From: Streptosporangiaceae bacterium
GTDB lineage: Bacteria; Actinomycetota; Actinomycetes; Streptosporangiales; Streptosporangiaceae
Assembly (NCBI GenBank): GCA_025964695.1
Contig: JAOPYK010000017.1
Coordinates: 1-64,000, forward strand
DNA length: 64,000 nt
Reading direction: 5' to 3'
Part shown: positions 1 through 64,000 of the stretch, one piece after another
Layout of the letters: every line of letters starts with the position of its first letter
How positions within the stretch are numbered: position 1 is the stretch's first letter
Notes under the pieces: model-generated
The model's database searches: none
Told to the model about the DNA's origin: nothing
Seen by the model: the letters and a program-made list of their open reading frames with translations, nothing else
Made by a program: the position numbers and the translations under genes

Positions 1-1
1 G

Positions 2-160
2 ATCTCCGGCTGGCAGGTGCTGGGGGTGACCCTGGGCTGCGTGGCGCTCACCGTGGTGCTGACGACCACCCCGGTCCGATCGGTGTTCCGGTGGGCGGTC
101 GAGCCACCCCTGGACTGGCTGTTCCACAACGACAAGGAGACGGCGCGATGCGGTTCATGA
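2..160 (+). CDS. C-terminal end of a membrane protein (partial)
   Basis: An open frame enters the window at its left edge and stops with TGA at 158-160. The visible 52 residues contain one hydrophobic stretch (roughly residues 4-23, rich in V, L, T and A), followed by a short cytoplasmic-looking tail with W, R, D and K residues. This fits the last transmembrane helix and tail of an integral membrane protein. The family cannot be named from so little sequence. The frame overlaps the start of the next gene by 13 bp, so the two are probably co-transcribed and translationally coupled. Confidence 0.6.
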   Translation: MSGWQVLGVTLGCVALTVVLTTTPVRSVFRWAVEPPLDWLFHNDKETARCGS

Positions 161-522
161 TCATGCACAAGCTGGACGAGAACGACCCGGAGGCCTTCGC
201 GCCCAGCCCGGAGCTGATAGGCCGGATGAGCGTGTTCATGCGGGAGGCGGCGCAGGCGGGGGTGCTGCTGGCGGCCGAGGGACTGCGGCCGAGTTCGACG
301 GGCGCGGCGCGCATCACGGTCTCCGACGGTAAGCGCACCGTGATCGACGGGCCTTTCACGGAGACCAAAGAGCTGATCGCCGGGTTCACGATAGTGCAGG
401 TGCCGTCTAAGGAAGAAGCCGTCGAGTGGGGCTGGCGGTTCGCCGACATCTTCGGCGACATTGAGGTCGACGTCCGCCAGGTCACTGAAATGTCGGACTT
501 CGACCCGGCCCCGCCTGCCTAG
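148..522 (+). CDS. YCII-related (DGPF) domain protein
   Basis: The product is 124 residues. It begins MRFMIMHKLDEND and carries the central DGPFTETKE signature (about residues 70-78) typical of the YCII-related/DGPF family, small dimeric alpha-beta barrel proteins. In actinobacteria these are often encoded beside ECF sigma factors. I chose the ATG at 148 because the family normally starts with M-(R/K)-(F/Y)-M-(I/L); an upstream in-frame ATG at 91 would add residues unlike the family. It overlaps the end of the preceding membrane-protein frame. No catalytic activity is established for this family, and no ECF sigma factor gene is visible nearby. Confidence is high for the family and low for the role. 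Confidence 0.85.
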   Translation: MRFMIMHKLDENDPEAFAPSPELIGRMSVFMREAAQAGVLLAAEGLRPSSTGAARITVSDGKRTVIDGPFTETKELIAGFTIVQVPSKEEAVEWGWRFADIFGDIEVDVRQVTEMSDFDPAPPA

Positions 523-852
523 CCCATGCCACCAAGGCTGTCGACCGAAGGACTCCGCGCGCATGGCCAGGTCTACATCGCATTCGTGGCCTGGAGAAAT
601 AGCCCCTAAAAACCCGTCCCATTCGGCGGGGTGAGGGCTTGGACACGCAGATGTAACACTTAACGAGAGGCATCGAAACACGTAATTCTTAGTGTCCGCA
701 GCATGGATGGGGCACCATATACGTTCTGGCTTGGTCGACAATCGACATTGACGGGCCGAAATGTCCGAGGGATAAAGGGCGGGGGGCGGCGGTCCCCGCA
801 CGGACGAGCCACGGAGCCGGCAGGCGGGTGTCGGTTTCCCGTCCTGGCCTCC

Positions 853-885
853 AGGTGATTGAGGTCCTAGGTGATTGAGGTCCCT
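853..885. repeat. 16-bp tandem duplication
   Basis: AGGTGATTGAGGTCCT occurs at 853-868 and again from 869, with one extra C at the end of the second copy. A third partial copy (AGGTG) follows at 886. It lies in the intergenic region and its function is unknown. Confidence 0.8.
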
Positions 886-941
886 AGGTGTTGGAGCCGG
901 GCTCGGAGGGTGGCGCCTCTGCTCTCCGCGCCCGCTGCCGT

Positions 942-978
942 GATCTTGCGTCCGCAACCGACCCCCGGGCGCAAGATC
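942..978. repeat. Inverted repeat GATCTTGCG / CGCAAGATC
   Basis: GATCTTGCG at 942-950 and its perfect reverse complement at 970-978 flank 19 nt. A second small palindrome, GCGGC-N4-GCCGC, follows immediately. It could be a transcription-factor site, an extragenic palindrome or a terminator. There is no T-run, so a classical terminator is unlikely. Confidence 0.6.
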
Positions 979-1103
979 GCGGCGGCAGCCGCAGGATTCC
1001 TGGAACCGCCGGTTTCCCATCGGCGGAACCGCCCCGGCGACTACCGTGATCACAAGGCTGCGCCAGGCCGCGCCGCTCCTGACGCTGGGGGACGAGGACA
1101 CCG

Positions 1104-2945
1104 ATGAGCACGCAGCCCGAGGATCTGATCCGCGGCACCGTAGGCACACTGGGGTTCGCCGGACTCGCCCGTCACTACCGCGAGGGCACCCTCACCCCCG
1201 CCGAGGTGATCGAGGAGGTTCTCGACCGTATCGCGGCCCGCGGCGACGACCACGTCTGGATCTCGTTGCGCTCGGCCACCGATCTGCGGAGCGAGGCGGA
1301 TGCGCTGGAGCGCCGCTGGCCCGATCCGGGCGACCGCCCGCCGCTCTACGGGATCCCGTTCGCGGTCAAGGACAACATCGACGTCTCGGGGATGCCCACC
1401 ACCGCCGCCTGCCCGGCCTATGCCTACACTCCCGTGCGCAGTGCGCCCCTGGTCGACCGGCTCGAGGCGGCGGGTGCGCTGCTCGTCGGCAAGAACAACC
1501 TCGACCAGTTCGCCACCGGGCTGTCGGGCACGCGCAGCCCGTACGGCACGTGCGAGTCGCCGCTGGTGCCCGGCCTGATCTCCGGCGGTTCGAGCTCGGG
1601 GTCGGCGGTCGCGGTCGGCGCCGGGCTGGTCGCCTTCGCCATCGGGACCGACACGGCCGGCTCCGGCCGGGTGCCCGCGGCGATGACCGGCACCGTCGGG
1701 ATCAAACCCAGCCGTGGCCTGGTCAGCACGCTCGGCCTGGTGCCCGCCTGCGCCTCCCTCGACTGCCCGAGCGTCTTCGCTCTCTCGGTCCCCGACGCGA
1801 CGGCCGTGCTCTCGGTGATCGCGGGACCCGAACCGGCCGACCCGTGGTCGCGGACGCTTCCGCTGCCCGGCGCGACACCGCCGCCGGTGGGGCGGCTGCG
1901 CATCGGGATCCCGCGCCGGCCCGAGTTCTTCGGCGACGCCGCGGCCGCCGTCGCCTTCGCCGGGGCCGCGAAGGACCTCGCCGGCCTGGGGCACCGGCTG
2001 GTGCCGATCGAGCTCGATCCCTTCCTGGCGGCGGGGCGGCTGCTCTACGGCGGGCCGTGGCTGGCCGAGCGGCTGACCACCGTGGGCGACATGCTGCGGG
2101 ACGCGCCCGAAAACCTACATCCGGTCACGCGGCGGGTGCTGTACGGCGGGGACTCCCTCACCGCGGTCGAGGCCTTCGCCGGACTCCACCGGCTGCGCGA
2201 ACTGCGGGCGGAGACCCGGCGGACCTGGGCGGAGATCGACGTCATGGTCGTGCCGACCGTGCCGACCACCTACACCGTCGCCGAGATGGCCGAGGATCCG
2301 ATCGGCCGCAACGCCGTCCTCGGCCGGTACACCACCTTCGCCAACCTGCTGGACCTCGCCGCGGTCGCGGTGCCCGGCGGCACCACCGCCATCGGGCGGC
2401 CGCACGGGATCAGCCTGCTCGCCCCGGCGGGTGGTGACGCGCTGCTCGCCGGGCTGGCCGCGTCCTTCCACGCCCGCACCGGGACGGCCGAGGACGACGC
2501 GCCGCCCCCCGCCGCCGCCGAGCCGCTGCTGGCGGTCGTCGGCGCGCACCGCAGCGGTCAGCCTCTCAACTCCCAGCTCACCGAGCTGGGCGCGGTCACC
2601 AGGGGGACCGCCGCGACGGAGCCCTGTTACCGCCTGTACGCCCTGCCCGGAGGTGGCCCGCCGCGGCCCGGCTTGGTCCGCACCGCCACCGGCGGCACCT
2701 CGGTCGAAGTCGAGCTGTACGCCCTGAGCCCGCTGGCCCTGGGCACTCTGCTGACGAGAATCCCCCCGCCGCTCACCCTCGGCATGATCGGTCTCGCTGA
2801 CGGCCGGGAGGTGCACGGCTTCCTGTGCGAGTCGTACGCCGTGGCCGGCGCCACCGATATCAGCCGGCACGGCAGCTGGCCCACCTATCTGAGCGCCGGG
2901 GATGAGGCCGCCGGGTCTGCGGAGACCGGTGTGCGGCCGGGGTGA
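1104..2945 (+). CDS. atzF: Allophanate hydrolase
   Basis: This 613-residue protein has the length and two-domain layout of AtzF, which hydrolyses allophanate to ammonia and CO2, the second step of ATP-dependent urea breakdown. Residues about 20-440 form an amidase-signature domain. The catalytic lysine is in FAVKDNIDVSG, and the Gly/Ser-rich Ser-cisSer-Lys loop reads ISGGSSSGSAVAVG followed by TDTAGSGRVPAA. Residues about 470-600 match the small C-terminal domain of allophanate hydrolase (motifs GAHRSGQPLN, GGTSVEVELY and GFLCE). No urea carboxylase gene is visible in the window, so the partner enzyme would be elsewhere. The product could link to urea released by the allantoicase encoded further right. 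The ATG at 1104 has a GAGGAC ribosome site. Confidence 0.93.
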   Translation: MSTQPEDLIRGTVGTLGFAGLARHYREGTLTPAEVIEEVLDRIAARGDDHVWISLRSATDLRSEADALERRWPDPGDRPPLYGIPFAVKDNIDVSGMPTTAACPAYAYTPVRSAPLVDRLEAAGALLVGKNNLDQFATGLSGTRSPYGTCESPLVPGLISGGSSSGSAVAVGAGLVAFAIGTDTAGSGRVPAAMTGTVGIKPSRGLVSTLGLVPACASLDCPSVFALSVPDATAVLSVIAGPEPADPWSRTLPLPGATPPPVGRLRIGIPRRPEFFGDAAAAVAFAGAAKDLAGLGHRLVPIELDPFLAAGRLLYGGPWLAERLTTVGDMLRDAPENLHPVTRRVLYGGDSLTAVEAFAGLHRLRELRAETRRTWAEIDVMVVPTVPTTYTVAEMAEDPIGRNAVLGRYTTFANLLDLAAVAVPGGTTAIGRPHGISLLAPAGGDALLAGLAASFHARTGTAEDDAPPPAAAEPLLAVVGAHRSGQPLNSQLTELGAVTRGTAATEPCYRLYALPGGGPPRPGLVRTATGGTSVEVELYALSPLALGTLLTRIPPPLTLGMIGLADGREVHGFLCESYAVAGATDISRHGSWPTYLSAGDEAAGSAETGVRPG

Positions 2946-2953
2946 CTCCCGGG

Positions 2954-2959
2954 CACTAT
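2954..2959 (+). promoter_or_regulatory. -10 element (CACTAT) of a leaderless VOC gene
   Basis: CACTAT at 2954-2959 is followed by 7 nt and then the ATG at 2967, with no ribosome site between. This spacing places the transcription start at or next to the start codon. Confidence 0.5.
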
Positions 2960-2966
2960 GGGGGCC

Positions 2967-3344
2967 ATGAGTTTTGATGCGGCCTCTGTCATCGCGTTCG
3001 CGCCGTCCATTGATCTCGGCCGGTCCCGGGTCTTCTACGAGACGGTGCTGGGACTTCCGGTGCTGGACCAGAGCCCGTACGCCTGTGTCCTCCAGTCGGG
3101 TGGCACGATGCTGCGCGTCACCAAGGTCGAGCAACTCACCGTTCAGCCGTTCACCGTGCTCGGCTGGGGAGTACAGGACATTCACGAGACGATCGCGGAC
3201 CTGGCGACGCGGGGTGTGGCATTCGTCCGCTTCGAGGGGATGGGCCAGGACGCCGACGGCATCTGGGCCGCACCGGGTGGCGACCTGATCGCGTGGTTCC
3301 GTGACCCGGACGGCAACATGCTCTCGCTCACCCAGTTCGCCTGA
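2967..3344 (+). CDS. VOC (glyoxalase/bleomycin-resistance) family protein
   Basis: The 125-residue product has the two beta-alpha-beta-beta-beta units of the vicinal oxygen chelate superfamily. The N-terminal half reads IDLGRSRVFYETVLGLPV, and the C-terminal signature is WFRDPDGNMLSLTQF. Members bind a divalent metal or simply a small ligand. The substrate cannot be inferred. An ATG at 2958 is also in frame, but the -10-like hexamer lies just upstream of the second ATG, so I prefer 2967 and a leaderless transcript. It follows the allophanate hydrolase gene by 21 bp but probably has its own promoter. Confidence 0.85.
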   Translation: MSFDAASVIAFAPSIDLGRSRVFYETVLGLPVLDQSPYACVLQSGGTMLRVTKVEQLTVQPFTVLGWGVQDIHETIADLATRGVAFVRFEGMGQDADGIWAAPGGDLIAWFRDPDGNMLSLTQFA

Positions 3345-3376
3345 CCCCGAGCCGGGCGAGGCCGGCCGCCCGGTCG

Positions 3377-3859
3377 TTAGGGGGCGGTGACGAGGTATTC
3401 GGCCTGGCCGCTCTCGCGGGCGCGCAGCGCGGCCGGCAGCCGCCCGGAGACCATGGGCTCCAGCCTGGCGGTGGCCTGTTCCGGCGGCAAGAAGGCGTGG
3501 TCGTCGAGCTCCTCCACCTGCAGCCGGATCGTGACGTCGTCGGGCACCGTGCCGCAGTCGAACAGCAGGTACAGCATCGGGCGGAGCCGATCGCCCAGCG
3601 GCGGGGTCCACCCGACGACGAGCAGCCGCCCGGGGTTCACCGAGAGACCGACCTCCTCGAACAGCTCGCGGGCACATGCCTCGTCCGGCGGCTCGCCCTC
3701 GTCCACCATCCCGCCCGGGAATCCCCAGTGCTCCCTGTAGTTGGGCTTGACCAGCAGGACGTCCCCCGACGTGCCGGTGATGAGCCCGCCTGCCGCGACG
3801 AGAACGCTGGGCAGGGAGGCGTACCACTCCGCGGGAGGCAGCCACACTCGTTCGGTCAT
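3377..3859 (-). CDS. NUDIX hydrolase
   Basis: The 160-residue product carries a complete NUDIX box, GX5EX7REUXEEXGU. It is read as GMVDEGE at its start and REL-F-EEVGL at its end (about residues 55-77). The residues that bind the metal-pyrophosphate are all present. These enzymes cleave nucleoside diphosphates linked to another group; the specific substrate is unknown. Three in-frame ATGs lie close together. I chose the third (3859) because TAGGGT on the same strand lies exactly 7 nt upstream, the leaderless arrangement seen repeatedly in this window. That -10 hexamer includes the TAG stop codon of the PurA-like relic upstream. Confidence 0.9.
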   Translation of the reverse strand: MTERVWLPPAEWYASLPSVLVAAGGLITGTSGDVLLVKPNYREHWGFPGGMVDEGEPPDEACARELFEEVGLSVNPGRLLVVGWTPPLGDRLRPMLYLLFDCGTVPDDVTIRLQVEELDDHAFLPPEQATARLEPMVSGRLPAALRARESGQAEYLVTAP

Positions 3860-3866
3860 GGTCATG

Positions 3867-3872
3867 ACCCTA
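3867..3872 (-). promoter_or_regulatory. -10 element (TAGGGT) of the NUDIX gene
   Basis: Read on the minus strand, TAGGGT is followed by 7 nt and then the ATG at 3859. It overlaps the stop codon of the upstream PurA-like relic. Confidence 0.55.
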
Positions 3873-4440
3873 ACCACCCGGAACCACCCGGCCGATCGGG
3901 TGCCCCTGCGCCGGGCACCCGGAACGGCCGGATGTGCGGGCCGGGCGGCGGGGTCGGGTGGCCGGGGCGGGTGCGGGGACCGGACGGAGGGCCCGCCGCC
4001 GGTGCTTGTCCGCGGCGGTGGGGCCGGAGGAGGTGAGCGCCACCGGCACCCCGAGCATCGCCTCGATGGCGGGCGGCAGGCCCGGGTGCCGGCCGTCGTC
4101 CGCGGGTTCGTACACCGGGAGCGCGGTGAGCAGGCGCTCGGTCAGCCGGCCCTGGCGGCCGAGGTCGCCCGGCGGGCCGGGGACGAGCCGGTCCACCGTC
4201 CCGTCCCCAAGGTCGTAGGCCCGGCATACCCGCAGGTCCGCGCGGGTTTCCGCGACGTCCAGATGGGTCACCGCCAGGGCGTCGTCGGGGTCGAGGACGA
4301 GGACGAGGCCGGTGGGGACGGGCGAGACGGCGACGGCCGCCCGGCCCGTCGCCGCCCGGGCCAGCGCCCGGGAGACCGACGCGCCGGCGTCGGAGCCGAA
4401 CTCGCGCAGATGCTCTGTCCGGGATGCCGCACGTTGTCCA
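3870..4440 (-). pseudogene. Orphan C-terminal fragment of an adenylosuccinate synthetase-like (PurA) gene
   Basis: A minus-strand frame ending at 3870 reads like the last third of PurA. It has EHLREFGS (cf. the EFG-TTGR region), then LAVTHLDV (cf. LTKLDVL), LRVCRAYDL (cf. VCVAY), LPVYEP, and AIEAMLGVPVALTSSGPT (cf. IE-TGVPV-IISTGP). The GTP- and IMP-binding N-terminal two thirds are absent. The TGRPRRCGW segment is badly degraded, and the C-terminal 40 residues are low-complexity R/P/A. Similarity continues upstream of the only ordinary start (GTG at 4271) to about 4440 with no ATG or GTG. The sequence is therefore either a decayed gene or starts at CTG. It cannot be a functional PurA. A real short paralogue of unknown function is the alternative. 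Confidence 0.6.
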
Positions 4441-4504
4441 GTGGGAAACCGCCGCGACGCCCGGCGCGCGACTACGATCAGTCGTCGGGGGAAGGAGCCG
4501 TCCC

Positions 4505-4849
4505 ATGGATGAGGCCTACGTTCAGGTCACCACGACCATCGACTCGCGGCAGGAGGCGGCCACCCTGGCACGATCGGCGGTCGAGGAGCGGCTCGCGGCC
4601 TGTGCGCAGCTCGTCGGCCCGGTCGCCAGCACCTACTGGTGGGAAGGCGAGATCGAGTCGGCCGAGGAGTGGATGGTCGTGTTCAAGACGACCCTCGACC
4701 GCTTCGAGGAACTCGCCACCCTGATCACCGAACAGCACTCCTATGACACCCCGGAGATCATCGCCACGCCGGTGGTCGCCGGCAGTGCCGACTATCTCGG
4801 CTGGGTGAGCGAGCAGACCGAGCCCGCGGAGGAGGAAGACGTGCTCTGA
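4505..4849 (+). CDS. cutA: Divalent-cation tolerance protein CutA
   Basis: The 114-residue product matches CutA1, a small trimeric ferredoxin-like protein. Family motifs are YVQVTTTIDSRQEA near the N-terminus, RLAACAQLVGPVASTYWWEGEI (the conserved A-C-x-x, then Y-W-W/E), and HSYDTPEII near the end. The physiological role is uncertain despite the historical link to metal tolerance. The ATG at 4505 has GAAGGAG upstream. TACGAT at about 4472 could be its -10. Its TGA overlaps the ATG of the DUF3052 gene, so the two form an operon. Confidence 0.93.
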   Translation: MDEAYVQVTTTIDSRQEAATLARSAVEERLAACAQLVGPVASTYWWEGEIESAEEWMVVFKTTLDRFEELATLITEQHSYDTPEIIATPVVAGSADYLGWVSEQTEPAEEEDVL

Positions 4850-5268
4850 TGGCCGGTTACTCCGGCACGCCCTTGCCGAAGAAGCTCGGCATCAGGGCCG
4901 GTCACCGGGTCCTGCTGGTGAACGCGCCGGCGGGGCTCGCCCTGGACCCGCTGCCCCCGGACGTGGAGGTGGTCGTGGGCTCCGAGGACGGCGAGCCGTC
5001 CGGAGAGCCCTATGACGTGATCCTCGGCTGCTGCCCCGACCGCGCCGCGCTCATCGGCCACTTCGACGGCCTGCGGGCGCGGATGCGCATCGACGGAGGG
5101 CTCTGGCTGGGCTGGCCGAAGAAGTCGAGCGGCGTGCCGACCGACCTGACCGAAACCGACGTCCGGGAGTACGGGCTCGCCGCCGGACTGGTCGACAACA
5201 AGGTGTGCGCGATCGACGAGACCTGGTCCGGTCTGCGTTTCGTCGTTCGGCTGGCCGACCGTAAATGA
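4849..5268 (+). CDS. DUF3052 family protein
   Basis: This 139-residue protein begins MAGYSGTPLPKKLGI and contains GYDVI-like and LWLGWPKKSSGV segments typical of the actinobacterial DUF3052 family. It ends with the W-S-G-L-R-F-V-x-R signature. The fold looks like a small Rossmann-like alpha-beta protein with no transmembrane segment. No biochemical function is established. It is translationally coupled to cutA (TGATG overlap). Confidence 0.88.
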   Translation: MAGYSGTPLPKKLGIRAGHRVLLVNAPAGLALDPLPPDVEVVVGSEDGEPSGEPYDVILGCCPDRAALIGHFDGLRARMRIDGGLWLGWPKKSSGVPTDLTETDVREYGLAAGLVDNKVCAIDETWSGLRFVVRLADRK

Positions 5269-5350
5269 TCGGCCGCAACCGGACATGTACCCCTATTAGG
5301 TTTCAACTGTGTGACAACGGCCACAAATCTTCGATAAGCTACTGCTTACC

Positions 5351-5375
5351 GGGCGCGGTGTCCCTGACCGCGCCC
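5351..5375 (+). promoter_or_regulatory. Perfect 9-bp hairpin upstream of the MpaB-like gene
   Basis: GGGCGCGGT at 5351-5359 pairs perfectly with ACCGCGCCC at 5367-5375 across a 7-nt loop. It is 35 bp before the start codon and 80 bp after the DUF3052 stop. It could be a terminator for the upstream operon or an element in the leader of the next gene. The more AT-rich stretch before it (5280-5350) contains a second palindrome, TAAGC-TACT-GCTTA. Confidence 0.5.
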
Positions 5376-5410
5376 CGGAATGCCGGACGCCGTCCAGCGA
5401 AGAGTGGGGG

Positions 5411-6262
5411 ATGGCCGTGGATGAGGACTATGGGCTCTTCGGCCCGGACTCGGTGACCTGGCGGGTCATGGGCGAGCCGGTGCTCATCGTCGGCGGGCTC
5501 CGGGCCCTTCTGCTCCAGGCACTGCATCCGCAGTCCATGTGGGGGACGGCCCAGAACTCCGAGCTGATGGACCCGAACGCCGCGTGGTCTCGGCTGGAAC
5601 GAACCGTCCAGTTCGTACGGGTCCGTACCTATGGCACCGCCGAAGAGGTCGAGCGGGTGAGCCGCCGGGTGCGCAAGCTGCACTCCAAGATGACGGGCCT
5701 CAACCTGCGCACCGGCGAGCTCTTCGCGATCGACGACCCGGAGAACCTGCTCTGGGTCCACCTCGGTGAGGTGGATTCCTATCTCGACGTGGCCCGGCGG
5801 GCGGGAGTGCCGCTCTCGGCCAAGGACGCGGACCGGTTCGTCGACGAGCAGCGGATGGCCGCCGAGGTCGTCGGCCTGGACCCCGCGATGGTGCCGGCCA
5901 CGGTGGCCGAGATGAAGGCCTACTACGACGAGATGCGCAAGAAGGTCTGGGCCTGCAAGGAGGCGCGGGACGGGCTCAAGCGGCTCTTCTACCCGGACGT
6001 GCCCCGTCAGCTGCTGCCGCTCAAGCTGGCCGCGCCCGGGCTCGCCACGCTGGCCGTGGCGACGCTGCCCCGCTGGGCTCGCCGGATGTACGGCCTGCCG
6101 GGCCTGCCGACCGCCGATCTGGCCGCGACGCTGACGCTGAAGGGCCTCTACCACGGCACCCGTCTCATTCCCGAGCACTTCCGCTACTCGCCGGACGCCA
6201 GGCGCGCCCGGCGGCTGATCCGCGAGCACGAGACCGCCCATACCTTCCCGCTGGCCTCCTGA
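5411..6262 (+). CDS. Oxygenase MpaB family protein (DUF2236)
   Basis: The 283-residue protein has the DUF2236 hallmarks: WRVMGEPVLIVGGLRALLLQALHP near the N-terminus, then TVQFVRVRTYGT, LWVHLGEVDSYL and RLIPEHFRYSP at the C-terminus. The histidines in ALHP and WVH are the conserved haem or metal ligand candidates. The family includes the fungal MpaB oxygenase and latex-clearing protein relatives. In actinobacteria most members are uncharacterised. The ATG at 5411 has a G-rich ribosome site. It appears monocistronic. Confidence 0.88.
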   Translation: MAVDEDYGLFGPDSVTWRVMGEPVLIVGGLRALLLQALHPQSMWGTAQNSELMDPNAAWSRLERTVQFVRVRTYGTAEEVERVSRRVRKLHSKMTGLNLRTGELFAIDDPENLLWVHLGEVDSYLDVARRAGVPLSAKDADRFVDEQRMAAEVVGLDPAMVPATVAEMKAYYDEMRKKVWACKEARDGLKRLFYPDVPRQLLPLKLAAPGLATLAVATLPRWARRMYGLPGLPTADLAATLTLKGLYHGTRLIPEHFRYSPDARRARRLIREHETAHTFPLAS

Positions 6263-6306
6263 GCCGGCCGGACGCGGTGCTCGACCAGGTCGTGGCGCTC
6301 GATCCG

Positions 6307-6606
6307 TCAGCCGCGGCGCATGAGGCGGCCGACCGCGGCCATCAGCTCGGTGGACATCTCGGCCGATCTGCCCTCCTGCGCGGCCGTGGTCACGCAGTGC
6401 CGGACATGATCGTCCAGTAGGCCGAGCCCCACCTTGTCGAGTGCCGCTTGGATCGCGCTGATCTGCGTCAGCACATCGATGCAGTAGCGGTCCTCCTCGA
6501 CCATCTTCCCGATACCCCGGACCTGCCCCTCGATCCGGCGCAGCCGCGTCTGCAGCTGATCCTTGGTCGCGGTGTAACCGCGTGTGGGCGTGTCGCTCGT
6601 GGTCAT
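6307..6606 (-). CDS. csoR: Copper-sensing repressor CsoR
   Basis: The 99-residue all-helical protein matches the CsoR/RcnR family (Pfam DUF156), with the motif RRIEGQVRGIGKMVEEDRYCIDVL. The Cu(I) ligand set C-H-C is complete: Cys in RYCIDVL, then His and Cys spaced H-x3-C in HVRHC. It is predicted to release operator DNA when it binds Cu(I). I chose the ATG at 6606, preceded by GGGGAG on the minus strand; upstream in-frame starts would run through the operator region. It is divergent from the copZ-copA operon it most likely controls. Confidence 0.93.
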   Translation of the reverse strand: MTTSDTPTRGYTATKDQLQTRLRRIEGQVRGIGKMVEEDRYCIDVLTQISAIQAALDKVGLGLLDDHVRHCVTTAAQEGRSAEMSTELMAAVGRLMRRG

Positions 6607-6675
6607 CTGGTCTCTCCCCGCCCCGGCGCCCGTCGTGACCCGGATCTCATGGTCGATGTCGTCTCCAGGATAGCG

Positions 6676-6731
6676 AACCCCCAGGGGGTATGTTAGGTTT
6701 GAGACATTGATACCCCTACCCCCTAAGGGTA
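6676..6731. promoter_or_regulatory. Two CsoR-type operator candidates
   Basis: Between csoR and copZ there are two C-run/G-run pseudo-palindromes. The first is AACCCCC-A-GGGGGTA at 6676-6690, and the second lies within TACCCCTACCCCCTAAGGGTA at 6711-6731. They resemble known CsoR boxes (TACCCC...GGGGTA) and are placed to control both divergent transcripts. The first is a near-perfect 7-bp inverted repeat. Confidence 0.65.
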
Positions 6732-6748
6732 AATGAGAGGTGGCCGGC

Positions 6749-6982
6749 ATGTCCGGAACTCGCGAGGGCGCCACGGCCGGGGCCCGCTCCTACACGGTCG
6801 CCGGCATGACCTGCGGGCACTGCCGGGCCGCCGTGACCGAGGAGATCGGCAAGGTGCGCGGGGTGACCGCGGTCGAGGTGGATCTGACCACCGGCAGGGT
6901 CACGGTGAGCGGAGACGGCTTCACCGACGCCGGCGTCGGCGCCGCCGTGGACGAGGCCGGTTACCAGGTGGTGAGGGGATGA
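6749..6982 (+). CDS. copZ: Copper chaperone CopZ (HMA domain)
   Basis: The 77-residue product is a single heavy-metal-associated domain. The metal site GMTCGHC lies near the N-terminus, followed by the betaalphabetabetaalphabeta pattern ending in a G-Y motif (EAGYQVV). It would carry Cu(I) to the CopA ATPase. I start at the ATG at 6749, which has GAGAGGTGG upstream; an in-frame GTG at 6740 overlaps that ribosome site. Its stop overlaps the next start (ATGA). Confidence 0.92.
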   Translation: MSGTREGATAGARSYTVAGMTCGHCRAAVTEEIGKVRGVTAVEVDLTTGRVTVSGDGFTDAGVGAAVDEAGYQVVRG

Positions 6983-7209
6983 ACGCCGCAGCGCGCCTGG
7001 CCCTGTGCGCGGTGGCGCTCTCCGTGGTGTTCGGTGCCGCCGCGTTGCGTGCCGGAGACCTGGCCTACCTGCACACCCATCCCGACGATGGTGACAGGCT
7101 TGCCTTCATGAGCGACTACCCGAGCCCGGGTTCGTACCGGCCGTGGGTCCAGTTCTCCTACCGTGGCCGGGTACAGACGGCCGCGTTCACACAGGAGGTG
7201 ACCCGGTGA
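6979..7209 (+). CDS. Small membrane-anchored protein in the copper operon
   Basis: This 76-residue protein is translationally coupled on both sides, with ATGA to copZ and GTGA to copA. It has an N-terminal hydrophobic helix (about residues 5-22) and then [11 protein letters not shown], followed by [26 protein letters not shown]. The C-terminal part resembles the last domain of larger secreted proteins in actinobacterial copper clusters (motifs LAYLHVHP and F-x-G-x-V-x-T-A-x-F). Only that domain is kept here, tethered by one helix. His residues in YLHTHP and Met in FMSDYP are possible copper ligands. The function is inferred from context only. Confidence 0.75.
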
Positions 7210-9542
7210 ACCGAGTGGAACTTCCGATCACGGGAATGACCTGCGCGTCCTGCGCGGCCCGGATCGAGCGCAGGCTCAACAAGATGGACGGCGTCGAGGC
7301 GACGGTCAACTACGCCACCGAGTCCGCCTCGGTGTCCTACGAGTCCGGCGCCGTGACCCCGGAGGACCTCGTCGCCACCGTCGAGGCGACCGGCTACGGC
7401 GCCGCCCTGCCCGCGCCGCCGGAGCAGGCGGCCCTGGAGGAGGCGGCGTCCGAGCTCGAGGTGTCCGGGCGGGAGGTGTCCGGGCGGGCGGTGTCCGGGC
7501 GGGACGACCAGGTCCGGGCGCTGCGGATCCGGCTGATCGGTGCGGCGGCGCTGTCACTGCCGATCATGTTGCTGTCCATGATCCCGGCGCTGCAGTTCGA
7601 CCATTGGCAGTGGCTGTCGTTCCAGCTGGCCACCCCGGTGGTCTGGTGGGCCGGCTGGCCCTTCCACCGCGCCACCTGGCTCAACCTGCGGCACGCCACC
7701 GCCACCATGGACACGCTCATCTCCGTGGGCACCCTGGCGGCGTGGGGCTGGTCGGTGACCGCCTTGTTCTTCGGGACCGCGGGCATGACCGGCATGACGA
7801 TGCGCTTCGATCTCCTCCCGAGCAGATCGGCCGGGCTGGACCACATCTACTTCGAGGTCGCCTCGGTCGTGGTCACCTTCATCCTGGCCGGCCGTTACTT
7901 CGAGGCGCGGGCCAAGCGGAGCGCCGGGGCGGCGCTGAAGGCGCTGCTGGAGCTGGGGGCCAAGGAGGTCTCGCTGCTGGACGCCGAGGGTCACCAGAGC
8001 AGGGTCCCGGCCGGCCGGCTGCGGCCCGGCGACCGTTTCGTGGTCCGGCCGGGAGAGAAGGTCGCCACCGACGGCGTGGTCGAGGAGGGCTCGTCGGCGG
8101 TCGACCAGTCCCTGCTGACCGGAGAGTCCGTACCGGTGGAGAAGACGCCCGGCGACGAGGTCGCCGGGGCCACGGTCAACGCCGGCGGGCGGCTGGTCGT
8201 CAGGGCCACCAGGGTCGGCGCCGACACCGCTCTCGCCCAGATCGCCCGGCTGGTCACCCAGGCCCAGACGGGCAAGGCGCCGGTGCAGCGGCTGGCCGAC
8301 CGGATCGCCGCGGTGTTCGTGCCCGTGGTGATCGTCCTGGCGGTGGCGACACTCGGCTTCTGGCTCGGATCAGGACAGCCGGCGGCCTTCGCGTTCACCG
8401 CCGCGGTCGCCGTGCTGATCATCGCCTGCCCATGTGCCCTCGGCCTCGCCACTCCCACGGCACTGCTGGTCGGCACCGGCCGGGGAGCCCAGCTCGGCCT
8501 GCTCATCAAAGGCCCCGAGATCCTGGAGTCCACCCGCAAGGTCGACACCATCGTGCTCGACAAGACCGGCACGGTGACGACGGGGCGGATGGAACTGGTG
8601 GATCTGGTGGTGGCCGACGGCGTGGACCGGGCGCGGGCGCTGCGGCTGGTCGGCGGGCTGGAGCACGCCTCCGAGCATCCGGTGGCCAGGGCCATCGCGG
8701 CCGCCGCGCTCCGCGACGGTCAGCTGCCGGTGCCCGACGGCTTCACCAACCGGGCGGGACTGGGAGTCGAGGGGGTCGTCGAGGGCCACGCGGTGGTCGC
8801 CGGCCGGCCCGCCCTGCTGGCCGACTGGGCGCTGAGCCTTCCGGAGCCTCTCGAGGAGGCCCGCAAGGCGGCGCAGGCCACCGGCCGTACCGCCATCTCG
8901 GCGGGCTGGGACGGCCAGGCGCGCGCGGTCTTCGTGGTGGCCGACACCCCCAAGGACACCTCTGCCGAGGCGATCCGCTCGCTGAAGGCACTCGGGCTGC
9001 GGCCCGTCCTGCTGACCGGGGACAACGAGGCCACGGCCCGCGCCGTGGCGGCACAGGTGGGCATCGAGGAAGTGATCGCCGAGGTGCTGCCCGCAGGGAA
9101 GGCCGAGGTGATCCGGCGGCTGCAGGCCGAGGGCCGGATCGTGGCGATGGTCGGCGACGGCGTGAACGACGCTCCGGCGCTGGCCCAGGCCGACCTCGGG
9201 CTGGCCATCGGCACCGGGACGGACGTGGCGATCGAGGCGTCCGACCTGACCTTGGTCTCCGGGGACCTGCGCGCGGCCGCCGACGCGATCCGGCTGTCCC
9301 GCCGGACGCTGGCGACCATCAAGCAGAACCTGGCCTGGGCGTTCGGTTACAACCTCGCCGCCCTGCCGCTGGCGGCGGCGGGTCTGCTCAACCCGCTCAT
9401 CGCGAGCGCCGCGATGGCCTTCTCCAGCGTGTCGGTCGTGGTCAACGCGCTGCGGCTGCGCCGCTTCCGGATCCAGCGCGAGGACGCCGCCGCCCCCGCG
9501 GAGGCCCTGGCCGAGGCGGTACGCGACCCGGCCCGGGTCTGA
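7206..9542 (+). CDS. copA: Cu(I)-exporting P1B-type ATPase
   Basis: The 778-residue P-type ATPase has one N-terminal HMA domain (GMTCASC). The copper-selective CPC motif is in helix 6 ([16 protein letters not shown]). The phosphorylation site is DKTGTVTTG, the nucleotide-binding HP motif is EHPVARAI, and the hinge is [16 protein letters not shown]. It pumps Cu(I) out of the cytoplasm. I start at GTG 7206, with CAGGAGG upstream and a GTGA overlap with the preceding gene. Between the HMA domain and the first helix, codons 86-100 encode three tandem copies of VSGR plus an acidic or small residue, an unusual linker expansion. The operon is likely repressed by CsoR. Confidence 0.95.
7461..7505 (+). 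repeat. 15-bp tandem repeat (x3) inside copA
   Basis: Three in-frame copies of GTGTCCGGGCGG followed by GAG, GCG or GAC encode [15 protein letters not shown]. They lie in the linker after the HMA domain, and the copies are nearly identical at DNA level, so the expansion is recent. Confidence 0.9.
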
Positions 9543-9555
9543 CGATCAGCCGGCG

Positions 9556-9586
9556 GCCGTGATCGGGCAGCGGGCCTGATCACGGC
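9556..9586. terminator. Bidirectional terminator between copA and the phosphatase gene
   Basis: GCCGTGATC at 9556-9564 pairs perfectly with GATCACGGC at 9578-9586 around a 13-nt loop. It sits between two convergent genes and overlaps the phosphatase stop codon. Confidence 0.6.
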
Positions 9587-10179
9587 TTGGGCGGGGGCGG
9601 GACGTTCCAGGAGGTGATCACGGGGTGGTCGTGTTCGGTGCCCAGGGTCGACATGGTCCCCGTGCCGAGGGCGAACAGCCGCCCGGCGGCGGGCTCCAGT
9701 TCCAGCCAGCGGGCGGTGAGGATCCGCAGCAGATGACCGTGGGCCACCAGCGCCACGTCGCCCTGTTCGAGCAGCGGGCGCACCCGGCTCAGCACCGCGT
9801 CGACCCGGGCGCGGACCTGCTCCAGCGTCTCACCCGGATGCTCGGCGTCGCCGGGGATGACCCCGTCCCGCCACAGATAGAATCCGGGCCGCTCTTTGCG
9901 GATCTCCGTCGAGGTCCGGCCCTCGTGGCCGCCGTAGTCCCACTCCCACAGGTCGGGATCAGGCTCGGCCGAGCCCAGACCCACCAGCTCGGCGGTGCGC
10001 CGGGCGCGCAGCGCCGGGCTGGTGAAGGCGCGCACGATGTGGCGGCCGGCCAGCAGCGGGGCCGCCGCACGGGCCTGCTCCTCGCCATGGGCGGTCAGCG
10101 GAAGGTCGGTACGGCCGGTGTGACGGTGCGCCCGGCTCCACTCGGTCTCGCCGTGCCGCAAGATGATCAGCTCCCCCAT
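9580..10179 (-). CDS. Histidine phosphatase family protein
   Basis: The 199-residue protein belongs to the phosphoglycerate-mutase-like superfamily. The catalytic RHGETEW lies near the N-terminus and includes the phosphohistidine. The second conserved H is in VALVAHGHLLRI (about residue 150). Arginines occur in TSPALRARRTAEL. Size and motifs fit a broad-specificity or acid phosphatase of the GpmB/CobC group; the substrate is not determinable. I start at the ATG at 10179 because TAAGGT lies 7 nt upstream on the minus strand, consistent with a leaderless message. The longer in-frame start at 10227 would add 16 non-family residues. Confidence 0.88.
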   Translation of the reverse strand: MGELIILRHGETEWSRAHRHTGRTDLPLTAHGEEQARAAAPLLAGRHIVRAFTSPALRARRTAELVGLGSAEPDPDLWEWDYGGHEGRTSTEIRKERPGFYLWRDGVIPGDAEHPGETLEQVRARVDAVLSRVRPLLEQGDVALVAHGHLLRILTARWLELEPAAGRLFALGTGTMSTLGTEHDHPVITSWNVPPPPKP

Positions 10180-10263
10180 GGGGATCACCTTACGGGCCGG
10201 CGAAAGCGCCCCGCGGTGGAACCTCATCGGTCCACCGGCGGGGCGCCGTTCACGCGGGGCCGG

Positions 10264-11379
10264 TCAGGACAGCAGGGACTGCACCGGGACGTGGTCCAGG
10301 CCATGAGCCTCGGCGACCTGGCGGTAGGTCAGCTTGCCGTCGTAGGTGTTGAGGCCCAGGGCCAGCGCCGGGTCCTCGCGGACTGCCTGCCGCCAGCCCT
10401 TGTCGGCGATCGCCACGGCGTACGGAAGGGTGACGTTGGTCAGCGCGTACGTGGAGGTGTTCGGCACCGAGCCGGGCATGTTCGCGACGCAGTAGAACAC
10501 CGACTCGTGCACCTGGTAAGTCGGGTCGGCGTGCGTGGTGGGATGGGAGTCCTCGAAGCAGCCGCCCTGGTCGATGGCGATGTCCACGAGCACCGAGCCC
10601 GGCTTCATCCGGGAGACGAGCTCGTTGGAGACCAGGGTCGGCGCTTTGGCACCGGGGATCAGCACGGCGCCGATCACCAGGTCGGCCTGCAGCACGGCCT
10701 GCTCCACGGCGTAGGCGTTGGAGACCAGGGTCTTGAGCCGGCCCTGATAGATGGCGTCGATGTGACGCAGCCGGTCCACGCTGACGTCCAGGATCGTGAC
10801 GTCCGCGCCCATGCCGACGGCGATCTGGGCCGCGTTGAGACCGGAGACGCCGCCGCCGATGACCACCACGCGCGCCGGGGCCACGCCGGGCACGCCGCCG
10901 GGCAGCACGCCACGGCCGCCGTTGCTGCGCATCAGGTTGTAGGCACCGACCTGCGGGGCCAGCCGGCCGGCCACCTCCGACATCGGAGCCAGCAGCGGAA
11001 GCGCGCGGTTCGGCAGCTGTACGGTCTCGTACGCGATCGAGGTCACGCCCCGCTCCAGCAACGCGTCGGTGCAGGCACGGGACGCGGCCAGGTGCAGGTA
11101 GGTGAACAGGGTCTGGCCCCGGCGCATCCGTTGGTACTCGTCCGCGATGGGCTCCTTGACCTTGAGGATCAAGTCGCCCTCGGCCCAGACGTCGTCCGCG
11201 GCGTCCAGGATCTTGGCGCCGGCGGAGATGTACTCCTCGTCCGGAATGGAGGAACCCAGGCCCGCGCCTCGCTCGACGAACACGTCGTGCGCGTGCCGGG
11301 TGAGCTCGTGCACACCCGCGGGAGTGATCGCCACCCGGTACTCGTGGTTCTTAATCTCGCGCGGAACGCCGACCTTCAC
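10264..11379 (-). CDS. ald: Alanine dehydrogenase
   Basis: The 371-residue product is a standard-length NAD-dependent alanine dehydrogenase (L-alanine to pyruvate plus ammonia, reversible). Motifs are [21 protein letters not shown] at the N-terminus (substrate-binding Arg and Lys region), YLHLAA with a catalytic His, [13 protein letters not shown] as the dinucleotide fold, and [17 protein letters not shown] near the C-terminus. I chose GTG 11379 with GGAGGA 5 nt upstream; an in-frame GTG four codons earlier overlaps that ribosome site. About 200 bp of non-coding sequence upstream presumably holds its promoter. It could assimilate ammonia released by purine degradation, but that is inference. 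Confidence 0.95.
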
Positions 11380-11585
11380 GTGATCCTCCACAGACTGGGC
11401 CGGCTGGGCATGCCTCCGGCCAGGTACAGGCTGAACTCTGTCTTTTCCAGAGTGCGGTCCAGATCACGAATTGCCCACGTGCAGGCTGTATACGTCTGCG
11501 GCGAGTTGCTGACACGATGTAAGACCAGGTCGCGCCAGGAAAGATCACAAAGAGTAGCGGAACAGTCGCGTGCCGGTGGAAGCGG

Positions 11586-11830
11586 TCAGGGCTTGCGGGC
11601 GATGCCTCCGTACATCAGCCGGTGCCCGACGGTGATCTCCTCCGGCACGGGCGTCTCCGGCCGCCACAGGGGCAGTGCGACCACGCCCGGCTCCAGAAGC
11701 TCGAACCCGTCGAAGTACGCGGTGATCTCCTCCGGGGTGCGGAACCGGCCGGTGCCCAGCAGCGCCAAATACTTCACCTCGGCGTCACGGGCGTCCTGGC
11801 TGGAGGCGCGGAAGTGGGTGACGATCCCTT
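11586..11830 (-). pseudogene. 3' remnant of an SAM-dependent methyltransferase (DUF574-like) gene
   Basis: The minus-strand frame reads THFRASSQDARDAEV, then GRFRTPEEITAYFDGFELLEPGVV, WRPETPVP and MYGGIARKP. This matches the final quarter of the actinobacterial S-adenosylmethionine methyltransferase family (DUF574), whose members end in F-R-(T/S)-x-E-E-I-x-x-F-F-D-G-L-E-L-x-x-P-G-(L/V)-V...Y-G-x-x-x-R-K-P. The SAM-binding core is missing. Similarity begins abruptly about 12 bp beyond the allantoicase stop, so the gene was truncated at its 5' side. A GTG at 11777 would give 63 residues that could not bind SAM. Confidence 0.7.
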
Positions 11831-11841
11831 GATCTCTCTGA

Positions 11842-12873
11842 TCACAAGTTCGCGGCGTCCTGGTATCGCCTCCGCAGTGCGGCCACCCCGTCCGGGGTCA
11901 GGTCGCCGAAGAGGCGGAGCCGGGCCATGCCGCCGTCGGGGTAGACGTCCAGGCGCACGTGGCTCGCGGGATCCGCGTCGGTGAGCACGAACCGGTGGCG
12001 GGTGTCCGGCTGGAGCCGGGTGCGGGGGAGCAGCTCGGACCAGGCGTCCTGGTCCTCGGGTGAGGCTCCCGGCCGCAGTCCGCGCAGGGCGGCGGCTCCG
12101 GGGGCGTTCCCGCAGAAGTGCGTGGTGTCCAGCTCTGCCAGCCGGACGACTCCGGGCGCGGCGAGCCGGACCGTCACCCAGTCGTTGGACTCCTCCCAGC
12201 GCTCGGTGAACCTGCGGCGGGCGGTCTCCCAGCCGTCGCCCATCACCTGGGCCTGCCCGGGGGAGATGAGGTTGTCGGGGCGTGAGTAGAACAGGTTGGA
12301 GCAGGCGGTTACCAGCCCGCCGTGCTCCAGGGCGGCCAGGTCCAGCGGCAGCCCGGCCAGCAGGCGTGGATCGGGCACGACCTCGCCGTGCACCCGCAGC
12401 CGAGCCACCCCGCCGTCCGGGAAGATGGTCAGCCGTACATGGGTGAACCGGCGCTGCGCGGACACCGGGAACGCCTGCGCGGTGTCGCCCTTGAGCGGGC
12501 CGCGCGGCACGATCTCGACCCAGTCGGCGGCGGCCACCTCGTCCGGTGCGGGATGGCCGTCCAGCGCGCACGCCTGCACGGACGCGTGGGCCGGGTAGTT
12601 GCCGGTGAAGTGCGCCGTGTCGATGACCACGCCCCGGATCACGCCGGGCATGCCCAGCCGTACGATCGCCCAGTCGTGGCCCTCGGAGCGGCGGCGCCGG
12701 GTCTCCCAGCCGTCGTAGACCTGGCCCTTGTGCCCGAAGGTGTGCGCCTGGAACTGCGACGCCCCCGGCTTCACGAGGTTCTCCTTCTCGGCGAAGAACT
12801 CGTCGCTGGCCGCCACCACCGCGCCGCCGGCCGTACGGACCGCCAGATCCGGCAGCCGGGTGAAGTCGGTCAT
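11842..12873 (-). CDS. alc: Allantoicase
   Basis: The 343-residue protein contains the two tandem jelly-roll domains of allantoicase, which hydrolyses allantoate to ureidoglycolate and urea. Domain 1 (about 10-165) has [32 protein letters not shown] and [10 protein letters not shown]. Domain 2 (about 185-340) repeats the plan with [34 protein letters not shown] and [10 protein letters not shown]. Each ends in (I/V)-(F/Y)-PDGG-(V/M)-ARLR. Its ATG overlaps the TGA of allB (ATGA), and it is the last gene of the glycerate kinase-allantoinase-allantoicase operon. Confidence 0.95.
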
Positions 12874-14180
12874 GCGTCCCCCCGGGAGAGCAGGCCGCCG
12901 CGCGGCACGTCGGTGACCGCGACTCCGCGCAGCCAAGTGGTCTGTACGACTCCGGTGAGATCCTTGCCCGCGTACGGGGTCACCGGATGCCGGTGGTGCA
13001 GGGCGCCCGGATCCACGACGAAGGTCTCGGTGTCCGCGAAGGCCACCAGATCCGCGTCGTACCCGACCTCCAGCCGGCCCTTGCGCCCGAGTCCCACCAG
13101 CGAGGCCGGGCCGTACGCCATCCAGCGGACCACATCGCTCAGCGCGAAGCCCCGGATGCGGGCGGCCGTCCAGACGACGGGCAGCCCGAGCTGGACCGAG
13201 GAGATCCCGCCCCAGGCCTCGGCGAAGTCGCCCTTCTTCAGCTCCGGCGTGCACGGCGAGTGGTCGGAGACCACGCAGCCGAGCACCCCGTCCGCGAGCC
13301 CCTGCCAGAGCGCGTCCCGGTTCGCCCCCTCCCGGATCGGCGGGCAGCATTTGTACGCCGTCGCGGCCGAATCGGGCACCTCCTCCGCGGACAGCGTCAG
13401 GTAGTGCGGGCAGGTCTCGGCGGTGACGCGCACCCCGTCGGCCTGCGCGGCGGCCAGCGCCGGCAGCGCCCGGCCGGTGGACAGATGCACGACGTGCACC
13501 CGGCAGCCGGTCTCCCGCGCCCCCGCGATCAACCGGGAGATCGCCCCCAGCTCGGCCTGGGGCGGCCGGGAGGCGAGGAAGGCGCCGACGTCGCCGGACG
13601 CCGGTTCGGTCAGCGACTCCGGGTCCTCCGCGTGCACGATCAGCAGGCCGTCGAAGGCTGCGATCTCCGTCATCGCCGCGACGACCTCGGGAAAGGACAG
13701 CGCGGGGAACTCGTCCACTCCCGAAGGGGAGGTGAAGCACTTGAAACCGAACACCCCGGCCTCGTGGAGGTCGCGCAGCGACCCCAGACCGGCCGGGACC
13801 GCGCCGCCCCAGAAGCCGGTGTCGACCGAGCACCGCCCGGCCGCCGCTCCGCGTTTGAGCTCCAGCGCGCCGACGTCGACCGTCGGGGGAATGGCGTTCA
13901 GCGGCATGTCAATGATCGTGGTGACCCCGCCGGCGGCCGCCGCCCGGGTCGCCGTCGCATAGCCCTCCCACTCGGTGCGGCCAGGCTCGTTGACGTGCAC
14001 GTGGCAGTCCACCAGCCCCGGCAGCAGGGCGACCCCGCCCAGGTCCACGTCGTCGGCGGCCTCGAGGACCGCGCCGTACGGTTCCAGCGCGGCGATCCGG
14101 CCGTCTCGCACGCACACCGCGAGGGGCCGCTCGCCATCGGGGACGACGGCACGCCGGGACCGCAGGACCAGATCGAACAC
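12870..14180 (-). CDS. allB: Allantoinase
   Basis: The 436-residue cyclic amidohydrolase opens the hydantoin ring of allantoin to give allantoate. The metal site is intact: [10 protein letters not shown] (HxH), the lysine to be carboxylated in [11 protein letters not shown], histidines in IVHAED and VHVVHLS, and the aspartate in [13 protein letters not shown]. The latter also carries the substrate loop of allantoinases rather than dihydropyrimidinases. The start is GTG at 14180 with GGAGGT upstream. It lies 17 bp after the glycerate kinase stop and overlaps alc by 4 bp. Confidence 0.95.
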
Positions 14181-14197
14181 CCACTACCTCCAGGGGA

Positions 14198-15355
14198 CTA
14201 GCGCGGCAGCCACTCGTCGGAGATGGCCACGGTGAGCTGTTCGAGGAGCGGTCCGGCGTGCCGCATGCAACGCTCCACATCGGGCTCGATGTCGGTCAGG
14301 GTATAGGCCGCCTGGATACGGGTGCGGCGTAGCTGCTCACCGGTCAGTGCGCGCCGGCCGGCGACCGCGACCACCGGCACGCCGGCGCGGGCCGCGGCGC
14401 GGGCCACCCCCGCGGGCGCCTTGCCGCGCAGCGTCTGGGTGTCCAGCGAACCCTCACCGGTGATGACCAGCCGCGCACCCTGCGCCTTCTCGGCGAAACC
14501 GAGCAGCTCGAGCAGGTAGGAGATGCCCGGCTCGACGTGGGCGCCGAGGAACGCCAGGGCGGCGAATCCCGCTCCGCCCGCGGCCCCCGCCCCGGCACTG
14601 TCGCGGACCGCCCGGCGGGCGGCCGCCTCGGCCAGATCGGCCCAGCGCCGCAGGCCCGCCTCCAGGATCCGGACCTCCTCACGGGCGGCCCCCTTCTGCG
14701 GGCCGTACACCGCGGCGGCACCATCCCGGCCGAGCAGCGGATTGTCCACGTCACTTGCCACGATCACCTCCACCGTGGACAGATCCATCAGGCCCCGCAG
14801 ATCAAGGGCGTGCAGGTGGCGCAGCGCGGCGCCTCCGGGCGGCAGCGACTTGCCGGTGGCGTCGAGCAGCCGCCCCCCGAGCGCCTGGACGATGCCCGCC
14901 CCGCCGTCGGTGCAGGCACTGCCGCCCAGGCCGAGCACGATGCGCCGGGCGCCGAGCCGTACCGCCTCGGCGATGAGCTGTCCAGTGCCGAGACTGGTGG
15001 CGCCCAGCGGGTGCAACCGCCCGCCGGGCAGCCGGCGCAACCCGGACGCCTCGGCCAGCTCGACGACCGCGGTGCCCTCGGCCAGCGCCAGGGACGCCAT
15101 GACCGGCCTGCCGGTGGGACCGCAAACCTCCAACTCGACGCGTTTCCACCCGGCCGACACCGCCGCCTCGACGGTGCCCTCACCACCGTCGGCCACGGGC
15201 ATGAGCACCACCCGCACCTCCGGCCGCGAGCGCCGCAGCCCGGCGGCGAGGTGCTGGGCGACCTCCGGAGCGGTCAGGGAGCCCTTGAACTTGTCGGGGC
15301 ACAGGAGGACGTGTCCGTCGGGAGGCACTCCAGGGGAGGACACCGAAGTGATCAC
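14198..15355 (-). CDS. glxK: Glycerate kinase (type I, GarK/GlxK family)
   Basis: The 385-residue protein begins with LLCPDKFKGSLTAPEVA and contains PVADGGEGTVEA, GLGGSACTDGGAGIVQALG and VITGEGSLDTQTLRGKAP, the canonical blocks of type I glycerate kinases. It phosphorylates D-glycerate. In ureide pathways glyoxylate is converted through tartronate semialdehyde to glycerate, so this gene gives allantoin carbon an exit into central metabolism. It is first in the operon with allB and alc. The GTG start has GAAAGG upstream. Upstream, CACCTGC/GCAGGTG arms (15412-15418 and 15432-15438) could be a regulator site. Confidence 0.93.
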   Translation of the reverse strand: MITSVSSPGVPPDGHVLLCPDKFKGSLTAPEVAQHLAAGLRRSRPEVRVVLMPVADGGEGTVEAAVSAGWKRVELEVCGPTGRPVMASLALAEGTAVVELAEASGLRRLPGGRLHPLGATSLGTGQLIAEAVRLGARRIVLGLGGSACTDGGAGIVQALGGRLLDATGKSLPPGGAALRHLHALDLRGLMDLSTVEVIVASDVDNPLLGRDGAAAVYGPQKGAAREEVRILEAGLRRWADLAEAAARRAVRDSAGAGAAGGAGFAALAFLGAHVEPGISYLLELLGFAEKAQGARLVITGEGSLDTQTLRGKAPAGVARAAARAGVPVVAVAGRRALTGEQLRRTRIQAAYTLTDIEPDVERCMRHAGPLLEQLTVAISDEWLPR

Positions 15356-15411
15356 CTTTCGCGCGGGGGGTCGAATTGTTGCTTCTGCCTAACCTCATCG
15401 CCACCATTTGA

Positions 15412-15438
15412 CACCTGCCAGGCGGCCCGATGCAGGTG
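15412..15438. promoter_or_regulatory. Inverted repeat CACCTGC-N13-GCAGGTG upstream of the allantoin operon
   Basis: A perfect 7-bp inverted repeat with a 13-nt spacer lies about 60-80 bp upstream of the glycerate kinase start and just after the stop of the membrane-protein gene. It could be an operator for the glxK-allB-alc operon or part of a terminator. Confidence 0.4.
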
Positions 15439-15468
15439 ACATCGCAGGAGATCCGGACCTGGGAACCG

Positions 15469-16125
15469 TCACGCCGCTCCGCATCCAGGACAACGCGAGG
15501 CTCCACGCAGGCCCTGACCTGCCTGCGTGGTCACTCTACGCGGGCGCCCCGCGGAATCAGGGCCGGCCGGGCCCGCAAGTGACGAACCCGACCCCGGGTC
15601 CCGGACCTCCGGGCCGAGCGCCCGGTCGGTGAGATCCACCGTGGCGGCGTAGACCGCGTGCTGAAGGAGGCTGATGGCGATCACGTCCCGCCGCCATCGC
15701 CACGGTGGCGGAGTCCGGCCCAGGAGCGGGAACAGCACGAAGGCCATGGTCTGGCAGCCGGTGAAGAAGACCGAGGCCGCCGCCGGACGGCTGGGCACGG
15801 CATGCCGGATCGCCTGGTAGGCGATGCCGACCGCCGAGCCGTAGCCCCAGTGCACGAGATGGAACAGGGCACGCTCACCCGTGTCGCTGCGCGGATGCAC
15901 ACGCAGCACGGTGGCCGCGGCGATCGCGACGTGCTCGCTGGTGTCGTAGTCGAGGATGCGATCGGTCTCGCCGCGCAACCGGGCGTAGAGCGCGGCCGTG
16001 AGGGTCATCGCCGAGGTACCGGCGAGCCCGCAGGCCAGACCCCGGGCGGTGGCCCCGCCGGCCACCCGGCCGGCTGCCCGCTTGGCCGTACGTCCGGCCG
16101 CCTGGCCGACCGTAGAAGGGATCAT
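15469..16125 (-). CDS. Membrane protein of unknown function
   Basis: The 218-residue protein has about four predicted membrane segments: GLACGLAGTSAMTLTAALYA, LFHLVHWGYGSAVGIAYQAI, SVFFTGCQTMAFVLFPLLG and VIAISLLQHAVYAATVDL. The acidic/His motif YDTSEHVAIAA lies after helix 1. I do not recognise the family. It is translationally coupled (ATGA) to the preceding NAD(P)-binding protein gene and is not obviously part of purine metabolism. The last 40 residues are low-complexity, and a strong hairpin (15503-15511 with 15522-15530) lies inside those codons. This suggests the reading frame has run past an ancestral stop into its own terminator. Confidence 0.7.
   Translation of the reverse strand: MIPSTVGQAAGRTAKRAAGRVAGGATARGLACGLAGTSAMTLTAALYARLRGETDRILDYDTSEHVAIAAATVLRVHPRSDTGERALFHLVHWGYGSAVGIAYQAIRHAVPSRPAAASVFFTGCQTMAFVLFPLLGRTPPPWRWRRDVIAISLLQHAVYAATVDLTDRALGPEVRDPGSGSSLAGPAGPDSAGRPRRVTTQAGQGLRGASRCPGCGAA
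15503..15530 (-). terminator. Hairpin inside the 3' end of the membrane-protein frame
   Basis: CCACGCAGG at 15503-15511 and CCTGCGTGG at 15522-15530 are perfect complements around a 10-nt loop. It looks like a transcription terminator but lies within the last annotated codons. Confidence 0.45.
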
Positions 16126-17543
16126 CTGGTGAGGGTTGGGAGGCGGTGCTCCCGCCCTGCCACGGAGCGCAGGAGACGGTCGAAGAGCAGCGTGTGCATC
16201 ACGCGGGCCAGATGCCAGTAGGCCTCCCCGGCCAGCCCGCGTGGCCGGAACACCAGCCGCTGAACCAGAACCGGTGGGTCGGTGTACTCCACCCGCAGTT
16301 CCAGATGAGCCTCCCCGGGCATTCTCGTCTCCGCCCGCAACCTCAATGACCGGCCGGCCTGGACCTGCTCGATCCGCCAGATGCCCCGCATGTCCCCGGC
16401 CCGAGGCTCGGCGGCGCCCGCCGGTCCCCGCTGCGGGCGCCTGGTGCCGAAGAGCCTGCCCAGGAGACCGCCCGTCCGTCCCGCTCCGGACCGGGCCCGG
16501 CCCGCGTCCCCGCCCAGCGTCGCCGCCACCTGCCAGGCCCGCTCCGGCGTCACGTCGACCGTGGCCCGGCTCTCGGTGGAATGCTCGGCCCCACCGGCCC
16601 ACCGGGGGTCGGTGGACAGGACATCGGAGGCGGGCGCCTGCGGGGACAGGGCCCGTCGTAGTGCCTCGTCGATGCCGAGCAGGCCGGTGGGCGGGTCGGG
16701 GACCAGCTCCGCGATGTCGTGGTCCCGGCAGACGACCTCGTTGCGCAACGAGTCGACCAGCGGCCGGGCCATCGCGCCGGGAACCGGTGTGATCAGGCCC
16801 ACCCAGAGGCTGGACAGCCGGGGGCTGAGCAGCGGCACCGGGAGGACCAGCCGGCGGATCAGCCCGGCGGCGGCCGCGTAGCGCTGCATCATGTCCTGGT
16901 AGTCGATGATGTCGGGGCCGCCGATGTCGAAGTCACGGTCGATGCCGGCGGGCAGGCTCGCCGCCTCCGTGAGGTAGTGCAGCACGTCGTCGATGGCGAC
17001 CGGCTGGATCTGGGTCCGCACCCAGGACGGGGTCACCATCACGGGCAGCCGTTCGGTGAGATACCGCAGCATCTCGAACGACACCGAACCCGTCCCGATG
17101 ATGACAGCGGCCCGCAGCGCCACCGTTGGCACCCCGTCCTGGCGCAGGATCCTGCCCACCTCCGCCCGGGAGGTCAGATGGGCCGACAGCCGGGCGTTCC
17201 CCGCATCGCCCAGGCCGCCGAGATAGACGATCCGGCGGACCCCGGCCTCCCGCGCCGCCGCGGCGAACCGATGGGCCATCTCCCGGTCACGGGCCGCGAA
17301 GTCGGCCCCGGTGTCGATGGCGTGCACGAGGTAGTAGGCCACGTCCACGCCCGACAGCGCCCGGGTCAGTCCGGTGCCGTCGAAGAGGTCGGCCTCGGCC
17401 ACCTCGACCAGCCCCCGCCACGCCGCACCGTCCAGCTTCGCGGGGTTCCGCGCGAGGCAGCGCACCTCGGCCCCGGCCTCCAGCAGTCTCGGCACCAGCC
17501 TGCCGCCGATGTAACCCGTCGCCCCCGTAACGAGTACACGCAT
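16122..17543 (-). CDS. NAD(P)-binding protein fused to DUF2867 (SRPBCC-like) domain
   Basis: The 473-residue protein starts MRVLVTGATGYIGGRLVPRLLEAG, an atypical short-chain/NmrA-like Rossmann fold (residues 1 to about 290, with YYLVHA and VYLGGLGD). Its C-terminal domain (about 330-470) starts ESRATVDVTPERAWQVAATLGG and ends LVFRPRGLAGEAYWHLARVMHTLLFDRLL, typical of DUF2867 proteins such as E. coli YbjT. Enzyme function is unknown. I chose the ATG at 17543 with GGGGAG close upstream rather than the one at 17555. It is co-transcribed with the following membrane-protein gene. Confidence 0.85.
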   Translation of the reverse strand: MRVLVTGATGYIGGRLVPRLLEAGAEVRCLARNPAKLDGAAWRGLVEVAEADLFDGTGLTRALSGVDVAYYLVHAIDTGADFAARDREMAHRFAAAAREAGVRRIVYLGGLGDAGNARLSAHLTSRAEVGRILRQDGVPTVALRAAVIIGTGSVSFEMLRYLTERLPVMVTPSWVRTQIQPVAIDDVLHYLTEAASLPAGIDRDFDIGGPDIIDYQDMMQRYAAAAGLIRRLVLPVPLLSPRLSSLWVGLITPVPGAMARPLVDSLRNEVVCRDHDIAELVPDPPTGLLGIDEALRRALSPQAPASDVLSTDPRWAGGAEHSTESRATVDVTPERAWQVAATLGGDAGRARSGAGRTGGLLGRLFGTRRPQRGPAGAAEPRAGDMRGIWRIEQVQAGRSLRLRAETRMPGEAHLELRVEYTDPPVLVQRLVFRPRGLAGEAYWHLARVMHTLLFDRLLRSVAGREHRLPTLTR

Positions 17544-17985
17544 GCTCCCCGCCATGCCCAGCGGCTCGCCAGGTCATGCGTGATCTCATCGCCCGTCCCG
17601 CCGCTCGGGGCCGCACGGTGGGGTCACGCTGATGGTCGTCCCAAGGTGAACGACGCCTCGAAATGGATGCAGCCCAAGCGTCACAGCCTGTCGGCAGGCC
17701 GCCGGGCCGGCCGAACGGCGCGACGGTGAAGCTGTGGCAGCCGGACGCTGGACCCGCAAACCCTGCCCGGAATGGGACGGATGGCCGTGTTCACCGATCC
17801 CGACGGCAACCCGGTCGGCCTGTTGAGCCCCTGACATTCGAGGGCCGCGGCACCCCGACGACCTGACCTCTCCGTCCCCGAGACAGGATCCGCCCCAGAC
17901 GCAGGAGAGGTCAGCCCTGGTTTCGCCCCGATTCGGGACATACCGCTTTTGGCTCCGGAGAAGAGCCGTGCCTGCGGTGACGGTC
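17544..17985. other. Intergenic region with decayed sequence
   Basis: No intact gene is visible. The plus strand holds the end of a VOC-type gene (separate entry), and the rest shows no convincing coding pattern on either strand. It separates the DUF2867 operon from the 3' end of the purine permease gene. Confidence 0.5.
17750..17834 (+). pseudogene. 3' remnant of a VOC-family gene
   Basis: The plus-strand frame ending with TGA at 17832-17834 reads PGMGRMAVFTDPDGNPVGLLSP. This is the typical C-terminal beta-strand pair of VOC/PhnB-like proteins (PGxGRxAVFxDPDGNxxGL). Nothing recognisable precedes it in any frame, so only the last 25 codons survive. Confidence 0.6.
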
Positions 17986-19422
17986 TCAGACGCCCAGCAG
18001 TCTCTCGATCGGGGAGATGGCGAAGTAGGCGGTGAAGAGGATGACCACGGGCCAGAGCGCGAGGTGGATGTCACGCCATTTGCCCTGGCCTGCTTTGATC
18101 GCCGCGTAGGCGATCAATCCACTCCCGATCCCGTTGGTGATCGAATAGCTGAACGGCATCAGCACGATGGTGAGGAACGCCGGGATGGCGATCGCGAGGT
18201 CGGACCAGTCGATCTTCGCTACCTGGGTCATCATCAGGGCGCCGACCACCACCAGTGCGGGCGCTGCGGCCTGGGCGGGGACCACGGAGGCGAGGGGGGT
18301 CAGGAACAGGCTGCCGGTGAACAGCAGCCCGGTGACGATGTTCGCCAGGCCGGTACGGGCTCCCTCACCGACGCCGGCCGCCGACTCCACGAACACCGTG
18401 TTGGCCGAGGAACTGGTAATGCCGCCGATGGCGGCCGAGACGCCGTCGACGGCCAGGATGCGGCCGAGCCTCGGCACCTTGCCGTCCTCCCCGATCAGCC
18501 CGGCCTCGTCGCAGATGCCGAGGATGGTGCCCATCGCGTCGAAGAAGCCGGAGAGCACGAGCGTGAACAGCACGACCAGCGCGGTGACGACGCCCGCGCG
18601 GCCGAAACCGCCGAACAGGTCGACCTTGCCGAGCAGCGCGAAGTCGGGGGCGGAGAACAGCTTGTGCGGTGCCTTGGGAACGACGGTGCCCCAGGCCTTG
18701 TCCGGGATGGTGGCGGTCGCGTTCACGATGACGGCCAGCAGACCGGCCGCCGCGATGCTGATGAGGATCGCGCCCGGGACGCCCCGGGTATACAGCACGA
18801 TCATCAGCAGCAGGCCGAGAACGAACACCAGGACCGGCCAGCCCTCCAGATGGCCGTTCCTGCCGAGGGTGAGCGGCGTCCCCGTGGCCGCCCCCACGAA
18901 TCCCGCGTCGACCAGGCCGATCAGCGCGATGAAACAGCCGATGCCGACCGCGATGGCGTGCTTGAGCGGCAACGGGATGGCGTTCATGATGCGTTCGCGC
19001 AGCCCGGTGAGGGCCAGCACGACGATGACCGCGCCCTCGAGGACCACCAGGCCCATGGCCTGCGGCCAGGTCATGTGCGGGGCGGCCTGGAACGCGACCA
19101 CGGCGTTGATCCCGAGCCCCGCGGCCAGCGCCAGCGGGACGTTGCCGACCAGCCCCATCAGGACGGTGGCGACGGCCGCCGACAGGGCTGTCATCGTGGT
19201 GAGCTGCGGGATGGACAGGCCCGCGCCGGTGACGTCCTTGGCGCCGCCCAGGATGATCGGGTTCAGCAGGATGATGTACGCCATCGCCACGAAGGTGGTG
19301 ACGCCGCCGCGCACCTCTCGGGCGAGGGTGGTCCGGCGCTCCGTCAGCTCGAAGAACCGGTCCAGCGTGCCGCGGCGCCCCGGCGTCTCGTGCTCACCGC
19401 TGGGCCGCTCCACGTGCGTCAT
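17986..19422 (-). CDS. NCS2-family purine (adenine/guanine/hypoxanthine-type) permease
   Basis: The 478-residue protein has about 12-13 hydrophobic segments. AzgA-branch NCS2 signatures are present: RRTTLAREVRGGVTTFVAMAYIILLNP near the N-terminus, NVPLALAAGLGINAVVAF, and SSANTVFVESAAGVGEGARTGLA around helix 9-10. AzgA relatives import adenine, guanine or hypoxanthine by proton symport. The location directly downstream of the xanthine dehydrogenase genes supports purine uptake for catabolism. I start at the ATG at 19422 (GGAG 7 nt upstream). The gene is the last in the minus-strand purine operon, 115 bp from the preceding stop, so it may have its own promoter. Confidence 0.9.
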   Translation of the reverse strand: MTHVERPSGEHETPGRRGTLDRFFELTERRTTLAREVRGGVTTFVAMAYIILLNPIILGGAKDVTGAGLSIPQLTTMTALSAAVATVLMGLVGNVPLALAAGLGINAVVAFQAAPHMTWPQAMGLVVLEGAVIVVLALTGLRERIMNAIPLPLKHAIAVGIGCFIALIGLVDAGFVGAATGTPLTLGRNGHLEGWPVLVFVLGLLLMIVLYTRGVPGAILISIAAAGLLAVIVNATATIPDKAWGTVVPKAPHKLFSAPDFALLGKVDLFGGFGRAGVVTALVVLFTLVLSGFFDAMGTILGICDEAGLIGEDGKVPRLGRILAVDGVSAAIGGITSSSANTVFVESAAGVGEGARTGLANIVTGLLFTGSLFLTPLASVVPAQAAAPALVVVGALMMTQVAKIDWSDLAIAIPAFLTIVLMPFSYSITNGIGSGLIAYAAIKAGQGKWRDIHLALWPVVILFTAYFAISPIERLLGV

Positions 19423-19537
19423 CTGTGCTCCGATCAAAGGGCATGGCACGCCTTCTCCCCGCGATCAGATCGCATGACCGAGTGTGGAGCTGTTCCCCCG
19501 GCGCGCCCTCGCTTGGTCCGTCTGGGCGAGCCACAGG

Positions 19538-21826
19538 TTAGCTGCCCGTGATGTGTTCCGGGCGAACCGGTATCCGGGTAAGGGCCTTGCCGGACGCCGC
19601 CCGGACGGCCGCGACGATCGCCGGCGTCGAGGAGAGGGTCGGCGGTTCTCCCGCCCCGCGCAGCCCGTACGGCGCGAAGGGATCGGCGTGCTCGAGGACC
19701 TCCAGTTTCATCGGCGGCATGTCGAGAATGGTGGGAATCAGGTAGTCGGTGAACGACGGATTGCGGATGATCCCGCCGGAGACCTGGATCTCCTCCATCA
19801 GCGCCAGCCCGAGACCCTGGGCGGTGCCGCCGTGGATCTGCCCCTCCAGCGCCAGCGGGTTGAGGATCTTCCCCACGTCCTGCACGGCGGCCAGCTCCAC
19901 CACTTTGACCAGCCCCAGCTCCACGTCCACGTCCACGACGGCGCGGTGCACGCAGAAGGCGAACTGGACATGGGCGTCGCCCCGCCCGGTCAGCGGGTCC
20001 ATCGGCAAGGTCGGGCGGTGGCGGAACTCTCGGGTCTCCTCGACTGCCGTGTCGCCCAGGAGCTCGGCCAGGCCGGCGACGGCCCCCTCCGACGCGGACA
20101 CCACCTCGCCGTCCACGAGGGTGATCGCGTCCAGGGAGCGGCCCAGCCGCTTCTCAGCGAGTTCGCGGACCCGGTCCCGGACCGCCGCACAGGCGGTCTT
20201 GACCGCCCCGCCGGTCATGTACGACTGGCGCGAGGCGCTGGAGGAGCCGGCCGAGCCGACGCCGGTGTCCGCGGGCGCGACGGTCACCGTCCGCACCCCC
20301 AGCTCGGTCCGGGCGATCTGTTCTTGCACCGTGACCAGGCCCTGGCCGACCTCGGCGGCGGCGGTGTGCACCAGCACCGAGGGCTCCCCGCCGATGATCT
20401 CCAGCCGGACCCGGGCCGTGGAGTGGTCGTCGAACCCCTCGGAGAAGCAGATGTTCTTGATCCCGATGCCGTAGCCGACCCCCCGGACGACCCCCTCGCC
20501 ATGGGTGGTGTTGGCGGCGCCACCGGGCAGGTTCCGGATGTCACCGGTATCGGTGGCCGCGGGCATCGGGAACGCACCGGCCCGCTTCAGCAGATCCGCC
20601 AGCGGCGCCGGCATGTCCACGATCTGCCCGGTGGCGATCGGCGAGCCTTCGCTGATCGCGTTACGGATCCGTACCTCGACCGGGTCCAGCCCGCAGGCCT
20701 CCGCCAGCCTGTCCATCTGCGACTCGTACGCGAAGCAGGCCTGGACGGCACCGAAGCCGCGCATCGCGCCGCAGGGCGGGTTGTTGGTGTAGACGCCGTA
20801 CGCGTCCAGCGCGATGTTGGGCACCTCGTACGGCCCGACGCCCAGCGAGGCGGCGTTGCCGGTCACCGCCGGGGTGGTGGAGGCGTACGCTCCGCCGTCC
20901 AGGATGATCTCGGCCTTCACATAGACGAGCCTGCCGTCGCGGTCGGCACCGTGCTCGTAGCGCATCAACGCCGGATGCCGGTGCACGTGGCCGAAGAACG
21001 ACTCCTCCCGGCCGTAGACGATTCTCACCGGCTTGCCCGTGTGCAGGGCGAGCAGGCACGCGTGGACCTGCATGGACAGGTCCTCGCGGGCACCGAAGGC
21101 GCCGCCGACCCCGGCCAGGGTCAGCCGTACCTTGCCGGGCGGCAGCCCCAGGCACGGGGCGATCTGCTCTTGGTCGGCGTGCAGCCACTGGGTGGCGACG
21201 TAGAGGTCGACTCCGCCGTCCTCCGCGGGGACCGCCAGCCCCGACTCCGGCCCGAGGAAGGCCTGGTCCTGCATACCGACCTCGTATTCACCGGTCACGA
21301 CGACCTCGGCCCGCGCCCCGGCGGCGTCCCCGACGCGCATCGGCTGGTGCCGCACGACGTTGCCGCCGGGGTGCACCGCGGCGCAGTCCGGATCCAGCGC
21401 GGCACGACGGGCGTCGACGATCGGCTCGAGGACCTCGTAGTCGACCCGGATCCGGTCGCACGCGCGGCGCGCTGTCTCCGGATGGTCGGCAGCCACGATG
21501 GCCACGGGCTCGCCCTGGTAGCGCACCTCGCCGATGGCGAGCACCGGCTGGTCCCGGCGATCGAGCCCGTACGTCTTCTCGCCGGGTACGTCCTCGTGCG
21601 TGAGCACCGCGTGCACCCCGGGCAGCTTCAGTGCCTCGGTGATGTCCACGCCGAGAATCCGGGCCCGCGGATGCGGGCTGCGCAGCGTGGCGCCGTGCAG
21701 CATCCCGTCCATCCACAGATCCGAGGAGTAGGCGAACTCCCCGGTCACCTTGAGTATGCCGTCCGGCCTGGGCAGGCTGTCGCCGATCCCGCCCCGGACG
21801 GGCGCGCCGATCTGGATGTCGGTCAT
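19538..21826 (-). CDS. Xanthine dehydrogenase, molybdopterin-binding subunit
   Basis: The 762-residue protein is the large molybdenum cofactor subunit of a three-subunit xanthine dehydrogenase (PucD/XdhA type). Family motifs are PRPDGILKVTGEFAYSSDL at the N-terminus, GVGGAFGARED (Mo-pterin contact), CGAMRGFGAVQ, and the C-terminal GLRGAGEPPTL with the catalytic glutamate in GAGE. It oxidises hypoxanthine and xanthine to urate. The small subunits lie upstream, separated by the 8-oxoguanine deaminase gene and a 133-bp gap with nothing recognisable. No XdhC-type maturation chaperone is seen in the window. Confidence 0.93.
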   Translation of the reverse strand: MTDIQIGAPVRGGIGDSLPRPDGILKVTGEFAYSSDLWMDGMLHGATLRSPHPRARILGVDITEALKLPGVHAVLTHEDVPGEKTYGLDRRDQPVLAIGEVRYQGEPVAIVAADHPETARRACDRIRVDYEVLEPIVDARRAALDPDCAAVHPGGNVVRHQPMRVGDAAGARAEVVVTGEYEVGMQDQAFLGPESGLAVPAEDGGVDLYVATQWLHADQEQIAPCLGLPPGKVRLTLAGVGGAFGAREDLSMQVHACLLALHTGKPVRIVYGREESFFGHVHRHPALMRYEHGADRDGRLVYVKAEIILDGGAYASTTPAVTGNAASLGVGPYEVPNIALDAYGVYTNNPPCGAMRGFGAVQACFAYESQMDRLAEACGLDPVEVRIRNAISEGSPIATGQIVDMPAPLADLLKRAGAFPMPAATDTGDIRNLPGGAANTTHGEGVVRGVGYGIGIKNICFSEGFDDHSTARVRLEIIGGEPSVLVHTAAAEVGQGLVTVQEQIARTELGVRTVTVAPADTGVGSAGSSSASRQSYMTGGAVKTACAAVRDRVRELAEKRLGRSLDAITLVDGEVVSASEGAVAGLAELLGDTAVEETREFRHRPTLPMDPLTGRGDAHVQFAFCVHRAVVDVDVELGLVKVVELAAVQDVGKILNPLALEGQIHGGTAQGLGLALMEEIQVSGGIIRNPSFTDYLIPTILDMPPMKLEVLEHADPFAPYGLRGAGEPPTLSSTPAIVAAVRAASGKALTRIPVRPEHITGS

Positions 21827-21959
21827 CAGGTTTGCGGCATGGATACTGCAGCCTTGAGGCCGGGCAGGAAACGCCGCTCCCTCCCTTCGCGTGGGTCGAG
21901 GCCCGGCGCGTTCGCGGGGATGAGGCCTTCGGGCGAGGCGAAAGAGGCGCAAAGGGGCT

Positions 21960-23306
21960 TCACGAGGCCTCCATGATCGTGCGATGGGCGGCGGCCCCGG
22001 CCGCGCCGAGGGCCTCCTGTGAGGCCGTCCGGAGGGTGCCGTCCTCGACGACGATGCGGCCGCCGACCAGCAGCCGCGCGAGCGGGGGAGTGGGGCCGTG
22101 CACCAGCGCCACCAGCGGGTCGTCGATGGCGGCCCGTACGCCGTCGACGCGCCAGAGCGCGATGTCGGCGAGCTTCCCGGGTTCCAAGGTGCCGATCTCG
22201 TCCTGCCGCCCGAGGCAGCGGGCACCACCCAGCGTGCCGAGCTCCAGGGCCTGCCGGGCGGTCAGCGCCTTCGGTCCGCCCGCCGCGCGCTGGAACAGCA
22301 TGGCCTGCCGCAGCTCTCCCGCCAGCGGGGTCAGCTCACTGGAGGCCGCGCCGTCCACGCCGAGCCCCACCGGGGCGCCGGCCGCCAGCAGCGCCGAGAC
22401 CCGGGCGATGCCCGCGCCGATCCGGGCGTTGGAGGTGGGGCAGTGCGCGACCCCGGTGCCATGCGCGGCGAGCCGGCTGATGTCGCGGTCGTGCAGGTGC
22501 ACGCAGTGCGCGAACCAGACGTCGTCGCCGAGCCAGCCGAGCTTCTCCATGTAGTCGACCGGGGTGCACCCGAACTGCTCGAGGCAGTGCTCCTCCTCGT
22601 CGAGAGTCTCCGCGAGGTGCGTGTGCAGCCGTACGCCCGTGCGCCGGGCGAGTGCGGCCGCCTCGGTCATGAGCTCCTCGGTCACCGAGAACGGCGAGCA
22701 TGGGGCAACCGCCACCTGCAGCATCGAACCCGGAGACGGGTCGTGCCACCGGCCGATGGCCTCCTCGGTGGCGATCAGGGCCGCCTCGGTCTCCTCGACC
22801 ACCTCGTCGGGGGGCAGCCCGCCGTGCGAACGGCCCCGGTCCATCGAACCGCGGCACGGGTGGAACCGCACCCCCACCTCACGGGCCGCCTCGATCTCCG
22901 CCTCGAACAGGTCACCTCTCCCGGCGGGGAAGACGTAGTGGTGGTCACTGCTGGTCGTGCAGCCGGACAGCGCCAGCCAGCCCAGCCCGGCGCCCGCCGC
23001 GCCGCGCACCACCTCGGCGTCCATTCGGGCCCAGATCGGATAGAGCTCGGTGAGCCACTCGAAGAGGGTTCCGTCCGAGGCCATGCCCTGGGTGGCCCAC
23101 TGGTAGAGATGATGGTGGGTGTTGACCAGCCCGGGTGTCGCCAGGCAGCCGGAGGCGTCGATGTAGTCGAACCGTTCGCCCGGGGGCATCAGGGCGTTCG
23201 CGGGCCCCACCGACAGGATCCGGTCCCCCTCGATCACCAGGTGCCCGGAGGTGTACTCCTCACCTGACACCGTCACGATCGCGCAGTTCTCGATCACGGT
23301 CTTCAT
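21960..23306 (-). CDS. 8-oxoguanine deaminase-type amidohydrolase
   Basis: The 448-residue amidohydrolase contains NTHHHLYQWATQGMA (HxH metal ligands with the 8-oxoguanine deaminase-like context), HTHLAETLDEE, WFAHCVHLHDRD, AHCPTSNARIG and LGVDGAASSE (metal-binding Asp). This matches 8-oxoguanine deaminases, which give urate plus ammonia, and the related hydroxyatrazine hydrolase AtzB group. The position between xanthine dehydrogenase subunit genes favours a purine substrate. It overlaps the 2Fe-2S subunit gene by 4 bp (ATGA). Guanine deaminase activity remains possible because no other guanine deaminase gene is visible here. Confidence 0.85.
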   Translation of the reverse strand: MKTVIENCAIVTVSGEEYTSGHLVIEGDRILSVGPANALMPPGERFDYIDASGCLATPGLVNTHHHLYQWATQGMASDGTLFEWLTELYPIWARMDAEVVRGAAGAGLGWLALSGCTTSSDHHYVFPAGRGDLFEAEIEAAREVGVRFHPCRGSMDRGRSHGGLPPDEVVEETEAALIATEEAIGRWHDPSPGSMLQVAVAPCSPFSVTEELMTEAAALARRTGVRLHTHLAETLDEEEHCLEQFGCTPVDYMEKLGWLGDDVWFAHCVHLHDRDISRLAAHGTGVAHCPTSNARIGAGIARVSALLAAGAPVGLGVDGAASSELTPLAGELRQAMLFQRAAGGPKALTARQALELGTLGGARCLGRQDEIGTLEPGKLADIALWRVDGVRAAIDDPLVALVHGPTPPLARLLVGGRIVVEDGTLRTASQEALGAAGAAAHRTIMEAS

Positions 23307-23857
23307 CCGACGCCGCCCCCGCTCTCCTGCGCGATCTCATGGTCCGTGCCGCCGCCCGCGCGATCACGACCGTTGGCGGCCGCCTTCCGCGCCGCGGCCA
23401 GCCGGACGGCATCGAGGATCTTCTCGTAGCCGGTGCACCGGCACAGGTTCCCGGCCAGCGCCTCCCGGATCTCCGGGTCGCCGGGGGCGTCGCATCCCGC
23501 ACCGATGGTGCGTTCCAGCAGGTCATGGGTCTGCACCAGCAGTCCCGGGGTGCAGAACCCGCACTGTACGGCACCGGCGTCCACGAACGCCTCCTGCACC
23601 GGGTCGAGGCCGCCCTCATTGCCGAGGCCCTCGACGGTCCGTACGTCGCGGCCCTCGGCCTGCCCGGCCGCCACCAGGCAGGCGCACACCGGCACGCCGT
23701 CCAGATAGACCGTGCAGGACCCGCATTCGCCCTGCTCACAGGCGTTCTTCGAACCGGGCAGCCCGCACCGGTCGCGGAGCACGAACAGCAGGGATTCGCC
23801 CTCCCACACGTCGTCGGCGGCCTGGGGCCGGCCGTTGACGGTGAAGCTCACGCGCAT
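23303..23857 (-). CDS. Xanthine dehydrogenase, 2Fe-2S subunit
   Basis: The 184-residue protein has both iron-sulfur clusters of the XdhC/CoxS type. The plant-ferredoxin cluster is in GSKNACEQGECGSCTVYLDG (C-x4-C-x2-C, with the fourth Cys in VCACL). The second cluster uses CGFCTPG and CRCTGY in the alpha-helical C-terminal domain. It passes electrons from the Mo centre to the FAD subunit. It overlaps the FAD-subunit gene by 10 bp upstream and the deaminase gene by 4 bp downstream. The final 25 residues are a Gly/Arg-rich tail beyond the usual family end. Confidence 0.95.
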   Translation of the reverse strand: MRVSFTVNGRPQAADDVWEGESLLFVLRDRCGLPGSKNACEQGECGSCTVYLDGVPVCACLVAAGQAEGRDVRTVEGLGNEGGLDPVQEAFVDAGAVQCGFCTPGLLVQTHDLLERTIGAGCDAPGDPEIREALAGNLCRCTGYEKILDAVRLAAARKAAANGRDRAGGGTDHEIAQESGGGVG

Positions 23858-24741
23858 CGCAGTTCCCTCCAGGTCCAGTTCAGCGTGCGGCGGGCCAGCA
23901 CCGAGAGAGCGTGACGGCGGTACGCCGCCGTACCCCGCACGTCATCGATGGGGCTCGCGGCGGCCGCGACCAGCTCACCGAACCGGACGGCCACCTCCTC
24001 GTCGAGCGGGCCGTCCCAGTCCAGGTCACGAGCCAGCAGCTCCTCGGCCTCCCGGGCGCGTACCGGAGTCGGAGCCGCCGAGCCGATCCCGGTGCCCGCC
24101 CGCCGCTCCGCGGGGTTCAGCGCCAGTGAGAACGAGCACACCGCGATCACCATGGCGTTCCGGGTACCGATCTTGGAGAACTGCTGTGGTCCCGCGGCCA
24201 CCGGCACCCGGACCGCGCGGATCAGCTCATCCGGCTCCAGAGTGCTCCTCCTGCGCGGCGTCCCGGGGGGCGCGGCCCCGGACGGGCTCGCCGGGATCCG
24301 GAAGAACTCGCCGATCGGTATCGCGCGTGCGCCCCGGACCGACTCCACCTCGACGGTGGCCCCGGTCGCCAGCAGCGGCGGATGGGCGTCCCCGGCGGGT
24401 GAGGCCGAGCCGAGATTGCCGCCGACCGTGCCCCGATTACGGATCTGCGGCGAGCCGACCGTACGGGAGGCCATGGCCAGGCCCGGCAGGACCTCGCCCA
24501 GCTCCTCGATGATCTGGGTGTACGGTACGCCGGCGCCGAGCCGTACGGCCCCGCCGTCGCGATCCCACCCCGACAGCTCGGGGATCGCGGTCAGGTCGAG
24601 CAGCGCCTCGGGGCGAGGCCGGCCGAAGTTCATCTCCACCATCACGTCGGTGCCACCCGCGATGGGCCGGGCGCCGGGCCGCTCGGCCTTCGCGGCCAGT
24701 GCCTCCGCCCAGGTGACCGGTCTCAGGAAGTGCATGTGCAT
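23848..24741 (-). CDS. Xanthine dehydrogenase, FAD-binding subunit
   Basis: The 297-residue protein has the FAD-binding motifs of the CoxM/XdhB family: ARPIAGGTDVMVEM, and TVGSPQIRNRGTVGGNLGSASPAGDAHPPLLATGA. The C-terminal CO-dehydrogenase flavoprotein domain starts around FSKIGTRNAMVIAVCSF. A Pro/Ser/Arg-rich insert (about residues 148-162) breaks the usual LxPGEL-like turn. It is the first of the three subunit genes and follows uricase after a 121-bp gap carrying direct repeats. Confidence 0.92.
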   Translation of the reverse strand: MHMHFLRPVTWAEALAAKAERPGARPIAGGTDVMVEMNFGRPRPEALLDLTAIPELSGWDRDGGAVRLGAGVPYTQIIEELGEVLPGLAMASRTVGSPQIRNRGTVGGNLGSASPAGDAHPPLLATGATVEVESVRGARAIPIGEFFRIPASPSGAAPPGTPRRRSTLEPDELIRAVRVPVAAGPQQFSKIGTRNAMVIAVCSFSLALNPAERRAGTGIGSAAPTPVRAREAEELLARDLDWDGPLDEEVAVRFGELVAAAASPIDDVRGTAAYRRHALSVLARRTLNWTWRELRCA

Positions 24742-24757
24742 GGCCTCAGGTGTCTAG

Positions 24758-24819
24758 GGCGCTCGCTGCGCTCGAGCGGTTGGCAGGCGCTCACGTGTTC
24801 ATGGCGCTCGCTGTGCTCG
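24758..24819. repeat. 17-bp direct repeats (GGCGCTCGCTGYGCTCG) between uricase and the FAD-subunit gene
   Basis: GGCGCTCGCTGCGCTCG at 24758-24774 recurs with one change at 24803-24819. Each copy contains alternating GCTCG units. They lie in the only non-coding gap upstream of the xanthine dehydrogenase genes. Confidence 0.75.
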
Positions 24820-24862
24820 CGTGGCCGGCACGTGCTTTGGGGCGGTGGGCTGCTGGTCACCG

Positions 24863-25729
24863 TCACCACCATGCCTGGTTGGCGGGCTGTACGTCGTCGC
24901 GGAGCACGGTGCCTTCGATCAGGCCGTACGGGCGGTCCGCGGCGAAGAACACCTCATTCGGATTGTCCAGCCCGAAGGGCTCCAGATCGACCACGAAGTG
25001 GTGTTTGTTGGGCATGACGAACCTGATCTCGCAGATCGCGGGGTGCTCCTCCAGCACCCGGCGGCCCATCGTGTGCAGCGTCTGCTGCAGTGACAGGCTA
25101 TGCGTGGCGGCGAACGTCTCGATCAGCAGCCCGCGCACCGCGGCGAAGGACGCGTCCCAGGCGGTGCCGGTGTCGTCGCCGTGTCTCCACTCCGCGGTGA
25201 CGGCGGTGGCAAGGATCCGGTCCCGGGTCTCCCGGAGGGTGGTGTACTCGTCGGTGGCGTAGCCCCAGAACTCCGAGCCGGCCGAGTTCAGCACCACCAG
25301 CTCGCGCAGCCCGGACACCACGTGCGTCCCGGCCCCGGTATGGGTGACCCGAGCCGTCCGGATCTCCTGGCCGCGCCGGACGAAGGAGTGGCCGGTCACC
25401 GGGACGCGGTCCCAGGCGTACTCCTCGACGCTCAGCCGGGCCCGGTGGATCGCCGGCTGCGAGGACACGAAATGCCGGGCCAGCAGCAGCGCGAACTCCT
25501 CTGGGGAGGCGATGCCGTGCTTGCGCGCGAAGGCGTACACGGTGTTCTTCTGCGAGTCGGTCGGCAGCGCGGCCGAGTTGTCCCCGGACAGGTAGACCTC
25601 GTCCAGATCCCCGGCCAGCGTCACGCCGACGTTGAGGTCCCGGATCTCGTGGGTGTCGCCGTCCCGGTTCACTCGTACGACGCGGGTCTCGGCCTTGCCG
25701 TACTGGTTGGCGCCCAGCACTATCGTCAC
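24863..25729 (-). CDS. Urate oxidase (uricase)
   Basis: The 288-residue protein is a cofactor-free uricase converting urate to 5-hydroxyisourate. Signature elements are NQYGKAETRVVRV at the N-terminus, the catalytic LPTDSQKNTVY (Thr-Asp and nearby Lys region), ATDEYTTLRETRDRILAT, SLQQTLHTMG with the active-site Gln, and PNKHHFVVDL near the C-terminus. It lies 20 bp after uraH in the same operon. Confidence 0.96.
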   Translation of the reverse strand: MTIVLGANQYGKAETRVVRVNRDGDTHEIRDLNVGVTLAGDLDEVYLSGDNSAALPTDSQKNTVYAFARKHGIASPEEFALLLARHFVSSQPAIHRARLSVEEYAWDRVPVTGHSFVRRGQEIRTARVTHTGAGTHVVSGLRELVVLNSAGSEFWGYATDEYTTLRETRDRILATAVTAEWRHGDDTGTAWDASFAAVRGLLIETFAATHSLSLQQTLHTMGRRVLEEHPAICEIRFVMPNKHHFVVDLEPFGLDNPNEVFFAADRPYGLIEGTVLRDDVQPANQAWW

Positions 25730-25749
25730 GGTGCTCCCTCGGTAATCAC

Positions 25750-26091
25750 TCAGCTCCCCCTGTAGGTCGTGTAGCCGTACGGGCTGATCAGCAAGGGCAC
25801 ATGGTGGTGCTCGGCCGGGTCCGTGATCATGAAGACGACGCTCACCTCCGGATAGAACGTCTCCGTGCCGGTCGCGGCGAAGTAGGGGCCGGTGCCGAAT
25901 CGCAGCCGGTAGGTGCCCGCCGCCTCGTGCTCCGAATCGGCGGGCAGGAGGCCGCTCAGCCGCCCGTCGCCGTCGGTCTCGGCCTCCACGATCGGCCGCC
26001 AGGTACCGCCGTCGTAGCGGTCCAGCCGGATCGGCACCCCGGCGGCCGGCCGGCCCCTGCCGGTGTCGAGGACATGTGTGCTGAGCGTCAT
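25750..26091 (-). CDS. uraH: 5-hydroxyisourate hydrolase
   Basis: The 113-residue transthyretin-like protein has the N-terminal [16 protein letters not shown] with its active-site histidine, plus arginine in IRLDRY. The diagnostic C-terminal tetrapeptide YRGS distinguishes the hydrolase from transthyretin. It hydrolyses 5-hydroxyisourate to OHCU. Its ATG overlaps the uraD TGA (ATGA). Confidence 0.96.
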   Translation of the reverse strand: MTLSTHVLDTGRGRPAAGVPIRLDRYDGGTWRPIVEAETDGDGRLSGLLPADSEHEAAGTYRLRFGTGPYFAATGTETFYPEVSVVFMITDPAEHHHVPLLISPYGYTTYRGS

Positions 26092-26603
26092 GGGCGTTCC
26101 AACAGCTTGGTCAGACGGAGTTGGACGATCTTGGCGAGCTCGGCGCGGACGGTGCGCCGTTCGGTCTCCTCGTCGTTGCCGAGCCGCACGCGCAGGGCGT
26201 CGAGCATCTCGCCGGCGGAACGGCCACTGGCGCAGATGAGGAAGACCCGGCCGAACCGCTGCTCATAGGCGATGTTCCCCGCGCGCAGCGCCGCCACCAC
26301 TTCCCCGTCCGCGTCGCCGACCCCGGACTGCTCGGCGCGCGACCAGGCCGATTCCCGCCCGGCGCCCTCGGGCCGGTCGCCGATCCTCGGGTGGGCGCTG
26401 AGGGCCTCCTCGACGTCGCGCCACCGCAGGGCCTCGAAAGCCGCGGCCGCCGCGGCGGCCAGCGCGCCGGGGTCGGTGAACGGGCGGGCCGCGGCGACCG
26501 CCTCCGCCCAGGCCGCCGAAGCACAGCACGAGCGCAGCTCGTGCTCCGCCTGGTGGGCGGGCAGGGCGTTGAGCCACTTCAGTGCCCGCGACGTTCCGGT
26601 CAT
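26088..26603 (-). CDS. uraD: OHCU decarboxylase
   Basis: The 171-residue helical protein decarboxylates 2-oxo-4-hydroxy-4-carboxy-5-ureidoimidazoline to S-allantoin. The catalytic histidine is in AHPRIGDR, with the helix signature YEQRFGRVFLICASGRSAGEML at about residues 113-134. It is the first gene of the purine operon and diverges from pucR across a 117-bp intergenic region, the natural place for PucR control. Confidence 0.95.
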   Translation of the reverse strand: MTGTSRALKWLNALPAHQAEHELRSCCASAAWAEAVAAARPFTDPGALAAAAAAAFEALRWRDVEEALSAHPRIGDRPEGAGRESAWSRAEQSGVGDADGEVVAALRAGNIAYEQRFGRVFLICASGRSAGEMLDALRVRLGNDEETERRTVRAELAKIVQLRLTKLLERP

Positions 26604-26707
26604 CGCCCCAGTAGATCAAAGCGGGGGTGACGGTCTCTACCGGCGGACGCCATCAACGGTGAGTACCTCAGACCGGGGCTTTTGGAGATTCCTACAAAGA
26701 GCCTGGT

Positions 26708-26713
26708 TACCCT
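26708..26713 (+). promoter_or_regulatory. -10 element (TACCCT) of leaderless pucR
   Basis: TACCCT at 26708-26713 is followed by 7 nt and the GTG at 26721, with no ribosome site. It supports a transcript beginning at the start codon. Confidence 0.6.
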
Positions 26714-26720
26714 AGAAACC

Positions 26721-28259
26721 GTGCGATTGCGGGAGTTGTTGGACATAAGTGAGCTGCGCCTCATGTTGCGCGGCGGTTCCGAGGCCCTCGACCGGCCGAT
26801 CCGGTGGGTGTACACGACCGAGATCGTGGAGTCCGGCCGCTATCTGAGCGGCAACGAGCTCGTACTGACCGGGCTGATGTGGCACAAGGGGCGGGAGGAT
26901 CCCGACGGCTTCGTGGCCACACTGGTCGACGCCGGGGCGTCCGCGCTGGGCGTCGGCCTGGCGGTGCACGGGCACGTACCGCCCGACATCGTCGCCGCCT
27001 GCCATCGCCAGGGACTCCCGCTGATCGAGATTCCGGCGGACGTGTCCTTCGGTACGGTCAGCGAAGTGGTCACCCGCAGGCTCACCGCGGAGCGCGCGGC
27101 GGGTCTGGCGAGCGTGCTCGGCCGGCATCGGCGGCTGATCTCCTCGGTGGCGGAGGGCGCCGGCCTGGAGTCCGTCTTCACCGTCACCAGGCAGGACCTG
27201 GGCCACGGCTGCTGGGTGCTGTCGCCGACGGGCCGCGTCGTGGTGGGAGCGCGGGCTGGGCCGGAGCTGAGCAGGGGGCAGGCTCGGGCGCTGGCCGCCG
27301 AGTTCCTGGCCGCGGAGCGGCTGCCGCACGTCGTACGGATGGACTCGGGGGCGTTCACCCTGCTGCCGATCAACACCCGGGCGGGGCACCGGATCGCCAG
27401 CTGGTTCCTGGTCAGCGAGGGCGAACTGGTCGAGTGCGCGGAAGAGGTCCGGGAGACCGCCTACGAGCTGGCGGCCCTGGCCGCTCTGGAACGCGCCCGG
27501 ATCGAGGAGGGCCGGCGGGTCGAACGCCGGCTCGTCGCCGAACTGGTCGAGCTCGCCGCCCGCAGCGATCCCGCCGAGGTGACGGCCCGGATGCGGACTT
27601 GCGGCCTGTCGCTCACCGTCCCGTACGTCGCGGTGTCCGCTTCGGTCAGCGACGTCGCGCATCCCGGCGAGGTCGGCTGCGCGGTGTTGGAGGAGATGCT
27701 GGGCGAGGGTGCGGTCGGCGCCCTCGGCGCGGAGGCGGTCGGCCTCGTCCCCGTCCCCCGGGACGGGGTGCCTGCCCTGGTCGCCAGGCTGCGCGAGGCG
27801 GCCGGCAAGCTGGCCTCGGCGCTCACCCGCGAGCGGCTCACCATCGGGGTCAGCGGGACCGCCCAGGGTCCGGGCGGGCTCGGCGGCGTGGTGGACGAGG
27901 CCCGCCATACCCGAAGGCTGGCGGCCCTGCGCCCAGGCCGCGCCGAGGTGGTCACCAGCGACGAGATCCATTCCCACGTGCTGCTGCTGGCCACCGTGCC
28001 CGAGGCGGTGCGGCGGTCGTTCCGGGAGCGGCTGCTGGCGCCGCTGTACGGCTACGACACCGAGCACCACTCCGACCTCGTGCACACCCTCGAGACGTTC
28101 CTCGACTGCTCCGGATCGTGGAATCGCTGCGCGGCGGAGCTGCATGTCCATGTGAACACGCTTCGCTATCGAATCCGGCGAATCGAGGAACTCACCGGGC
28201 GGGATCTTGGCACACTGGAGAATCGCGTCGACCTCTTCCTGGCTCTGCGTGCCACCTGA
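26721..28259 (+). CDS. pucR: PucR-family transcriptional regulator
   Basis: The 512-residue protein has the three PucR regions. An N-terminal purine-catabolism domain (about 5-130; GNELVLTGLMW, LIEIPADVSFG) is followed by a middle GGDEF-like/linker region. The C-terminal HTH_30 domain (about 445-505) contains AAELHVHVNTLRYRIRRIEELTGRDL. PucR proteins control purine utilisation, and the divergent position next to uraD makes the purine operon its probable target. I chose GTG 26721, which has a perfect leaderless arrangement, rather than the ATG at 26682 that would overlap the -10. Confidence 0.92.
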   Translation: MRLRELLDISELRLMLRGGSEALDRPIRWVYTTEIVESGRYLSGNELVLTGLMWHKGREDPDGFVATLVDAGASALGVGLAVHGHVPPDIVAACHRQGLPLIEIPADVSFGTVSEVVTRRLTAERAAGLASVLGRHRRLISSVAEGAGLESVFTVTRQDLGHGCWVLSPTGRVVVGARAGPELSRGQARALAAEFLAAERLPHVVRMDSGAFTLLPINTRAGHRIASWFLVSEGELVECAEEVRETAYELAALAALERARIEEGRRVERRLVAELVELAARSDPAEVTARMRTCGLSLTVPYVAVSASVSDVAHPGEVGCAVLEEMLGEGAVGALGAEAVGLVPVPRDGVPALVARLREAAGKLASALTRERLTIGVSGTAQGPGGLGGVVDEARHTRRLAALRPGRAEVVTSDEIHSHVLLLATVPEAVRRSFRERLLAPLYGYDTEHHSDLVHTLETFLDCSGSWNRCAAELHVHVNTLRYRIRRIEELTGRDLGTLENRVDLFLALRAT

Positions 28260-28276
28260 GCTGGTAGCGCGCCGTC

Positions 28277-28396
28277 CTAGCAGCAGTGAACCCGCGGACC
28301 GTCGTTGGCCACCAAGGCGTCGGCGGTGGGCGTGATGACGGTGAAGGCGGTGGCGATGAAGGTGATGAGAGCGGCGATCCGCTTCAAGTTAGACAT
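28277..28396 (-). CDS. Small secreted peptide precursor divergent from an XRE-TPR regulator
   Basis: This 39-codon gene starts at ATG 28396, with GGAAGGA 8 nt upstream on the minus strand. The first 27 residues (MSNLKR, then IAALITFIATAFTVITPTADA) form a textbook signal peptide: a basic N-region, a hydrophobic core and an A-D-A cleavage box. The predicted mature product is the 12-residue LVANDGPRVHCC, ending in two adjacent cysteines. The start is 55 bp from the divergent XRE-TPR gene. The arrangement resembles secreted-peptide/receptor pairs of the RRNPP type known in Firmicutes. That role is inference. The gene could instead encode a secreted bacteriocin-like or redox peptide. Confidence 0.7.
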   Translation of the reverse strand: MSNLKRIAALITFIATAFTVITPTADALVANDGPRVHCC

Positions 28397-28451
28397 ATGC
28401 GGTTCCTTCCCATACGGACCTCTGGTAGTTGAATAGTTACAAGGAGTCACG

Positions 28452-29762
28452 GTGAGCGGTCAAGAGAGCCTGGGGCAGCGCATCCGGTCGTTGCGCATCC
28501 GAAAAGGGGTCAGCCAGGCCCAGCTCGCCTTCCCGGAGCTGTCCGACAGCTATATCTCCTTGATCGAAAGCGACAAGCGGGTGCCCGCGCCGAGCGTGAT
28601 CGAAATGCTGGCCGGCAAGCTCGACTGCTCGCCGATCTACCTGCTCAGCGGGGTCAGCGAGGACATCGCCGACGAGCTGCGGGTGACCCTGGACTACGCC
28701 GAGATCGCCCTGCAGAACGGGGCCGCCACCGAAGCCCGCGCCCGTTTCGCCGAGGTACTGGAGAGTTCGGACGCGGCGGCCCTGCCGGAACTCCTGCACG
28801 AGGCCCGCTGGGGACACGCGCTGGCGATGGAGGCGGCCGGCGATCTCGAGGAGGCCATCGTCGAGCTGCGGAAGCTGACCGCGGCCGCCTCGCTCGAGAT
28901 CGAGCGGGAGCACTGGGCCAGAGTGCACGTGGCGCTGAGCCGCTGCCTGCGGGAGCGCGGGGACCTCAGCGAGAGCGTGCAGGTGGCCGAGGACGCGCTG
29001 CGCCGCCTGACCGCCTCCGGCTCGGAGTCCACCGACGCGTCCGTGCACCTAGGCGCCACCCTGCTGGCGGCCTTCATCGAGCGCGGGGACCTGGTCCGCG
29101 CCCGCCAGCTGGCCGGCCAGCTGATCGATCGGGCCGAGCGGATCGGCAGCCCGAAGGCGCGGATGGCCGCCTACTGGGAGGCCGCCTACGTCGCGGAGAT
29201 CCGCGGTGAGTACGACGAGGGACTGGTGCTCGCCGAGCGTGCCCTGCTCCTGCTGGGGGAGGACGACGATCCCCGCAACCTCAGCAGGCTCCGGCTGGCC
29301 TACGCCAGCCTGCTGCTGCGCGCCCGGCCCGGCGAGGCGGAACGCGCCCGTCAGCTGCTGCTGCGGACCCGGGACGACATCGCCGCCAGCTCCGCCGGAG
29401 AGATCGACATGGCCTGGTGCCTCACCGAGCTGGCCCGCGCCGAAACGGCGCTGGGCCGGCCCGGTGAGGCCGTGGAGCTGGCCGGTGAGGCGATCGCGAT
29501 GCTCGGGGAGGCCCCGCGCCGGGCCGCGGCGTGGGCTCTGACCGTGCTGGGCGAGGCCTACGTACGCCTGGACCGGCGCGCCGAGGCGGTCGACGCGCTC
29601 ACCCAGGCGGCGACCCATCTGGAGGCGATGGAGTCGTCCCGCGACGCGGCCCAGGCCTGGTTCGACCTCGCGGAGCTGCTCGGGGAGACCGGCCAGGCCG
29701 GCGGGGTCGAAGGGCAGCGGCTCGCGGCCTACCGCCGGGCGCTGACCTGCGTGGGTCTCTGA
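28452..29762 (+). CDS. XRE-family regulator with TPR domain
   Basis: The 436-residue protein has an N-terminal lambda-repressor-type helix-turn-helix (about residues 7-66; GQRIRSLRIRKGVSQAQLA, YISLIESDKRVPAPSVIEMLA). About nine TPR-like helical pairs follow (about 75-430; for example ARWGHALAMEAAGDLEEAI, AYVAEIRGEYDEGLVLAERAL, LGEAYVRLDRRAEAVDALTQA). This domain order is that of RRNPP peptide receptors, although actinobacterial members are largely uncharacterised. The GTG start has AAGGAG 5 nt upstream. A TAGTT-N3-TAGTT direct repeat lies in the short shared promoter region with the secreted-peptide gene. No peptide has been shown to bind it. Confidence 0.88.
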   Translation: MSGQESLGQRIRSLRIRKGVSQAQLAFPELSDSYISLIESDKRVPAPSVIEMLAGKLDCSPIYLLSGVSEDIADELRVTLDYAEIALQNGAATEARARFAEVLESSDAAALPELLHEARWGHALAMEAAGDLEEAIVELRKLTAAASLEIEREHWARVHVALSRCLRERGDLSESVQVAEDALRRLTASGSESTDASVHLGATLLAAFIERGDLVRARQLAGQLIDRAERIGSPKARMAAYWEAAYVAEIRGEYDEGLVLAERALLLLGEDDDPRNLSRLRLAYASLLLRARPGEAERARQLLLRTRDDIAASSAGEIDMAWCLTELARAETALGRPGEAVELAGEAIAMLGEAPRRAAAWALTVLGEAYVRLDRRAEAVDALTQAATHLEAMESSRDAAQAWFDLAELLGETGQAGGVEGQRLAAYRRALTCVGL

Positions 29763-29811
29763 CGGTCCCGGGCCACCGGGACCGGTGTCCCGAAGGTCGT
29801 GGGAACGACGA

Positions 29812-29862
29812 CAACTCCACCTGCGTCGGTGAATAATGCGCCGGGGCTGGGGATGGGAGTTG
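29812..29862 (+). promoter_or_regulatory. Inverted repeat bracketing the DUF5685 promoter
   Basis: CAACTCC at 29812-29818 and GGAGTTG at 29856-29862 are perfect complements 37 nt apart. They flank an AT-richer GTGAATAATG segment that could be the -10 region. This suggests a regulator site, possibly for the adjacent XRE-TPR protein. Confidence 0.4.
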
Positions 29863-29869
29863 TACGGGG

Positions 29870-31060
29870 ATGTTCGGACTTGTTCGGCCTTGCCGGCACG
29901 GCATGTGCGCTTCGCTGTTCAAGGAGTGGATGGCGCATCTGTGCGGACTGTGCCTGACGCTGCGGACCGAGCACGGGCAGGCCTCTCGGCTGGTCACCAA
30001 CTATGACGGGCTGCTGGTGTCCGTGCTGGTCGAGGCGCAGAGCCAGGAGCGGTCACCGCACCGCAAGGCCGGTCCGTGCGCACTGCGCGGCATGCGCACC
30101 GCCGAGGTGGTCGACGCCAAGGCCGAGGGCGCCCGGCTGGCCGCGGCGGTCTCGCTGCTGCTGGCGGCGGGAAAGACCCGGGACCATGTGGCGGACCGGG
30201 ACGGCGCCTACGCTCGCCGCCTGGTGGCCTCGACCGCGGGCCGGGTGGCGAACCGGTGGGACGAGGCGGGCGCCCGCACCAGTGTTGCGCTGGGATTCGA
30301 CCCCGCGGTCCTGCGCGACGCCGTCGACCGCCAGACACTGCTCGAGTCGACCTCCGGGCTCGCCCTGCTGGACCTCACCGAGCCGACCGAGACCGCGGTC
30401 GCCGCGGCGTTCGCGCACACCGCCGTCCTCGCGGGCCGGCCGGCCAACCGTGAGCCGCTTGCCGAGGCAGGCCGGTTCTTCGGGCGGCTCGCCCATCTCA
30501 TCGACGCCGTGGAGGACCTCGCGGCGGACCGTGCCACAGGCGCGTACAACCCGCTGCTCGCCACCGGCACCGATCTCGCGGAGGCCCGCCGGCACTGCGA
30601 CGCCGCGGTGCACGGGCTGCGGCTGGCCCTCGCCGACGTGGACTTCGAGGACCGCCGGCTGGTGGCGGCGCTGCTGGAGCGCGAGGTGCACCGGTCGGTG
30701 GACCACGTGTTCGCCGGCTACCCCCAGGGTCCCGGGGCGCCGGGGCCGTACGGTCCGCCGCCGCCCTACCCCGGGCAACATCCGCCTGGGCACCATCCGC
30801 CGCAGTACCCGGGTCTGCCGCCGCAGGGGCCGTTCGGGCCCAAGCGCCCGGGAGCCGGGCTGCTCTGCCTCGCGGGCTCGGCGATCTTCTGTACCTGCGG
30901 GACGTGGCAGCCGCCCTGGAGCCCGCACAACGGCCGGTCGTGCGGAGACCGCTGCTGGTGCAGCCGGAACTGCGACGGCGGTTGCTGTGACTGCTGCGAG
31001 TGTTGCGAGTGCGGCGAGTGCTGTGACGGTGGTTGCTGTGACTGCGGCTGTGACTGCTGA
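29870..31060 (+). CDS. DUF5685 family protein with extreme cysteine-rich tail
   Basis: The 396-residue protein starts MFGLVRPCRHGMCASLFKEWMAHLCGLCLTL, the hallmark of actinobacterial DUF5685 proteins (conserved CRH and HLCGLC). It continues with TNYDGLLVSVLVEAQ. Residues about 60-280 are helical, with a D-rich LIDAVEDLAADRATGAYNPLL motif reminiscent of prenyl-chain-binding helices. A Pro/Gly/His linker (about 283-325) leads to a tail with 21 cysteines in the last 66 residues, many as CC, CDC or CEC. Function is unknown. The conserved N-terminal Cys/His set and the tail both suggest metal or redox chemistry. Confidence 0.8.
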   Translation: MFGLVRPCRHGMCASLFKEWMAHLCGLCLTLRTEHGQASRLVTNYDGLLVSVLVEAQSQERSPHRKAGPCALRGMRTAEVVDAKAEGARLAAAVSLLLAAGKTRDHVADRDGAYARRLVASTAGRVANRWDEAGARTSVALGFDPAVLRDAVDRQTLLESTSGLALLDLTEPTETAVAAAFAHTAVLAGRPANREPLAEAGRFFGRLAHLIDAVEDLAADRATGAYNPLLATGTDLAEARRHCDAAVHGLRLALADVDFEDRRLVAALLEREVHRSVDHVFAGYPQGPGAPGPYGPPPPYPGQHPPGHHPPQYPGLPPQGPFGPKRPGAGLLCLAGSAIFCTCGTWQPPWSPHNGRSCGDRCWCSRNCDGGCCDCCECCECGECCDGGCCDCGCDC

Positions 31061-31133
31061 ACGGTGCCTCACGCGTTACTGGGACGAGAGCAGGTCTTGA
31101 CCAAGCGCACGCTTGGTGCGAGGCTCGGTCGGC

Positions 31134-32978
31134 GTGGAGAGCGGGCAGGACACTTTCGCGCGATTGCTGCTGGCGCGGGCCGATGACGACCACCCCGGGC
31201 TGCTGTTCGAGGACGAGCGCTACAGCTGGGCCGAGGTCGTCGAGGCCGCCAAGACCAGGGCCGCCCTCGCCGTCGGCGGGGCGGCGCGGGGACGGCGGCC
31301 CGCCGGAAGGCCCTTGCACATCGGCGTGCTGCTGGACAACGTCCCCGAATACGTCTTCTGGATCGGGGCCGCCACGCTGGCCGGGGCGACCCTCGTCGGC
31401 ATCAACCCGACCCGGCGCGGCGCCGAGTTGGCCGCCGACATCAGGCACACCGACTGCGATCTAATCGTCACCGACGCCGAGCACGCCGCCCTGCTCAGGG
31501 ACCTCGACACCGGCGTGCCCGCCGACCACCTGTTGCTGACCGGCTCCGACCCGTACCCAGCCCTGCCGGCCACCCCCGCCCGCCTAGATCTCGCCCGCCT
31601 TGATCCGGCCTGCCTGGATCCGGCCTGCGTTGATCCGGCAGGCCCTGATCTTGCCCGCGTTGATCCCGCATCCACTGGTCTTGTCGGCTCTGGTCCCCTT
31701 GCCGACCCCGCGTTCGGTGCCCGGATCATGGCGGGCGATCGGTTGCTGCTGCTGTTCACCTCGGGATCGACCGGGGCGCCCAAGGCGGTGGCTTGCAGCC
31801 AGGGGCGGCTCGCCGCGATCGCCGGCCGGGGCGATCTGTTCGGCATCACCAGAGAGTCGGTGACCTACGTCGCGATGCCGCTCTTCCACGGCAACGCGAT
31901 CATGGCGAATCTGGCCATGGCGGTGGGCGTGGGGGCGACGGTGGTCCTGCGGCGGCGCTTCTCCGCCTCCGGGTTCCTGCCCGACGTCCGCCGCTACGGG
32001 GTGACCTACTTCAACTACGTCGGCCGGGCGCTCGCGTACATCCTCGCCGGCCCCGAACAGGCCGGGGACGCCGTGAACACCCTGCACACCGCGTTCGGCA
32101 CCGAGGCGTCCGCCCAGGACATGGCCCGCTTCGGCGCCCGCTTCGGCTGCCGGGTCATGGATGGCTACGGTTCCAGTGAGGGGGCTATCGCCATCCACAG
32201 GACCCCCGGCTGCCCGCCCGACGCCCTGGGCCTGCCCCACTCCGGCACGGAGGTGGCGATCCTGGCCGCGGACACCGGAGCCGAATGCCCCCGGGCCCGG
32301 TTCGACGAGGCCGGCGGGCTGCTCAACCCCGGGGAGGCGGTCGGTGAGATCGTCGGCCTCAACGTGGTGACCGCGTTCGAGGGCTACTACAACAACCTCG
32401 AAGCCGAGGCCCAGCGGATCCGGCCCCGGTTCCCGGCGGCCTCCGGAGCGCAGGCTTCGGGGCCGGGGGCCGACCGGGTCTACTGGAGCGGCGATCTGGG
32501 GTACCGCGACGAGTCCGGCTACTTCTACTTCGCCGGGCGCGACAGTGACTGGCTCCGGGTGGACAGTGAGAACTTCGCGGCCGCCCCGGTGGAGCGGATC
32601 CTGTCCCGCTGGACGCCGGTCGTCATGTGCGCGGTGTACCCCGTGCCTGATCCCCGTACGGGTGACCAGGTGATGGCGGCCCTGGAGATCGGCGGCCAGT
32701 TCGACCCCGGCGCCTTCGCGGAGTTCCTCGGGGCCCAGGCGGATCTCGGCACGAAGTGGGCGCCCCGGTTCGTGCGCGTGATCGCCGCCATGCCGCTGAC
32801 TTCGACGAACAAGGTCGACAAACGCCCCCTGCGGGCGGAGCGCTGGGAGTGCGCCGACCAGGTGTGGTGGCGTCCCGGCCGCGAGCCGGCCTACCGGCCG
32901 CTCACCCCGGGCCTGGTCGCCGGGCTCCGTGCGGAGTTCGCCGCGCACGGCCGTGAGCATGTGCTGTCCGGAGTGTGA
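31134..32978 (+). CDS. Fatty-acid/acyl-CoA ligase of the FadD17-like group
   Basis: The 614-residue adenylate-forming enzyme has the AMP-binding P-loop LLFTSGSTGAPKAV (about 204-217), YVAMPLFHGNAIMANLAMA, DGYGSSEGAI, YWSGDLGYRDESGYFYFAGR and the C-terminal catalytic lysine region TSTNKVDKRPLR. It resembles mycobacterial FadD17 ligases linked to steroid side-chain metabolism; the substrate here is unknown. Between the N-terminal part and the P-loop there is a tandem pentapeptide expansion (residues about 150-189). The start is uncertain: TTG 31113, GTG 31116 and GTG 31134 are all possible and none has a strong ribosome site. Confidence 0.87.
   Translation: MESGQDTFARLLLARADDDHPGLLFEDERYSWAEVVEAAKTRAALAVGGAARGRRPAGRPLHIGVLLDNVPEYVFWIGAATLAGATLVGINPTRRGAELAADIRHTDCDLIVTDAEHAALLRDLDTGVPADHLLLTGSDPYPALPATPARLDLARLDPACLDPACVDPAGPDLARVDPASTGLVGSGPLADPAFGARIMAGDRLLLLFTSGSTGAPKAVACSQGRLAAIAGRGDLFGITRESVTYVAMPLFHGNAIMANLAMAVGVGATVVLRRRFSASGFLPDVRRYGVTYFNYVGRALAYILAGPEQAGDAVNTLHTAFGTEASAQDMARFGARFGCRVMDGYGSSEGAIAIHRTPGCPPDALGLPHSGTEVAILAADTGAECPRARFDEAGGLLNPGEAVGEIVGLNVVTAFEGYYNNLEAEAQRIRPRFPAASGAQASGPGADRVYWSGDLGYRDESGYFYFAGRDSDWLRVDSENFAAAPVERILSRWTPVVMCAVYPVPDPRTGDQVMAALEIGGQFDPGAFAEFLGAQADLGTKWAPRFVRVIAAMPLTSTNKVDKRPLRAERWECADQVWWRPGREPAYRPLTPGLVAGLRAEFAAHGREHVLSGV
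31581..31700 (+). repeat. 15-bp repeat array inside the FadD17-like gene
   Basis: About eight consecutive 15-bp units, most like YGC-CTT-GAT-CCG-GCC, encode RLDLA-RLDPA-CLDPA-CVDPA-GPDLA-RVDPA and two more divergent units. The array is in frame and sits in a loop before the AMP-binding motif. Confidence 0.85.
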
Positions 32979-33029
32979 CAGCTGTCCGATGACCTGGGCG
33001 CGGATCACTTCGGAGGGTCACTATGGTTA

Positions 33030-33069
33030 TTGACGTCCTCGTCTTCGCCTGAAGGCGGGGATTCCCACC
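33030..33069 (-). mobile_element. Solo right-end remnant of an IS200/IS605-type element
   Basis: TTGACGTCCTC followed by a short hairpin (CGCCT-GA-AGGCG) and GGGGATTCCC matches the right end seen next to the tnpB relic at 48919. No transposase sequence remains beside it. The surrounding 32979-33336 holds no other convincing gene. Confidence 0.6.
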
Positions 33070-33336
33070 CACCCGGGCCCGGTCAGGAGGCGATGAGCTG
33101 AGATTCGCGGTCCACGGCCCTGCCCGGCGGCAGGCCTCCCCGCACAGCGACGACCCCCTGCCCTGGGGCGGTCTCGTACGGCAGCTCGGTCATCGCCGCC
33201 GCTGCTACTCTGCCGACGCCATCGACACAACAGCAGCTCCGTGCGGCACGGCGCCGCGTCTCCTTCCCGCCACGAAGGACGGAGCATCCACGCTGCGGGC
33301 ATCTGTGACGTCCTCGCCCCCGACTTGATCCCTAAT

Positions 33337-33978
33337 ATGACTATGACTCCGCGTAACCACATGGGCCGCCTGGCACTGATCGCCGCGATCGTCGTCGCGT
33401 TCGGCGCGCTCTTCACCACCCCGGCCTCCGCCCATACCAAGCTGCTCAGCAGCACGCCCGCGAGGGACGCCAAGGTCACCGCACCGACCGAGGTGAGGCT
33501 GGTGTTCAGCGAGCACGTCACCCGGGCCCAGGTGCAGGTCCGCGACGCCAAGGGCGGCACGCACCAGACCGGTGCCGCGCAGGTACAGGGTGCGACGGTG
33601 ACCCAGCAGGTGGCCGCGGGGCTGCCAGCCGGCGCCTACACCGTCGACTACCGTGTCGTTTCCGCCGACGGCCACCCGGTCGAGGAGTCCCTGCCGTTCT
33701 CGATCACCGGCGCGGCCGCGACCGGGCCGGACGCTGGCGTCCAGGGGCCGGACGGCCAGGGCACGGCGGCGGGCGGCGCGGCCGTCGAGCGCAACACGGG
33801 CACCGGCGCCCCCGGATCCAACCAGGGCGACGGTGAGAACGGCCGGCAGCTGGCCTCCTCCGGGGGCTCCGCCAAGTGGTTCCTGGTGGGTGCAGGGCTG
33901 CTCGCCGGCATCGGGATCGGGCTGGGCGTCGTCCTGCTCCGCAAGAAGAAGAGCGCCGCTCTGGCCGATGGAGAATAG
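33337..33978 (+). CDS. CopC-domain copper-binding protein, membrane-anchored
   Basis: The 213-residue protein has a signal peptide (LALIAAIVVAFGALFTTPASA) that would leave His as the second residue of AHTKLLSSTPARDAKV. That is the N-terminal copper-binding histidine typical of CopC/YobA proteins. The CopC beta-barrel continues to DYRVVSADGHPVEESLPFSI, with the conserved D-G-H. A disordered Gly/Ala linker, one transmembrane helix (WFLVGAGLLAGIGIGLGVVLL) and a KKK tail anchor it outside the membrane. ATGs at 33337 and 33343 are both possible. It lies 3 bp before the CopD-CtaG gene, so copper handed to that protein is likely. Confidence 0.9.
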   Translation: MTMTPRNHMGRLALIAAIVVAFGALFTTPASAHTKLLSSTPARDAKVTAPTEVRLVFSEHVTRAQVQVRDAKGGTHQTGAAQVQGATVTQQVAAGLPAGAYTVDYRVVSADGHPVEESLPFSITGAAATGPDAGVQGPDGQGTAAGGAAVERNTGTGAPGSNQGDGENGRQLASSGGSAKWFLVGAGLLAGIGIGLGVVLLRKKKSAALADGE

Positions 33979-33981
33979 ACC

Positions 33982-35991
33982 GTGACCCGACCTGGCGCCG
34001 CCGCCCACCGGCCCGCGGCGATCGCGGCAGCGGTCGCCGCGGTCGTGGGGCTCACCGCACTTGTGATCGCGGCGGTGGCCGGTGGAGCGGTAACGGAGAA
34101 GGTCATTCCCGGACTGGGCGACGCGGGCACCCTCACCCGGTGGGGCCTGCCGGTGGCCCGGCTCGCGCTGGACACGGGCGCGGCGCTCACCGTGGGCGCG
34201 CTGCTCATGGCGTCCGTGCTGATCCCGTCGGACAAGGGTGGTCTCGATCCGGTCGCCGTCCGCTATGTGCGGGCGGCGTCGTGGCTGGCGGCCGGTTGGG
34301 CCACCGCCGCCGCGATAACCCTGATCCTCACCGTCTCCGACATCCTCGGCGAGCCGGTCGGGCAGGTCGTCGGCGGCAGCGAGCTGAGCAGCTACGTCGG
34401 TCAGCTGCCCCAGGGCACCGCGCTGATGCTCGTGGTCCTGATCTCGGTGGTGATCGCTCTGCTGACCAGGACCACCGCCACCCCAGGTGCGGCACTGGCC
34501 CTGCTGGTGCTGGCCGTCATCGCGCTACTGCCACCCCCGCTCACCGGGCACTCGGCCGCCTCGCCCAACCATTCGGTGGCGGTCGTGGGCCTCGCCCTGC
34601 ACCTGGCGGCGGTCGTGCCGTGGATCGGCGGGCTGGCCGTGCTGGGCTGGCATGCCCTGACCGGTGGCGAGCGACTCGGCATCGCCGCTGAGCGGTTCAG
34701 CCGGCTGGCGCTGTGGTGCTACATCGCGGTCGGGATCAGCGGGTTCGCCAACGCGGTCACTCGGCTGCCCGACCCCACCGAGCTGATCACCAGCGACTAC
34801 GGCCGGCTCATCCTGGTCAAGACCGCCGCGTTCGCCTTCCTCGGCTGGCTGGGCTGGATGCACCGCACCCGTACGCTTCCGGCGGTGGCCGCGCGCCGGC
34901 CGCGCGCCTTCGCCCGGCTGGCCTCCGTCGAGGCGGCGGTGATGGCGGGCACGATGGGCGTCGCCGTGGCGCTGGCCCGCACCGCGCCTCCCGTGACCGG
35001 CTCGCCGGAGAGCGCGGTGAAGGGCCTGCTGGGCTATGACCTGCCACCGGCGATCACGGTCGGCCGGCTGCTGACCCTGTGGCGTTTCGACCTGTTCTTC
35101 GTGGTGCTGGTGCTCGTCCTGGGCGGGGCCTACCTGGCCGGGGTGCTGCGGCTGCGCCGCCGCGGGGACTCCTGGTCGTACGGCCGCGTCGCCGCCTGGT
35201 TCATCGGGCTGCTCACCATCGTGATCGTGACGATGAGCGGTGTTGCGACCTACTCGCCGGTCCTGTTCAGCGTGCACATGGCCCAGCACATGGTGCTGGC
35301 GATGCTCACCCCGATCTTCCTGGTGCTCGGAGCCCCGGTGACGCTGGCGCTGCGGGCGCTCAAGCCCGCTGCGATCAAGGGAGACCGGGGACCGCGCGAG
35401 TGGCTGATGGTCTTCCTGCACAGCCGGGTCGTCAAAGTGCTCGGCCATCCCATCGTGGCGACGGTCATCTTCGTGGCGAGCACGTACGTGCTGTACTTCA
35501 GCCCGCTGTTCGAGATGGCGATGCGCGCCCATCTCGGGCACATCGCGATGTTGACGCATTTCCTGCTGGCAGGCGGGCTGTTCTACTGGGTGCTCATCGG
35601 GGTCGATCCCGCCCCGCACAAGGTCCCCTACATCGGGAAGCTGCTGGTGCTGTTCGTCACCATGCCCTTCCACGCGTTCTTCGGCGTCGCGCTGATGAAC
35701 ATGAACGATCTCGCGAACAACTGGTACACCTCCCTGCACCGGCCCTGGGGCGCGTCTCTCGCCTCCGATCTGCACACCGGCGGCTCCATCGCCTGGGCCT
35801 TCGGCGAGATTCCCACCTTCATCGTGCTGCTGGCCATCGTGTTCCAGTGGTTCATGGACGAGCAGCGGCTGTCGGTCCGCCTCGACCGCAAGGCCGACCG
35901 GGCCGTCGCCAACAAGGAGGATGACGAGCTGTCGGACTACAACGCCTACCTCTCCTCGCTGGACCGACGCTCTCAGCGGGCCGGCGAATAG
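33982..35991 (+). CDS. Fused CopD copper transporter / CtaG cytochrome oxidase assembly factor
   Basis: The 669-residue polytopic protein has two modules. Residues about 1-330 correspond to CopD (LLTR/LLALL-type helices, GHSAASPNHSVAVVGLALHLAAVVPWIGGLAVL with conserved histidines, then RFSRLALWCYIAVGISGFANA). Residues about 350-640 are a caa3-type CtaG domain (FSVHMAQHMVLAMLTPIFLVLGAPVTLALRAL, LTHFLLAGGLFYWVLIGVDPAP, MPFHAFFGVALM). This fusion is common in actinobacteria and links copper import to cytochrome oxidase CuB assembly. The GTG start is immediately downstream of the CopC gene. Confidence 0.93.
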   Translation: MTRPGAAAHRPAAIAAAVAAVVGLTALVIAAVAGGAVTEKVIPGLGDAGTLTRWGLPVARLALDTGAALTVGALLMASVLIPSDKGGLDPVAVRYVRAASWLAAGWATAAAITLILTVSDILGEPVGQVVGGSELSSYVGQLPQGTALMLVVLISVVIALLTRTTATPGAALALLVLAVIALLPPPLTGHSAASPNHSVAVVGLALHLAAVVPWIGGLAVLGWHALTGGERLGIAAERFSRLALWCYIAVGISGFANAVTRLPDPTELITSDYGRLILVKTAAFAFLGWLGWMHRTRTLPAVAARRPRAFARLASVEAAVMAGTMGVAVALARTAPPVTGSPESAVKGLLGYDLPPAITVGRLLTLWRFDLFFVVLVLVLGGAYLAGVLRLRRRGDSWSYGRVAAWFIGLLTIVIVTMSGVATYSPVLFSVHMAQHMVLAMLTPIFLVLGAPVTLALRALKPAAIKGDRGPREWLMVFLHSRVVKVLGHPIVATVIFVASTYVLYFSPLFEMAMRAHLGHIAMLTHFLLAGGLFYWVLIGVDPAPHKVPYIGKLLVLFVTMPFHAFFGVALMNMNDLANNWYTSLHRPWGASLASDLHTGGSIAWAFGEIPTFIVLLAIVFQWFMDEQRLSVRLDRKADRAVANKEDDELSDYNAYLSSLDRRSQRAGE

Positions 35992-36042
35992 CCGTTTCGC
36001 GGCAGGGGGAGGCGTGATGCGGTCCCGCGCGGAACCGGAACC

Positions 36043-36213
36043 GGATCGGGGCGTGTCAGGTGTCTCCCCGTGTGGGGAACGTGATCCGGCCCTGCGGGTG
36101 TGCGGGTTCTGCCCGGGCCGGGACTCCCCTGTCAGGTGTTCCCCCGTGTGGGGGAGCGTGATCCGGTCCTGCGGGGGAGCCGGCGGCGTGTGGGTTTCTG
36201 CCAGGATCGGGGT
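36043..36213 (+). repeat. Imperfect 76-bp tandem duplication before the histidine kinase gene
   Basis: TGTCAGGTGT followed by CCCCGTGTGGGG, then CGTGATCCGG and CCTGCGGG, appears at 36054-36097 and again at 36130-36173. The unit is preceded by GATCGGGG at about 36045 and again at 36205. Each copy holds a CCCC-GTGT-GGGG hairpin. The array fills the intergenic region and ends at the kinase start. Confidence 0.7.
36202..36207 (+). promoter_or_regulatory. -10 element (CAGGAT) of the kinase gene
   Basis: CAGGAT is 6 nt upstream of GTG 36214. The same hexamer with the same spacing precedes the npdG start at 43654. Confidence 0.45.
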
Positions 36214-37434
36214 GTGTTGCGGCTGCTGCGTCCATTGATCGCCCTCGCCACCTGGCGCCGGTGGGTCTATCTGATCCTGGGTGCGGCACTGCTCACCCCC
36301 TATCTGATCGCCTCGATGGTGGTCGGCTCGCTGCTGGCCGGCGGGCACGGCGACTCGCTGATCTACGCCGGGATCACCGTGGTCGCGCTGGTCGTGCCGA
36401 TCGTGGTGACCGGGCTGGTGCCCGCCGTCCGCCCCATGGAGGGGACCGCCGCCAGGGAACTGCTGGGGGCTCCCGAGACCATCGGGGACGGCCGCCCCTG
36501 GCGGGCACGGCTGTGGACCTCCGGCTGGTTCACCGGCCATTTGCTGGCGGGCGGCGTGATGGGTGTGCTCAGCCTGGGCCTGCCCGCCGGGGTGGTCGGG
36601 CTGTTCACGGTGCCGTTCCGCGAGCACAGCACCAGGCTGCTCTTCTTCTCCGTCCGCCCCGGCTGGACGGCGAGTTGGCTGCCCGCCTCGGGTCTGGTGC
36701 TGCTGGTGGCCTTCGGATACTCCATCGCCGGCGTGGGGGCACTGTCGACCCGGCTGGCGCCCGTCCTGCTCGGGCCGTCCTCGGCGGACCGGCTGGCGGA
36801 GGCGGAGCGGCGCGCCACCACTCTGGCCGAGCGCAACCGGCTCGCCCGCGAGCTGCACGACTCCGTGGGGCACGCGCTCAGCATCGTCACGGTGCAGGCC
36901 GGTGCCGCCGCACGGGTACTGGACGCCGATCCGGCGTTCGTCCGCCAGGCGCTGGCCGCGATCGAGGAGTCGGCGCGGCACGCACTGGAGGATCTCGACC
37001 ACGTGCTCGGCCTGCTCCGTGAGGAGCCCGCGGGCACGGCGCCCCAGCGAACGCTCAAGGATCTGGACGGCCTGCTGCGGACCACCCGAATGGCCGGGGT
37101 GGAGATCGACGCCCAGGTGGAGGGGGAGCCGGCGCAGCTCCCGGCGGCCGTGTCCCGCGAGGCGTTCCGCATCGTCCAGGAGGGCCTCACCAACACGCTG
37201 CGGCACGCGGGCAAGGTGCCGGTCACGCTCCGGCTCGCGGTGCTGAGCGAGCGCCTGGAGGTCGAGATGATCAACCCGCTGGGCGCGCGGGGCGATGACC
37301 GGCGCGGTGGGGGCAGGGGCCTGCCCGGCATCCGCGAGCGCGTTACCGTGCTGCGAGGTCAGATGACCGCCGGGCCCGGCGACGGCCACTGGCGGATCTC
37401 GGTCACGATTCCACTTCGAAGGGCAGGCCAGTGA
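36214..37434 (+). CDS. Sensor histidine kinase (HisKA_3/NarL type)
   Basis: The 406-residue protein has about five N-terminal membrane helices (residues 10-190) with little extracytoplasmic sequence. The dimerisation/phosphoacceptor motif is ERNRLARELHDSVGHALSIVTVQ (about 206-228). The HATPase_c domain has REAFRIVQEGLTNTLRHAG (N box) and RGLPGIRERV (G box). It phosphorylates the NarL-type regulator encoded immediately downstream (GTGA overlap). The signal is unknown. I start at GTG 36214, preceded by CAGGAT-N6, because longer frames run through the tandem repeat. Confidence 0.9.
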   Translation: MLRLLRPLIALATWRRWVYLILGAALLTPYLIASMVVGSLLAGGHGDSLIYAGITVVALVVPIVVTGLVPAVRPMEGTAARELLGAPETIGDGRPWRARLWTSGWFTGHLLAGGVMGVLSLGLPAGVVGLFTVPFREHSTRLLFFSVRPGWTASWLPASGLVLLVAFGYSIAGVGALSTRLAPVLLGPSSADRLAEAERRATTLAERNRLARELHDSVGHALSIVTVQAGAAARVLDADPAFVRQALAAIEESARHALEDLDHVLGLLREEPAGTAPQRTLKDLDGLLRTTRMAGVEIDAQVEGEPAQLPAAVSREAFRIVQEGLTNTLRHAGKVPVTLRLAVLSERLEVEMINPLGARGDDRRGGGRGLPGIRERVTVLRGQMTAGPGDGHWRISVTIPLRRAGQ

Positions 37435-38081
37435 GCACCACCGTGCTGATCGTGGACGACGAGCAGCTCATCCGGGCGGGGTTGCGCGCCATCATCGACA
37501 CCGAGCCCGACCTGACCGTGGTCGGAGAGGCCGGCGACGGCGCCTCGGCGGTCGCGGAGGTCGCCCGGCTGCGTCCGGAGGTCGTGCTGATGGACGTACG
37601 GATGCCCTCGGTGGACGGCATCCAGGCCACCCGCCAGATCCTGGAGGGCTTCACCGAGCCTCCCAAGATCCTGGTGGTCACCACCTTCGAGAACGACGAC
37701 TACGTCTACGACGCGCTGCGCGCCGGAGCCAGCGGATTCCTGCTCAAGCGGGCCCGCCCCGAGGAGATCGTGCAAGCGATCCAGATGGTGGCCCACGGTG
37801 ACACCCTGCTGTTCCCCGCCGCGATCCGTACGCTGGCGGCGCGCCACGTCCCGGCGGGGCGGAACGGCGCCCGGTGGCACGCCCAGCTCACCGAGCGGGA
37901 GGGGGAGGTGCTGCGGCTGATGGCCAAGGGCCTGTCCAACGCCGAGATCGGCGAAGGGCTGTTCGTGAGCCCGCAGACCGTGAAGACCCACGTGGGCAAC
38001 CTGCTCGCCAAGATGCAGGCGCGGGACCGCACCCAGGCGGTCATCTTCGCCTACGAGTCGGGTTTCATCGTCCCCGGATAG
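37431..38081 (+). CDS. NarL/FixJ-family response regulator
   Basis: The 216-residue protein has a receiver domain (TVLIVDDEQLIRAG; phosphoacceptor Asp in EVVLMDVRMPSVDG; Lys in FLLKRARPEE) and a C-terminal LuxR-type helix-turn-helix (LTEREGEVLRLMAKGLSNAEIGEGLFVSPQTVKTHVGNLLAKM). It is paired with the upstream kinase by a 4-bp overlap. Targets are not evident. The SDR gene downstream has its own promoter. Confidence 0.95.
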   Translation: MSTTVLIVDDEQLIRAGLRAIIDTEPDLTVVGEAGDGASAVAEVARLRPEVVLMDVRMPSVDGIQATRQILEGFTEPPKILVVTTFENDDYVYDALRAGASGFLLKRARPEEIVQAIQMVAHGDTLLFPAAIRTLAARHVPAGRNGARWHAQLTEREGEVLRLMAKGLSNAEIGEGLFVSPQTVKTHVGNLLAKMQARDRTQAVIFAYESGFIVPG

Positions 38082-38115
38082 CCGGCCCGGCTGGAAGCGG
38101 ACGCGGAACGTCGCG

Positions 38116-38121
38116 CAGTAT
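38116..38121 (+). promoter_or_regulatory. -10 element (CAGTAT) of the leaderless SDR gene
   Basis: CAGTAT is followed by 6 nt and ATG 38128, with no ribosome site. Confidence 0.5.
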
Positions 38122-38127
38122 GGGCTC

Positions 38128-38907
38128 ATGCGCACCGTTCTCATCACCGGATCCACCGCCGGCGTCGGCCGTTACCTCGCCACGAAGCTCGTCGCACGCG
38201 GCGACACCGTACTCATCCACGGCCGGAACCCGGAGAAGCTGCACCTGCTGGCCGACGAGCTCGGCGCCCGTGCCGTGCCCTATGTCGCCGACCTGGCCTC
38301 GCTCGGCGACGTACGGTCGCTGGCGGCGCGGGTGGCGGCCGGCCACGATCGGCTGGACGTGCTGGTCAACAACGCCGGAGCCGGGTCCGGCTCGCGCGGC
38401 GCGGCGCGGGAGCTGAGCCGGGACGGTCATGAACTTCGGTTCGCCGTGAACTACCTGGCCCCGGCGCTGCTCACGCGGCTGCTGCTGCCGCTGCTCCGCA
38501 AGGCGGCACCATCCCGGATCGTCAACGAGGGCTCGCTCGGCCAGGACTCGATCGACTTCGGCGACCTGACCATGGAGCACCGGTACACCGGGCCGCTGGC
38601 GTACTGCCGGAGCAAGCTCGCCATGGCCGCCTGGAGCCTCGATCTCGCCGAGGAGCTCCGAGAGGACCGGATCGGGGTCTCCTGCGTTCATCCGGCCACC
38701 TACATGGACACCGCCATGGTGCGCGCAGCCGGGATCACGCCGTGGTCCACCGTCGAGGAGGGCGGTGACGCGGTGCTGGCGCTGGTCGACGCGCCGGAGC
38801 CGGTGACCGGCCGGTTCTACGACGGCACGACGGAGTCCAAGGCGCACCCCGACGCCTACGACCCGGAGGTACGCCGCCGCCTCCGGGAGGTCACAGCCGG
38901 CTCCTGA
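38128..38907 (+). CDS. Short-chain dehydrogenase/reductase
   Basis: The 259-residue enzyme has the SDR cofactor motif VLITGSTAGVGRYLA, the structural LVNNAGAG, and the catalytic Tyr-x3-Lys as YCRSKLAM. The usual Ser is present in VNEGSLGQ. An HG-R context after strand 2 (IHGRNPEK) suggests NADP preference. The sequence resembles retinol-dehydrogenase-like SDRs of actinobacteria. The substrate is unknown. The start follows a -10-like hexamer by 6 nt. Confidence 0.9.
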   Translation: MRTVLITGSTAGVGRYLATKLVARGDTVLIHGRNPEKLHLLADELGARAVPYVADLASLGDVRSLAARVAAGHDRLDVLVNNAGAGSGSRGAARELSRDGHELRFAVNYLAPALLTRLLLPLLRKAAPSRIVNEGSLGQDSIDFGDLTMEHRYTGPLAYCRSKLAMAAWSLDLAEELREDRIGVSCVHPATYMDTAMVRAAGITPWSTVEEGGDAVLALVDAPEPVTGRFYDGTTESKAHPDAYDPEVRRRLREVTAGS

Positions 38908-39978
38908 TCACGAGTTCGGCAGCTGGCCGAGCGTCACCTGGACGCTCTTCTTCGCGCCGTCGGGGCGCAGGATGTCGACCTTGACGGTCGCGCCCGGCTG
39001 GAGGCGCGCCAGCACTTCGGCCAGCGCCGACGGGCTGGGGGTGGGCGTGCCGTTGACCGCGGTGATGGTGTCCCCGGGCTGGATGCCCGCCTTGTCGGCG
39101 GGGCCGCCCTTGGCGACCCGGACGACGCCCACTCCGGTGGGCCGCCCGGTGTCGTCGACGATCGCCCGGATCATCACCCCGAGTGCGGCCCGCCCGGAGC
39201 TGGTCACCTTCCCGCTCTTGATGAGCTGCGGCGCGATGCGGTTCACCGTACGGCTCGGGATCGCGAAGCCGATTCCCTGCGCGGCGCCACCGAGTTCCGG
39301 ATCGATGGCCGCGGCGGACGGGATGCCGATGACGTCACCGGTCAGGGTCACCAGGGCGCCGCCGCTGTTGCCGGGATTGATGGCCGCGCTGGTCTGGATG
39401 GCGTCGGCGACCGTCGCGCCCGGGAACGGGCCTTCCGCCTTGGAGGTGACCGTGCGGCCGAGGGCCGAGACGATGCCCTGGGTGACACTGCCCGACAGAC
39501 CGAGCGGGTTGCCCATCGCCATGACGATCTGACCGACCTTGAGCGGGCCCGAGTCGCCGAACCTGGCGGCGTGCAGCGACCCGCCGGTGACCTTGATGAC
39601 CGCCAGATCGTCGGCGTTGAACGCCCCGACGAGGGTGCCCTTCAGGGGCTTGCCGCCACTGGACTGGGTCACCTCGAAGCGGTGCGCGCCCGCGACCACG
39701 TGGGCATTGGTCACGATATGACCCTGGTTGTCGTAGACCACGCCGGAGCCCTCGCCCAGATCCGTGGTGATCTGCACGACCGACGGCAGCACGGTCTGCA
39801 CCACCTGTTCGTACCGGGTCTGGATCTGGTCGGCGACACCTCCGCCCGAGACGGTCGACGACGGAGAGGCGGTCGCCTTCACGTTCCTGACCTTCGCAGT
39901 GGGGCCACCGCAACCGGAGAGCGGCGTGAGGACGGCCAGCGCCACCACGCCGGTGCGTAACCCTGATGCTCTGCGCAC
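38908..39978 (-). CDS. HtrA/DegP-type serine protease lipoprotein with PDZ domain
   Basis: The 356-residue protein has a lipobox (LTPLSGCGG, Cys about 23) placing it on the outer face of the membrane. The trypsin-like domain carries the full triad: His in IVTNAHVVAG, Asp in NADDLAVIKV and Ser in INPGNSGGALV. One PDZ domain (about 265-350; GVGVVRVAKGGPADKAGIQPGDTI) completes the HtrA plan. It should degrade or refold damaged exported proteins. It is transcribed towards the SDR gene and ends immediately beside it. No regulator is adjacent. Confidence 0.93.
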   Translation of the reverse strand: MRRASGLRTGVVALAVLTPLSGCGGPTAKVRNVKATASPSSTVSGGGVADQIQTRYEQVVQTVLPSVVQITTDLGEGSGVVYDNQGHIVTNAHVVAGAHRFEVTQSSGGKPLKGTLVGAFNADDLAVIKVTGGSLHAARFGDSGPLKVGQIVMAMGNPLGLSGSVTQGIVSALGRTVTSKAEGPFPGATVADAIQTSAAINPGNSGGALVTLTGDVIGIPSAAAIDPELGGAAQGIGFAIPSRTVNRIAPQLIKSGKVTSSGRAALGVMIRAIVDDTGRPTGVGVVRVAKGGPADKAGIQPGDTITAVNGTPTPSPSALAEVLARLQPGATVKVDILRPDGAKKSVQVTLGQLPNS

Positions 39979-40080
39979 GAGTAGTACCTCCCGGACACGG
40001 TCTTCCCTGTTTCCCGGGGAAAACGGCGGTGCAGGCGATACAGCTCGCGATCTTGGCAGGGCCTTTACCCGGGGCCCCTG

Positions 40081-40833
40081 TCAGGTCTTCATCCAGTTGA
40101 CCGCCGTGTCCCCGAGCGCCGAGCGGATCGCGAGGACGACGACGCACAGGGTGAGCACCGGGGTCACCACCCAGCGTTCGACGGTTCCGTTGGTGCGCGG
40201 GACGACCGGCACGCCGATCCGCCACTGCGCGGGCCAGAACACCGGACAGCCCCTGGGCGTAAGGCAGTCCCCGGCCACATGCGCCAGGCAGCCCAGCGTG
40301 ACCGCGTAGCCCACGAAGCGCATGTCCAGGTGGCGCATGAGGTAGACCAGCCCGGCGGCGAGCACGGCGTTGAGCAGGCCCGTGAGATGGTCGCTGTCCT
40401 TGAAACCGATGCCGATCCCTCGCAGGCCCAGCCCGACCACCAGGAACAGCATCACCCACCAGGCCGCCACCACGCCGGGCAGCGGCTGGCCTCCGTAGCG
40501 CGGGTTGAAGGCGTGCGTGGCCATCACGTCCGTGGCGAAGCCCGCCCCGACGGCGAAGGCCAGCGAATGGGTCGCGTGCCGGTGCCCCCCGGAGATCTTG
40601 CCGACGAGCATGCACAGCCACCGCGTGAGGAAACCATAGGTGTTCGCGATGCCGCCGTCGTGATGATCGATGTCGGGCAGCATCGCCGCCCCGGCACAGA
40701 CGAGCGCGCCCGCCGCCATCTGGGCAGGGCTGAGCGCGACGGCGTATTCGCCGAGCAGCGCGTGGTCGGTGACCAGCGGGACGACGGCCAGCCATGCCGC
40801 AGCCCCGGTCAGCGCATGTGTGTGCCCCATCAT
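40081..40833 (-). CDS. YdjM-like membrane-bound metal-dependent hydrolase
   Basis: The 250-residue protein starts MMGHTHALTGAAAWLA and carries the LPDIDHHDG and GHRHATHSL motifs of the YdjM/YfhO-type metal-dependent hydrolases (DUF457). About six membrane helices include VAAWWVMLFLVVGLGL and PVLTLCVVVLAIRSAL. A further HVAGDCLTPRGCPVFWP motif is also typical. Conserved His and Asp residues probably bind a divalent metal. The physiological substrate of the family is not known. Confidence 0.9.
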   Translation of the reverse strand: MMGHTHALTGAAAWLAVVPLVTDHALLGEYAVALSPAQMAAGALVCAGAAMLPDIDHHDGGIANTYGFLTRWLCMLVGKISGGHRHATHSLAFAVGAGFATDVMATHAFNPRYGGQPLPGVVAAWWVMLFLVVGLGLRGIGIGFKDSDHLTGLLNAVLAAGLVYLMRHLDMRFVGYAVTLGCLAHVAGDCLTPRGCPVFWPAQWRIGVPVVPRTNGTVERWVVTPVLTLCVVVLAIRSALGDTAVNWMKT

Positions 40834-41063
40834 GTGGCATTCCCCGTTTTAGTCGACACGGCGGGACTGTAACCCGATCATGGTCTTTCGCCGAGTCGCC
40901 GCGCCGGTTCACCTCAGGGCGTCGTTGGACCGTCCATCGGAGCGGAGGCGGCCGCGTCGTGGCGTGCACGCGCGGACATGACCGCCCGCACGTTCCGCTC
41001 GGCCCAGTCGGGGACGTTGGGCGACGCGTCCGACGCGGAGCGACTGTCGCGTACTGAACCGGG
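40834..41063. other. Intergenic region with coding-like stretch after the HhH gene
   Basis: From 41063 down to 40914 on the minus strand, the frame directly after the TGA of the HhH-protein gene stays open for 49 codons with strongly G/C-biased third positions. It contains a readable SPNVPDWAERNVRAVMSARARHD segment. There is no plausible start of its own. The remaining part (40834-40913) is short and featureless apart from the YdjM-like gene promoter side. Confidence 0.4.
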
Positions 41064-41789
41064 TCAGGAGAGGAAGAGGCCGAATTCGGCGAGGTCGGTG
41101 GTGAGCGCCGGGGGCAGCGCCGCTACCGCGGAGAGCTCCTCCGCCGAGGTGAAGCCGCCGACCTCGGACCGGATCCGCTCGATGCGGGCCGCGAGCTCCC
41201 GGGTGATCCCGGGCAGGGTCTCCAGCGACGAGGCGGGGGCGTGGTTGACGTCGACCAGCCCACCATCGTCGTAGCGGCGGTGCAGGTCGGGGCGGCCGAT
41301 GCGGAGTTCGCGCGCCAGGCCCGGATCCCGCTGCGCCAGTGCCCGGGCCTTCTGGCGGAGCAGGCGCTGCCGGCGTACCCATTCGATGGCGGCCTCGTTG
41401 CTGCCCATGCCCTCGCTTCCGGAGGGGTCGAACACGCGGCGCCGGATGATGAACGCGTGCGCGCACGCCACCAGCGCCTGCACGAGCACGCACGCACCGA
41501 ACACGTTGCGCGACCGGGGGTCGTGGCCGATGTCCGGCAGCACGACGATCTGCAGGGCGAACACCCCGGCGTAGGCCAGCGCGGCGGTGACGATGTGCGG
41601 GGTGCGCCGCCACAGGGCCGCGGCGGCGAAGGTGAACGGGGTGGCCCAGCCCAGGGTGAGGAAGGGCAGCGCCGCCCAGGAGACACTGATCGCGGCTCGC
41701 CCGGGGGGCATGGTGTCCGAGGGCACCCGGGGCTCGTAGGGGATCGGCCGGCCCTCCCGCGGAGCGGGCGGAGTCGATGGGGAGTTCAT
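41064..41789 (-). CDS. Membrane protein with C-terminal helix-hairpin-helix domain
   Basis: The 241-residue protein has a Pro-rich N-terminus and three hydrophobic segments between about residues 33 and 115 (ISVSWAALPFLTLGWATPF, IVTAALAYAGVFALQIVVL, FGACVLVQALVACAHAFII). The cytoplasmic region (125-241) ends in a ComEA-type helix-hairpin-helix (VDVNHAPASSLETLPGITRELAARIERIRSEVGGF). HhH motifs bind DNA backbone non-specifically, but in this architecture function is unknown. The ATG at 41789 has GGAGGA upstream. The frame remains open after the stop. Confidence 0.8.
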   Translation of the reverse strand: MNSPSTPPAPREGRPIPYEPRVPSDTMPPGRAAISVSWAALPFLTLGWATPFTFAAAALWRRTPHIVTAALAYAGVFALQIVVLPDIGHDPRSRNVFGACVLVQALVACAHAFIIRRRVFDPSGSEGMGSNEAAIEWVRRQRLLRQKARALAQRDPGLARELRIGRPDLHRRYDDGGLVDVNHAPASSLETLPGITRELAARIERIRSEVGGFTSAEELSAVAALPPALTTDLAEFGLFLS

Positions 41790-41841
41790 TGGCGCTTCCT
41801 CCACCCGGGGGAGTTCCCTGACCACCACCTACCCGCGAGCG

Positions 41842-42690
41842 TCAGGGCTGGGTGAGGATCTCTTGGCCGCCTTCGGTCACCAGAATGGTGTGCTCGAACT
41901 GGGCGGTGCGCTTGCGATCCTTGGTGAGGACGGTCCAGCCGTCCTTCCAGATCTCGTAGTCGATCGTGCCCAGGGTGAGCATCGGCTCGATAGTGAACGT
42001 CATGCCCGGCTGGATGAGCGCCGTGGCGTTCGGGTCGTCGAAGTGCGGGATGATCAGCCCGGAGTGGAACGTGGTGCCGATCCCGTGGCCGGTGAAGTCG
42101 CGGACGACACCGTACCCGAACCGCCGGGCATAGGACTCGATGACCCGGCCGATCACGTTGATCGCCCGGCCGGGGGCGGCGGCGCGGATGCCGCGCATCA
42201 TCGCCTCCCTGGTCCGCTCGACCAGCAGCCGGGACTCCTCGTCGACGTCTCCGACGAGGTAGGTCGCGTCCGTGTCGCCGTGCACGCCGTCGATGAAGGC
42301 GGTGATGTCGACATTGACGATGTCACCGTCGCGCAGCACCGTGTCGTCCGGGATCCCATGGCAGATGACCTCGTTGATCGAGGTGCACAGCGACTTGGGG
42401 AAGCCGCGGTAGCCGAGGGTCGACGGGTAGGCCCCGTGATCGAGCATGAACTCGTGCCCGATCCGGTCCAGCTCGTCGGTCGTGATGCCGGGCCGTACGT
42501 TCCGCCCGACCTCGTCCAGGGCCTGACCGGCTATCTTCCCGGCCACCCGCATCTTCTCGATGATCTCGGGGGTCTTGACGTCGGGCTCACCGGTCCGGGG
42601 CGTCTTCTTCCCGACGTACTCCGGCCGTGGGATGGCCGCCGGGACCTTGCGCAGGGGTGAAACGCGGCCAGGCCGAAGTAGCGTCGTCAT
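41842..42690 (-). CDS. map: Methionine aminopeptidase, type I
   Basis: The 282-residue enzyme removes N-terminal methionine. All five metal ligands are visible: Asp in VNVDITAF and GDTDATY, His in [11 protein letters not shown], Glu in TIEPML and Glu in QFEHTILV. A Pro-rich N-terminal extension of about 40 residues ([20 protein letters not shown]) resembles the SH3-binding-type extension of actinobacterial MetAP1c. TACACT lies 8 nt upstream of the ATG, suggesting a leaderless or near-leaderless message. Confidence 0.95.
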
Positions 42691-42756
42691 ACGTCCTGAG
42701 TGTAGTTGCCCGAATCTGGGGACGATGTCGACACGTAGTCAAGATCGGGAGGTCTC

Positions 42757-42933
42757 ATGCCTGACGAGGATGACCGGTGGTGGTTCTGTCTCACGCACCA
42801 GCGGGTGGAGCACGGGCCCGGATGCCCGAACAAGGACCGGATGGGCCCGTACGACTCGGAGCAGGCCGCGGCGGGTGCCCTGGAACTCGCGCGGCAGCGC
42901 AACGAGGCCTGGCGGCGCCAGGACGACGACTGA
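42757..42933 (+). CDS. Small conserved actinobacterial protein (58 aa)
   Basis: A 58-codon gene with GGGAGG upstream of its ATG encodes MPDEDDRWWFCLTHQRVEHG, then CPNKDRMGPYDSEQAAAGALE and RNEAWRRQDDD. Similar short proteins with W-(F/Y)-C-L-x-H...C-x-N-K-x-R-(L/M)-G-P-Y are common in actinobacteria. The two Cys and two His could bind zinc. It is transcribed divergently from map. Function is unknown. Confidence 0.8.
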   Translation: MPDEDDRWWFCLTHQRVEHGPGCPNKDRMGPYDSEQAAAGALELARQRNEAWRRQDDD

Positions 42934-42939
42934 GCCGGG

Positions 42940-43563
42940 TCAGTCGGGGACGGCGCCACTGACCAGGTCGAGGATCTTGGCCAGCCGGTCGCGCAGTGAC
43001 GGGCGGCGCGCCGTCCCCCCGGCACCGTACCGCCCGCCGAGCGGTGTCCCGGCCGCGGCGCTGACCAGATGCTGGGCGCCGTCGAAGGAGATCAGCGCGT
43101 CGCGCCGCGGGACCGTCAGCGACTCGTGGGCCAGGCCCGTCAGTTCACGGTCGCCGCCGTCGAGGGTGAGGATCACCGCGCCGGTCCGGCGCGCGTCGTC
43201 GACCCGCTCCAGCAGCGGGACCGGGGCCGACTCGTCCTCGGCGACCACGAACAGGGTCTCGCCGCGCCGTGCCTCGGCCAGCCGGTCCAGGCCGACCCGC
43301 AGATGCGCGGGCGCGTCCGGCGGCGGCTCCCAGCGGACCAGCGTGGGCATCAGCTGCGGAATCGCGTGGTACCGGCTCTCGTCGTCGAGATGGGCGGCCA
43401 GGTGCCAGGGCTCTTCCTCGGGGGTGCCGAGCAGCAGCAGCCCACCCGGATCACGGGTGGAGGTGCGCAGCGCGCGGGCGAACTGGTGGGTCCGCTCCAG
43501 CCATCCGGTGGCGGAGAGGACCTCGCGCAACAGCGCGACTTGGTCGGCGTCCACGCCCTTCAT
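42940..43563 (-). CDS. Conserved hypothetical protein beside npdG
   Basis: The 207-residue protein starts MKGVDADQVALLREVLSATGWLERTHQFARAL. It has a GGLLLLGTPEEEPWHLAAHLDDESRYH segment and ends with a DALISFDGAQHLVSAAAG motif and a basic tail. Secondary structure looks alpha-beta with no membrane segment or signal peptide. I do not recognise the family. It is divergent from npdG, separated by 90 bp, and converges with the 58-residue protein gene. Confidence 0.7.
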   Translation of the reverse strand: MKGVDADQVALLREVLSATGWLERTHQFARALRTSTRDPGGLLLLGTPEEEPWHLAAHLDDESRYHAIPQLMPTLVRWEPPPDAPAHLRVGLDRLAEARRGETLFVVAEDESAPVPLLERVDDARRTGAVILTLDGGDRELTGLAHESLTVPRRDALISFDGAQHLVSAAAGTPLGGRYGAGGTARRPSLRDRLAKILDLVSGAVPD

Positions 43564-43653
43564 GGTGCCGTAAGGAAGACGGTACTGACGGTGATTGGCC
43601 AGGTTCGGCAGGTCAGTGGAGCTCCGCTCAGATCGTCCTGGCAGGATCGGGAT

Positions 43654-44361
43654 ATGACGCAACAGCACAAGAGCCCCTACGACCTGCCGGACGTGAGCGG
43701 TCTGTCGATCGGCATCCTGGGTGGCACCGGAGACCAGGGCAAGGGCCTGGCCAGGCGGTTCGCGCTGGCCGGTCACCAGGTGATCATCGGTTCGCGCAAC
43801 GCCGGCCGGGCCCAGCAGGCCGCCGACGAGATCAAGGACTCCCTGGGGTCCGGGGACGGCGCGGCCCCGCGCGGCGCGGAGAACGACGCCGTCGCGGCGG
43901 AAGCCGACGTCGTGATCGTCGCGGTGCCCTGGGACGGCCACAAGGCGACTCTCGAGTCGTTGCGCACCGAGCTCACCGGGAAGATCGTCATCGACTGCGT
44001 CAACCCGATCGGCTTCGACAAGCAGGGTTCCTTCGCCCTCCCCGTCGAGGAGGGCAGCGCCGCACAGCAGGCGGCCGCCGTGCTCACCGAGAGCCGGGTC
44101 GTCGCCGCGTTCCACCACGTGTCCGCGGTGCTGTTGCTCGATCCCTCGATCGAAGAGGTCAACCTGGACGTGCTCGTCCTCGGCGACGAGCGCGAGGCCA
44201 CCGACCTGGTCCAGGCGCTGGCGGGGCGGATCCCCGGGATGCGTGGCGTTTACGCGGGCCGGCTCCGCAACGCCCACCAGGTCGAGGCGCTGACCGCCAA
44301 CCTCATCTCCATCAACCGCCGCTACAAGGCACACGCGGGCTTCCGCGTCACCGACATCTGA
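43654..44361 (+). CDS. npdG: F420-dependent NADP reductase (NPDR/Fno family)
   Basis: The 235-residue protein has the Rossmann motif IGILGGTGDQGKGLARRFALAGHQVIIGSRN, with the G-S-R that binds the NADP phosphate. It also has VIVAVPWDGHKATL, VIDCVNPIGFDKQG and FHHVSAVLL. These match NADPH:F420 oxidoreductases, which transfer hydride between NADPH and coenzyme F420. This is good evidence that the host makes F420. The start follows CAGGAT-N6, so the message is probably leaderless. Confidence 0.93.
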   Translation: MTQQHKSPYDLPDVSGLSIGILGGTGDQGKGLARRFALAGHQVIIGSRNAGRAQQAADEIKDSLGSGDGAAPRGAENDAVAAEADVVIVAVPWDGHKATLESLRTELTGKIVIDCVNPIGFDKQGSFALPVEEGSAAQQAAAVLTESRVVAAFHHVSAVLLLDPSIEEVNLDVLVLGDEREATDLVQALAGRIPGMRGVYAGRLRNAHQVEALTANLISINRRYKAHAGFRVTDI

Positions 44362-44495
44362 CCCGCCCGAGGGTACGGCCGGTACGGATCAGGGTCCGCA
44401 CCGAGTAGCGCGGGGCCCCTGCGGAACCGGGCACGGCGCTCTACCATCTGAGTGGTATGCCCCGTACGGGGTGACCTCTCCGACAGGGGCCCACA

Positions 44496-44840
44496 GTGCG
44501 CCAGCCCAGTTCCGCCGATCCGTGGAGCAACTTCCTCGATCCCTCCGATGACCGCTCCGGCGGTCAGCGGACCCCCGCATACCTCACGGAGGGCCACGGA
44601 CACGGGCCGGAGGACACCGACGCCGACGCCGGGCTCTCCGAGCCCGGCCGCCGGATGCTGAACCTCCTCGGCTCCGACCGGGGAGCGCTGCCGATCGAGC
44701 AGGTGGCGCAACGTCTCGACATGGGGCTGCTGGACGTCGCCGAGACCGTCCGCGTCCTGACGACCAGGGGGCTGATCCGGGTCCGGCAGACCGGTGTCCG
44801 GGAAACCGTGGAACTGACCGAACGCGAGTCCGGCGACTGA
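44496..44840 (+). CDS. Small winged-helix protein
   Basis: The 114-residue protein has a disordered acidic/His-rich N-terminus (1-48) and a C-terminal winged-helix fold (about 49-108): RRMLNLLGSDRGALPIEQVAQRLDMGLLDVAETVRVLTTRGLIRVR. This resembles MarR/ArsR-type wings but lacks a named-family signature. It precedes the membrane-protein gene by 3 bp, so the two should be one transcript. It could be a DNA-binding regulator or a protein-interaction module. The GTG start is assigned by length only. Confidence 0.7.
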   Translation: MRQPSSADPWSNFLDPSDDRSGGQRTPAYLTEGHGHGPEDTDADAGLSEPGRRMLNLLGSDRGALPIEQVAQRLDMGLLDVAETVRVLTTRGLIRVRQTGVRETVELTERESGD

Positions 44841-44843
44841 CGG

Positions 44844-45533
44844 ATGAGTTCCCTGGGCCCCTATCTCATCGTCGCCGCGCTGGGCGGACTGGTCGGCGCC
44901 GCCGAGCTCATCTCCCGCTATCGCGATCGGCCCGCCTCGCTGGCCCGGGTGATCAGCACCTGGGCGTACGTCCTGATCAACGCCGGTGCCGGGGCGACCG
45001 CGCTGCTGCTCATCCACATCTTCGAGTGGGACTTCGGCGCCTCCGCCTCCACCCCTGGCGCGCGCGGCGCCGTCCAGGTGATGGTGGCCGGCTTCGGGTC
45101 GATGGCGCTGTTCCGCAGCGCGCTGTTCACCGTGCGCATCCACGACCAGGACGTGGCCGTGGGCCCGAGCACCCTGCTGACCGCGCTGCTGGCCGCGGCG
45201 GACCGCGGGGTCGATCGCATGGTGGCCCAGAACCGGTCCGCCAAGGCGCGATCGATCATGACGCACGTCTCCTTCGCCAGATCGCGGCTGGCGCTGCCCA
45301 CCCTCTGCCTGGCGCTGCTGCAGAACGTTTCGGCCGAGGACCAGCGGGACCTGCGCACAGCCGTGGACGCGCTGGCCGGCAGCAAGATGAGCGACACGCA
45401 GAAGGCGCTCAACCTCGGCCTGCTGCTGATGAACGTCGCCGGCGCCGACGTGGTCGAGGCCGCGGTCAAGACGCTGCACGACGAGATCAAGGCCGACCCC
45501 GCTCCCAAACCGGTGGAGGAGTCCGCCGCCTGA
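44844..45533 (+). CDS. Three-helix membrane protein paired with a winged-helix protein
   Basis: The 229-residue protein has three N-terminal membrane segments (YLIVAALGGLVGAAELI, ISTWAYVLINAGAGATALLLIHIF and AVQVMVAGFGSMALFRSALF). A soluble helical domain of about 120 residues follows (SARSIMTHVSFARSRLALPTLCLALLQN, MSDTQKALNLGLLLMNVAGADVVEAAVKTL). The motif SRYRDRPA after helix 1 looks conserved. I do not recognise the family. The tight pairing with a small wHTH protein suggests a sensory or effector unit. Confidence 0.7.
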   Translation: MSSLGPYLIVAALGGLVGAAELISRYRDRPASLARVISTWAYVLINAGAGATALLLIHIFEWDFGASASTPGARGAVQVMVAGFGSMALFRSALFTVRIHDQDVAVGPSTLLTALLAAADRGVDRMVAQNRSAKARSIMTHVSFARSRLALPTLCLALLQNVSAEDQRDLRTAVDALAGSKMSDTQKALNLGLLLMNVAGADVVEAAVKTLHDEIKADPAPKPVEESAA

Positions 45534-45540
45534 TCTCGTG

Positions 45541-45584
45541 CGCCCCGATGACGGTACGGCCTCTGCCGCACCATCACCGGGGCG
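45541..45584 (-). terminator. 19-bp hairpin downstream of panB
   Basis: Arms 45541-45559 and 45566-45584 enclose a 6-nt loop. In minus-strand RNA all 19 positions pair, three of them as G-U. In plus-strand RNA those three become A-C mismatches. The hairpin therefore seems selected as the terminator for panB rather than for the plus-strand gene. Confidence 0.65.
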
Positions 45585-45649
45585 AGACGTCCCGCGAGGC
45601 CGCTTTCCCTGCGCTGATCCCGGCGCGCCGGCCAGGATCAGCGGCGGGA

Positions 45650-46495
45650 TCAGTGGTAGGCGTGCTCGGGGGCGGGGAAGGCGCCGCCCACGACCTCGTC
45701 GGCGAACGACTTGGCGGCACCGGTCAGGATGCCCGCCACGTCGGCGTAGGTCTTCACGAACTTGGCCGTCCGCGGGCTCAGCCCGGCCATGTCCTGCCAG
45801 ACCAGCACCTGGGCGTCGCACTCGGCACCGGCGCCGATGCCGATGGTCGGGATGGACAGCGCCGCGGTGACCCGCGCGGCGAGGTCCTCGGGCACGCACT
45901 CGAGGACCACGGCGAAGGCGCCGGCCGCCTCGAGCGCCTTGGCGTCGGACATCAGCTGCTCACCGGACTCGCCGCGGCCCTGTACCCGGTAGCCGCCGAA
46001 CACGTTGACCGACTGCGGGGTCAGACCGAGGTGGCCCATCACCAGGATGCCGGCCGCGACCATGGCCTCGGCCTGCGGGAGCACCCGGCGGCCGCCCTCG
46101 AGTTTGACCGCGTGCGCGCCGGCCTCCTTGAGGAAGCGGGAGGCGGTGGTGAGGGCGTCGCCGACCCCGGTCTGGTATGAGCCGAACGGCAGATCGGCGA
46201 CGACCATGGCGCGCTGGGAACCGCGGACGACCGCGGCGGTCAGCGGGATCAGATCGTCGACGGTGACCGGGATCGTCGAGTCGTAGCCGTACACGACCAT
46301 CGCGGCGGAGTCGCCGACGAGCAGGACCGGGATGCCGGCCTCGTCGAAGACTCGTGCGGTCAGGGCGTCGTACGCGGTGAGCATCGGCCACTTCTCGCGC
46401 CGCTCCTTCGCGGCGGCGATGTCGCGTACGGTGACCCGTCGCCCGCTCTGGCCGCCGTAGAGAGTGGTCGGCTGGGCAGGGTTGGTGAAAGACAC
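45650..46495 (-). CDS. panB: 3-methyl-2-oxobutanoate hydroxymethyltransferase
   Basis: The 281-residue (beta/alpha)8 enzyme makes ketopantoate, the first committed step of pantothenate and CoA synthesis. Conserved blocks are [27 protein letters not shown] (with the Mg2+-binding Asp), [32 protein letters not shown] and [20 protein letters not shown] chose GTG 46495 with GGAGGT upstream rather than GTG 46507, which lies on that ribosome site. panC and panD are not in the window. Confidence 0.96.
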
Positions 46496-46630
46496 GTCGA
46501 CCTCCACAGTCTCGAGGCGCCACGGTGGCGTACCCGGACGGAATCGATGATCCCACGGACAAAACGGATGCGGTACCCCCTGGAATTCCAGATCCGTGTG
46601 GCCTCCGCCGCGTGGTCTCCAGTTACGAAA

Positions 46631-46696
46631 CGATACGGTTGCGTATCTAAGGAATGCCTCATACGCTTTGGCTGTTTACGAAACGCGAACGTATCG
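46631..46696. promoter_or_regulatory. Two TetR-type operators upstream of the MFS gene
   Basis: CGATACG-N4-CGTATCT at 46631-46648 and CGAAACG-N4-CGTATCG at 46679-46696 each match the palindrome CGATACG-N4-CGTATCG with one change. Their centres are 48 bp apart and bracket the likely promoter. They are the probable binding sites of the TetR protein encoded after the transporter. Confidence 0.75.
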
Positions 46697-46727
46697 TTAG
46701 AGCTCTACCGTGCTTCGAAGGAGAAAA

Positions 46728-48302
46728 ATGGACCCGCAGCCGTCATCCCAGGGGTCGGGATCCGGCGTGCACAACCGGCGCTGGTACATCCTCGGCGTCC
46801 TGGTCGTCAGCCTGCTCGTCGTCGTTCTGGACAACACGGTCCTTAACGTCGCCCTCAAGACCATCGCCGACCCGAAGGAAGGCCTCGGCGCGACCCAGAG
46901 CCAGCTCGAATGGGCGATCAACTCCTACACACTCGTTTTCGCCGGCCTGCTGTTCACCTTCGGCGTCATCGGCGACCGCATCGGCCGCAAGCGCATGCTC
47001 ATCATCGGCATGCTGCTGTTCGGCCTGTCCTCGCTCGTCTCGTCCTACGCGACCAGCCCCGACCAGCTCATCTGGGCCCGCGCGGCCATGGGGCTGGGCG
47101 GCGCGGCGATCATGCCGCAGACCTTGTCCATCATCTCCAACGTCTTCGAACCGCGCGAGCGCGGCAAGGCCATCGGGCTCTGGGCGGGTGCCGTCGGCAT
47201 CGGCATCGCCATCGGCCCGGTGACCGGAGGTCTGCTGCTCGACCACTTCTGGTGGGGCTCGGTCTTCCTGATCAACGTGCCGATCATCATCGCGGGCGTC
47301 ACGGGGATCGTGCTGATGGTCCCCGAGTCGCGCAATCCGAGCCCGGCCAAGATCGACTCGCTTGGCGTGCTGCTGTCCATCGCCGGCCTGGTGCTGGTGA
47401 CCTACGGCATCATCGAGGGCGGCAACAAGGCCACCTGGACGGCGCCGAGTGTGCTCGGCCCCATCGTCGGCGGTGTTCTCGTGCTGGCGCTGTTCATCTG
47501 GTACGAGTCCCGCATCGCGCACCCGGCGCTGAACGTGAAGCTCTTCAGGGACCCGCGTCTGTCGGCGTCGGTCGGTGCGATCACGCTGGTCTTCTTCGGC
47601 ATGGCCGGAGTGTTCTTCTTCGTGTCGATCTACCTGCAGAGCGTCCGCGACTACAGCCCGCTCCAGGCCGGTCTGCTCACCCTGCCGTTCGCCGCCGCGC
47701 AACTGATCTTCTCGCCGCGCAGTGCCGGCATGGTTCAGCGGTTCGGCGCCAAGGCGACCACGACCACGGGCCTGATCGTGGTGCTCCTCGCGATCATCAG
47801 CTATCAGTTCCTGACCGTGGACTCACCGATCTGGGTGCTCGAGGTGGGCTTCTTCCTGCAGGGCGCGGGGATGGCCAACGTCATGCCGCCGGCCACCAAC
47901 GCCGTCATGTCCGTGCTCCCGCGCGAGGAGGCGGGGTCGGGCTCGGCCCTGACCAACGTCTCCCGCCAGGTGGCGGTCGCGCTCGGCGTCGCCGTCCTCG
48001 GTTCGGTGGTCTCCTCCATCTACCGTGACGAGATGACCCCGCACCTGACCGGGCTGCCCAAGGTGGCGGGCGACTCCATCGGAGCGACCACGGGCATCGC
48101 GGACAAGCTGCACCTGCCCGCGGACCGGCTGGTCGACTTCGGGCACACCGCCTTCGTCGACGGCATGCACGTGGCCTCGGGGATCTCCGCCGTCATCACG
48201 CTGATGGGCGTGCTGGTCGTCCTCAAGTGGATGCCGGGACGCGCCAAGGCCGACGCGGCGGATGCCGCGGCGGCACGGCAGCGGGAAACCGCGGATGTAT
48301 GA
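46728..48302 (+). CDS. DHA2-type MFS drug efflux transporter
   Basis: The 524-residue protein has about 14 membrane helices. The DHA2 (EmrB/QacA) signatures are present: LLVVVLDNTVLNVAL in helix 1 (motif D1), GDRIGRKRMLIIG after helix 2 (motif A), and GAVGIGIAIGPVTGGLL in helix 5 (motif C of antiporters). It would expel a hydrophobic drug or metabolite by proton antiport. The ATG at 46728 has AAGGAGA 4 nt upstream; the ATG at 46710 would overlap it. It forms an operon with the downstream tetR and carries two operator palindromes upstream. Confidence 0.93.
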   Translation: MDPQPSSQGSGSGVHNRRWYILGVLVVSLLVVVLDNTVLNVALKTIADPKEGLGATQSQLEWAINSYTLVFAGLLFTFGVIGDRIGRKRMLIIGMLLFGLSSLVSSYATSPDQLIWARAAMGLGGAAIMPQTLSIISNVFEPRERGKAIGLWAGAVGIGIAIGPVTGGLLLDHFWWGSVFLINVPIIIAGVTGIVLMVPESRNPSPAKIDSLGVLLSIAGLVLVTYGIIEGGNKATWTAPSVLGPIVGGVLVLALFIWYESRIAHPALNVKLFRDPRLSASVGAITLVFFGMAGVFFFVSIYLQSVRDYSPLQAGLLTLPFAAAQLIFSPRSAGMVQRFGAKATTTTGLIVVLLAIISYQFLTVDSPIWVLEVGFFLQGAGMANVMPPATNAVMSVLPREEAGSGSALTNVSRQVAVALGVAVLGSVVSSIYRDEMTPHLTGLPKVAGDSIGATTGIADKLHLPADRLVDFGHTAFVDGMHVASGISAVITLMGVLVVLKWMPGRAKADAADAAAARQRETADV

Positions 48303-48316
48303 GAAGTTGAGTACCG

Positions 48317-48922
48317 ATGACCGAGACGACTGACCGTTTTGCTCCGCGGCCGCCCGGCCGGCCGCGGAGCGAGCGCGCCGAGAGGGCGATCATCGAGGCG
48401 ACGCTCGACCTTCTCATCGAGGAGGCGGGCGTCGCCGGCCTGACCATCGAGGCCGTGGCCGCCCGGGCGGGGGTCGGCAAGACCACGATCTACCGGCGGT
48501 GGGCCAACAAGGAGGCGCTCATCGTCGACGCCCTCGCCACCCTCAAGGAGCCTGTCCCGCCGCTGGCCGGCGTGACGGCGCGGGACGATCTGATCACGCT
48601 GACCGAGGCCATCAGGCCGCCCGGTGACCGGCGTTTCGACTGCGCCTGGCACATCCTCGGCGGGGCGGCCAAGCATCCCGACCTCGTCCGGAAGTTCCAG
48701 CGGGACGTCCTCGAACCACGTCGCCAGATCTTCCGGGAAGTGCTCAGCCGCGGCGTCGCCAGCGGAGAGTTCCGCGGTGATCTGGACATCGAGGTCGCGC
48801 TGGCGATCATCATCGGTGCCATGACCCTGCAGTTGCGCGGCCTCGCTCTGGACGAGACGCTGCCCGGGGACTTCGCCCTGAAAGTGGTGGAAACCGCGCT
48901 GCGCGGCTTCTCGCCCAATTGA
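48317..48922 (+). CDS. TetR/AcrR-family repressor of the efflux gene
   Basis: The 201-residue protein has an N-terminal TetR helix-turn-helix (about 22-68; AIIEATLDLLIEEAGVAGLTIEAVAARAGVGKTTIYRRWANKEALI). Its helical ligand-binding domain ends ALRGFSPN. It is 14 bp downstream of the transporter and most likely represses this operon through the CGATACG-N4-CGTATCG sites. The stop codon TGA (48920-48922) lies within TTGAC, the terminal sequence of the IS remnant, so the C-terminus was set or trimmed by that insertion. Confidence 0.92.
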   Translation: MTETTDRFAPRPPGRPRSERAERAIIEATLDLLIEEAGVAGLTIEAVAARAGVGKTTIYRRWANKEALIVDALATLKEPVPPLAGVTARDDLITLTEAIRPPGDRRFDCAWHILGGAAKHPDLVRKFQRDVLEPRRQIFREVLSRGVASGEFRGDLDIEVALAIIIGAMTLQLRGLALDETLPGDFALKVVETALRGFSPN

Positions 48923-49148
48923 CGTCCTCTCCGCCCTAAAGGCCGGAGATTCCCGTCTGCCGCATGTGCGGCTCCGAGTGGGTTCCCGCTTCACCGCGCG
49001 GTGCCGGAACGAGTCCCGGTCTTACCTCCGCTCCACGGGCGTCCAGGGTTTCCGCCTGCCCGGCGGCGACCTTGCGTCCCTCGGTCTTGATGTTGATCGC
49101 CGCGTTGACATCGCGGTCGTGGGCGATGCACTTGCCAACCCACTCGTC
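48919..49148 (-). mobile_element. Decayed IS200/IS605-type right end with tnpB 3' fragment
   Basis: From about 49145 to 48936 on the minus strand the frame reads [20 protein letters not shown], then [29 protein letters not shown] and a final GISGL. This is the typical TnpB C-terminus: the last zinc-ribbon Cys, the RuvC-III Asp in HDRDVNAA, and the tail. Most of the gene is missing. It continues into GGAATCTCCGGCCTTTAGGGCGGAGAGGACGTCAA-like right-end sequence stopping at 48919. The element cannot encode a working nuclease or transposase. Confidence 0.75.
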
Positions 49149-49162
49149 AGCCCACTCGTCAG
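49139..49162. repeat. 12-bp tandem duplication at the tnpB relic/adaptor gene junction
   Basis: CCCACTCGTCAG is present twice in direct tandem (49139-49150 and 49151-49162). The second copy contains the stop codon of the adjacent adaptor gene. Confidence 0.8.
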
Positions 49163-50511
49163 TGGGGGAGCAGCACGCGGTCGCCGGCGACGAGGCCGGA
49201 GCGGATCTCGACGTACTGGTCGCCGCGTACGCCGATCTGCACCGCACGGGTGCTGGTGGCCGTGCCGTGCTCGACCCGGACGGTGGCGGACCCGTTTGAG
49301 CCGGGGCCGACGGCCGCGGCCGGGACGTACAGCGTGCCGTCCGATTCACGCACGGTGACCTGGACCGTCGCGGTCTGGCCCAGCAGCAGCCCCTTCGGCA
49401 CCTGGTCGAAGGCGATCATCACGCCGTACTGCACCAGAGTGCCGGTGGTCGTGGCGGCGGGGTCGATATGGGTGACACTGCCGTCGTACGACTGGCCCGA
49501 CCGGGTGGCGAGGGTGATCGTGGCGGCCTGCCCGATCTTCAGCTCGGCCACCTCGGTCTGCGAGAACTTCGCCTGGACCTGCAGCTCGTTCAGGTCGCCG
49601 ATGGTGACGAAGCCGCTCGCGCCCGGTCCGCTCACCTGGCTGCCCACCGTGCCCGCCACCGTCAGCACGGTGCCGTCGATGGGAGCCGTGATGACGGTCC
49701 CGGCCAGGGCACGCCTGGCCTGGTCAAGAGTCACCTGGGACTTGACCACCTGGGCCTCGGCCTGTGCCTTGGTGGTCGGGGCGCTCTGGACGCCGCCGCC
49801 TCCCGCGCCGCCCTGGCCGCCGGACTGCGGGGTCTGTGACGCGCCGCCGCCCGTCCCGCAGGCGGACGCGCCGCCCTTGCCGGATCCGGCCGGAGCGGCG
49901 GACGTGGTCGGCCGTGGGGTGGCCGTCGGCCGCGGCGCCGGCGTGGGCTGCGCCGTGGGCCGGGGCGTCGCGGTGACCGAGACAGTGGGATTGGCAGTGG
50001 GCTTGGCGGTCGGTTTGGTGGTGGGTTTGGTGGTGGGCTTGGACGGCCCTCCCGACGGCCGCGGCGATTGGGTGGCCGCCGCGGCCCCGGAGCCCTTACC
50101 GGCAGAGCAGGCCGACGGCGACGCGCTGGCCGTGCCGGCCTTGGCATAGGCATCGTTGGCGGCCGCCAGTGCCGCCACGGCGGCGTTCACCTGCTCCTGG
50201 GCCTGGGTGGCGTCCAGCCGGGCGAGGATGCGCCCGGCCTTCACCATCTGCCCGGTCATGACGCCGACCTTGGTGACCGTCCCGGAGGTACCGAAGCCCA
50301 CCTCGCGGATCTTCGCGCTCTGTACGTTGCCGGCCGCGCTGACCGTGGCGGTGACATTGCCCTGGCGGACGCTCACGTAGGAGATCCGGGCCGGTACGTC
50401 ACCCCCGACCGCCATCAGCGAGCCGCCCACGATGACCAGGGCCCCGAGGGCGACGAGCGCGGTTCTGGGGCCTCCCGGCGGCCGGCGGATCGGGAACGCG
50501 CGCGAATTCAT
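49159..50511 (-). CDS. MacA/HlyD-like periplasmic-type adaptor protein
   Basis: The 450-residue membrane-fusion protein has an N-terminal anchor helix ([18 protein letters not shown]). The first lipoyl half is [32 protein letters not shown], followed by helices with [32 protein letters not shown]. The second lipoyl half ([22 protein letters not shown]) and beta-barrel region ([21 protein letters not shown]) follow. Between the two helices there is a long Pro/Thr-rich stretch (KPT, RPT and NPT repeats, about residues 150-205). No ABC gene is on this strand; it diverges from a second adaptor with its own ABC transporter. Confidence 0.87.
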
Positions 50512-50633
50512 GAGGCATCACCATGCCCATGGCACGTCACAGACGGCTGAAGCCGACCTGGGAGTTTCCTGTGGAACCCGGACTCACAGGCAACTTTCAG
50601 GGACAGCCCAAGTTCACCCAAGCCGGGCCGTGA

Positions 50634-51893
50634 ATGCTGCGATCCGTGAAATTCTCCCTCCATCGCAGGACCGCCCTGGTGAACGGCACGCTGGTGGTGC
50701 TGCTCGTCGGCGGCGCGGCCTACGGTTACATTTCGCTCGCGGCCGACGGCAATGCCGGTACGGCGGCGGCGCAGACCGGCGCGGTGGCCCGCGGAACCGT
50801 GTTGTCGTCGGTGTCGGCCTCGGGCTCGGTCGCGAGCGCCAAGACCCAGGACCTGAGCTTCGCTACCTCTGGCACGGTCAGGAGTATCGAGGTCCAGACG
50901 GGCGACAAAGTCGTCAAGGGTGAGGTGCTGGCCAAGCTCGACGACACCTCCGCGCGGGAGAACGTGACGGTGACCAAGGCCGCCCTGGACGCCGCGGCCG
51001 GCAGTACCTCGACCGCTCAGACCTACTCCAGCTACGTCTCGGCCAAGAACTCCTACGACGCGGCGCTGCGGGAGCTCGACGGTACGGTGCTCAAGGCGCC
51101 CTTCGCCGGCACCGTCACGGCCGTCAACGGCACTGTGGGCGGCTCGTCCGGCGGCTCCGGTGGCTCCTCCGGGAGCGGAACGTCGGGTGCGTCGGCCGCC
51201 TCGAGCTCCGGAAGCGGCGGAAGCGGCGGAAGTGGAGGGAGCGGAGGGAGCGGAGGAAACAGCGGAGCCGCGGGCGCGGGCACGTCGGGATCCTCCAGTG
51301 GATCGTCGACCGGGTCATCGTCGGGCGGCTTCATCACGGTGTCCGACACGGGCAGGCTGGCGGTCACGGCGAACTTCACCGAGGCCGACACCACCAAGCT
51401 CAAGATCGGGCAGGCCGCGACCGTCTCCTTCGACGCGCTGACCGGCGTGGCCGCCGCGGGCAAGGTCACCGCGATCGACATGTCCTCGACCACCACCAGC
51501 AACGTGGTGCAGTACGGCGTCACCATCTCGCTGACCAGCAGGCCGGCCGGTATCCGGCTCGGTCAGACCACCAGTGTCCAGGTGATCGTGTCCAAGGCCG
51601 CCGACGTCCTGTACGTGCCTACGGCGGCAGTCCGCACCGCCGGCGGCCAGAGCAGCGTCACCGTCGTGCGGAACGGCAAACAGGTGGTCACGCCGGTCCA
51701 GATCGGTGTCAAGGGCGACCAGGGCACCGAGATCAAGTCGGGGCTGAACGCGGGCGAGCGTGTGGTGCTGTCCACCGGCACCGGGATCGGCGGCGCACAG
51801 CTGCCCGGCGGCAGGTTCCCGGGCGGTGGCGGCCTGGGCGGAGGCGGCCTCGGCGGCGGCGGCGCTCGCACGGGCGGCGGTGGACGCGGATGA
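50634..51893 (+). CDS. MacA/HlyD-like adaptor of the ABC exporter operon
   Basis: The 419-residue protein has an anchor helix (ALVNGTLVVLLVGGAAYGY), lipoyl halves (SVSASGSVASAKTQDLSF...GTVRSIEVQTGDKV and LKAPFAGTVTAVNGTVGG) and the beta-barrel domain ([25 protein letters not shown]). The C-terminal membrane-proximal domain (YVPTAAVRTAGGQSSVTVV) ends in a GGGG-rich tail. A Ser/Gly-rich linker of about 70 residues lies after the second lipoyl half. It overlaps the ATPase gene (ATGA), which starts the adaptor-ATPase-permease operon. The start may alternatively be GTG 50646. Confidence 0.88.
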   Translation: MLRSVKFSLHRRTALVNGTLVVLLVGGAAYGYISLAADGNAGTAAAQTGAVARGTVLSSVSASGSVASAKTQDLSFATSGTVRSIEVQTGDKVVKGEVLAKLDDTSARENVTVTKAALDAAAGSTSTAQTYSSYVSAKNSYDAALRELDGTVLKAPFAGTVTAVNGTVGGSSGGSGGSSGSGTSGASAASSSGSGGSGGSGGSGGSGGNSGAAGAGTSGSSSGSSTGSSSGGFITVSDTGRLAVTANFTEADTTKLKIGQAATVSFDALTGVAAAGKVTAIDMSSTTTSNVVQYGVTISLTSRPAGIRLGQTTSVQVIVSKAADVLYVPTAAVRTAGGQSSVTVVRNGKQVVTPVQIGVKGDQGTEIKSGLNAGERVVLSTGTGIGGAQLPGGRFPGGGGLGGGGLGGGGARTGGGGRG

Positions 51894-52642
51894 GGCCCCC
51901 GCAGGGCGACCCGGTCCTGGACGTACGGCAAGTCACCAAGGTGTACGGGGAGGGCGAGACGGCCGTGCACGCCCTGCGCGGGGTCTCCATCACCGTGCAG
52001 CGGAGCGACTATGTGGCGATCATGGGGGCGTCGGGGTCGGGCAAGTCGACGCTGATGAACATCCTGGGCTGTCTGGACGTGCCGAGTGCGGGGCGTTATC
52101 TGCTGGACGGTACGGATGTGGGGTCGCTGGAGGAGCGGCGGTTGTCGGTTTTGCGGAATCGCAAGATCGGGTTCATTTTTCAGTCGTTCAATTTGATTCC
52201 GCGGATGACGGCGCTGGCCAATGTGGAGTTGCCGTTGGCGTATGGCGGGGTGAAGGGGGCGCAGCGGCGTCGGCGCGCGCTGGCGGCCTTGGATCAGGTG
52301 GGTCTGGCCGATCGGGTCGGTCATGAGCCGAATGAGTTGTCGGGTGGTCAGCAGCAGCGGGTCGCCGTGGCCCGGGCTCTGGTGACCGCTCCTTCGCTGT
52401 TGCTCGCCGACGAACCGACCGGCAACCTCGACACCAAGTCCACCCAGGACGTGCTCGGCATCCTGGACCGGCTCAGCCTGAACGGACGCACCATCGCAGT
52501 GATCACACACGAGGACGACGTCGCGACTCATGCCAAGCGGGTGATCCGGCTGGTCGACGGCGAGATCGTCGAGGACCGGCGGCAGGCTCCCGTGGACGGG
52601 CCGCCGCCCCGCCTGTCCATGCTGGGGGAGGCCACCCGATGA
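51890..52642 (+). CDS. MacB-type ABC transporter ATP-binding protein
   Basis: The 250-residue ATPase has Walker A GASGSGKST, Q-loop FIFQSFNLIPRMTALANVELPL, ABC signature ELSGGQQQRVAVARAL, Walker B LLLADEPTGNLD and the H-loop VITHEDDVATHAKR. This is the MacB/LolD-like class that powers mechanotransmission by FtsX-type permeases. It is coupled to both neighbours by ATGA overlaps. Codons from about 52020 to 52350 switch from C-ending to G- or T-ending (GTT, TTG, AAT, TAT, GGG), unlike the rest of the gene, suggesting a recombined patch. Confidence 0.94.
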   Translation: MRPPQGDPVLDVRQVTKVYGEGETAVHALRGVSITVQRSDYVAIMGASGSGKSTLMNILGCLDVPSAGRYLLDGTDVGSLEERRLSVLRNRKIGFIFQSFNLIPRMTALANVELPLAYGGVKGAQRRRRALAALDQVGLADRVGHEPNELSGGQQQRVAVARALVTAPSLLLADEPTGNLDTKSTQDVLGILDRLSLNGRTIAVITHEDDVATHAKRVIRLVDGEIVEDRRQAPVDGPPPRLSMLGEATR

Positions 52643-53922
52643 GCTATCTCGAGATCCTGAGGTTCGCGCTGCGCGGGCTCGGCGCCAACAAGCTGCGCAG
52701 CGGCCTGACCACGCTGGGAATCCTGATCGGGGTCGGCGCGGTGATCCTTCTGGTGGCAGTGGGCAACGGCTCGTCGCTTGCCATCCAGAAGAACATCCAG
52801 CGGCTCGGGTCCAACTCGCTGACGGTCATGAAATCCACGGCCGGTGGCGGCCGCGGCGGTGGCGGTGGCGGTGGCGGCGGGTTCTTCGGCGGATTCGGCG
52901 CAGGCGGCCAGCAGCAGAACACCGGGCCGCGCACCCAGGGGCCCGACCTGACCGTGGCAGACGCCAGGGCTCTCACCGATCCCTCCGGCGCACCCTCGGT
53001 CAAGAGCGCCTCCCCGGTGGTGAACGCGTCGTCGTCGACCGCCACGTACGAGGGGTCGAGTCACTCGATCGCGCAGTTCGTGGGCACCTACCCCGGCTAT
53101 TTCGAGGCGGCCAACAAGGTCGTAGACAAGGGGGCGGCGTTCTCCGCCGACGATGTCACCAACGCCCGCAAGGTCGTCGTCATCGGTTCCACTGTCGCCA
53201 CGGACCTGTTCGGCACCGTGGATCCGCTCGGCAAGCAGATCAGCGTCGGCGGGGTGCCTTTCACGGTGACGGGCGTGCTGAAGACCCAGGGCGGCTCCGG
53301 CTTCCAGGACCCGGACGACGTGGCCATCGCGCCGCTGTCGGCGGTGCAGCAGAGCCTCACCGGCTTCGCCGGACTCAACCAGATCGTGGTACAGGCCAAG
53401 AGCGCGAAAACGGTCGACTCGGCGCAGTCCGAGGTCACGGCGATCCTGAACCAGCGGCACGGCATCGGCGGCTCGGTGTCGGCGGACTTCCAGATCCTCA
53501 ACCAGGCGAGCCTGCAGTCGACGGTGGCCTCCTCCAGCCAGACCTTCACCGTGCTGCTGGGCGCGGTGGCGGCGATCAGTCTGCTGGTGGGCGGGATCGG
53601 GATCACCAACATCATGCTGGTGACCGTCACCGAGCGGACCCGGGAGATCGGCATCCGCAAGGCCATCGGCGCACCGAAAAGCGCGATCCTCGGCCAGTTC
53701 ATCGCCGAGGCCACCGTGCTGAGCCTGGTCGGCGGCGTCCTCGGCGTCGCCGCCGGGGTGATCGGCAGCCAGTTCACCATCGTCGGGGTCGTACCCGTGA
53801 TCGTGCCGTCCTCGATCGCGCTGGCCCTGGCGGTCTCGATCGCGATCGGCCTGTTCTTCGGCAGCTACCCTGCCAATCGCGCCGCCAAGCTGCGCCCGAT
53901 CGAGGCGCTCCGTCATGAGTGA
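52639..53922 (+). CDS. MacB-type ABC transporter permease
   Basis: The 427-residue protein has the MacB plan. An N-terminal helix (RSGLTTLGILIGVGAVILLVAVGNG) is followed by a large extracytoplasmic MacB_PCD domain (about 50-300) and a C-terminal FtsX domain with three helices (TVLLGAVAAISLLVGGIGITNIMLVTVTERTREIGIRKAIGAP). A Gly-rich loop follows residue 70. With the adaptor and ATPase it would export a small molecule or peptide; the substrate is unknown. It overlaps the next frame by GTGA. Confidence 0.93.
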   Translation: MSYLEILRFALRGLGANKLRSGLTTLGILIGVGAVILLVAVGNGSSLAIQKNIQRLGSNSLTVMKSTAGGGRGGGGGGGGGFFGGFGAGGQQQNTGPRTQGPDLTVADARALTDPSGAPSVKSASPVVNASSSTATYEGSSHSIAQFVGTYPGYFEAANKVVDKGAAFSADDVTNARKVVVIGSTVATDLFGTVDPLGKQISVGGVPFTVTGVLKTQGGSGFQDPDDVAIAPLSAVQQSLTGFAGLNQIVVQAKSAKTVDSAQSEVTAILNQRHGIGGSVSADFQILNQASLQSTVASSSQTFTVLLGAVAAISLLVGGIGITNIMLVTVTERTREIGIRKAIGAPKSAILGQFIAEATVLSLVGGVLGVAAGVIGSQFTIVGVVPVIVPSSIALALAVSIAIGLFFGSYPANRAAKLRPIEALRHE

Positions 53923-53959
53923 ACGGGTTCCGAGAAACGAGGCGCTCCGTCATGGGTGA
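53901..53959 (+). repeat. 22-bp direct duplication at the permease/DUF5666 gene junction
   Basis: CGAGGCGCTCCGTCATGRGTGA occurs at 53901-53922 (ending in the permease stop) and again at 53938-53959 with one base different. The duplication creates an extra ATG before the next gene. Confidence 0.8.
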
Positions 53960-53993
53960 CCGTACGAGCCGTACCGGACAAAGGGAGACCAGC

Positions 53994-54635
53994 GTGGGGA
54001 CCAGGCGGCGTACGCCGGAGGAGCCGGAGCCGATGTCGGCGGAGGAGCTCTTGCAGACCTCGCCCTTCGAAGGCGACCTGGACAGGGAGCTGGCGGCCCG
54101 GCCGCCGCGGCGCACGCTGCCCGGCGCCACGGCCTACCTCGGCGCGGGAGTGCTGCTGGTGGCCGGGTTCGCGGGCGGTGTGCAGGCGGACAAGCAGTGG
54201 GGGAGTAAGGGCAACGGCGGCCCCGGGGGGGCCGGACTGCCCGCGGCTGCCGGTGGATTCGGCGCGGGCCAGCGGGCCGGTGGGTTCGGCCGGCAGCAGG
54301 GCGGTCAGGCGGGTGCCCTGCCGGGAGGCCCGGGCGCCGGCGGGCCGGCCGCCCCGGGCGGAACCGGAGGAGCCGCGACGTTCGGTACCGTGAAGCTGGT
54401 CGACGGCAAGACGATTTACGTGCAGACCACGTCGGGCGGCGTGGTCCAGGTGGCGACGGATGGCTCGACCAAGATCCGCGTCTCCAAGAACGGCACGGTC
54501 AAGGATCTCGCGCCCGGTTCAACGGTGATGGTCCAAGGCGCGCCCGGCAAGGACGGCACCGTGAAGGCGACGAGCATCAACCAGGCGGGGGGCCTCTCCG
54601 GAGGATCCGCCGGCGGCGGACGGGGAGGAAACTGA
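53994..54635 (+). CDS. Membrane-anchored DUF5666-like protein in the ABC operon
   Basis: The 213-residue protein has an acidic N-terminus (MSAEELLQTSPFEGDLDRELAARPPRR), one membrane helix (ATAYLGAGVLLVAGFAGGVQA) and a long Gly/Ala/Gln-rich linker. The C-terminal beta domain (ATFGTVKLVDGKTIYVQTTSGGVVQVATDG...VKDLAPGSTVMVQGA) resembles DUF5666 OB-like domains. It may sense or bind the exported ligand outside the membrane. The start is uncertain: GTG 53919, ATG 53952 and GTG 53994 are in frame. I prefer 53994, which alone has a ribosome site (AAGGGAG). Confidence 0.75.
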   Translation: MGTRRRTPEEPEPMSAEELLQTSPFEGDLDRELAARPPRRTLPGATAYLGAGVLLVAGFAGGVQADKQWGSKGNGGPGGAGLPAAAGGFGAGQRAGGFGRQQGGQAGALPGGPGAGGPAAPGGTGGAATFGTVKLVDGKTIYVQTTSGGVVQVATDGSTKIRVSKNGTVKDLAPGSTVMVQGAPGKDGTVKATSINQAGGLSGGSAGGGRGGN

Positions 54636-54640
54636 ACACT

Positions 54641-55369
54641 ATGAGCGGGCAGGACGCCGCGGCATCTGCGGATGGCGCGGCGGAAGCGCGGCTGCTGATC
54701 GTCGACGACGAGCCGAACATCCGGGAGCTGCTGTCGGCGAGCCTGCGCTATGCCGGGTTCGAGGTGCTCACCGCATCAGACGGCCGGGAGGCGGTGCAGG
54801 TCGCCGAGCGCTGCCGCCCGGACCTCGTCGTGCTCGACGTGATGCTGCCCGACATGGACGGGTTCGACGTCATCAGGCGGTTGCGCTCGGGCGCACGGCC
54901 GCTGCCGGTGGTCTTCCTCACCGCGCGGGACGGCACCGGTGACAAGGTGACAGGGCTGACACTCGGCGGGGACGACTATGTCACCAAGCCGTTCAGCCTG
55001 GAGGAGGTGCTGGCCCGCATCCGCGCCGTGTTGCGGCGGACCCGCGGTGACGGCGGGCAGGTGGGCCGGCTCCAGGTCGCAGACCTGGAACTGGACGAGG
55101 ACAGCCACGAGGTCCGGCGGGCCGGTGAGCCGGTACATCTGTCACCGACCGAGTTCCGCCTGTTGCACTTCCTGATGTCCAACGTCGGCCGGGTGCTGTC
55201 CAAGCCGCAGATTCTCGACCACGTGTGGGAGTACGACTTCGGCGGAGACAGCAACGTCGTCGAGTCGTACGTCTCGTACCTGCGCCGCAAGGTCGACCAG
55301 AGCGAGCCGCGTCTGATCCACACCCTGCGCGGGGTGGGCTACATGCTGCGCGCGCCACGGGACGGCTGA
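54641..55369 (+). CDS. OmpR/PhoB-family response regulator
   Basis: The 242-residue protein has a receiver domain (RLLIVDDEPNIRELL, phosphoacceptor Asp in LVVLDVMLPDMDG, Lys in DYVTKPFSLEE). Its winged-helix output domain (about 140-238) contains LSPTEFRLLHFLMSNVGRVLSKPQILDHVWEYDF and VVESYVSYLRRKVD. It pairs with the kinase 5 bp downstream. Its position after the ABC genes suggests control of that exporter. Confidence 0.95.
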   Translation: MSGQDAAASADGAAEARLLIVDDEPNIRELLSASLRYAGFEVLTASDGREAVQVAERCRPDLVVLDVMLPDMDGFDVIRRLRSGARPLPVVFLTARDGTGDKVTGLTLGGDDYVTKPFSLEEVLARIRAVLRRTRGDGGQVGRLQVADLELDEDSHEVRRAGEPVHLSPTEFRLLHFLMSNVGRVLSKPQILDHVWEYDFGGDSNVVESYVSYLRRKVDQSEPRLIHTLRGVGYMLRAPRDG

Positions 55370-55374
55370 TCAGC

Positions 55375-56892
55375 ATGCGGAACCGGCGGGACGGCGTGCG
55401 GCGGGTCCCGCTGCGCACCCGCCTGGTACGGGCCCCGCTGTGGGCCAGGCTGGTGGCCGGGACGCTGCTCCTGGTGGCGGTGGCACTGGTGGTCACCGGG
55501 CTGGTCGGCATCCGCATGCTGCGCGGCTACCTGACCGACAAGGTGGACCAGCAGCTGCAGTTCGCCACGCACACGCGTGTCCCGCAGCAGGGCGCGCCGC
55601 CGGCGGCGGCCGCACGCCCGCCGGACCAGCAGCGCATGCGCCGCTTCACCGGTCTCTACTACAGCGTGATTCTCAACCCCGACGGCACCATCGCCGACCG
55701 CCTGGCCGACCCGCTCACCGAAGATCTGCCGGCGCTGCCCGTGCTCTCCGCCGACGCGGTGGCCAAGCGTAACGGCCACCCGTTCACGGTGGGTTCCGTC
55801 AACGGCCGCAACGGCCGATGGCGGGTGGTCGCACGGTCCGAGGCCAACGGCCGTAGCCGGGTGGCGGCGCTGAGCCTCGGCGAGGCCGACAACACCGTCG
55901 CCCGGCTGACGCTCATCGACGCCGGCGTGGGCGCGGTGGTGCTCGCCTTCCTGGCTGGGGCCGGGTACGTCCTGGTCCGGGTGAGCCTGCGCCCCCTGGT
56001 GGAGATCGAGGACACCGCGGAGGCGATCGCGGCAGGGGACCTGGCCAGCCGCGTCCCGGACCGGGCCGCCCCCGCCGAGGTCGCCCGGCTCGGTGGCGCC
56101 CTCAACGGCATGCTGGCGCAGATCGAGTCCGCGTTCCGGGACCGGGAGTCCTCGGCCGCCTCCGCCCTGCGTTCCGAGGATCGCATGCGCCGCTTCGTCG
56201 CCGACGCCAGCCACGAGCTGCGTACCCCGCTGACCTCGATCCGCGGGTTCGCCGAGCTGTACCGGCAGGAGGCACGCGGGCGCGGTGAGGCCGCCGATCC
56301 GGAGGCGGCCAAGGTGCTGCGCCGGATCGAGGAGGAGGCCTCCCGGATGGGACTGCTGGTGGAGGATCTGCTGCTGCTCGCGCGGATGGATCAGCAGCGG
56401 CCGCTGGAGGAGAGCCCGGTCGACCTGCTCAGCCTGGCGGCCGGCGCGGTCCTGGACGCGCAGGCGCTCGCCCCGGACCGGGAGATCGACCTGGTCCGGC
56501 TGGACGGCTCCGACACGCCGGTGACCGTGATCGGTGACGAGGTACGGCTCCGCCAGGTGATCACCAATCTCATCGGGAACGCTCTGACCCACACCCCGTC
56601 AGGAACGCCCATCCGGGTCGGCGTCGGCATCGCCGATCACGGGGCGCCGGACGGTGACAGGCGGGTGGTGCTCGAGGTGGCGGACGAAGGACCGGGACTT
56701 CCGGCCGCCCAGGCCGAGCGGGTCTTCGAGCGCTTCTACCGGGCCGAGCGGTCCCGCAGCCGCGCGCACGGCGGCAGCGGGCTGGGCCTGTCCATCGTCG
56801 CCGCTCTGGTGCACGCGCATGGCGGGTCGGTCGAGCTCGAGACCGCGCCGGGGGAGGGAGCACTCTTCCGGGTCGTGCTGCGCGGCACGTGA
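55375..56892 (+). CDS. Sensor histidine kinase (HAMP/HisKA/HATPase)
   Basis: The 505-residue kinase has two membrane helices (about 24-45 and 183-203) flanking a roughly 135-residue extracytoplasmic sensor domain. A HAMP region (RPLVEIEDTAEAIAAGDLASRV) and HisKA with phosphorylated His in DASHELRTPLTSIRGFAELY follow. HATPase_c then has N box RQVITNLIGNALTHTP, ADEGPGLP and GGSGLGLSIV. It is the partner of the preceding OmpR-type regulator. A Pro/Ala stretch (QGAPPAAAARPPDQQ) begins the sensor domain. Confidence 0.95.
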   Translation: MRNRRDGVRRVPLRTRLVRAPLWARLVAGTLLLVAVALVVTGLVGIRMLRGYLTDKVDQQLQFATHTRVPQQGAPPAAAARPPDQQRMRRFTGLYYSVILNPDGTIADRLADPLTEDLPALPVLSADAVAKRNGHPFTVGSVNGRNGRWRVVARSEANGRSRVAALSLGEADNTVARLTLIDAGVGAVVLAFLAGAGYVLVRVSLRPLVEIEDTAEAIAAGDLASRVPDRAAPAEVARLGGALNGMLAQIESAFRDRESSAASALRSEDRMRRFVADASHELRTPLTSIRGFAELYRQEARGRGEAADPEAAKVLRRIEEEASRMGLLVEDLLLLARMDQQRPLEESPVDLLSLAAGAVLDAQALAPDREIDLVRLDGSDTPVTVIGDEVRLRQVITNLIGNALTHTPSGTPIRVGVGIADHGAPDGDRRVVLEVADEGPGLPAAQAERVFERFYRAERSRSRAHGGSGLGLSIVAALVHAHGGSVELETAPGEGALFRVVLRGT

Positions 56893-57034
56893 GCCTTCGT
56901 CCGCACCCTGTGCCGCTGCCCCGCCCGCTGTTCTGGCCGCCGGTCTGTCCGTTGCGCTGTCCGTGGGGACCCTTGTTCGGATAGGCTCCGGCCCTCTTGC
57001 TGGTACATGGGGGACCGGGCGAAGGGGCATATCG

Positions 57035-57568
57035 GTGAAGCACAGGGTGAGGCTGGCGGGCGTTCTCGTCCTGGCCGCCGCGCCGCTGCTCGCCGCTGGA
57101 TGCGGCGGTGGAGGCGGTGGCGCCGGCGGGACGAAGGCCGCCGGTGCGGTGAGCCCGGCCGTGTCATCGGCGGCGCCGTCCGGCACGGCGCCGGGGCAGG
57201 CCGCCGTGCCGCAGGCCAAGGGCGGGACCGGGACCGGCGGCGGTGGCCTGTCCAGTCCGGTGCTGAACGCCCATTCGAGGTTCGCCGTCTGCCTCCAGCA
57301 GGAGGGCATACCGTTGTCGGCCGTCAAGCAGCCGGCGCTGTCGCCGCGGCAGCAGATCGCGGTACGAAAGTGCGGGGCCTATCTGCCCGGCGGATTGAAC
57401 GGCGGTGTCCTGTCTGCCGTGGAGAAGTTCCGTACCTGCATGAAAAAGCACGGCGCGCCACTGCCCGCGGCGAACCGGCCTTTCGTCCTCCGGACGGAGG
57501 ATCCCAAGGTCGCGGCCGCGGTGAAGGTGTGCACATCGTTGTTGCCGTCGACAGGCGGTACGACCTGA
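57035..57568 (+). CDS. Secreted lipoprotein of unknown function
   Basis: The 177-residue protein has a lipoprotein signal (VKHRVRLAGVLVLAAAPLLAAGCGG; lipidated Cys about 23), then a low-complexity Gly/Ala/Pro linker. A C-terminal domain (about 75-170) has cysteines in FAVCLQQEGIPLS, VRKCGAYLPGG, FRTCMKKHGAPLP and VKVCTSLLPS. The paired C-x-(K/Q)-x-(H/E)-G-(I/A)-P-L units suggest an internal duplication seen in small actinobacterial secreted proteins. GAAGGGG precedes the GTG start. It lies after the kinase gene and may be part of the same regulatory unit. Confidence 0.75.
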   Translation: MKHRVRLAGVLVLAAAPLLAAGCGGGGGGAGGTKAAGAVSPAVSSAAPSGTAPGQAAVPQAKGGTGTGGGGLSSPVLNAHSRFAVCLQQEGIPLSAVKQPALSPRQQIAVRKCGAYLPGGLNGGVLSAVEKFRTCMKKHGAPLPAANRPFVLRTEDPKVAAAVKVCTSLLPSTGGTT

Positions 57569-57674
57569 TCGGAACCAACGGAACCCATAGATCTGATCTT
57601 CCGTCTCGGAACGCTCCCATGCCCCATACTTGGGCTGGGAGTGGTACGAGGGCCGGCTGTCAGGAGCGCGACAG

Positions 57675-59783
57675 GTGAAATCCGTGATGGCGCGAAAGGG
57701 CGAGGCGCCCACCACCGATTCGGCGTCGAGAACACTCGTGCTCGGCATCAATAATTCGGGGCAGATTGTCCAATGTGGGCAGAATGTGCAGAGTGTTCTC
57801 GGCAGGGAACCGGGTGACGTTCTCGGTCTCCACCTCGGCGAGATCATTGATGATGCCAAGGAGCAGCTCGACGCACTGCTGGAGGCCGTACGCTCGGGGC
57901 AGGAGCGCAGGGCGGTGCTGCCGCTCAAACGGGCCGACGACTCGGTGACCGACGCGGTCGTCACCGCACAGCCGATGGTCGTCGCAGGGCCTCATCTGGC
58001 CGCGCTGATCTTCATCGGAGTCGCGTTGCAGTCGAGCGAGCGATTCCAGGACCCCGCGCTGATGCGCCGGTCCCTGATGGACGATCCGCTGACCAGGTTC
58101 GGCACCACCCTCGACCTCGATCAGACCGCCAAGGCGCTCATCGACGTCATCGTGCCGCACTTCTGCACGACCGCGACTCTGGTCGTGCTCGAGAGCCTGG
58201 TCGCCGCAGACGAGGTGCACGGCGAGGCGACCGACGGCGCGGCGGTGCTGCGCCGGCTGGCGCTGGCCAGCGACGACGGCAATCCGATGTGGTCGTCCAC
58301 CTTCCCGGTCGGCGAGGTGCTCGTCTATCCCAAGGACACCCCCTACCGGAAGTGCCTCGACACCGCCAAGCCGGTGCACCTGCCGGTGATCGACGACGAG
58401 GCGGCCCGCAAGATCGCCCGGAAGTGGCGCCGCAAGCCGGTGGCCGAGCTGCTGAGCGGCGCCTCGTTGGTGCTGCTGCCGGTCATCTCCAAGGACACCC
58501 TCCTGGGCATCCTGGTCTGCACGCGGATCCCGGGTTTCCGCCGCTTCGACGCCTACGACGTCGAGATCGGCATGGAGTTCGCCGCCCGCGCCGCGATCGT
58601 GCTCGACAACGCCCGGCGGTTCAGCCTGGAGCGTGCCACCGCGCTGACCCTGCAGCGCAGCCTGCTGCCGATCAGCCTGTCCGCGCCGTCCACCGTCGAG
58701 GTACGGCACCGCTATCTGCCCGGCAGCAAGCTCGTCGAGGTGGGCGGCGACTGGTACGAGTCGATCGCCCTGCCCGGCGCCCGGGTCGCCCTCATCGTCG
58801 GCGACGTGGCCGGTCACGGTGTCAAGGCCGCGGTGACCATGGGCCGGCTGCGCACGGCACTCCACACGCTCGCCAACCTCGAGCTGCCGCCGGCCCAGGC
58901 GCTGCACGTGATGCATGAGCTGATGGTCGAGCTCGGCGAGCAGGAACCGCACTTCGCCACCTGTGTGTACGCCGTCTACGACGCGACCACCGGCAACATC
59001 GAGATCGCCTCCGCCGGGCACCTGCCGCCTCTGCTGGCCCACCCCGACGGCTCCAACGAGCTCCTCGAGATCCCGCCCGCGCCGCCGCTCGGCGTCGAGG
59101 GCGGCGCGACGATCGAGAGCCGGGAGTTCACCGTCGAGGACGGCAGCCTCTTCGTCATTTACACCGACGGGCTGGTGGAGAGCCGAGGCCGTGACATCGA
59201 TGACGGTCTGGCCCGGCTGCGCGGTGTCTTCGACGCCGAGGCGCACACCCGGCCGATGGAGGATCTCTGCAAGGCGACCCTCGCCGGCGTGTACGACGAC
59301 GAGCACCGCGACGACATCGCGGTCCTGATCGCGCGGTTGCGCCGGCTGCCGGAGGATTTGCGGGTGTCGTGGTCGCTGCCGGCCGACCCGGCGGCCGTCC
59401 GCCGGGCCCGCGGCCACGTCCGGACCCAGCTGGGCAAGTGGGGCCTGGAGGAGCTGTCCTACTCGACCGAGCTGCTCGCCTCCGAGCTGATCACCAATGC
59501 GCTGCGCTACGCGCCCGGTCCGATCGACCTGCGGCTGCTCAAGGAGCGCACGCTGATCTGTGAGGTAATGGACCGGTCCGCGGCGCTGCCCCTGCGCCGC
59601 CACGCGGCCGACGACGAGGAGACCGGCCGCGGCCTGCTGGTGATCAGCCAGTTCGCGCAGCGCTGGGGCACCCGGCGGACCGCCACCGGCAAGGTCGTCT
59701 GGTGCGAACAGCACATCCCCGGCGTCGACCCCAGCCCGGCCCAGCCCGCCGGGCTGTGGCCCGGCGAGCTCCACCACCGCTAG
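57675..59783 (+). CDS. PAS-GAF-SpoIIE phosphatase with HATPase domain
   Basis: The 702-residue regulator has a PAS domain (about 17-130; ILGINNSGQIVQCGQNVQSVLGREP), a GAF domain (about 150-325) and a PP2C/SpoIIE phosphatase domain (about 335-550). The phosphatase domain carries metal-binding Asp in VGGDWYESIAL, GDVAGHGVKAA and IYTDGLVESR. A C-terminal HATPase_c anti-sigma-type domain (about 570-680) has ELITNALRYAPGPIDLRLL and GRGLLVISQFAQRWG. Such proteins tune alternative sigma factors in actinobacteria through anti-sigma antagonists. The GTG at 57675 is preceded by AGGAG. The stop codon shares CTAG with the stop of the convergent nadE gene. Confidence 0.92.
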   Translation: MKSVMARKGEAPTTDSASRTLVLGINNSGQIVQCGQNVQSVLGREPGDVLGLHLGEIIDDAKEQLDALLEAVRSGQERRAVLPLKRADDSVTDAVVTAQPMVVAGPHLAALIFIGVALQSSERFQDPALMRRSLMDDPLTRFGTTLDLDQTAKALIDVIVPHFCTTATLVVLESLVAADEVHGEATDGAAVLRRLALASDDGNPMWSSTFPVGEVLVYPKDTPYRKCLDTAKPVHLPVIDDEAARKIARKWRRKPVAELLSGASLVLLPVISKDTLLGILVCTRIPGFRRFDAYDVEIGMEFAARAAIVLDNARRFSLERATALTLQRSLLPISLSAPSTVEVRHRYLPGSKLVEVGGDWYESIALPGARVALIVGDVAGHGVKAAVTMGRLRTALHTLANLELPPAQALHVMHELMVELGEQEPHFATCVYAVYDATTGNIEIASAGHLPPLLAHPDGSNELLEIPPAPPLGVEGGATIESREFTVEDGSLFVIYTDGLVESRGRDIDDGLARLRGVFDAEAHTRPMEDLCKATLAGVYDDEHRDDIAVLIARLRRLPEDLRVSWSLPADPAAVRRARGHVRTQLGKWGLEELSYSTELLASELITNALRYAPGPIDLRLLKERTLICEVMDRSAALPLRRHAADDEETGRGLLVISQFAQRWGTRRTATGKVVWCEQHIPGVDPSPAQPAGLWPGELHHR

Positions 59784-61594
59784 ACCGGTGAGCGTGGTCC
59801 CTCATCGGCGGCGGGCTCGCGCCAGCGGCTGGTGATGGGCAGCCGGCGGTCGCGCCCGAAGTTCTTCTGCGTGATCTTCGGACCGGGCGGGTACTGGCGG
59901 CGCTTGAATTCCGCGCGATCGACGAGGCGGATCACGCGTTCGACGAGAGCCGGGTCGTGGCCGGCGGCGATCAGGGCGTCGTGTCCCAGATCCCGCTCCA
60001 CGTAGTCGTCGAGCAGCGCGTCCAGCACGGTGTAGTCCGGCAGCGAGTCGGTGTCGAGCTGGCCCGGGCGCAACTCCGCGGAGGGCGGCTTGTCGATGAT
60101 GTTCTGCGGGATGGGCTGGGTGGCGAACCCGTGCAGGAAGGGGCCGTCCGCCCCGGCCTGGGTGTTGCGCCACCGGCACAGCGCCCACACCAGCGTCTTG
60201 GTCAGATCCTTGATCGGCGCGAAGCCGCCCGCGGAGTCGCCGTACAGCGTTGAGTAGCCGGTCGCGATCTCACTCTTGTTGCCCGTCGTCAGCACCAGAT
60301 GACCATGCTGGTTCGACAGCCCCATCAGGATGTTGCCGCGCACCCGTGCCTGCAGGTTCTCGGCCGCCAGCCCGGACAGCTCGAGCTCGGACTCGTAGGC
60401 CTCGACGATGCCGCCGATGGGCACCGTACGGCCGTGCAGGCCCTGCCGCTTGACCAGGTCCTCCGCGTCGGTGACCGAGTGATCGCTGGAGTAGCGGCTC
60501 GGCATCAGCACCACGTGCACGTTGTCGGGTCCGATGGCGTCGGCGGCGATGGTGGCGACGAGCGCCGAGTCGACCCCGCCCGACAGCCCGAGGATCACCG
60601 AACGGAAGCCGTTCTTGCGGACGTAGTCGCGCACGCCGAGGACCAGCGCGGTGTAGACCTCGCCGTGGTCGTCCGGCGCGGGCGCGACCTCGGGCGGCGA
60701 CGGCTCGTACGCCGGGAGCGGGTCCTCGGAGAGCACCCGCCGGTCCACGGTGACGGTGGTGCCGTCCTGGGCGTCCACCGGGAACTCACCGCCGCGCAGC
60801 GACGGATGGGCGGGCGGCAGGACCAGGTCGGTGACGAGCAGGTGCTCCTCGAACTGCGGCGACCGGGCGAGCAGGTCGCCGTCCTTGGTGACGACGAGCG
60901 AGTCGCCGTCGAAGACGAGTTCGTCCTGGCCGCCGACCATGTTGACGTAGGCCAGGGCGCAGCCCGCCTCCAGAGCCCGCCGGGCGCACAGCTCCAGCCG
61001 CACGTCGTCCTTGCTCCGCTCGTACGGCGAGCCGTTGATCACCAGCAGCAGCCCGGCGTGGGCCGACCGGGCGACGCCCACCGGACCGCCGTCCTGCCAC
61101 AGGTCCTCGCAGATCACCGTGGCGACGTCGACGCCGTGCAACCGGACGACCGGCAGCCGGTCGCCCCGCACGAAGTAGCGGAACTCATCGAAGACCCCAT
61201 AGTTGGGCAGATGGTGCTTGGCCGAGCGCGTGACGACCTCGCCCTGGTACAGCCAGGCCAGGGCGTTGAGCGGCGCTCCGGCGGGCTGTCCCAGCCTGAC
61301 CAGGCTGACCGTACGGCGATCCAGGTATCCGACCACCACGGGGAGATCGCCGAGCCCCTCGTCGCGCAGCCGGCGGGCGGTCGCTTCCAAGGTGCGCTGC
61401 GAGGCCTCGACGAACGACGAGCGCAGGGCGAGGTCCTCCACCGGATAACCGGTCAGCATCATCTCCGGGAAGGCCACCAGATGCGCGCCGGCCTCGGCGG
61501 CCCGCCTGGTCCAGAAGACGATGAGATCGGCGTTCCCGCCTAGGTCGCCGACCGTCGGATTCACTTGTGCGAGTGCGATTCGGAGCTGTGCCAC
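59780..61594 (-). CDS. nadE: Glutamine-dependent NAD+ synthetase
   Basis: The 604-residue protein fuses an N-terminal nitrilase-type glutaminase (about 1-260) to the ATP-pyrophosphatase synthetase domain (about 300-590). The glutaminase has Glu in FPEMMLTGYP, Lys in KHHLPNYGVFDE and Cys in TVICEDLWQDGG. The synthetase has the P-loop ILGLSGGVDSALVATIAADAIG, TTGNKSEIATGYSTLYGDSAGGFAPIKDLTKTLV and a C-terminal PPGPKITQKNFGRDRRLPI. It makes NAD+ from deamido-NAD+. The GTG start is 6 nt after TACGCT, a leaderless arrangement. Confidence 0.96.
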   Translation of the reverse strand: MAQLRIALAQVNPTVGDLGGNADLIVFWTRRAAEAGAHLVAFPEMMLTGYPVEDLALRSSFVEASQRTLEATARRLRDEGLGDLPVVVGYLDRRTVSLVRLGQPAGAPLNALAWLYQGEVVTRSAKHHLPNYGVFDEFRYFVRGDRLPVVRLHGVDVATVICEDLWQDGGPVGVARSAHAGLLLVINGSPYERSKDDVRLELCARRALEAGCALAYVNMVGGQDELVFDGDSLVVTKDGDLLARSPQFEEHLLVTDLVLPPAHPSLRGGEFPVDAQDGTTVTVDRRVLSEDPLPAYEPSPPEVAPAPDDHGEVYTALVLGVRDYVRKNGFRSVILGLSGGVDSALVATIAADAIGPDNVHVVLMPSRYSSDHSVTDAEDLVKRQGLHGRTVPIGGIVEAYESELELSGLAAENLQARVRGNILMGLSNQHGHLVLTTGNKSEIATGYSTLYGDSAGGFAPIKDLTKTLVWALCRWRNTQAGADGPFLHGFATQPIPQNIIDKPPSAELRPGQLDTDSLPDYTVLDALLDDYVERDLGHDALIAAGHDPALVERVIRLVDRAEFKRRQYPPGPKITQKNFGRDRRLPITSRWREPAADEGPRSPV

Positions 61595-61600
61595 GCCCCT

Positions 61601-61606
61601 AGCGTA
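61601..61606 (-). promoter_or_regulatory. -10 element (TACGCT) of leaderless nadE
   Basis: On the minus strand TACGCT is followed by 6 nt and the GTG at 61594. Confidence 0.5.
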
Positions 61607-61721
61607 GGCAATCGGAGACCGGTGCCCGTGTGCCGGTCCGCCAAGGGCCCGATCGCAGGCGTTAGGGATATGACGCCGTTCGCCTTGCTAGAGCCGGATA
61701 TGTCCGGGAAGATCGCTGACC

Positions 61722-62378
61722 GTGTGGAAAATCCGGGTGACGCGTACCCTCACCGCCGGGCTGGCCGCCGGCGGTCTGCTGTTCTCCGCGACGGCCTGCG
61801 ACGGCGGCAAGGACCCGAAGGGCTCCGGCGGCGCCGGTGGCGGGAAGGGCCTGGCGATCGGGAGGCTCTCGATCGCGGCCCCGACCGGCTGGCAGGTCAA
61901 GCGCACCGAATCCCCGGACAGCTTCCGGGTAGTGGTCACCGGCACCTGCCCGGACCCCCCGGGGCGGCAGAGCGCGTGCAAGGGGTTCCAACTGCTCGGC
62001 GCATCGCACGTGCTGCCGGACGAGAACGACGGCCTGCCGATCCAGCCGTACCGGCTGGACGAGCCGTACGCCGGGCAGTACGTCCAGGACGAGGGCTACG
62101 ACTGTCCGGCCGATCCCCGGCTCCGGGGGGCCGACAAGAGCCTCGGCGCCCGCCTGGTCGGACAGGGAACGGCCGCGGTCGGCGCGCAGAAGGCGGAGTA
62201 CCGGGAGTGGAGCATCCCCTGCTACACCCGCGGCCCGAACGTCGGCGAGCCGGACAAGAAGACCGGCGTCTCCTACACCGAGCGGGACTGGTATCTGGCC
62301 GGGTCGCAGACCCTGATCGTCGACGAGTGGAACACGCCGAACCTGAAGGACCTGCTGGCCAAGGGCGCCTGGAGCTAG
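61722..62378 (+). CDS. Putative lipoprotein of unknown function
   Basis: The 218-residue protein has a lipoprotein signal (VTRTLTAGLAAGGLLFSATACDGG; Cys about 26), a Gly/Lys-rich linker and a soluble domain. That domain starts AIGRLSIAAPTGWQVKRTESPDSFRVV and contains four cysteines that could form two disulfides. I do not recognise the family. It stands alone between nadE and the terpene synthase gene, converging on the latter with a 4-bp overlap. The GTG start has no strong ribosome site. Confidence 0.72.
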   Translation: MWKIRVTRTLTAGLAAGGLLFSATACDGGKDPKGSGGAGGGKGLAIGRLSIAAPTGWQVKRTESPDSFRVVVTGTCPDPPGRQSACKGFQLLGASHVLPDENDGLPIQPYRLDEPYAGQYVQDEGYDCPADPRLRGADKSLGARLVGQGTAAVGAQKAEYREWSIPCYTRGPNVGEPDKKTGVSYTERDWYLAGSQTLIVDEWNTPNLKDLLAKGAWS

Positions 62379-63442
62379 GGCGCCTGGAGTCGCCGGCCAT
62401 CACTGACGTCCGGGAGCGCCGGCAGCGCCGCGCCGGGCGCCGGGCTGGACTGGCGCGGGACGAACTCGTCGTGGGCGTGGTAGCGGCCCGACTCCAGCAG
62501 CCACTCCAGGTGGGCGCGCGGGGCGGCCAGGAACACCTCGGTGATCTCACCGGTCTGCCGCGCGGACGCCGGGTCGAGCCCGAGCCGGGCGAAGGTCGCC
62601 GGTAGCTGACGGGCTGCGGCCTGCACTTCGGAGGCCCGCTCGACGATGCGGTCGACGACCCAGGTGCCGGTCTGCTCCGGGGTCAGGTCGAAGGCGTGCG
62701 CGAAGACGGCCACGTAGTTGTGCGTCCCTCCGCACGACTCCTCCCGGGTGTAGGAGGCGACGTCGTTGCACCAAGCGATCAGATCGGTGGTGCCCTGGAG
62801 CAGGTTCTGCCACGCGGGGGAGAGGATGACGCCCGCGGCCAGTTCGACGCCGAGAACGGCTTCGACGAGATCGAACATGAACGTGCCACTGGTCCGGCGG
62901 CGCAGCGCCGGGTACCGGTCGGGGGACGGGATCTGACCGGTGCGGCGGTTCACCGCCTCCTCACCGCACGCGCTGCGGTGCTCCTCCAGGTGACTCAGGA
63001 AACGGCCGCGCCACGACCGGCTGGTCACGGGTGAGGTCGCCTGCCACAGCTCGGTGAGGGCGATCTCCAGCGGGCCTGAGCCCGGCCGGGCATGGCCGCG
63101 TCGCAGCGACATGAACAGGTGGGAGTACAGCGTGTCCACCGCGGTGGCGGATCCGCCCAGCGGGCTCTCGTCCCGCGCGTCGTCGAAGGCGAACAACCAG
63201 ATCAGCCACTGGGTGAACAGCGTCACCCGGGCCTCGTCGGCGTCGGGGAACATGCGGGCCGCCATCCGCCCGAACCGGGACCGGCCGAGGGGAGAGCCGT
63301 CCGGGTCGCCGGTGACCAGCCCGCGCCGCCGCGCCCAGCCGTCGGCGTTCTCGGTGATGGACCAGACGGCGGGATGGAGCCGGCAGGGCTGGGCGAAGGA
63401 CGCGGCTCGGTCCGTGAGCGGGAGAAGGAGCGTGGCATCCAC
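62375..63442 (-). CDS. Class I terpene synthase
   Basis: The 355-residue protein has both metal-binding motifs of bacterial class I terpene cyclases. The Asp-rich DDxxD appears as FAFDDARDE (about residue 87). The NSE triad appears as CNDVASYTREE (about 223-233), fitting N-D-x-x-S-x-x-x-E. The downstream R/H/N region (GGTHNYVAVFA) and C-terminal helix fit the fold. It should cyclise a linear prenyl diphosphate; the product cannot be inferred. No P450, prenyl synthase or other biosynthetic partner is adjacent. The GTG start is 6 nt after TAGCGT, consistent with leaderless transcription. Confidence 0.88.
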   Translation of the reverse strand: MDATLLLPLTDRAASFAQPCRLHPAVWSITENADGWARRRGLVTGDPDGSPLGRSRFGRMAARMFPDADEARVTLFTQWLIWLFAFDDARDESPLGGSATAVDTLYSHLFMSLRRGHARPGSGPLEIALTELWQATSPVTSRSWRGRFLSHLEEHRSACGEEAVNRRTGQIPSPDRYPALRRRTSGTFMFDLVEAVLGVELAAGVILSPAWQNLLQGTTDLIAWCNDVASYTREESCGGTHNYVAVFAHAFDLTPEQTGTWVVDRIVERASEVQAAARQLPATFARLGLDPASARQTGEITEVFLAAPRAHLEWLLESGRYHAHDEFVPRQSSPAPGAALPALPDVSDGRRLQAP

Positions 63443-63448
63443 TCCTCC

Positions 63449-63454
63449 ACGCTA
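63449..63454 (-). promoter_or_regulatory. -10 element (TAGCGT) of the leaderless terpene synthase gene
   Basis: On the minus strand TAGCGT is followed by GGAGGA (6 nt) and then GTG 63442. GGAGGA abuts the start codon too closely to act as a ribosome site. Confidence 0.5.
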
Positions 63455-63621
63455 ACGATCCGTGCCGTGACGGGCCGTGATCGCCGCGCCAAGGACGGAC
63501 CATGATCTTCAGCGCTCCCGGCGGATGATCGGTCAGGCGCTGCGGCGGCATACGGCCGAGGCTAGGAGGAGCCGGCCGCCGGCCGCGGCGGCGCACGGGC
63601 CCGCGCACGTCAGCCAGAGGG

Positions 63622-63835
63622 CTGGGCCGCAAGCGGGCCGCGCTGCTCGTCGCGCTGGGCTCGCCCGCCGCCACCACCGGGCTGGCCCGCCGGCTGGAGG
63701 TCACCCCCGGGTGCCGTCAGCCGGCATCTGAGCGCGCTGCGCGCCTGCGGGCTGGTCGTGGGCCACCGGGTCGGCCGCCGGGTGCTCTACGTCCGTACCG
63801 CCTCCGGTGACGCCCTCACCGCGGGGGCCGGATGA
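63622..63835 (+). pseudogene. Frameshifted ArsR-type winged-helix remnant
   Basis: From 63622 the plus strand reads LGRKRAALLVALGSPAATTGLARRLEVTP. After the C-run at about 63703-63709 the similarity continues one frame over as GAVSRHLSALRACGLVVGHRVGRRVLYVRTASGDAL, ending at 63835. Together these form the C-terminal winged helix of actinobacterial ArsR-family regulators. One extra C breaks the frame, and nothing recognisable precedes it, so the N-terminal part is lost. A sequencing error could explain the frameshift but not the missing 5' part. Confidence 0.65.
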
Positions 63836-64000
63836 GGTGTTTCCGGAGTCTCGGGATCGCCGGGTTGCTCTCCCGGTGGTAAGGCGCGAGGATCGTGGTC
63901 ACTACTGTGCCGGTAGCCTGTTAGATGCGCGGTTCGGACCTGTTTCCAGGTTGAACGTCGCTTTCACGGGCATCGGACGCACGGATGCGTCTGTAACGTT
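63836..64000. other. Window end, no gene seen
   Basis: This stretch is somewhat more AT-rich and contains TAGCCT five nt before ATG 63925, which opens a frame of only 9 codons (MRGSDLFPG). It may be the promoter/leader of a gene beyond the window. Confidence 0.4.

Follow-up and report, generated by a model that had tools for sequence, protein, structure and literature searches.

An XRE-HTH/TPR regulator gene and a short divergent gene for a putative secreted peptide ending in Cys-Cys probably act together as a one-component module for peptide signalling, in the manner of the RRNPP systems PlcR-PapR and NprR-NprX of Bacillota; we put the probability of this reading at about 0.72. On sequence grounds, we read the pair as an RRNPP-like peptide/receptor module with a Cys-Cys end that seems to have spread through Actinomycetota. 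The pair was found in a stretch of 64,000 nucleotides, which we call the window (contig 16 of the source genome, which is 7.66 Mb in size).

The regulator and its divergent peptide gene

The features of the pair, with positions in the window, are as follows.

28277..28396, minus strand: 39-codon pro-peptide gene, MSNLKRIAALITFIATAFTVITPTADALVANDGPRVHCC plus stop, with ATG at 28396 (ORF list, homologues)
28316..28396, minus strand: predicted signal peptide, residues 1-27, with an A-D-A end (rule of thumb; permissive A-x-A rule)
28280..28315, minus strand: predicted mature peptide LVANDGPRVHCC (sequence; the GPRVHCC end is identical in L002, L003, L004 and L009)
28280..28285, minus strand: Cys-Cys codons TGC TGC ahead of the stop, the common family end (sequence and homologues)
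28403..28411, minus strand: ribosome-binding site of the peptide gene, GGGAAGGAA, of GGAAGG type (sequence; similar placement in relatives)
28397..28451, no strand: 55-bp intergenic region with both ribosome sites (sequence)
28441..28446, plus strand: ribosome-binding site of the regulator gene, AAGGAG (sequence)
28452..29762, plus strand: XRE-HTH/TPR regulator, candidate receptor, 436 amino acids, with a GTG start at 28452
28482..28643, plus strand: HTH_3 domain, regulator residues 11-64 (Pfam)
28659..29750, plus strand: nine TPR-like helix pairs, regulator residues 70-433, candidate peptide groove (Pfam and AlphaFold2 model, manual count)

The regulator matches the Pfam models HTH_3, TPR_MalT (47 bits) and TPR_12 (44.5 bits), each above its cut-off. 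It falls below the cut-off of every NCBIfam model listed; NsdA_fam_reg (NF053720), for example, scores 30.8 bits against a curated cut-off of 75 bits. An AlphaFold2 model made with 24 homologues as input (mean pLDDT 89.3, pTM 0.75) has the HTH helices followed by helices that we counted as nine TPR pairs. The first-pass annotation had described an HTH plus roughly nine TPR repeats, and both the Pfam matches and the helix count bear this out. Its account of a 39-codon divergent frame, 55 bp away and with its own ribosome site, is likewise confirmed by the coordinates and by the GGAAGG-type site.

The pro-peptide has a basic start, a hydrophobic core and an A-x-A box, and is predicted to be secreted on the basis of hydropathy and a rule so permissive that 100 of 100 peptides pass it. 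The A-D-A box and the 12-residue mature peptide that had been proposed agree with the sequence, with cleavage predicted by rule of thumb. An alternative in-frame GTG at 28450 would extend the peptide to 57 amino acids, but we prefer the 39-residue form because a ribosome site precedes its ATG. When the whole 64 kb was scanned, this was the sole hydrophobic ORF of 28-80 codons with a -CC end. Neither the window peptide nor any of six others matches a Pfam or NCBIfam family above cut-off, a few matches at E 0.02-0.4 lying below it, and two peptides compared with PHROGs matched no family.

Ribosome sites for both directions lie inside the gap in the window and in its relatives, so the two divergent promoters would have to overlap near 28397..28451, and an operator shared by both genes is likely to lie within these 55 bp. 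The dyad AAATC-N4-GATTT, or a close variant of it, is found between peptide and regulator in L105, L110, L117 and L118 and is a possible operator.

Peptides beside the closest relatives of the regulator

In a collection of species genomes, 8 of 17 homologous loci have a divergent ORF of 37-46 amino acids with an HCC end, located about 34-65 bp from the regulator match. With the window included, five of these peptides end in GPRVHCC and four in IHCC or FHCC. Loci L004, L009 and L016, from Actinocorallia or Actinoallomurus strains, are among those with the pair. No peptide is present in the other nine loci, which are the Thermomonospora loci, the Actinomadura loci except L015, and Actinoallomurus L018, and the sequence scanned around the 17 loci holds no further -CC secreted ORF.

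A profile of nine peptides, from which the regulator was excluded, was run over 250 family genomes, with part of the candidates in each genome being scored. It gives at least 11 matches at E 1e-8 or better, followed by one at 1.3e-5, and all 11 strong matches adjoin the regulator, both with and without pucR in the 1.5-kb flanks. Among the best 30 regulator rows in the family, several of which are the same loci as in the 17-locus set, 10, the window counted, come with a divergent peptide ending in -CC. The other 20 are without one, and most of them retain DUF5685 or pucR as a neighbour of the regulator.

The regulator does not require the peptide, which is missing in many close loci, and we count this against the module. 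A tree of 79 regulators groups the seven rows from Actinomadura/Thermomonospora that have no peptide into a single clade (99/93) next to that of the window (join 93/65), and L018 is a separate peptide-less case. The window pair is thus adjacent to a peptide-less lineage, and this accounts for the presence of the peptide in only some of its closest relatives. That the clade nearest the window mostly has no peptide is most simply explained by loss.

Family-wide survey

At E 1e-60, the regulator profile finds a homologue in 165 of 250 family genomes. Upstream regions were collected for 80 further matches listed below the best 30, these being part of a longer list, and 69 of the 80 contain a divergent hydrophobic ORF of 28-75 codons, with a -CC end in 57. 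Combining the best 30 with the next 80 listed, a divergent signal-peptide ORF with a -CC end is present in 67 of 110 regions. Nine of the 80 have WNxP-like or other secreted ends instead (L122, L132, L134, L138, L145, L151, L152, L154 and L155), and from their sequences these ORFs resemble genuine pro-peptides. The 69 ORFs include three (L081, L083 and L084) that lack this resemblance, and 14 of the 80 regions have no likely pro-peptide.

Dinucleotide shuffles of the 80 regions yield any secreted ORF in 159 of 2000 cases and a -CC end in 0 of 2000, and the codirectional strand, used as a control, has a -CC end in 1 of 80. The peptide starts about 48-74 bp from the regulator match in these regions, distances measured to where the profile match begins, which may be off by a few codons. 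In 35 loci, 24 of the -CC secreted ORFs lie within about 1 kb of the regulator and 1 lies elsewhere in 263 kb.

Several genomes contain more than one regulator. G114, G090 and G175 each have two copies, of which L094, L101 and L100 are without a peptide and L088, L092 and L093 have a -CC peptide. At L163, a second XRE-TPR paralogue lies in tandem behind the first, at +1395..+2685 from the regulator start. The paralogues L020, L223, L224 and L226 have no -CC peptide in the scanned DNA, which covers about 560 bp for the last three.

Linkage in other families, on plasmids and across the phylum

Within the class, the regulator is found in 52 of 296 genomes at E 1e-40, its own family included, and so is not universal. 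A third set of upstream regions, from other families, has a divergent -CC peptide in 24 of 37 loci, or 24 of 34 once three second copies from the window's own family are removed. In family f19, the divergent -CC peptide is present in 15 of 16 loci, and L192 shows none with 217 bp upstream. Both L192 and L211 are located at a contig end or close to one, and L193 is the same locus as L233, under which it is counted in the two-sided scan.

That scan covered both sides of the regulator in 20 loci of eight other families, which overlap the set containing the f19 loci. A -CC secreted ORF lies next to the regulator in 18 of the 20: 11 are divergent upstream, six are convergent downstream (L233, L236, L241, L242, L243 and L244) and one is codirectional upstream (L234). 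At L245, scanning of both flanks found no peptide, though its paralogue L246 has one. The L249 peptide ends in QWCCDAIPA.

The regulator also occurs in 16 plasmid records, four of which were inspected. A Streptomyces goshikiensis plasmid has an annotated 71-residue hypothetical protein with a -CC end directly downstream of the regulator and in the same direction, and a Nonomuraea gerenzanensis record has a divergent -CC ORF upstream of it. The remaining two of the four inspected records, L282 and L283, have no -CC peptide. Peptide and regulator are linked in nine families belonging to the class, where the genes are arranged in three ways; the Streptomyces plasmid shows a fourth. The strongest indication of joint function is that the partner persists when the gene arrangement differs.

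The first-pass annotation had proposed a scan for short secreted frames beside homologous regulators and had looked to the HCC end for conservation. The first idea is supported by 8 of the 17 closest loci, by 67 of 110 family regions (-CC) and by 18 of 20 loci in other families. The second holds in part: -CC is widely kept, but the histidine is limited to near relatives (five GPRVHCC, four [IF]HCC). Judging from the aligned ends, the common end of the peptide family is -CC, and 'HCC' is too narrow.

A wider profile matches in 36 of 346 phylum genomes at E 1e-30. We scanned 29 more distant loci, most of them from other classes and some of them near relatives of each other, and found a divergent short secreted ORF in 20. 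An ORF of 28-40 amino acids ending in [WFY]P plus up to five residues, or in CC plus up to two, is present in 16 of the 29, a descriptive count since the [WFY]P motif was defined after the peptides had been viewed. Examples of these ends are ..GYPWPK, ..NWPHH and ..APWPHCC. Shuffles of the distant regions give any secreted ORF in 265 of 2900 cases and one with a [WFY]P or CC end in 11 of 2900. Among the loci scanned, the Streptomyces-like rows (f18) show no [WFY]P or -CC end.

A fixed end behind a variable tail

We compared 90 -CC peptides, a set selected for that end. Entropy is 3.4-4.0 bits at positions -3 to -11, the last-12 tails are distinct in 89 of the 90, and position -3 is W, Y, H, M, F or L in 57. 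The Cys codons and the stop codons vary, which suggests that it is the protein end that is conserved. A fixed end behind a fast-changing tail is, we infer, the expected look of a specificity-bearing pheromone. In the regulator tree, the six rows of the WNxP clade form one clade (100/100) within the -CC group.

Pooled dN/dS is 0.47 for the signal part and 0.63 for the last 13 codons (21 chosen pairs, some of which share sequences), and changes by codon position are 89/48/133 and 74/47/80, respectively. Comparing the window with L002 gives pN 0.34 and pS 0.33 in the signal part, and pN 0.15 and pS 0.46 in the tail. In some pairs (L113/L123, L120/L123 and L124/L127), pN exceeds pS in the tail. 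Equal rates of synonymous and nonsynonymous change had been named beforehand as a result that would count against the peptide; the pooled ratios are below 1 and indicate purifying selection in the pooled data, but the pairs scatter, and the signal part of the window/L002 pair does have pN equal to pS (0.34/0.33).

Comparison with known receptor systems

The regulator profile matches the PlcR PDB sequence at E 2.8e-10 and 4.8e-15, over the HTH and the first TPRs, and NprR at E 1.5e-7; unrelated HTH and TPR proteins also match in profile and structure searches. In a Foldseek search with the model, PlcR-PapR complexes appear at ranks 13 and 25. VIA-align lists NprR and Rap-peptide complexes (5dbk, 4gpk, 4gyo, 8rte), with PlcR absent among the 50 matches listed. 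Eukaryotic or designed TPR proteins are mostly on top in both fold searches and rank as high as the RRNPP proteins or higher, so the fold fits RRNPP without proving membership. The analogy to RRNPP receptors that was drawn at the outset holds for the architecture and for the profile match to PlcR.

A passage in PMC10075063 gives five features of RRNPP systems: a small pro-peptide of 10-100 amino acids, Sec secretion (by SignalP), a receptor of 250-500 amino acids, TPRs, and adjacent genes. Four of these are found here, with a peptide of 39 amino acids (28-75 in the relatives counted), a receptor of 436, a TPR HMM match and genes 55 bp apart. For the fifth, Sec secretion, hydropathy and a permissive rule point to a start that resembles a signal peptide. 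The genome contains 12 SBP_bac_5 (oligopeptide-binding protein) genes, which are candidates for import and show that such a route is possible, no more.

Like PlcR-PapR of the Bacillus cereus group, the pair combines an N-terminal XRE HTH and a TPR receptor of 250-500 amino acids with a neighbouring small, putatively secreted pro-peptide whose C-terminal part would be the signal. It differs in belonging to Actinomycetota, in its nine TPR pairs, in a peptide gene that is mostly divergent upstream and in the C-terminal Cys-Cys; the receptor is also longer, with 436 residues compared to 293 in the PlcR chain. With NprR-NprX and Rap-Phr it shares the size class of the pro-peptide and a TPR superhelix of the kind that binds imported short peptides, here as a candidate function. 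The peptide end and the phylum differ, and no phosphatase role is known here.

Rgg/SHP and ComRS systems have divergent arrangements and very short pro-peptides, and the aromatic C-terminal motifs of XIP resemble the [WFY]P ends. Unlike in Rgg/SHP, the peptides here have a signal-peptide-like start and, in most families, longer tails. SHPs exit via PptAB and are missed by SignalP, as one passage states (PMC10075063). The NsdA-family and XRE-DUF397 proteins of Streptomyces are similar in being XRE and/or TPR regulators of actinobacteria. To our knowledge, DUF397 partners are not secreted peptides.

Gamma-butyrolactone systems consist of a small molecule and a TetR-like receptor. They resemble the present pair in having a cytoplasmic one-component receptor and differ from it in that the signal here would be a gene-encoded peptide. 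Part of a review describes gamma-butyrolactone signalling in actinobacteria as a cytoplasmic one-component receptor for a diffusible signal, and adds that, apart from butyrolactones, actinobacterial signals include peptides that are cyclic or modified (PMC4748050). According to PMC10075063, RRNPP systems have been described in Firmicutes and on the mobile elements of these bacteria, and Actinomycetota typically signal with small molecules. We found no actinobacterial peptide/XRE-TPR pair described in the full-text collection searched, a weak absence as this collection holds no preprints and few subscription journals.

Alternative explanations

The explanation that competes best with signalling, unlikely as we judge it, is that the -CC peptide is a secreted effector that is metal (copper) binding, redox-active or antimicrobial, and that the TPR protein responds to some other cue. 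A Cys-Cys or His-Cys-Cys end could plausibly serve as a Cu(I) or thiol ligand, and in 18 of 20 family loci the regulator has copC and/or copD-ctaG on its downstream side. In the window, the regulator is followed by DUF5685, whose tail is Cys-rich, by an AMP-binding enzyme gene and then by two genes that lie outside the minimal pair and belong to the copper neighbourhood kept in the family.

33337..33978, plus strand: CopC, context
33982..35991, plus strand: CopD-CtaG fusion, context

This neighbourhood was not seen in other families: no copC/copD is present in the flanks scanned (at most 5 kb per side, shorter in some) for 20 of 20 of their loci, of which 18 have the -CC peptide, and for this reason copper is not taken as the core of the system. 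A copper role as core function was accordingly rejected (18/20 in the family but 0/20 in the others) and is retained as a rival only. Also against an effector, one clade swapped CC for WNxP-like ends yet kept a secreted peptide, and most peptides of the distant group have no Cys, ending in WPHH, YPWPK and similar. The tail changes faster than the signal part in the pooled comparison, which would suit a specificity signal better than a metal ligand.

Two observations concern the neighbouring genes themselves. The DUF5685 protein (29870-31060, plus strand) has a C-terminal Cys-Cys/Asp/Gly repeat tail (..CDGGCCDCCECCECGECC..) and looks metal binding. The AMP-binding (acyl-CoA-synthetase-like) gene lies between the regulator and copC in some lineages only (L171; window 31113-32978).

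Far less probable is that the peptide is a small hydrophobic toxin and the XRE protein its repressor or antitoxin. An XRE regulator does adjoin a short hydrophobic ORF here, and XRE-DUF397 pairs of Streptomyces are proposed as toxin-antitoxin systems in two papers (PMC10364602, PMC6262351). However, the start of the peptide resembles a signal peptide and its tail is variable. In separate lineages, close homologues of the regulator have no peptide next to them, and in several families it recurs beside diverged regulators.

We give even less credence to a cis-acting leader ORF, that is, a cysteine-sensing attenuator with no working peptide. Cys-responsive leader ORFs have Cys codons in a short ORF, as does this one with its two terminal Cys codons. 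The RNA structure of the window's peptide transcript region is no more than chance (z 0.30) and there is no Rfam match, and on these grounds a Cys attenuator or RNA element was rejected. Moreover, the signal-peptide protein sequence is conserved, and the same kind of peptide is convergent downstream in other families, where it cannot act as a leader of the regulator gene. A chance ORF is hardly credible, since hydrophobic short ORFs do arise in shuffled regions (159/2000) but -CC ends do not (0/2000, against 57/80 real regions), and the partner is kept despite rearrangement.

Proposed mechanism

In the peptide signalling module that we favour, the pro-peptide would leave the cell by the Sec route, and cleavage behind the signal would release a peptide of about 12 residues. 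After re-import through an oligopeptide permease, this mature peptide would occupy the TPR groove, and the peptide-bound regulator would alter control of the divergent promoter region, its own gene and unlinked targets. The variable residues ahead of CC may give specificity, with CC as a shared recognition or chemical handle through its thiols, a vicinal disulfide or a metal. We considered a regulator cysteine as the partner of CC and rejected the idea, because no cysteine column of the regulator tracks the presence of CC. C165 is common to both large families and is also retained where CC or the peptide is lost.

A broader scenario, which we regard as doubtful, is that Actinomycetota have their own old pheromone family read by HTH-TPR receptors. 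Its early form would have had a [WFY]-P core, with Cys-Cys added in the class Actinomycetes. Dithiol, cyclic vicinal disulfide and Cu(I)-bound forms might then be read differently, reporting density plus redox or copper state, and copC/copD-ctaG would be a remnant or an output.

If the recurrent peptide/TPR-receptor pair is what it appears to be, it would represent another signalling channel in an antibiotic-making phylum and could serve to wake silent gene clusters. It also allows ideas on how RRNPP-type signalling arose to be tested outside Bacillota, and its Cys-Cys end raises an immediate chemical question: thiol, disulfide or metal. Among the loci compared, neighbours differ between families and there is no conserved target gene, which counts against the module. 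In the window, positions 24863-28259 hold a purine-catabolism block of uricase, HIUase/transthyretin-like, OHCU decarboxylase and PucR genes.
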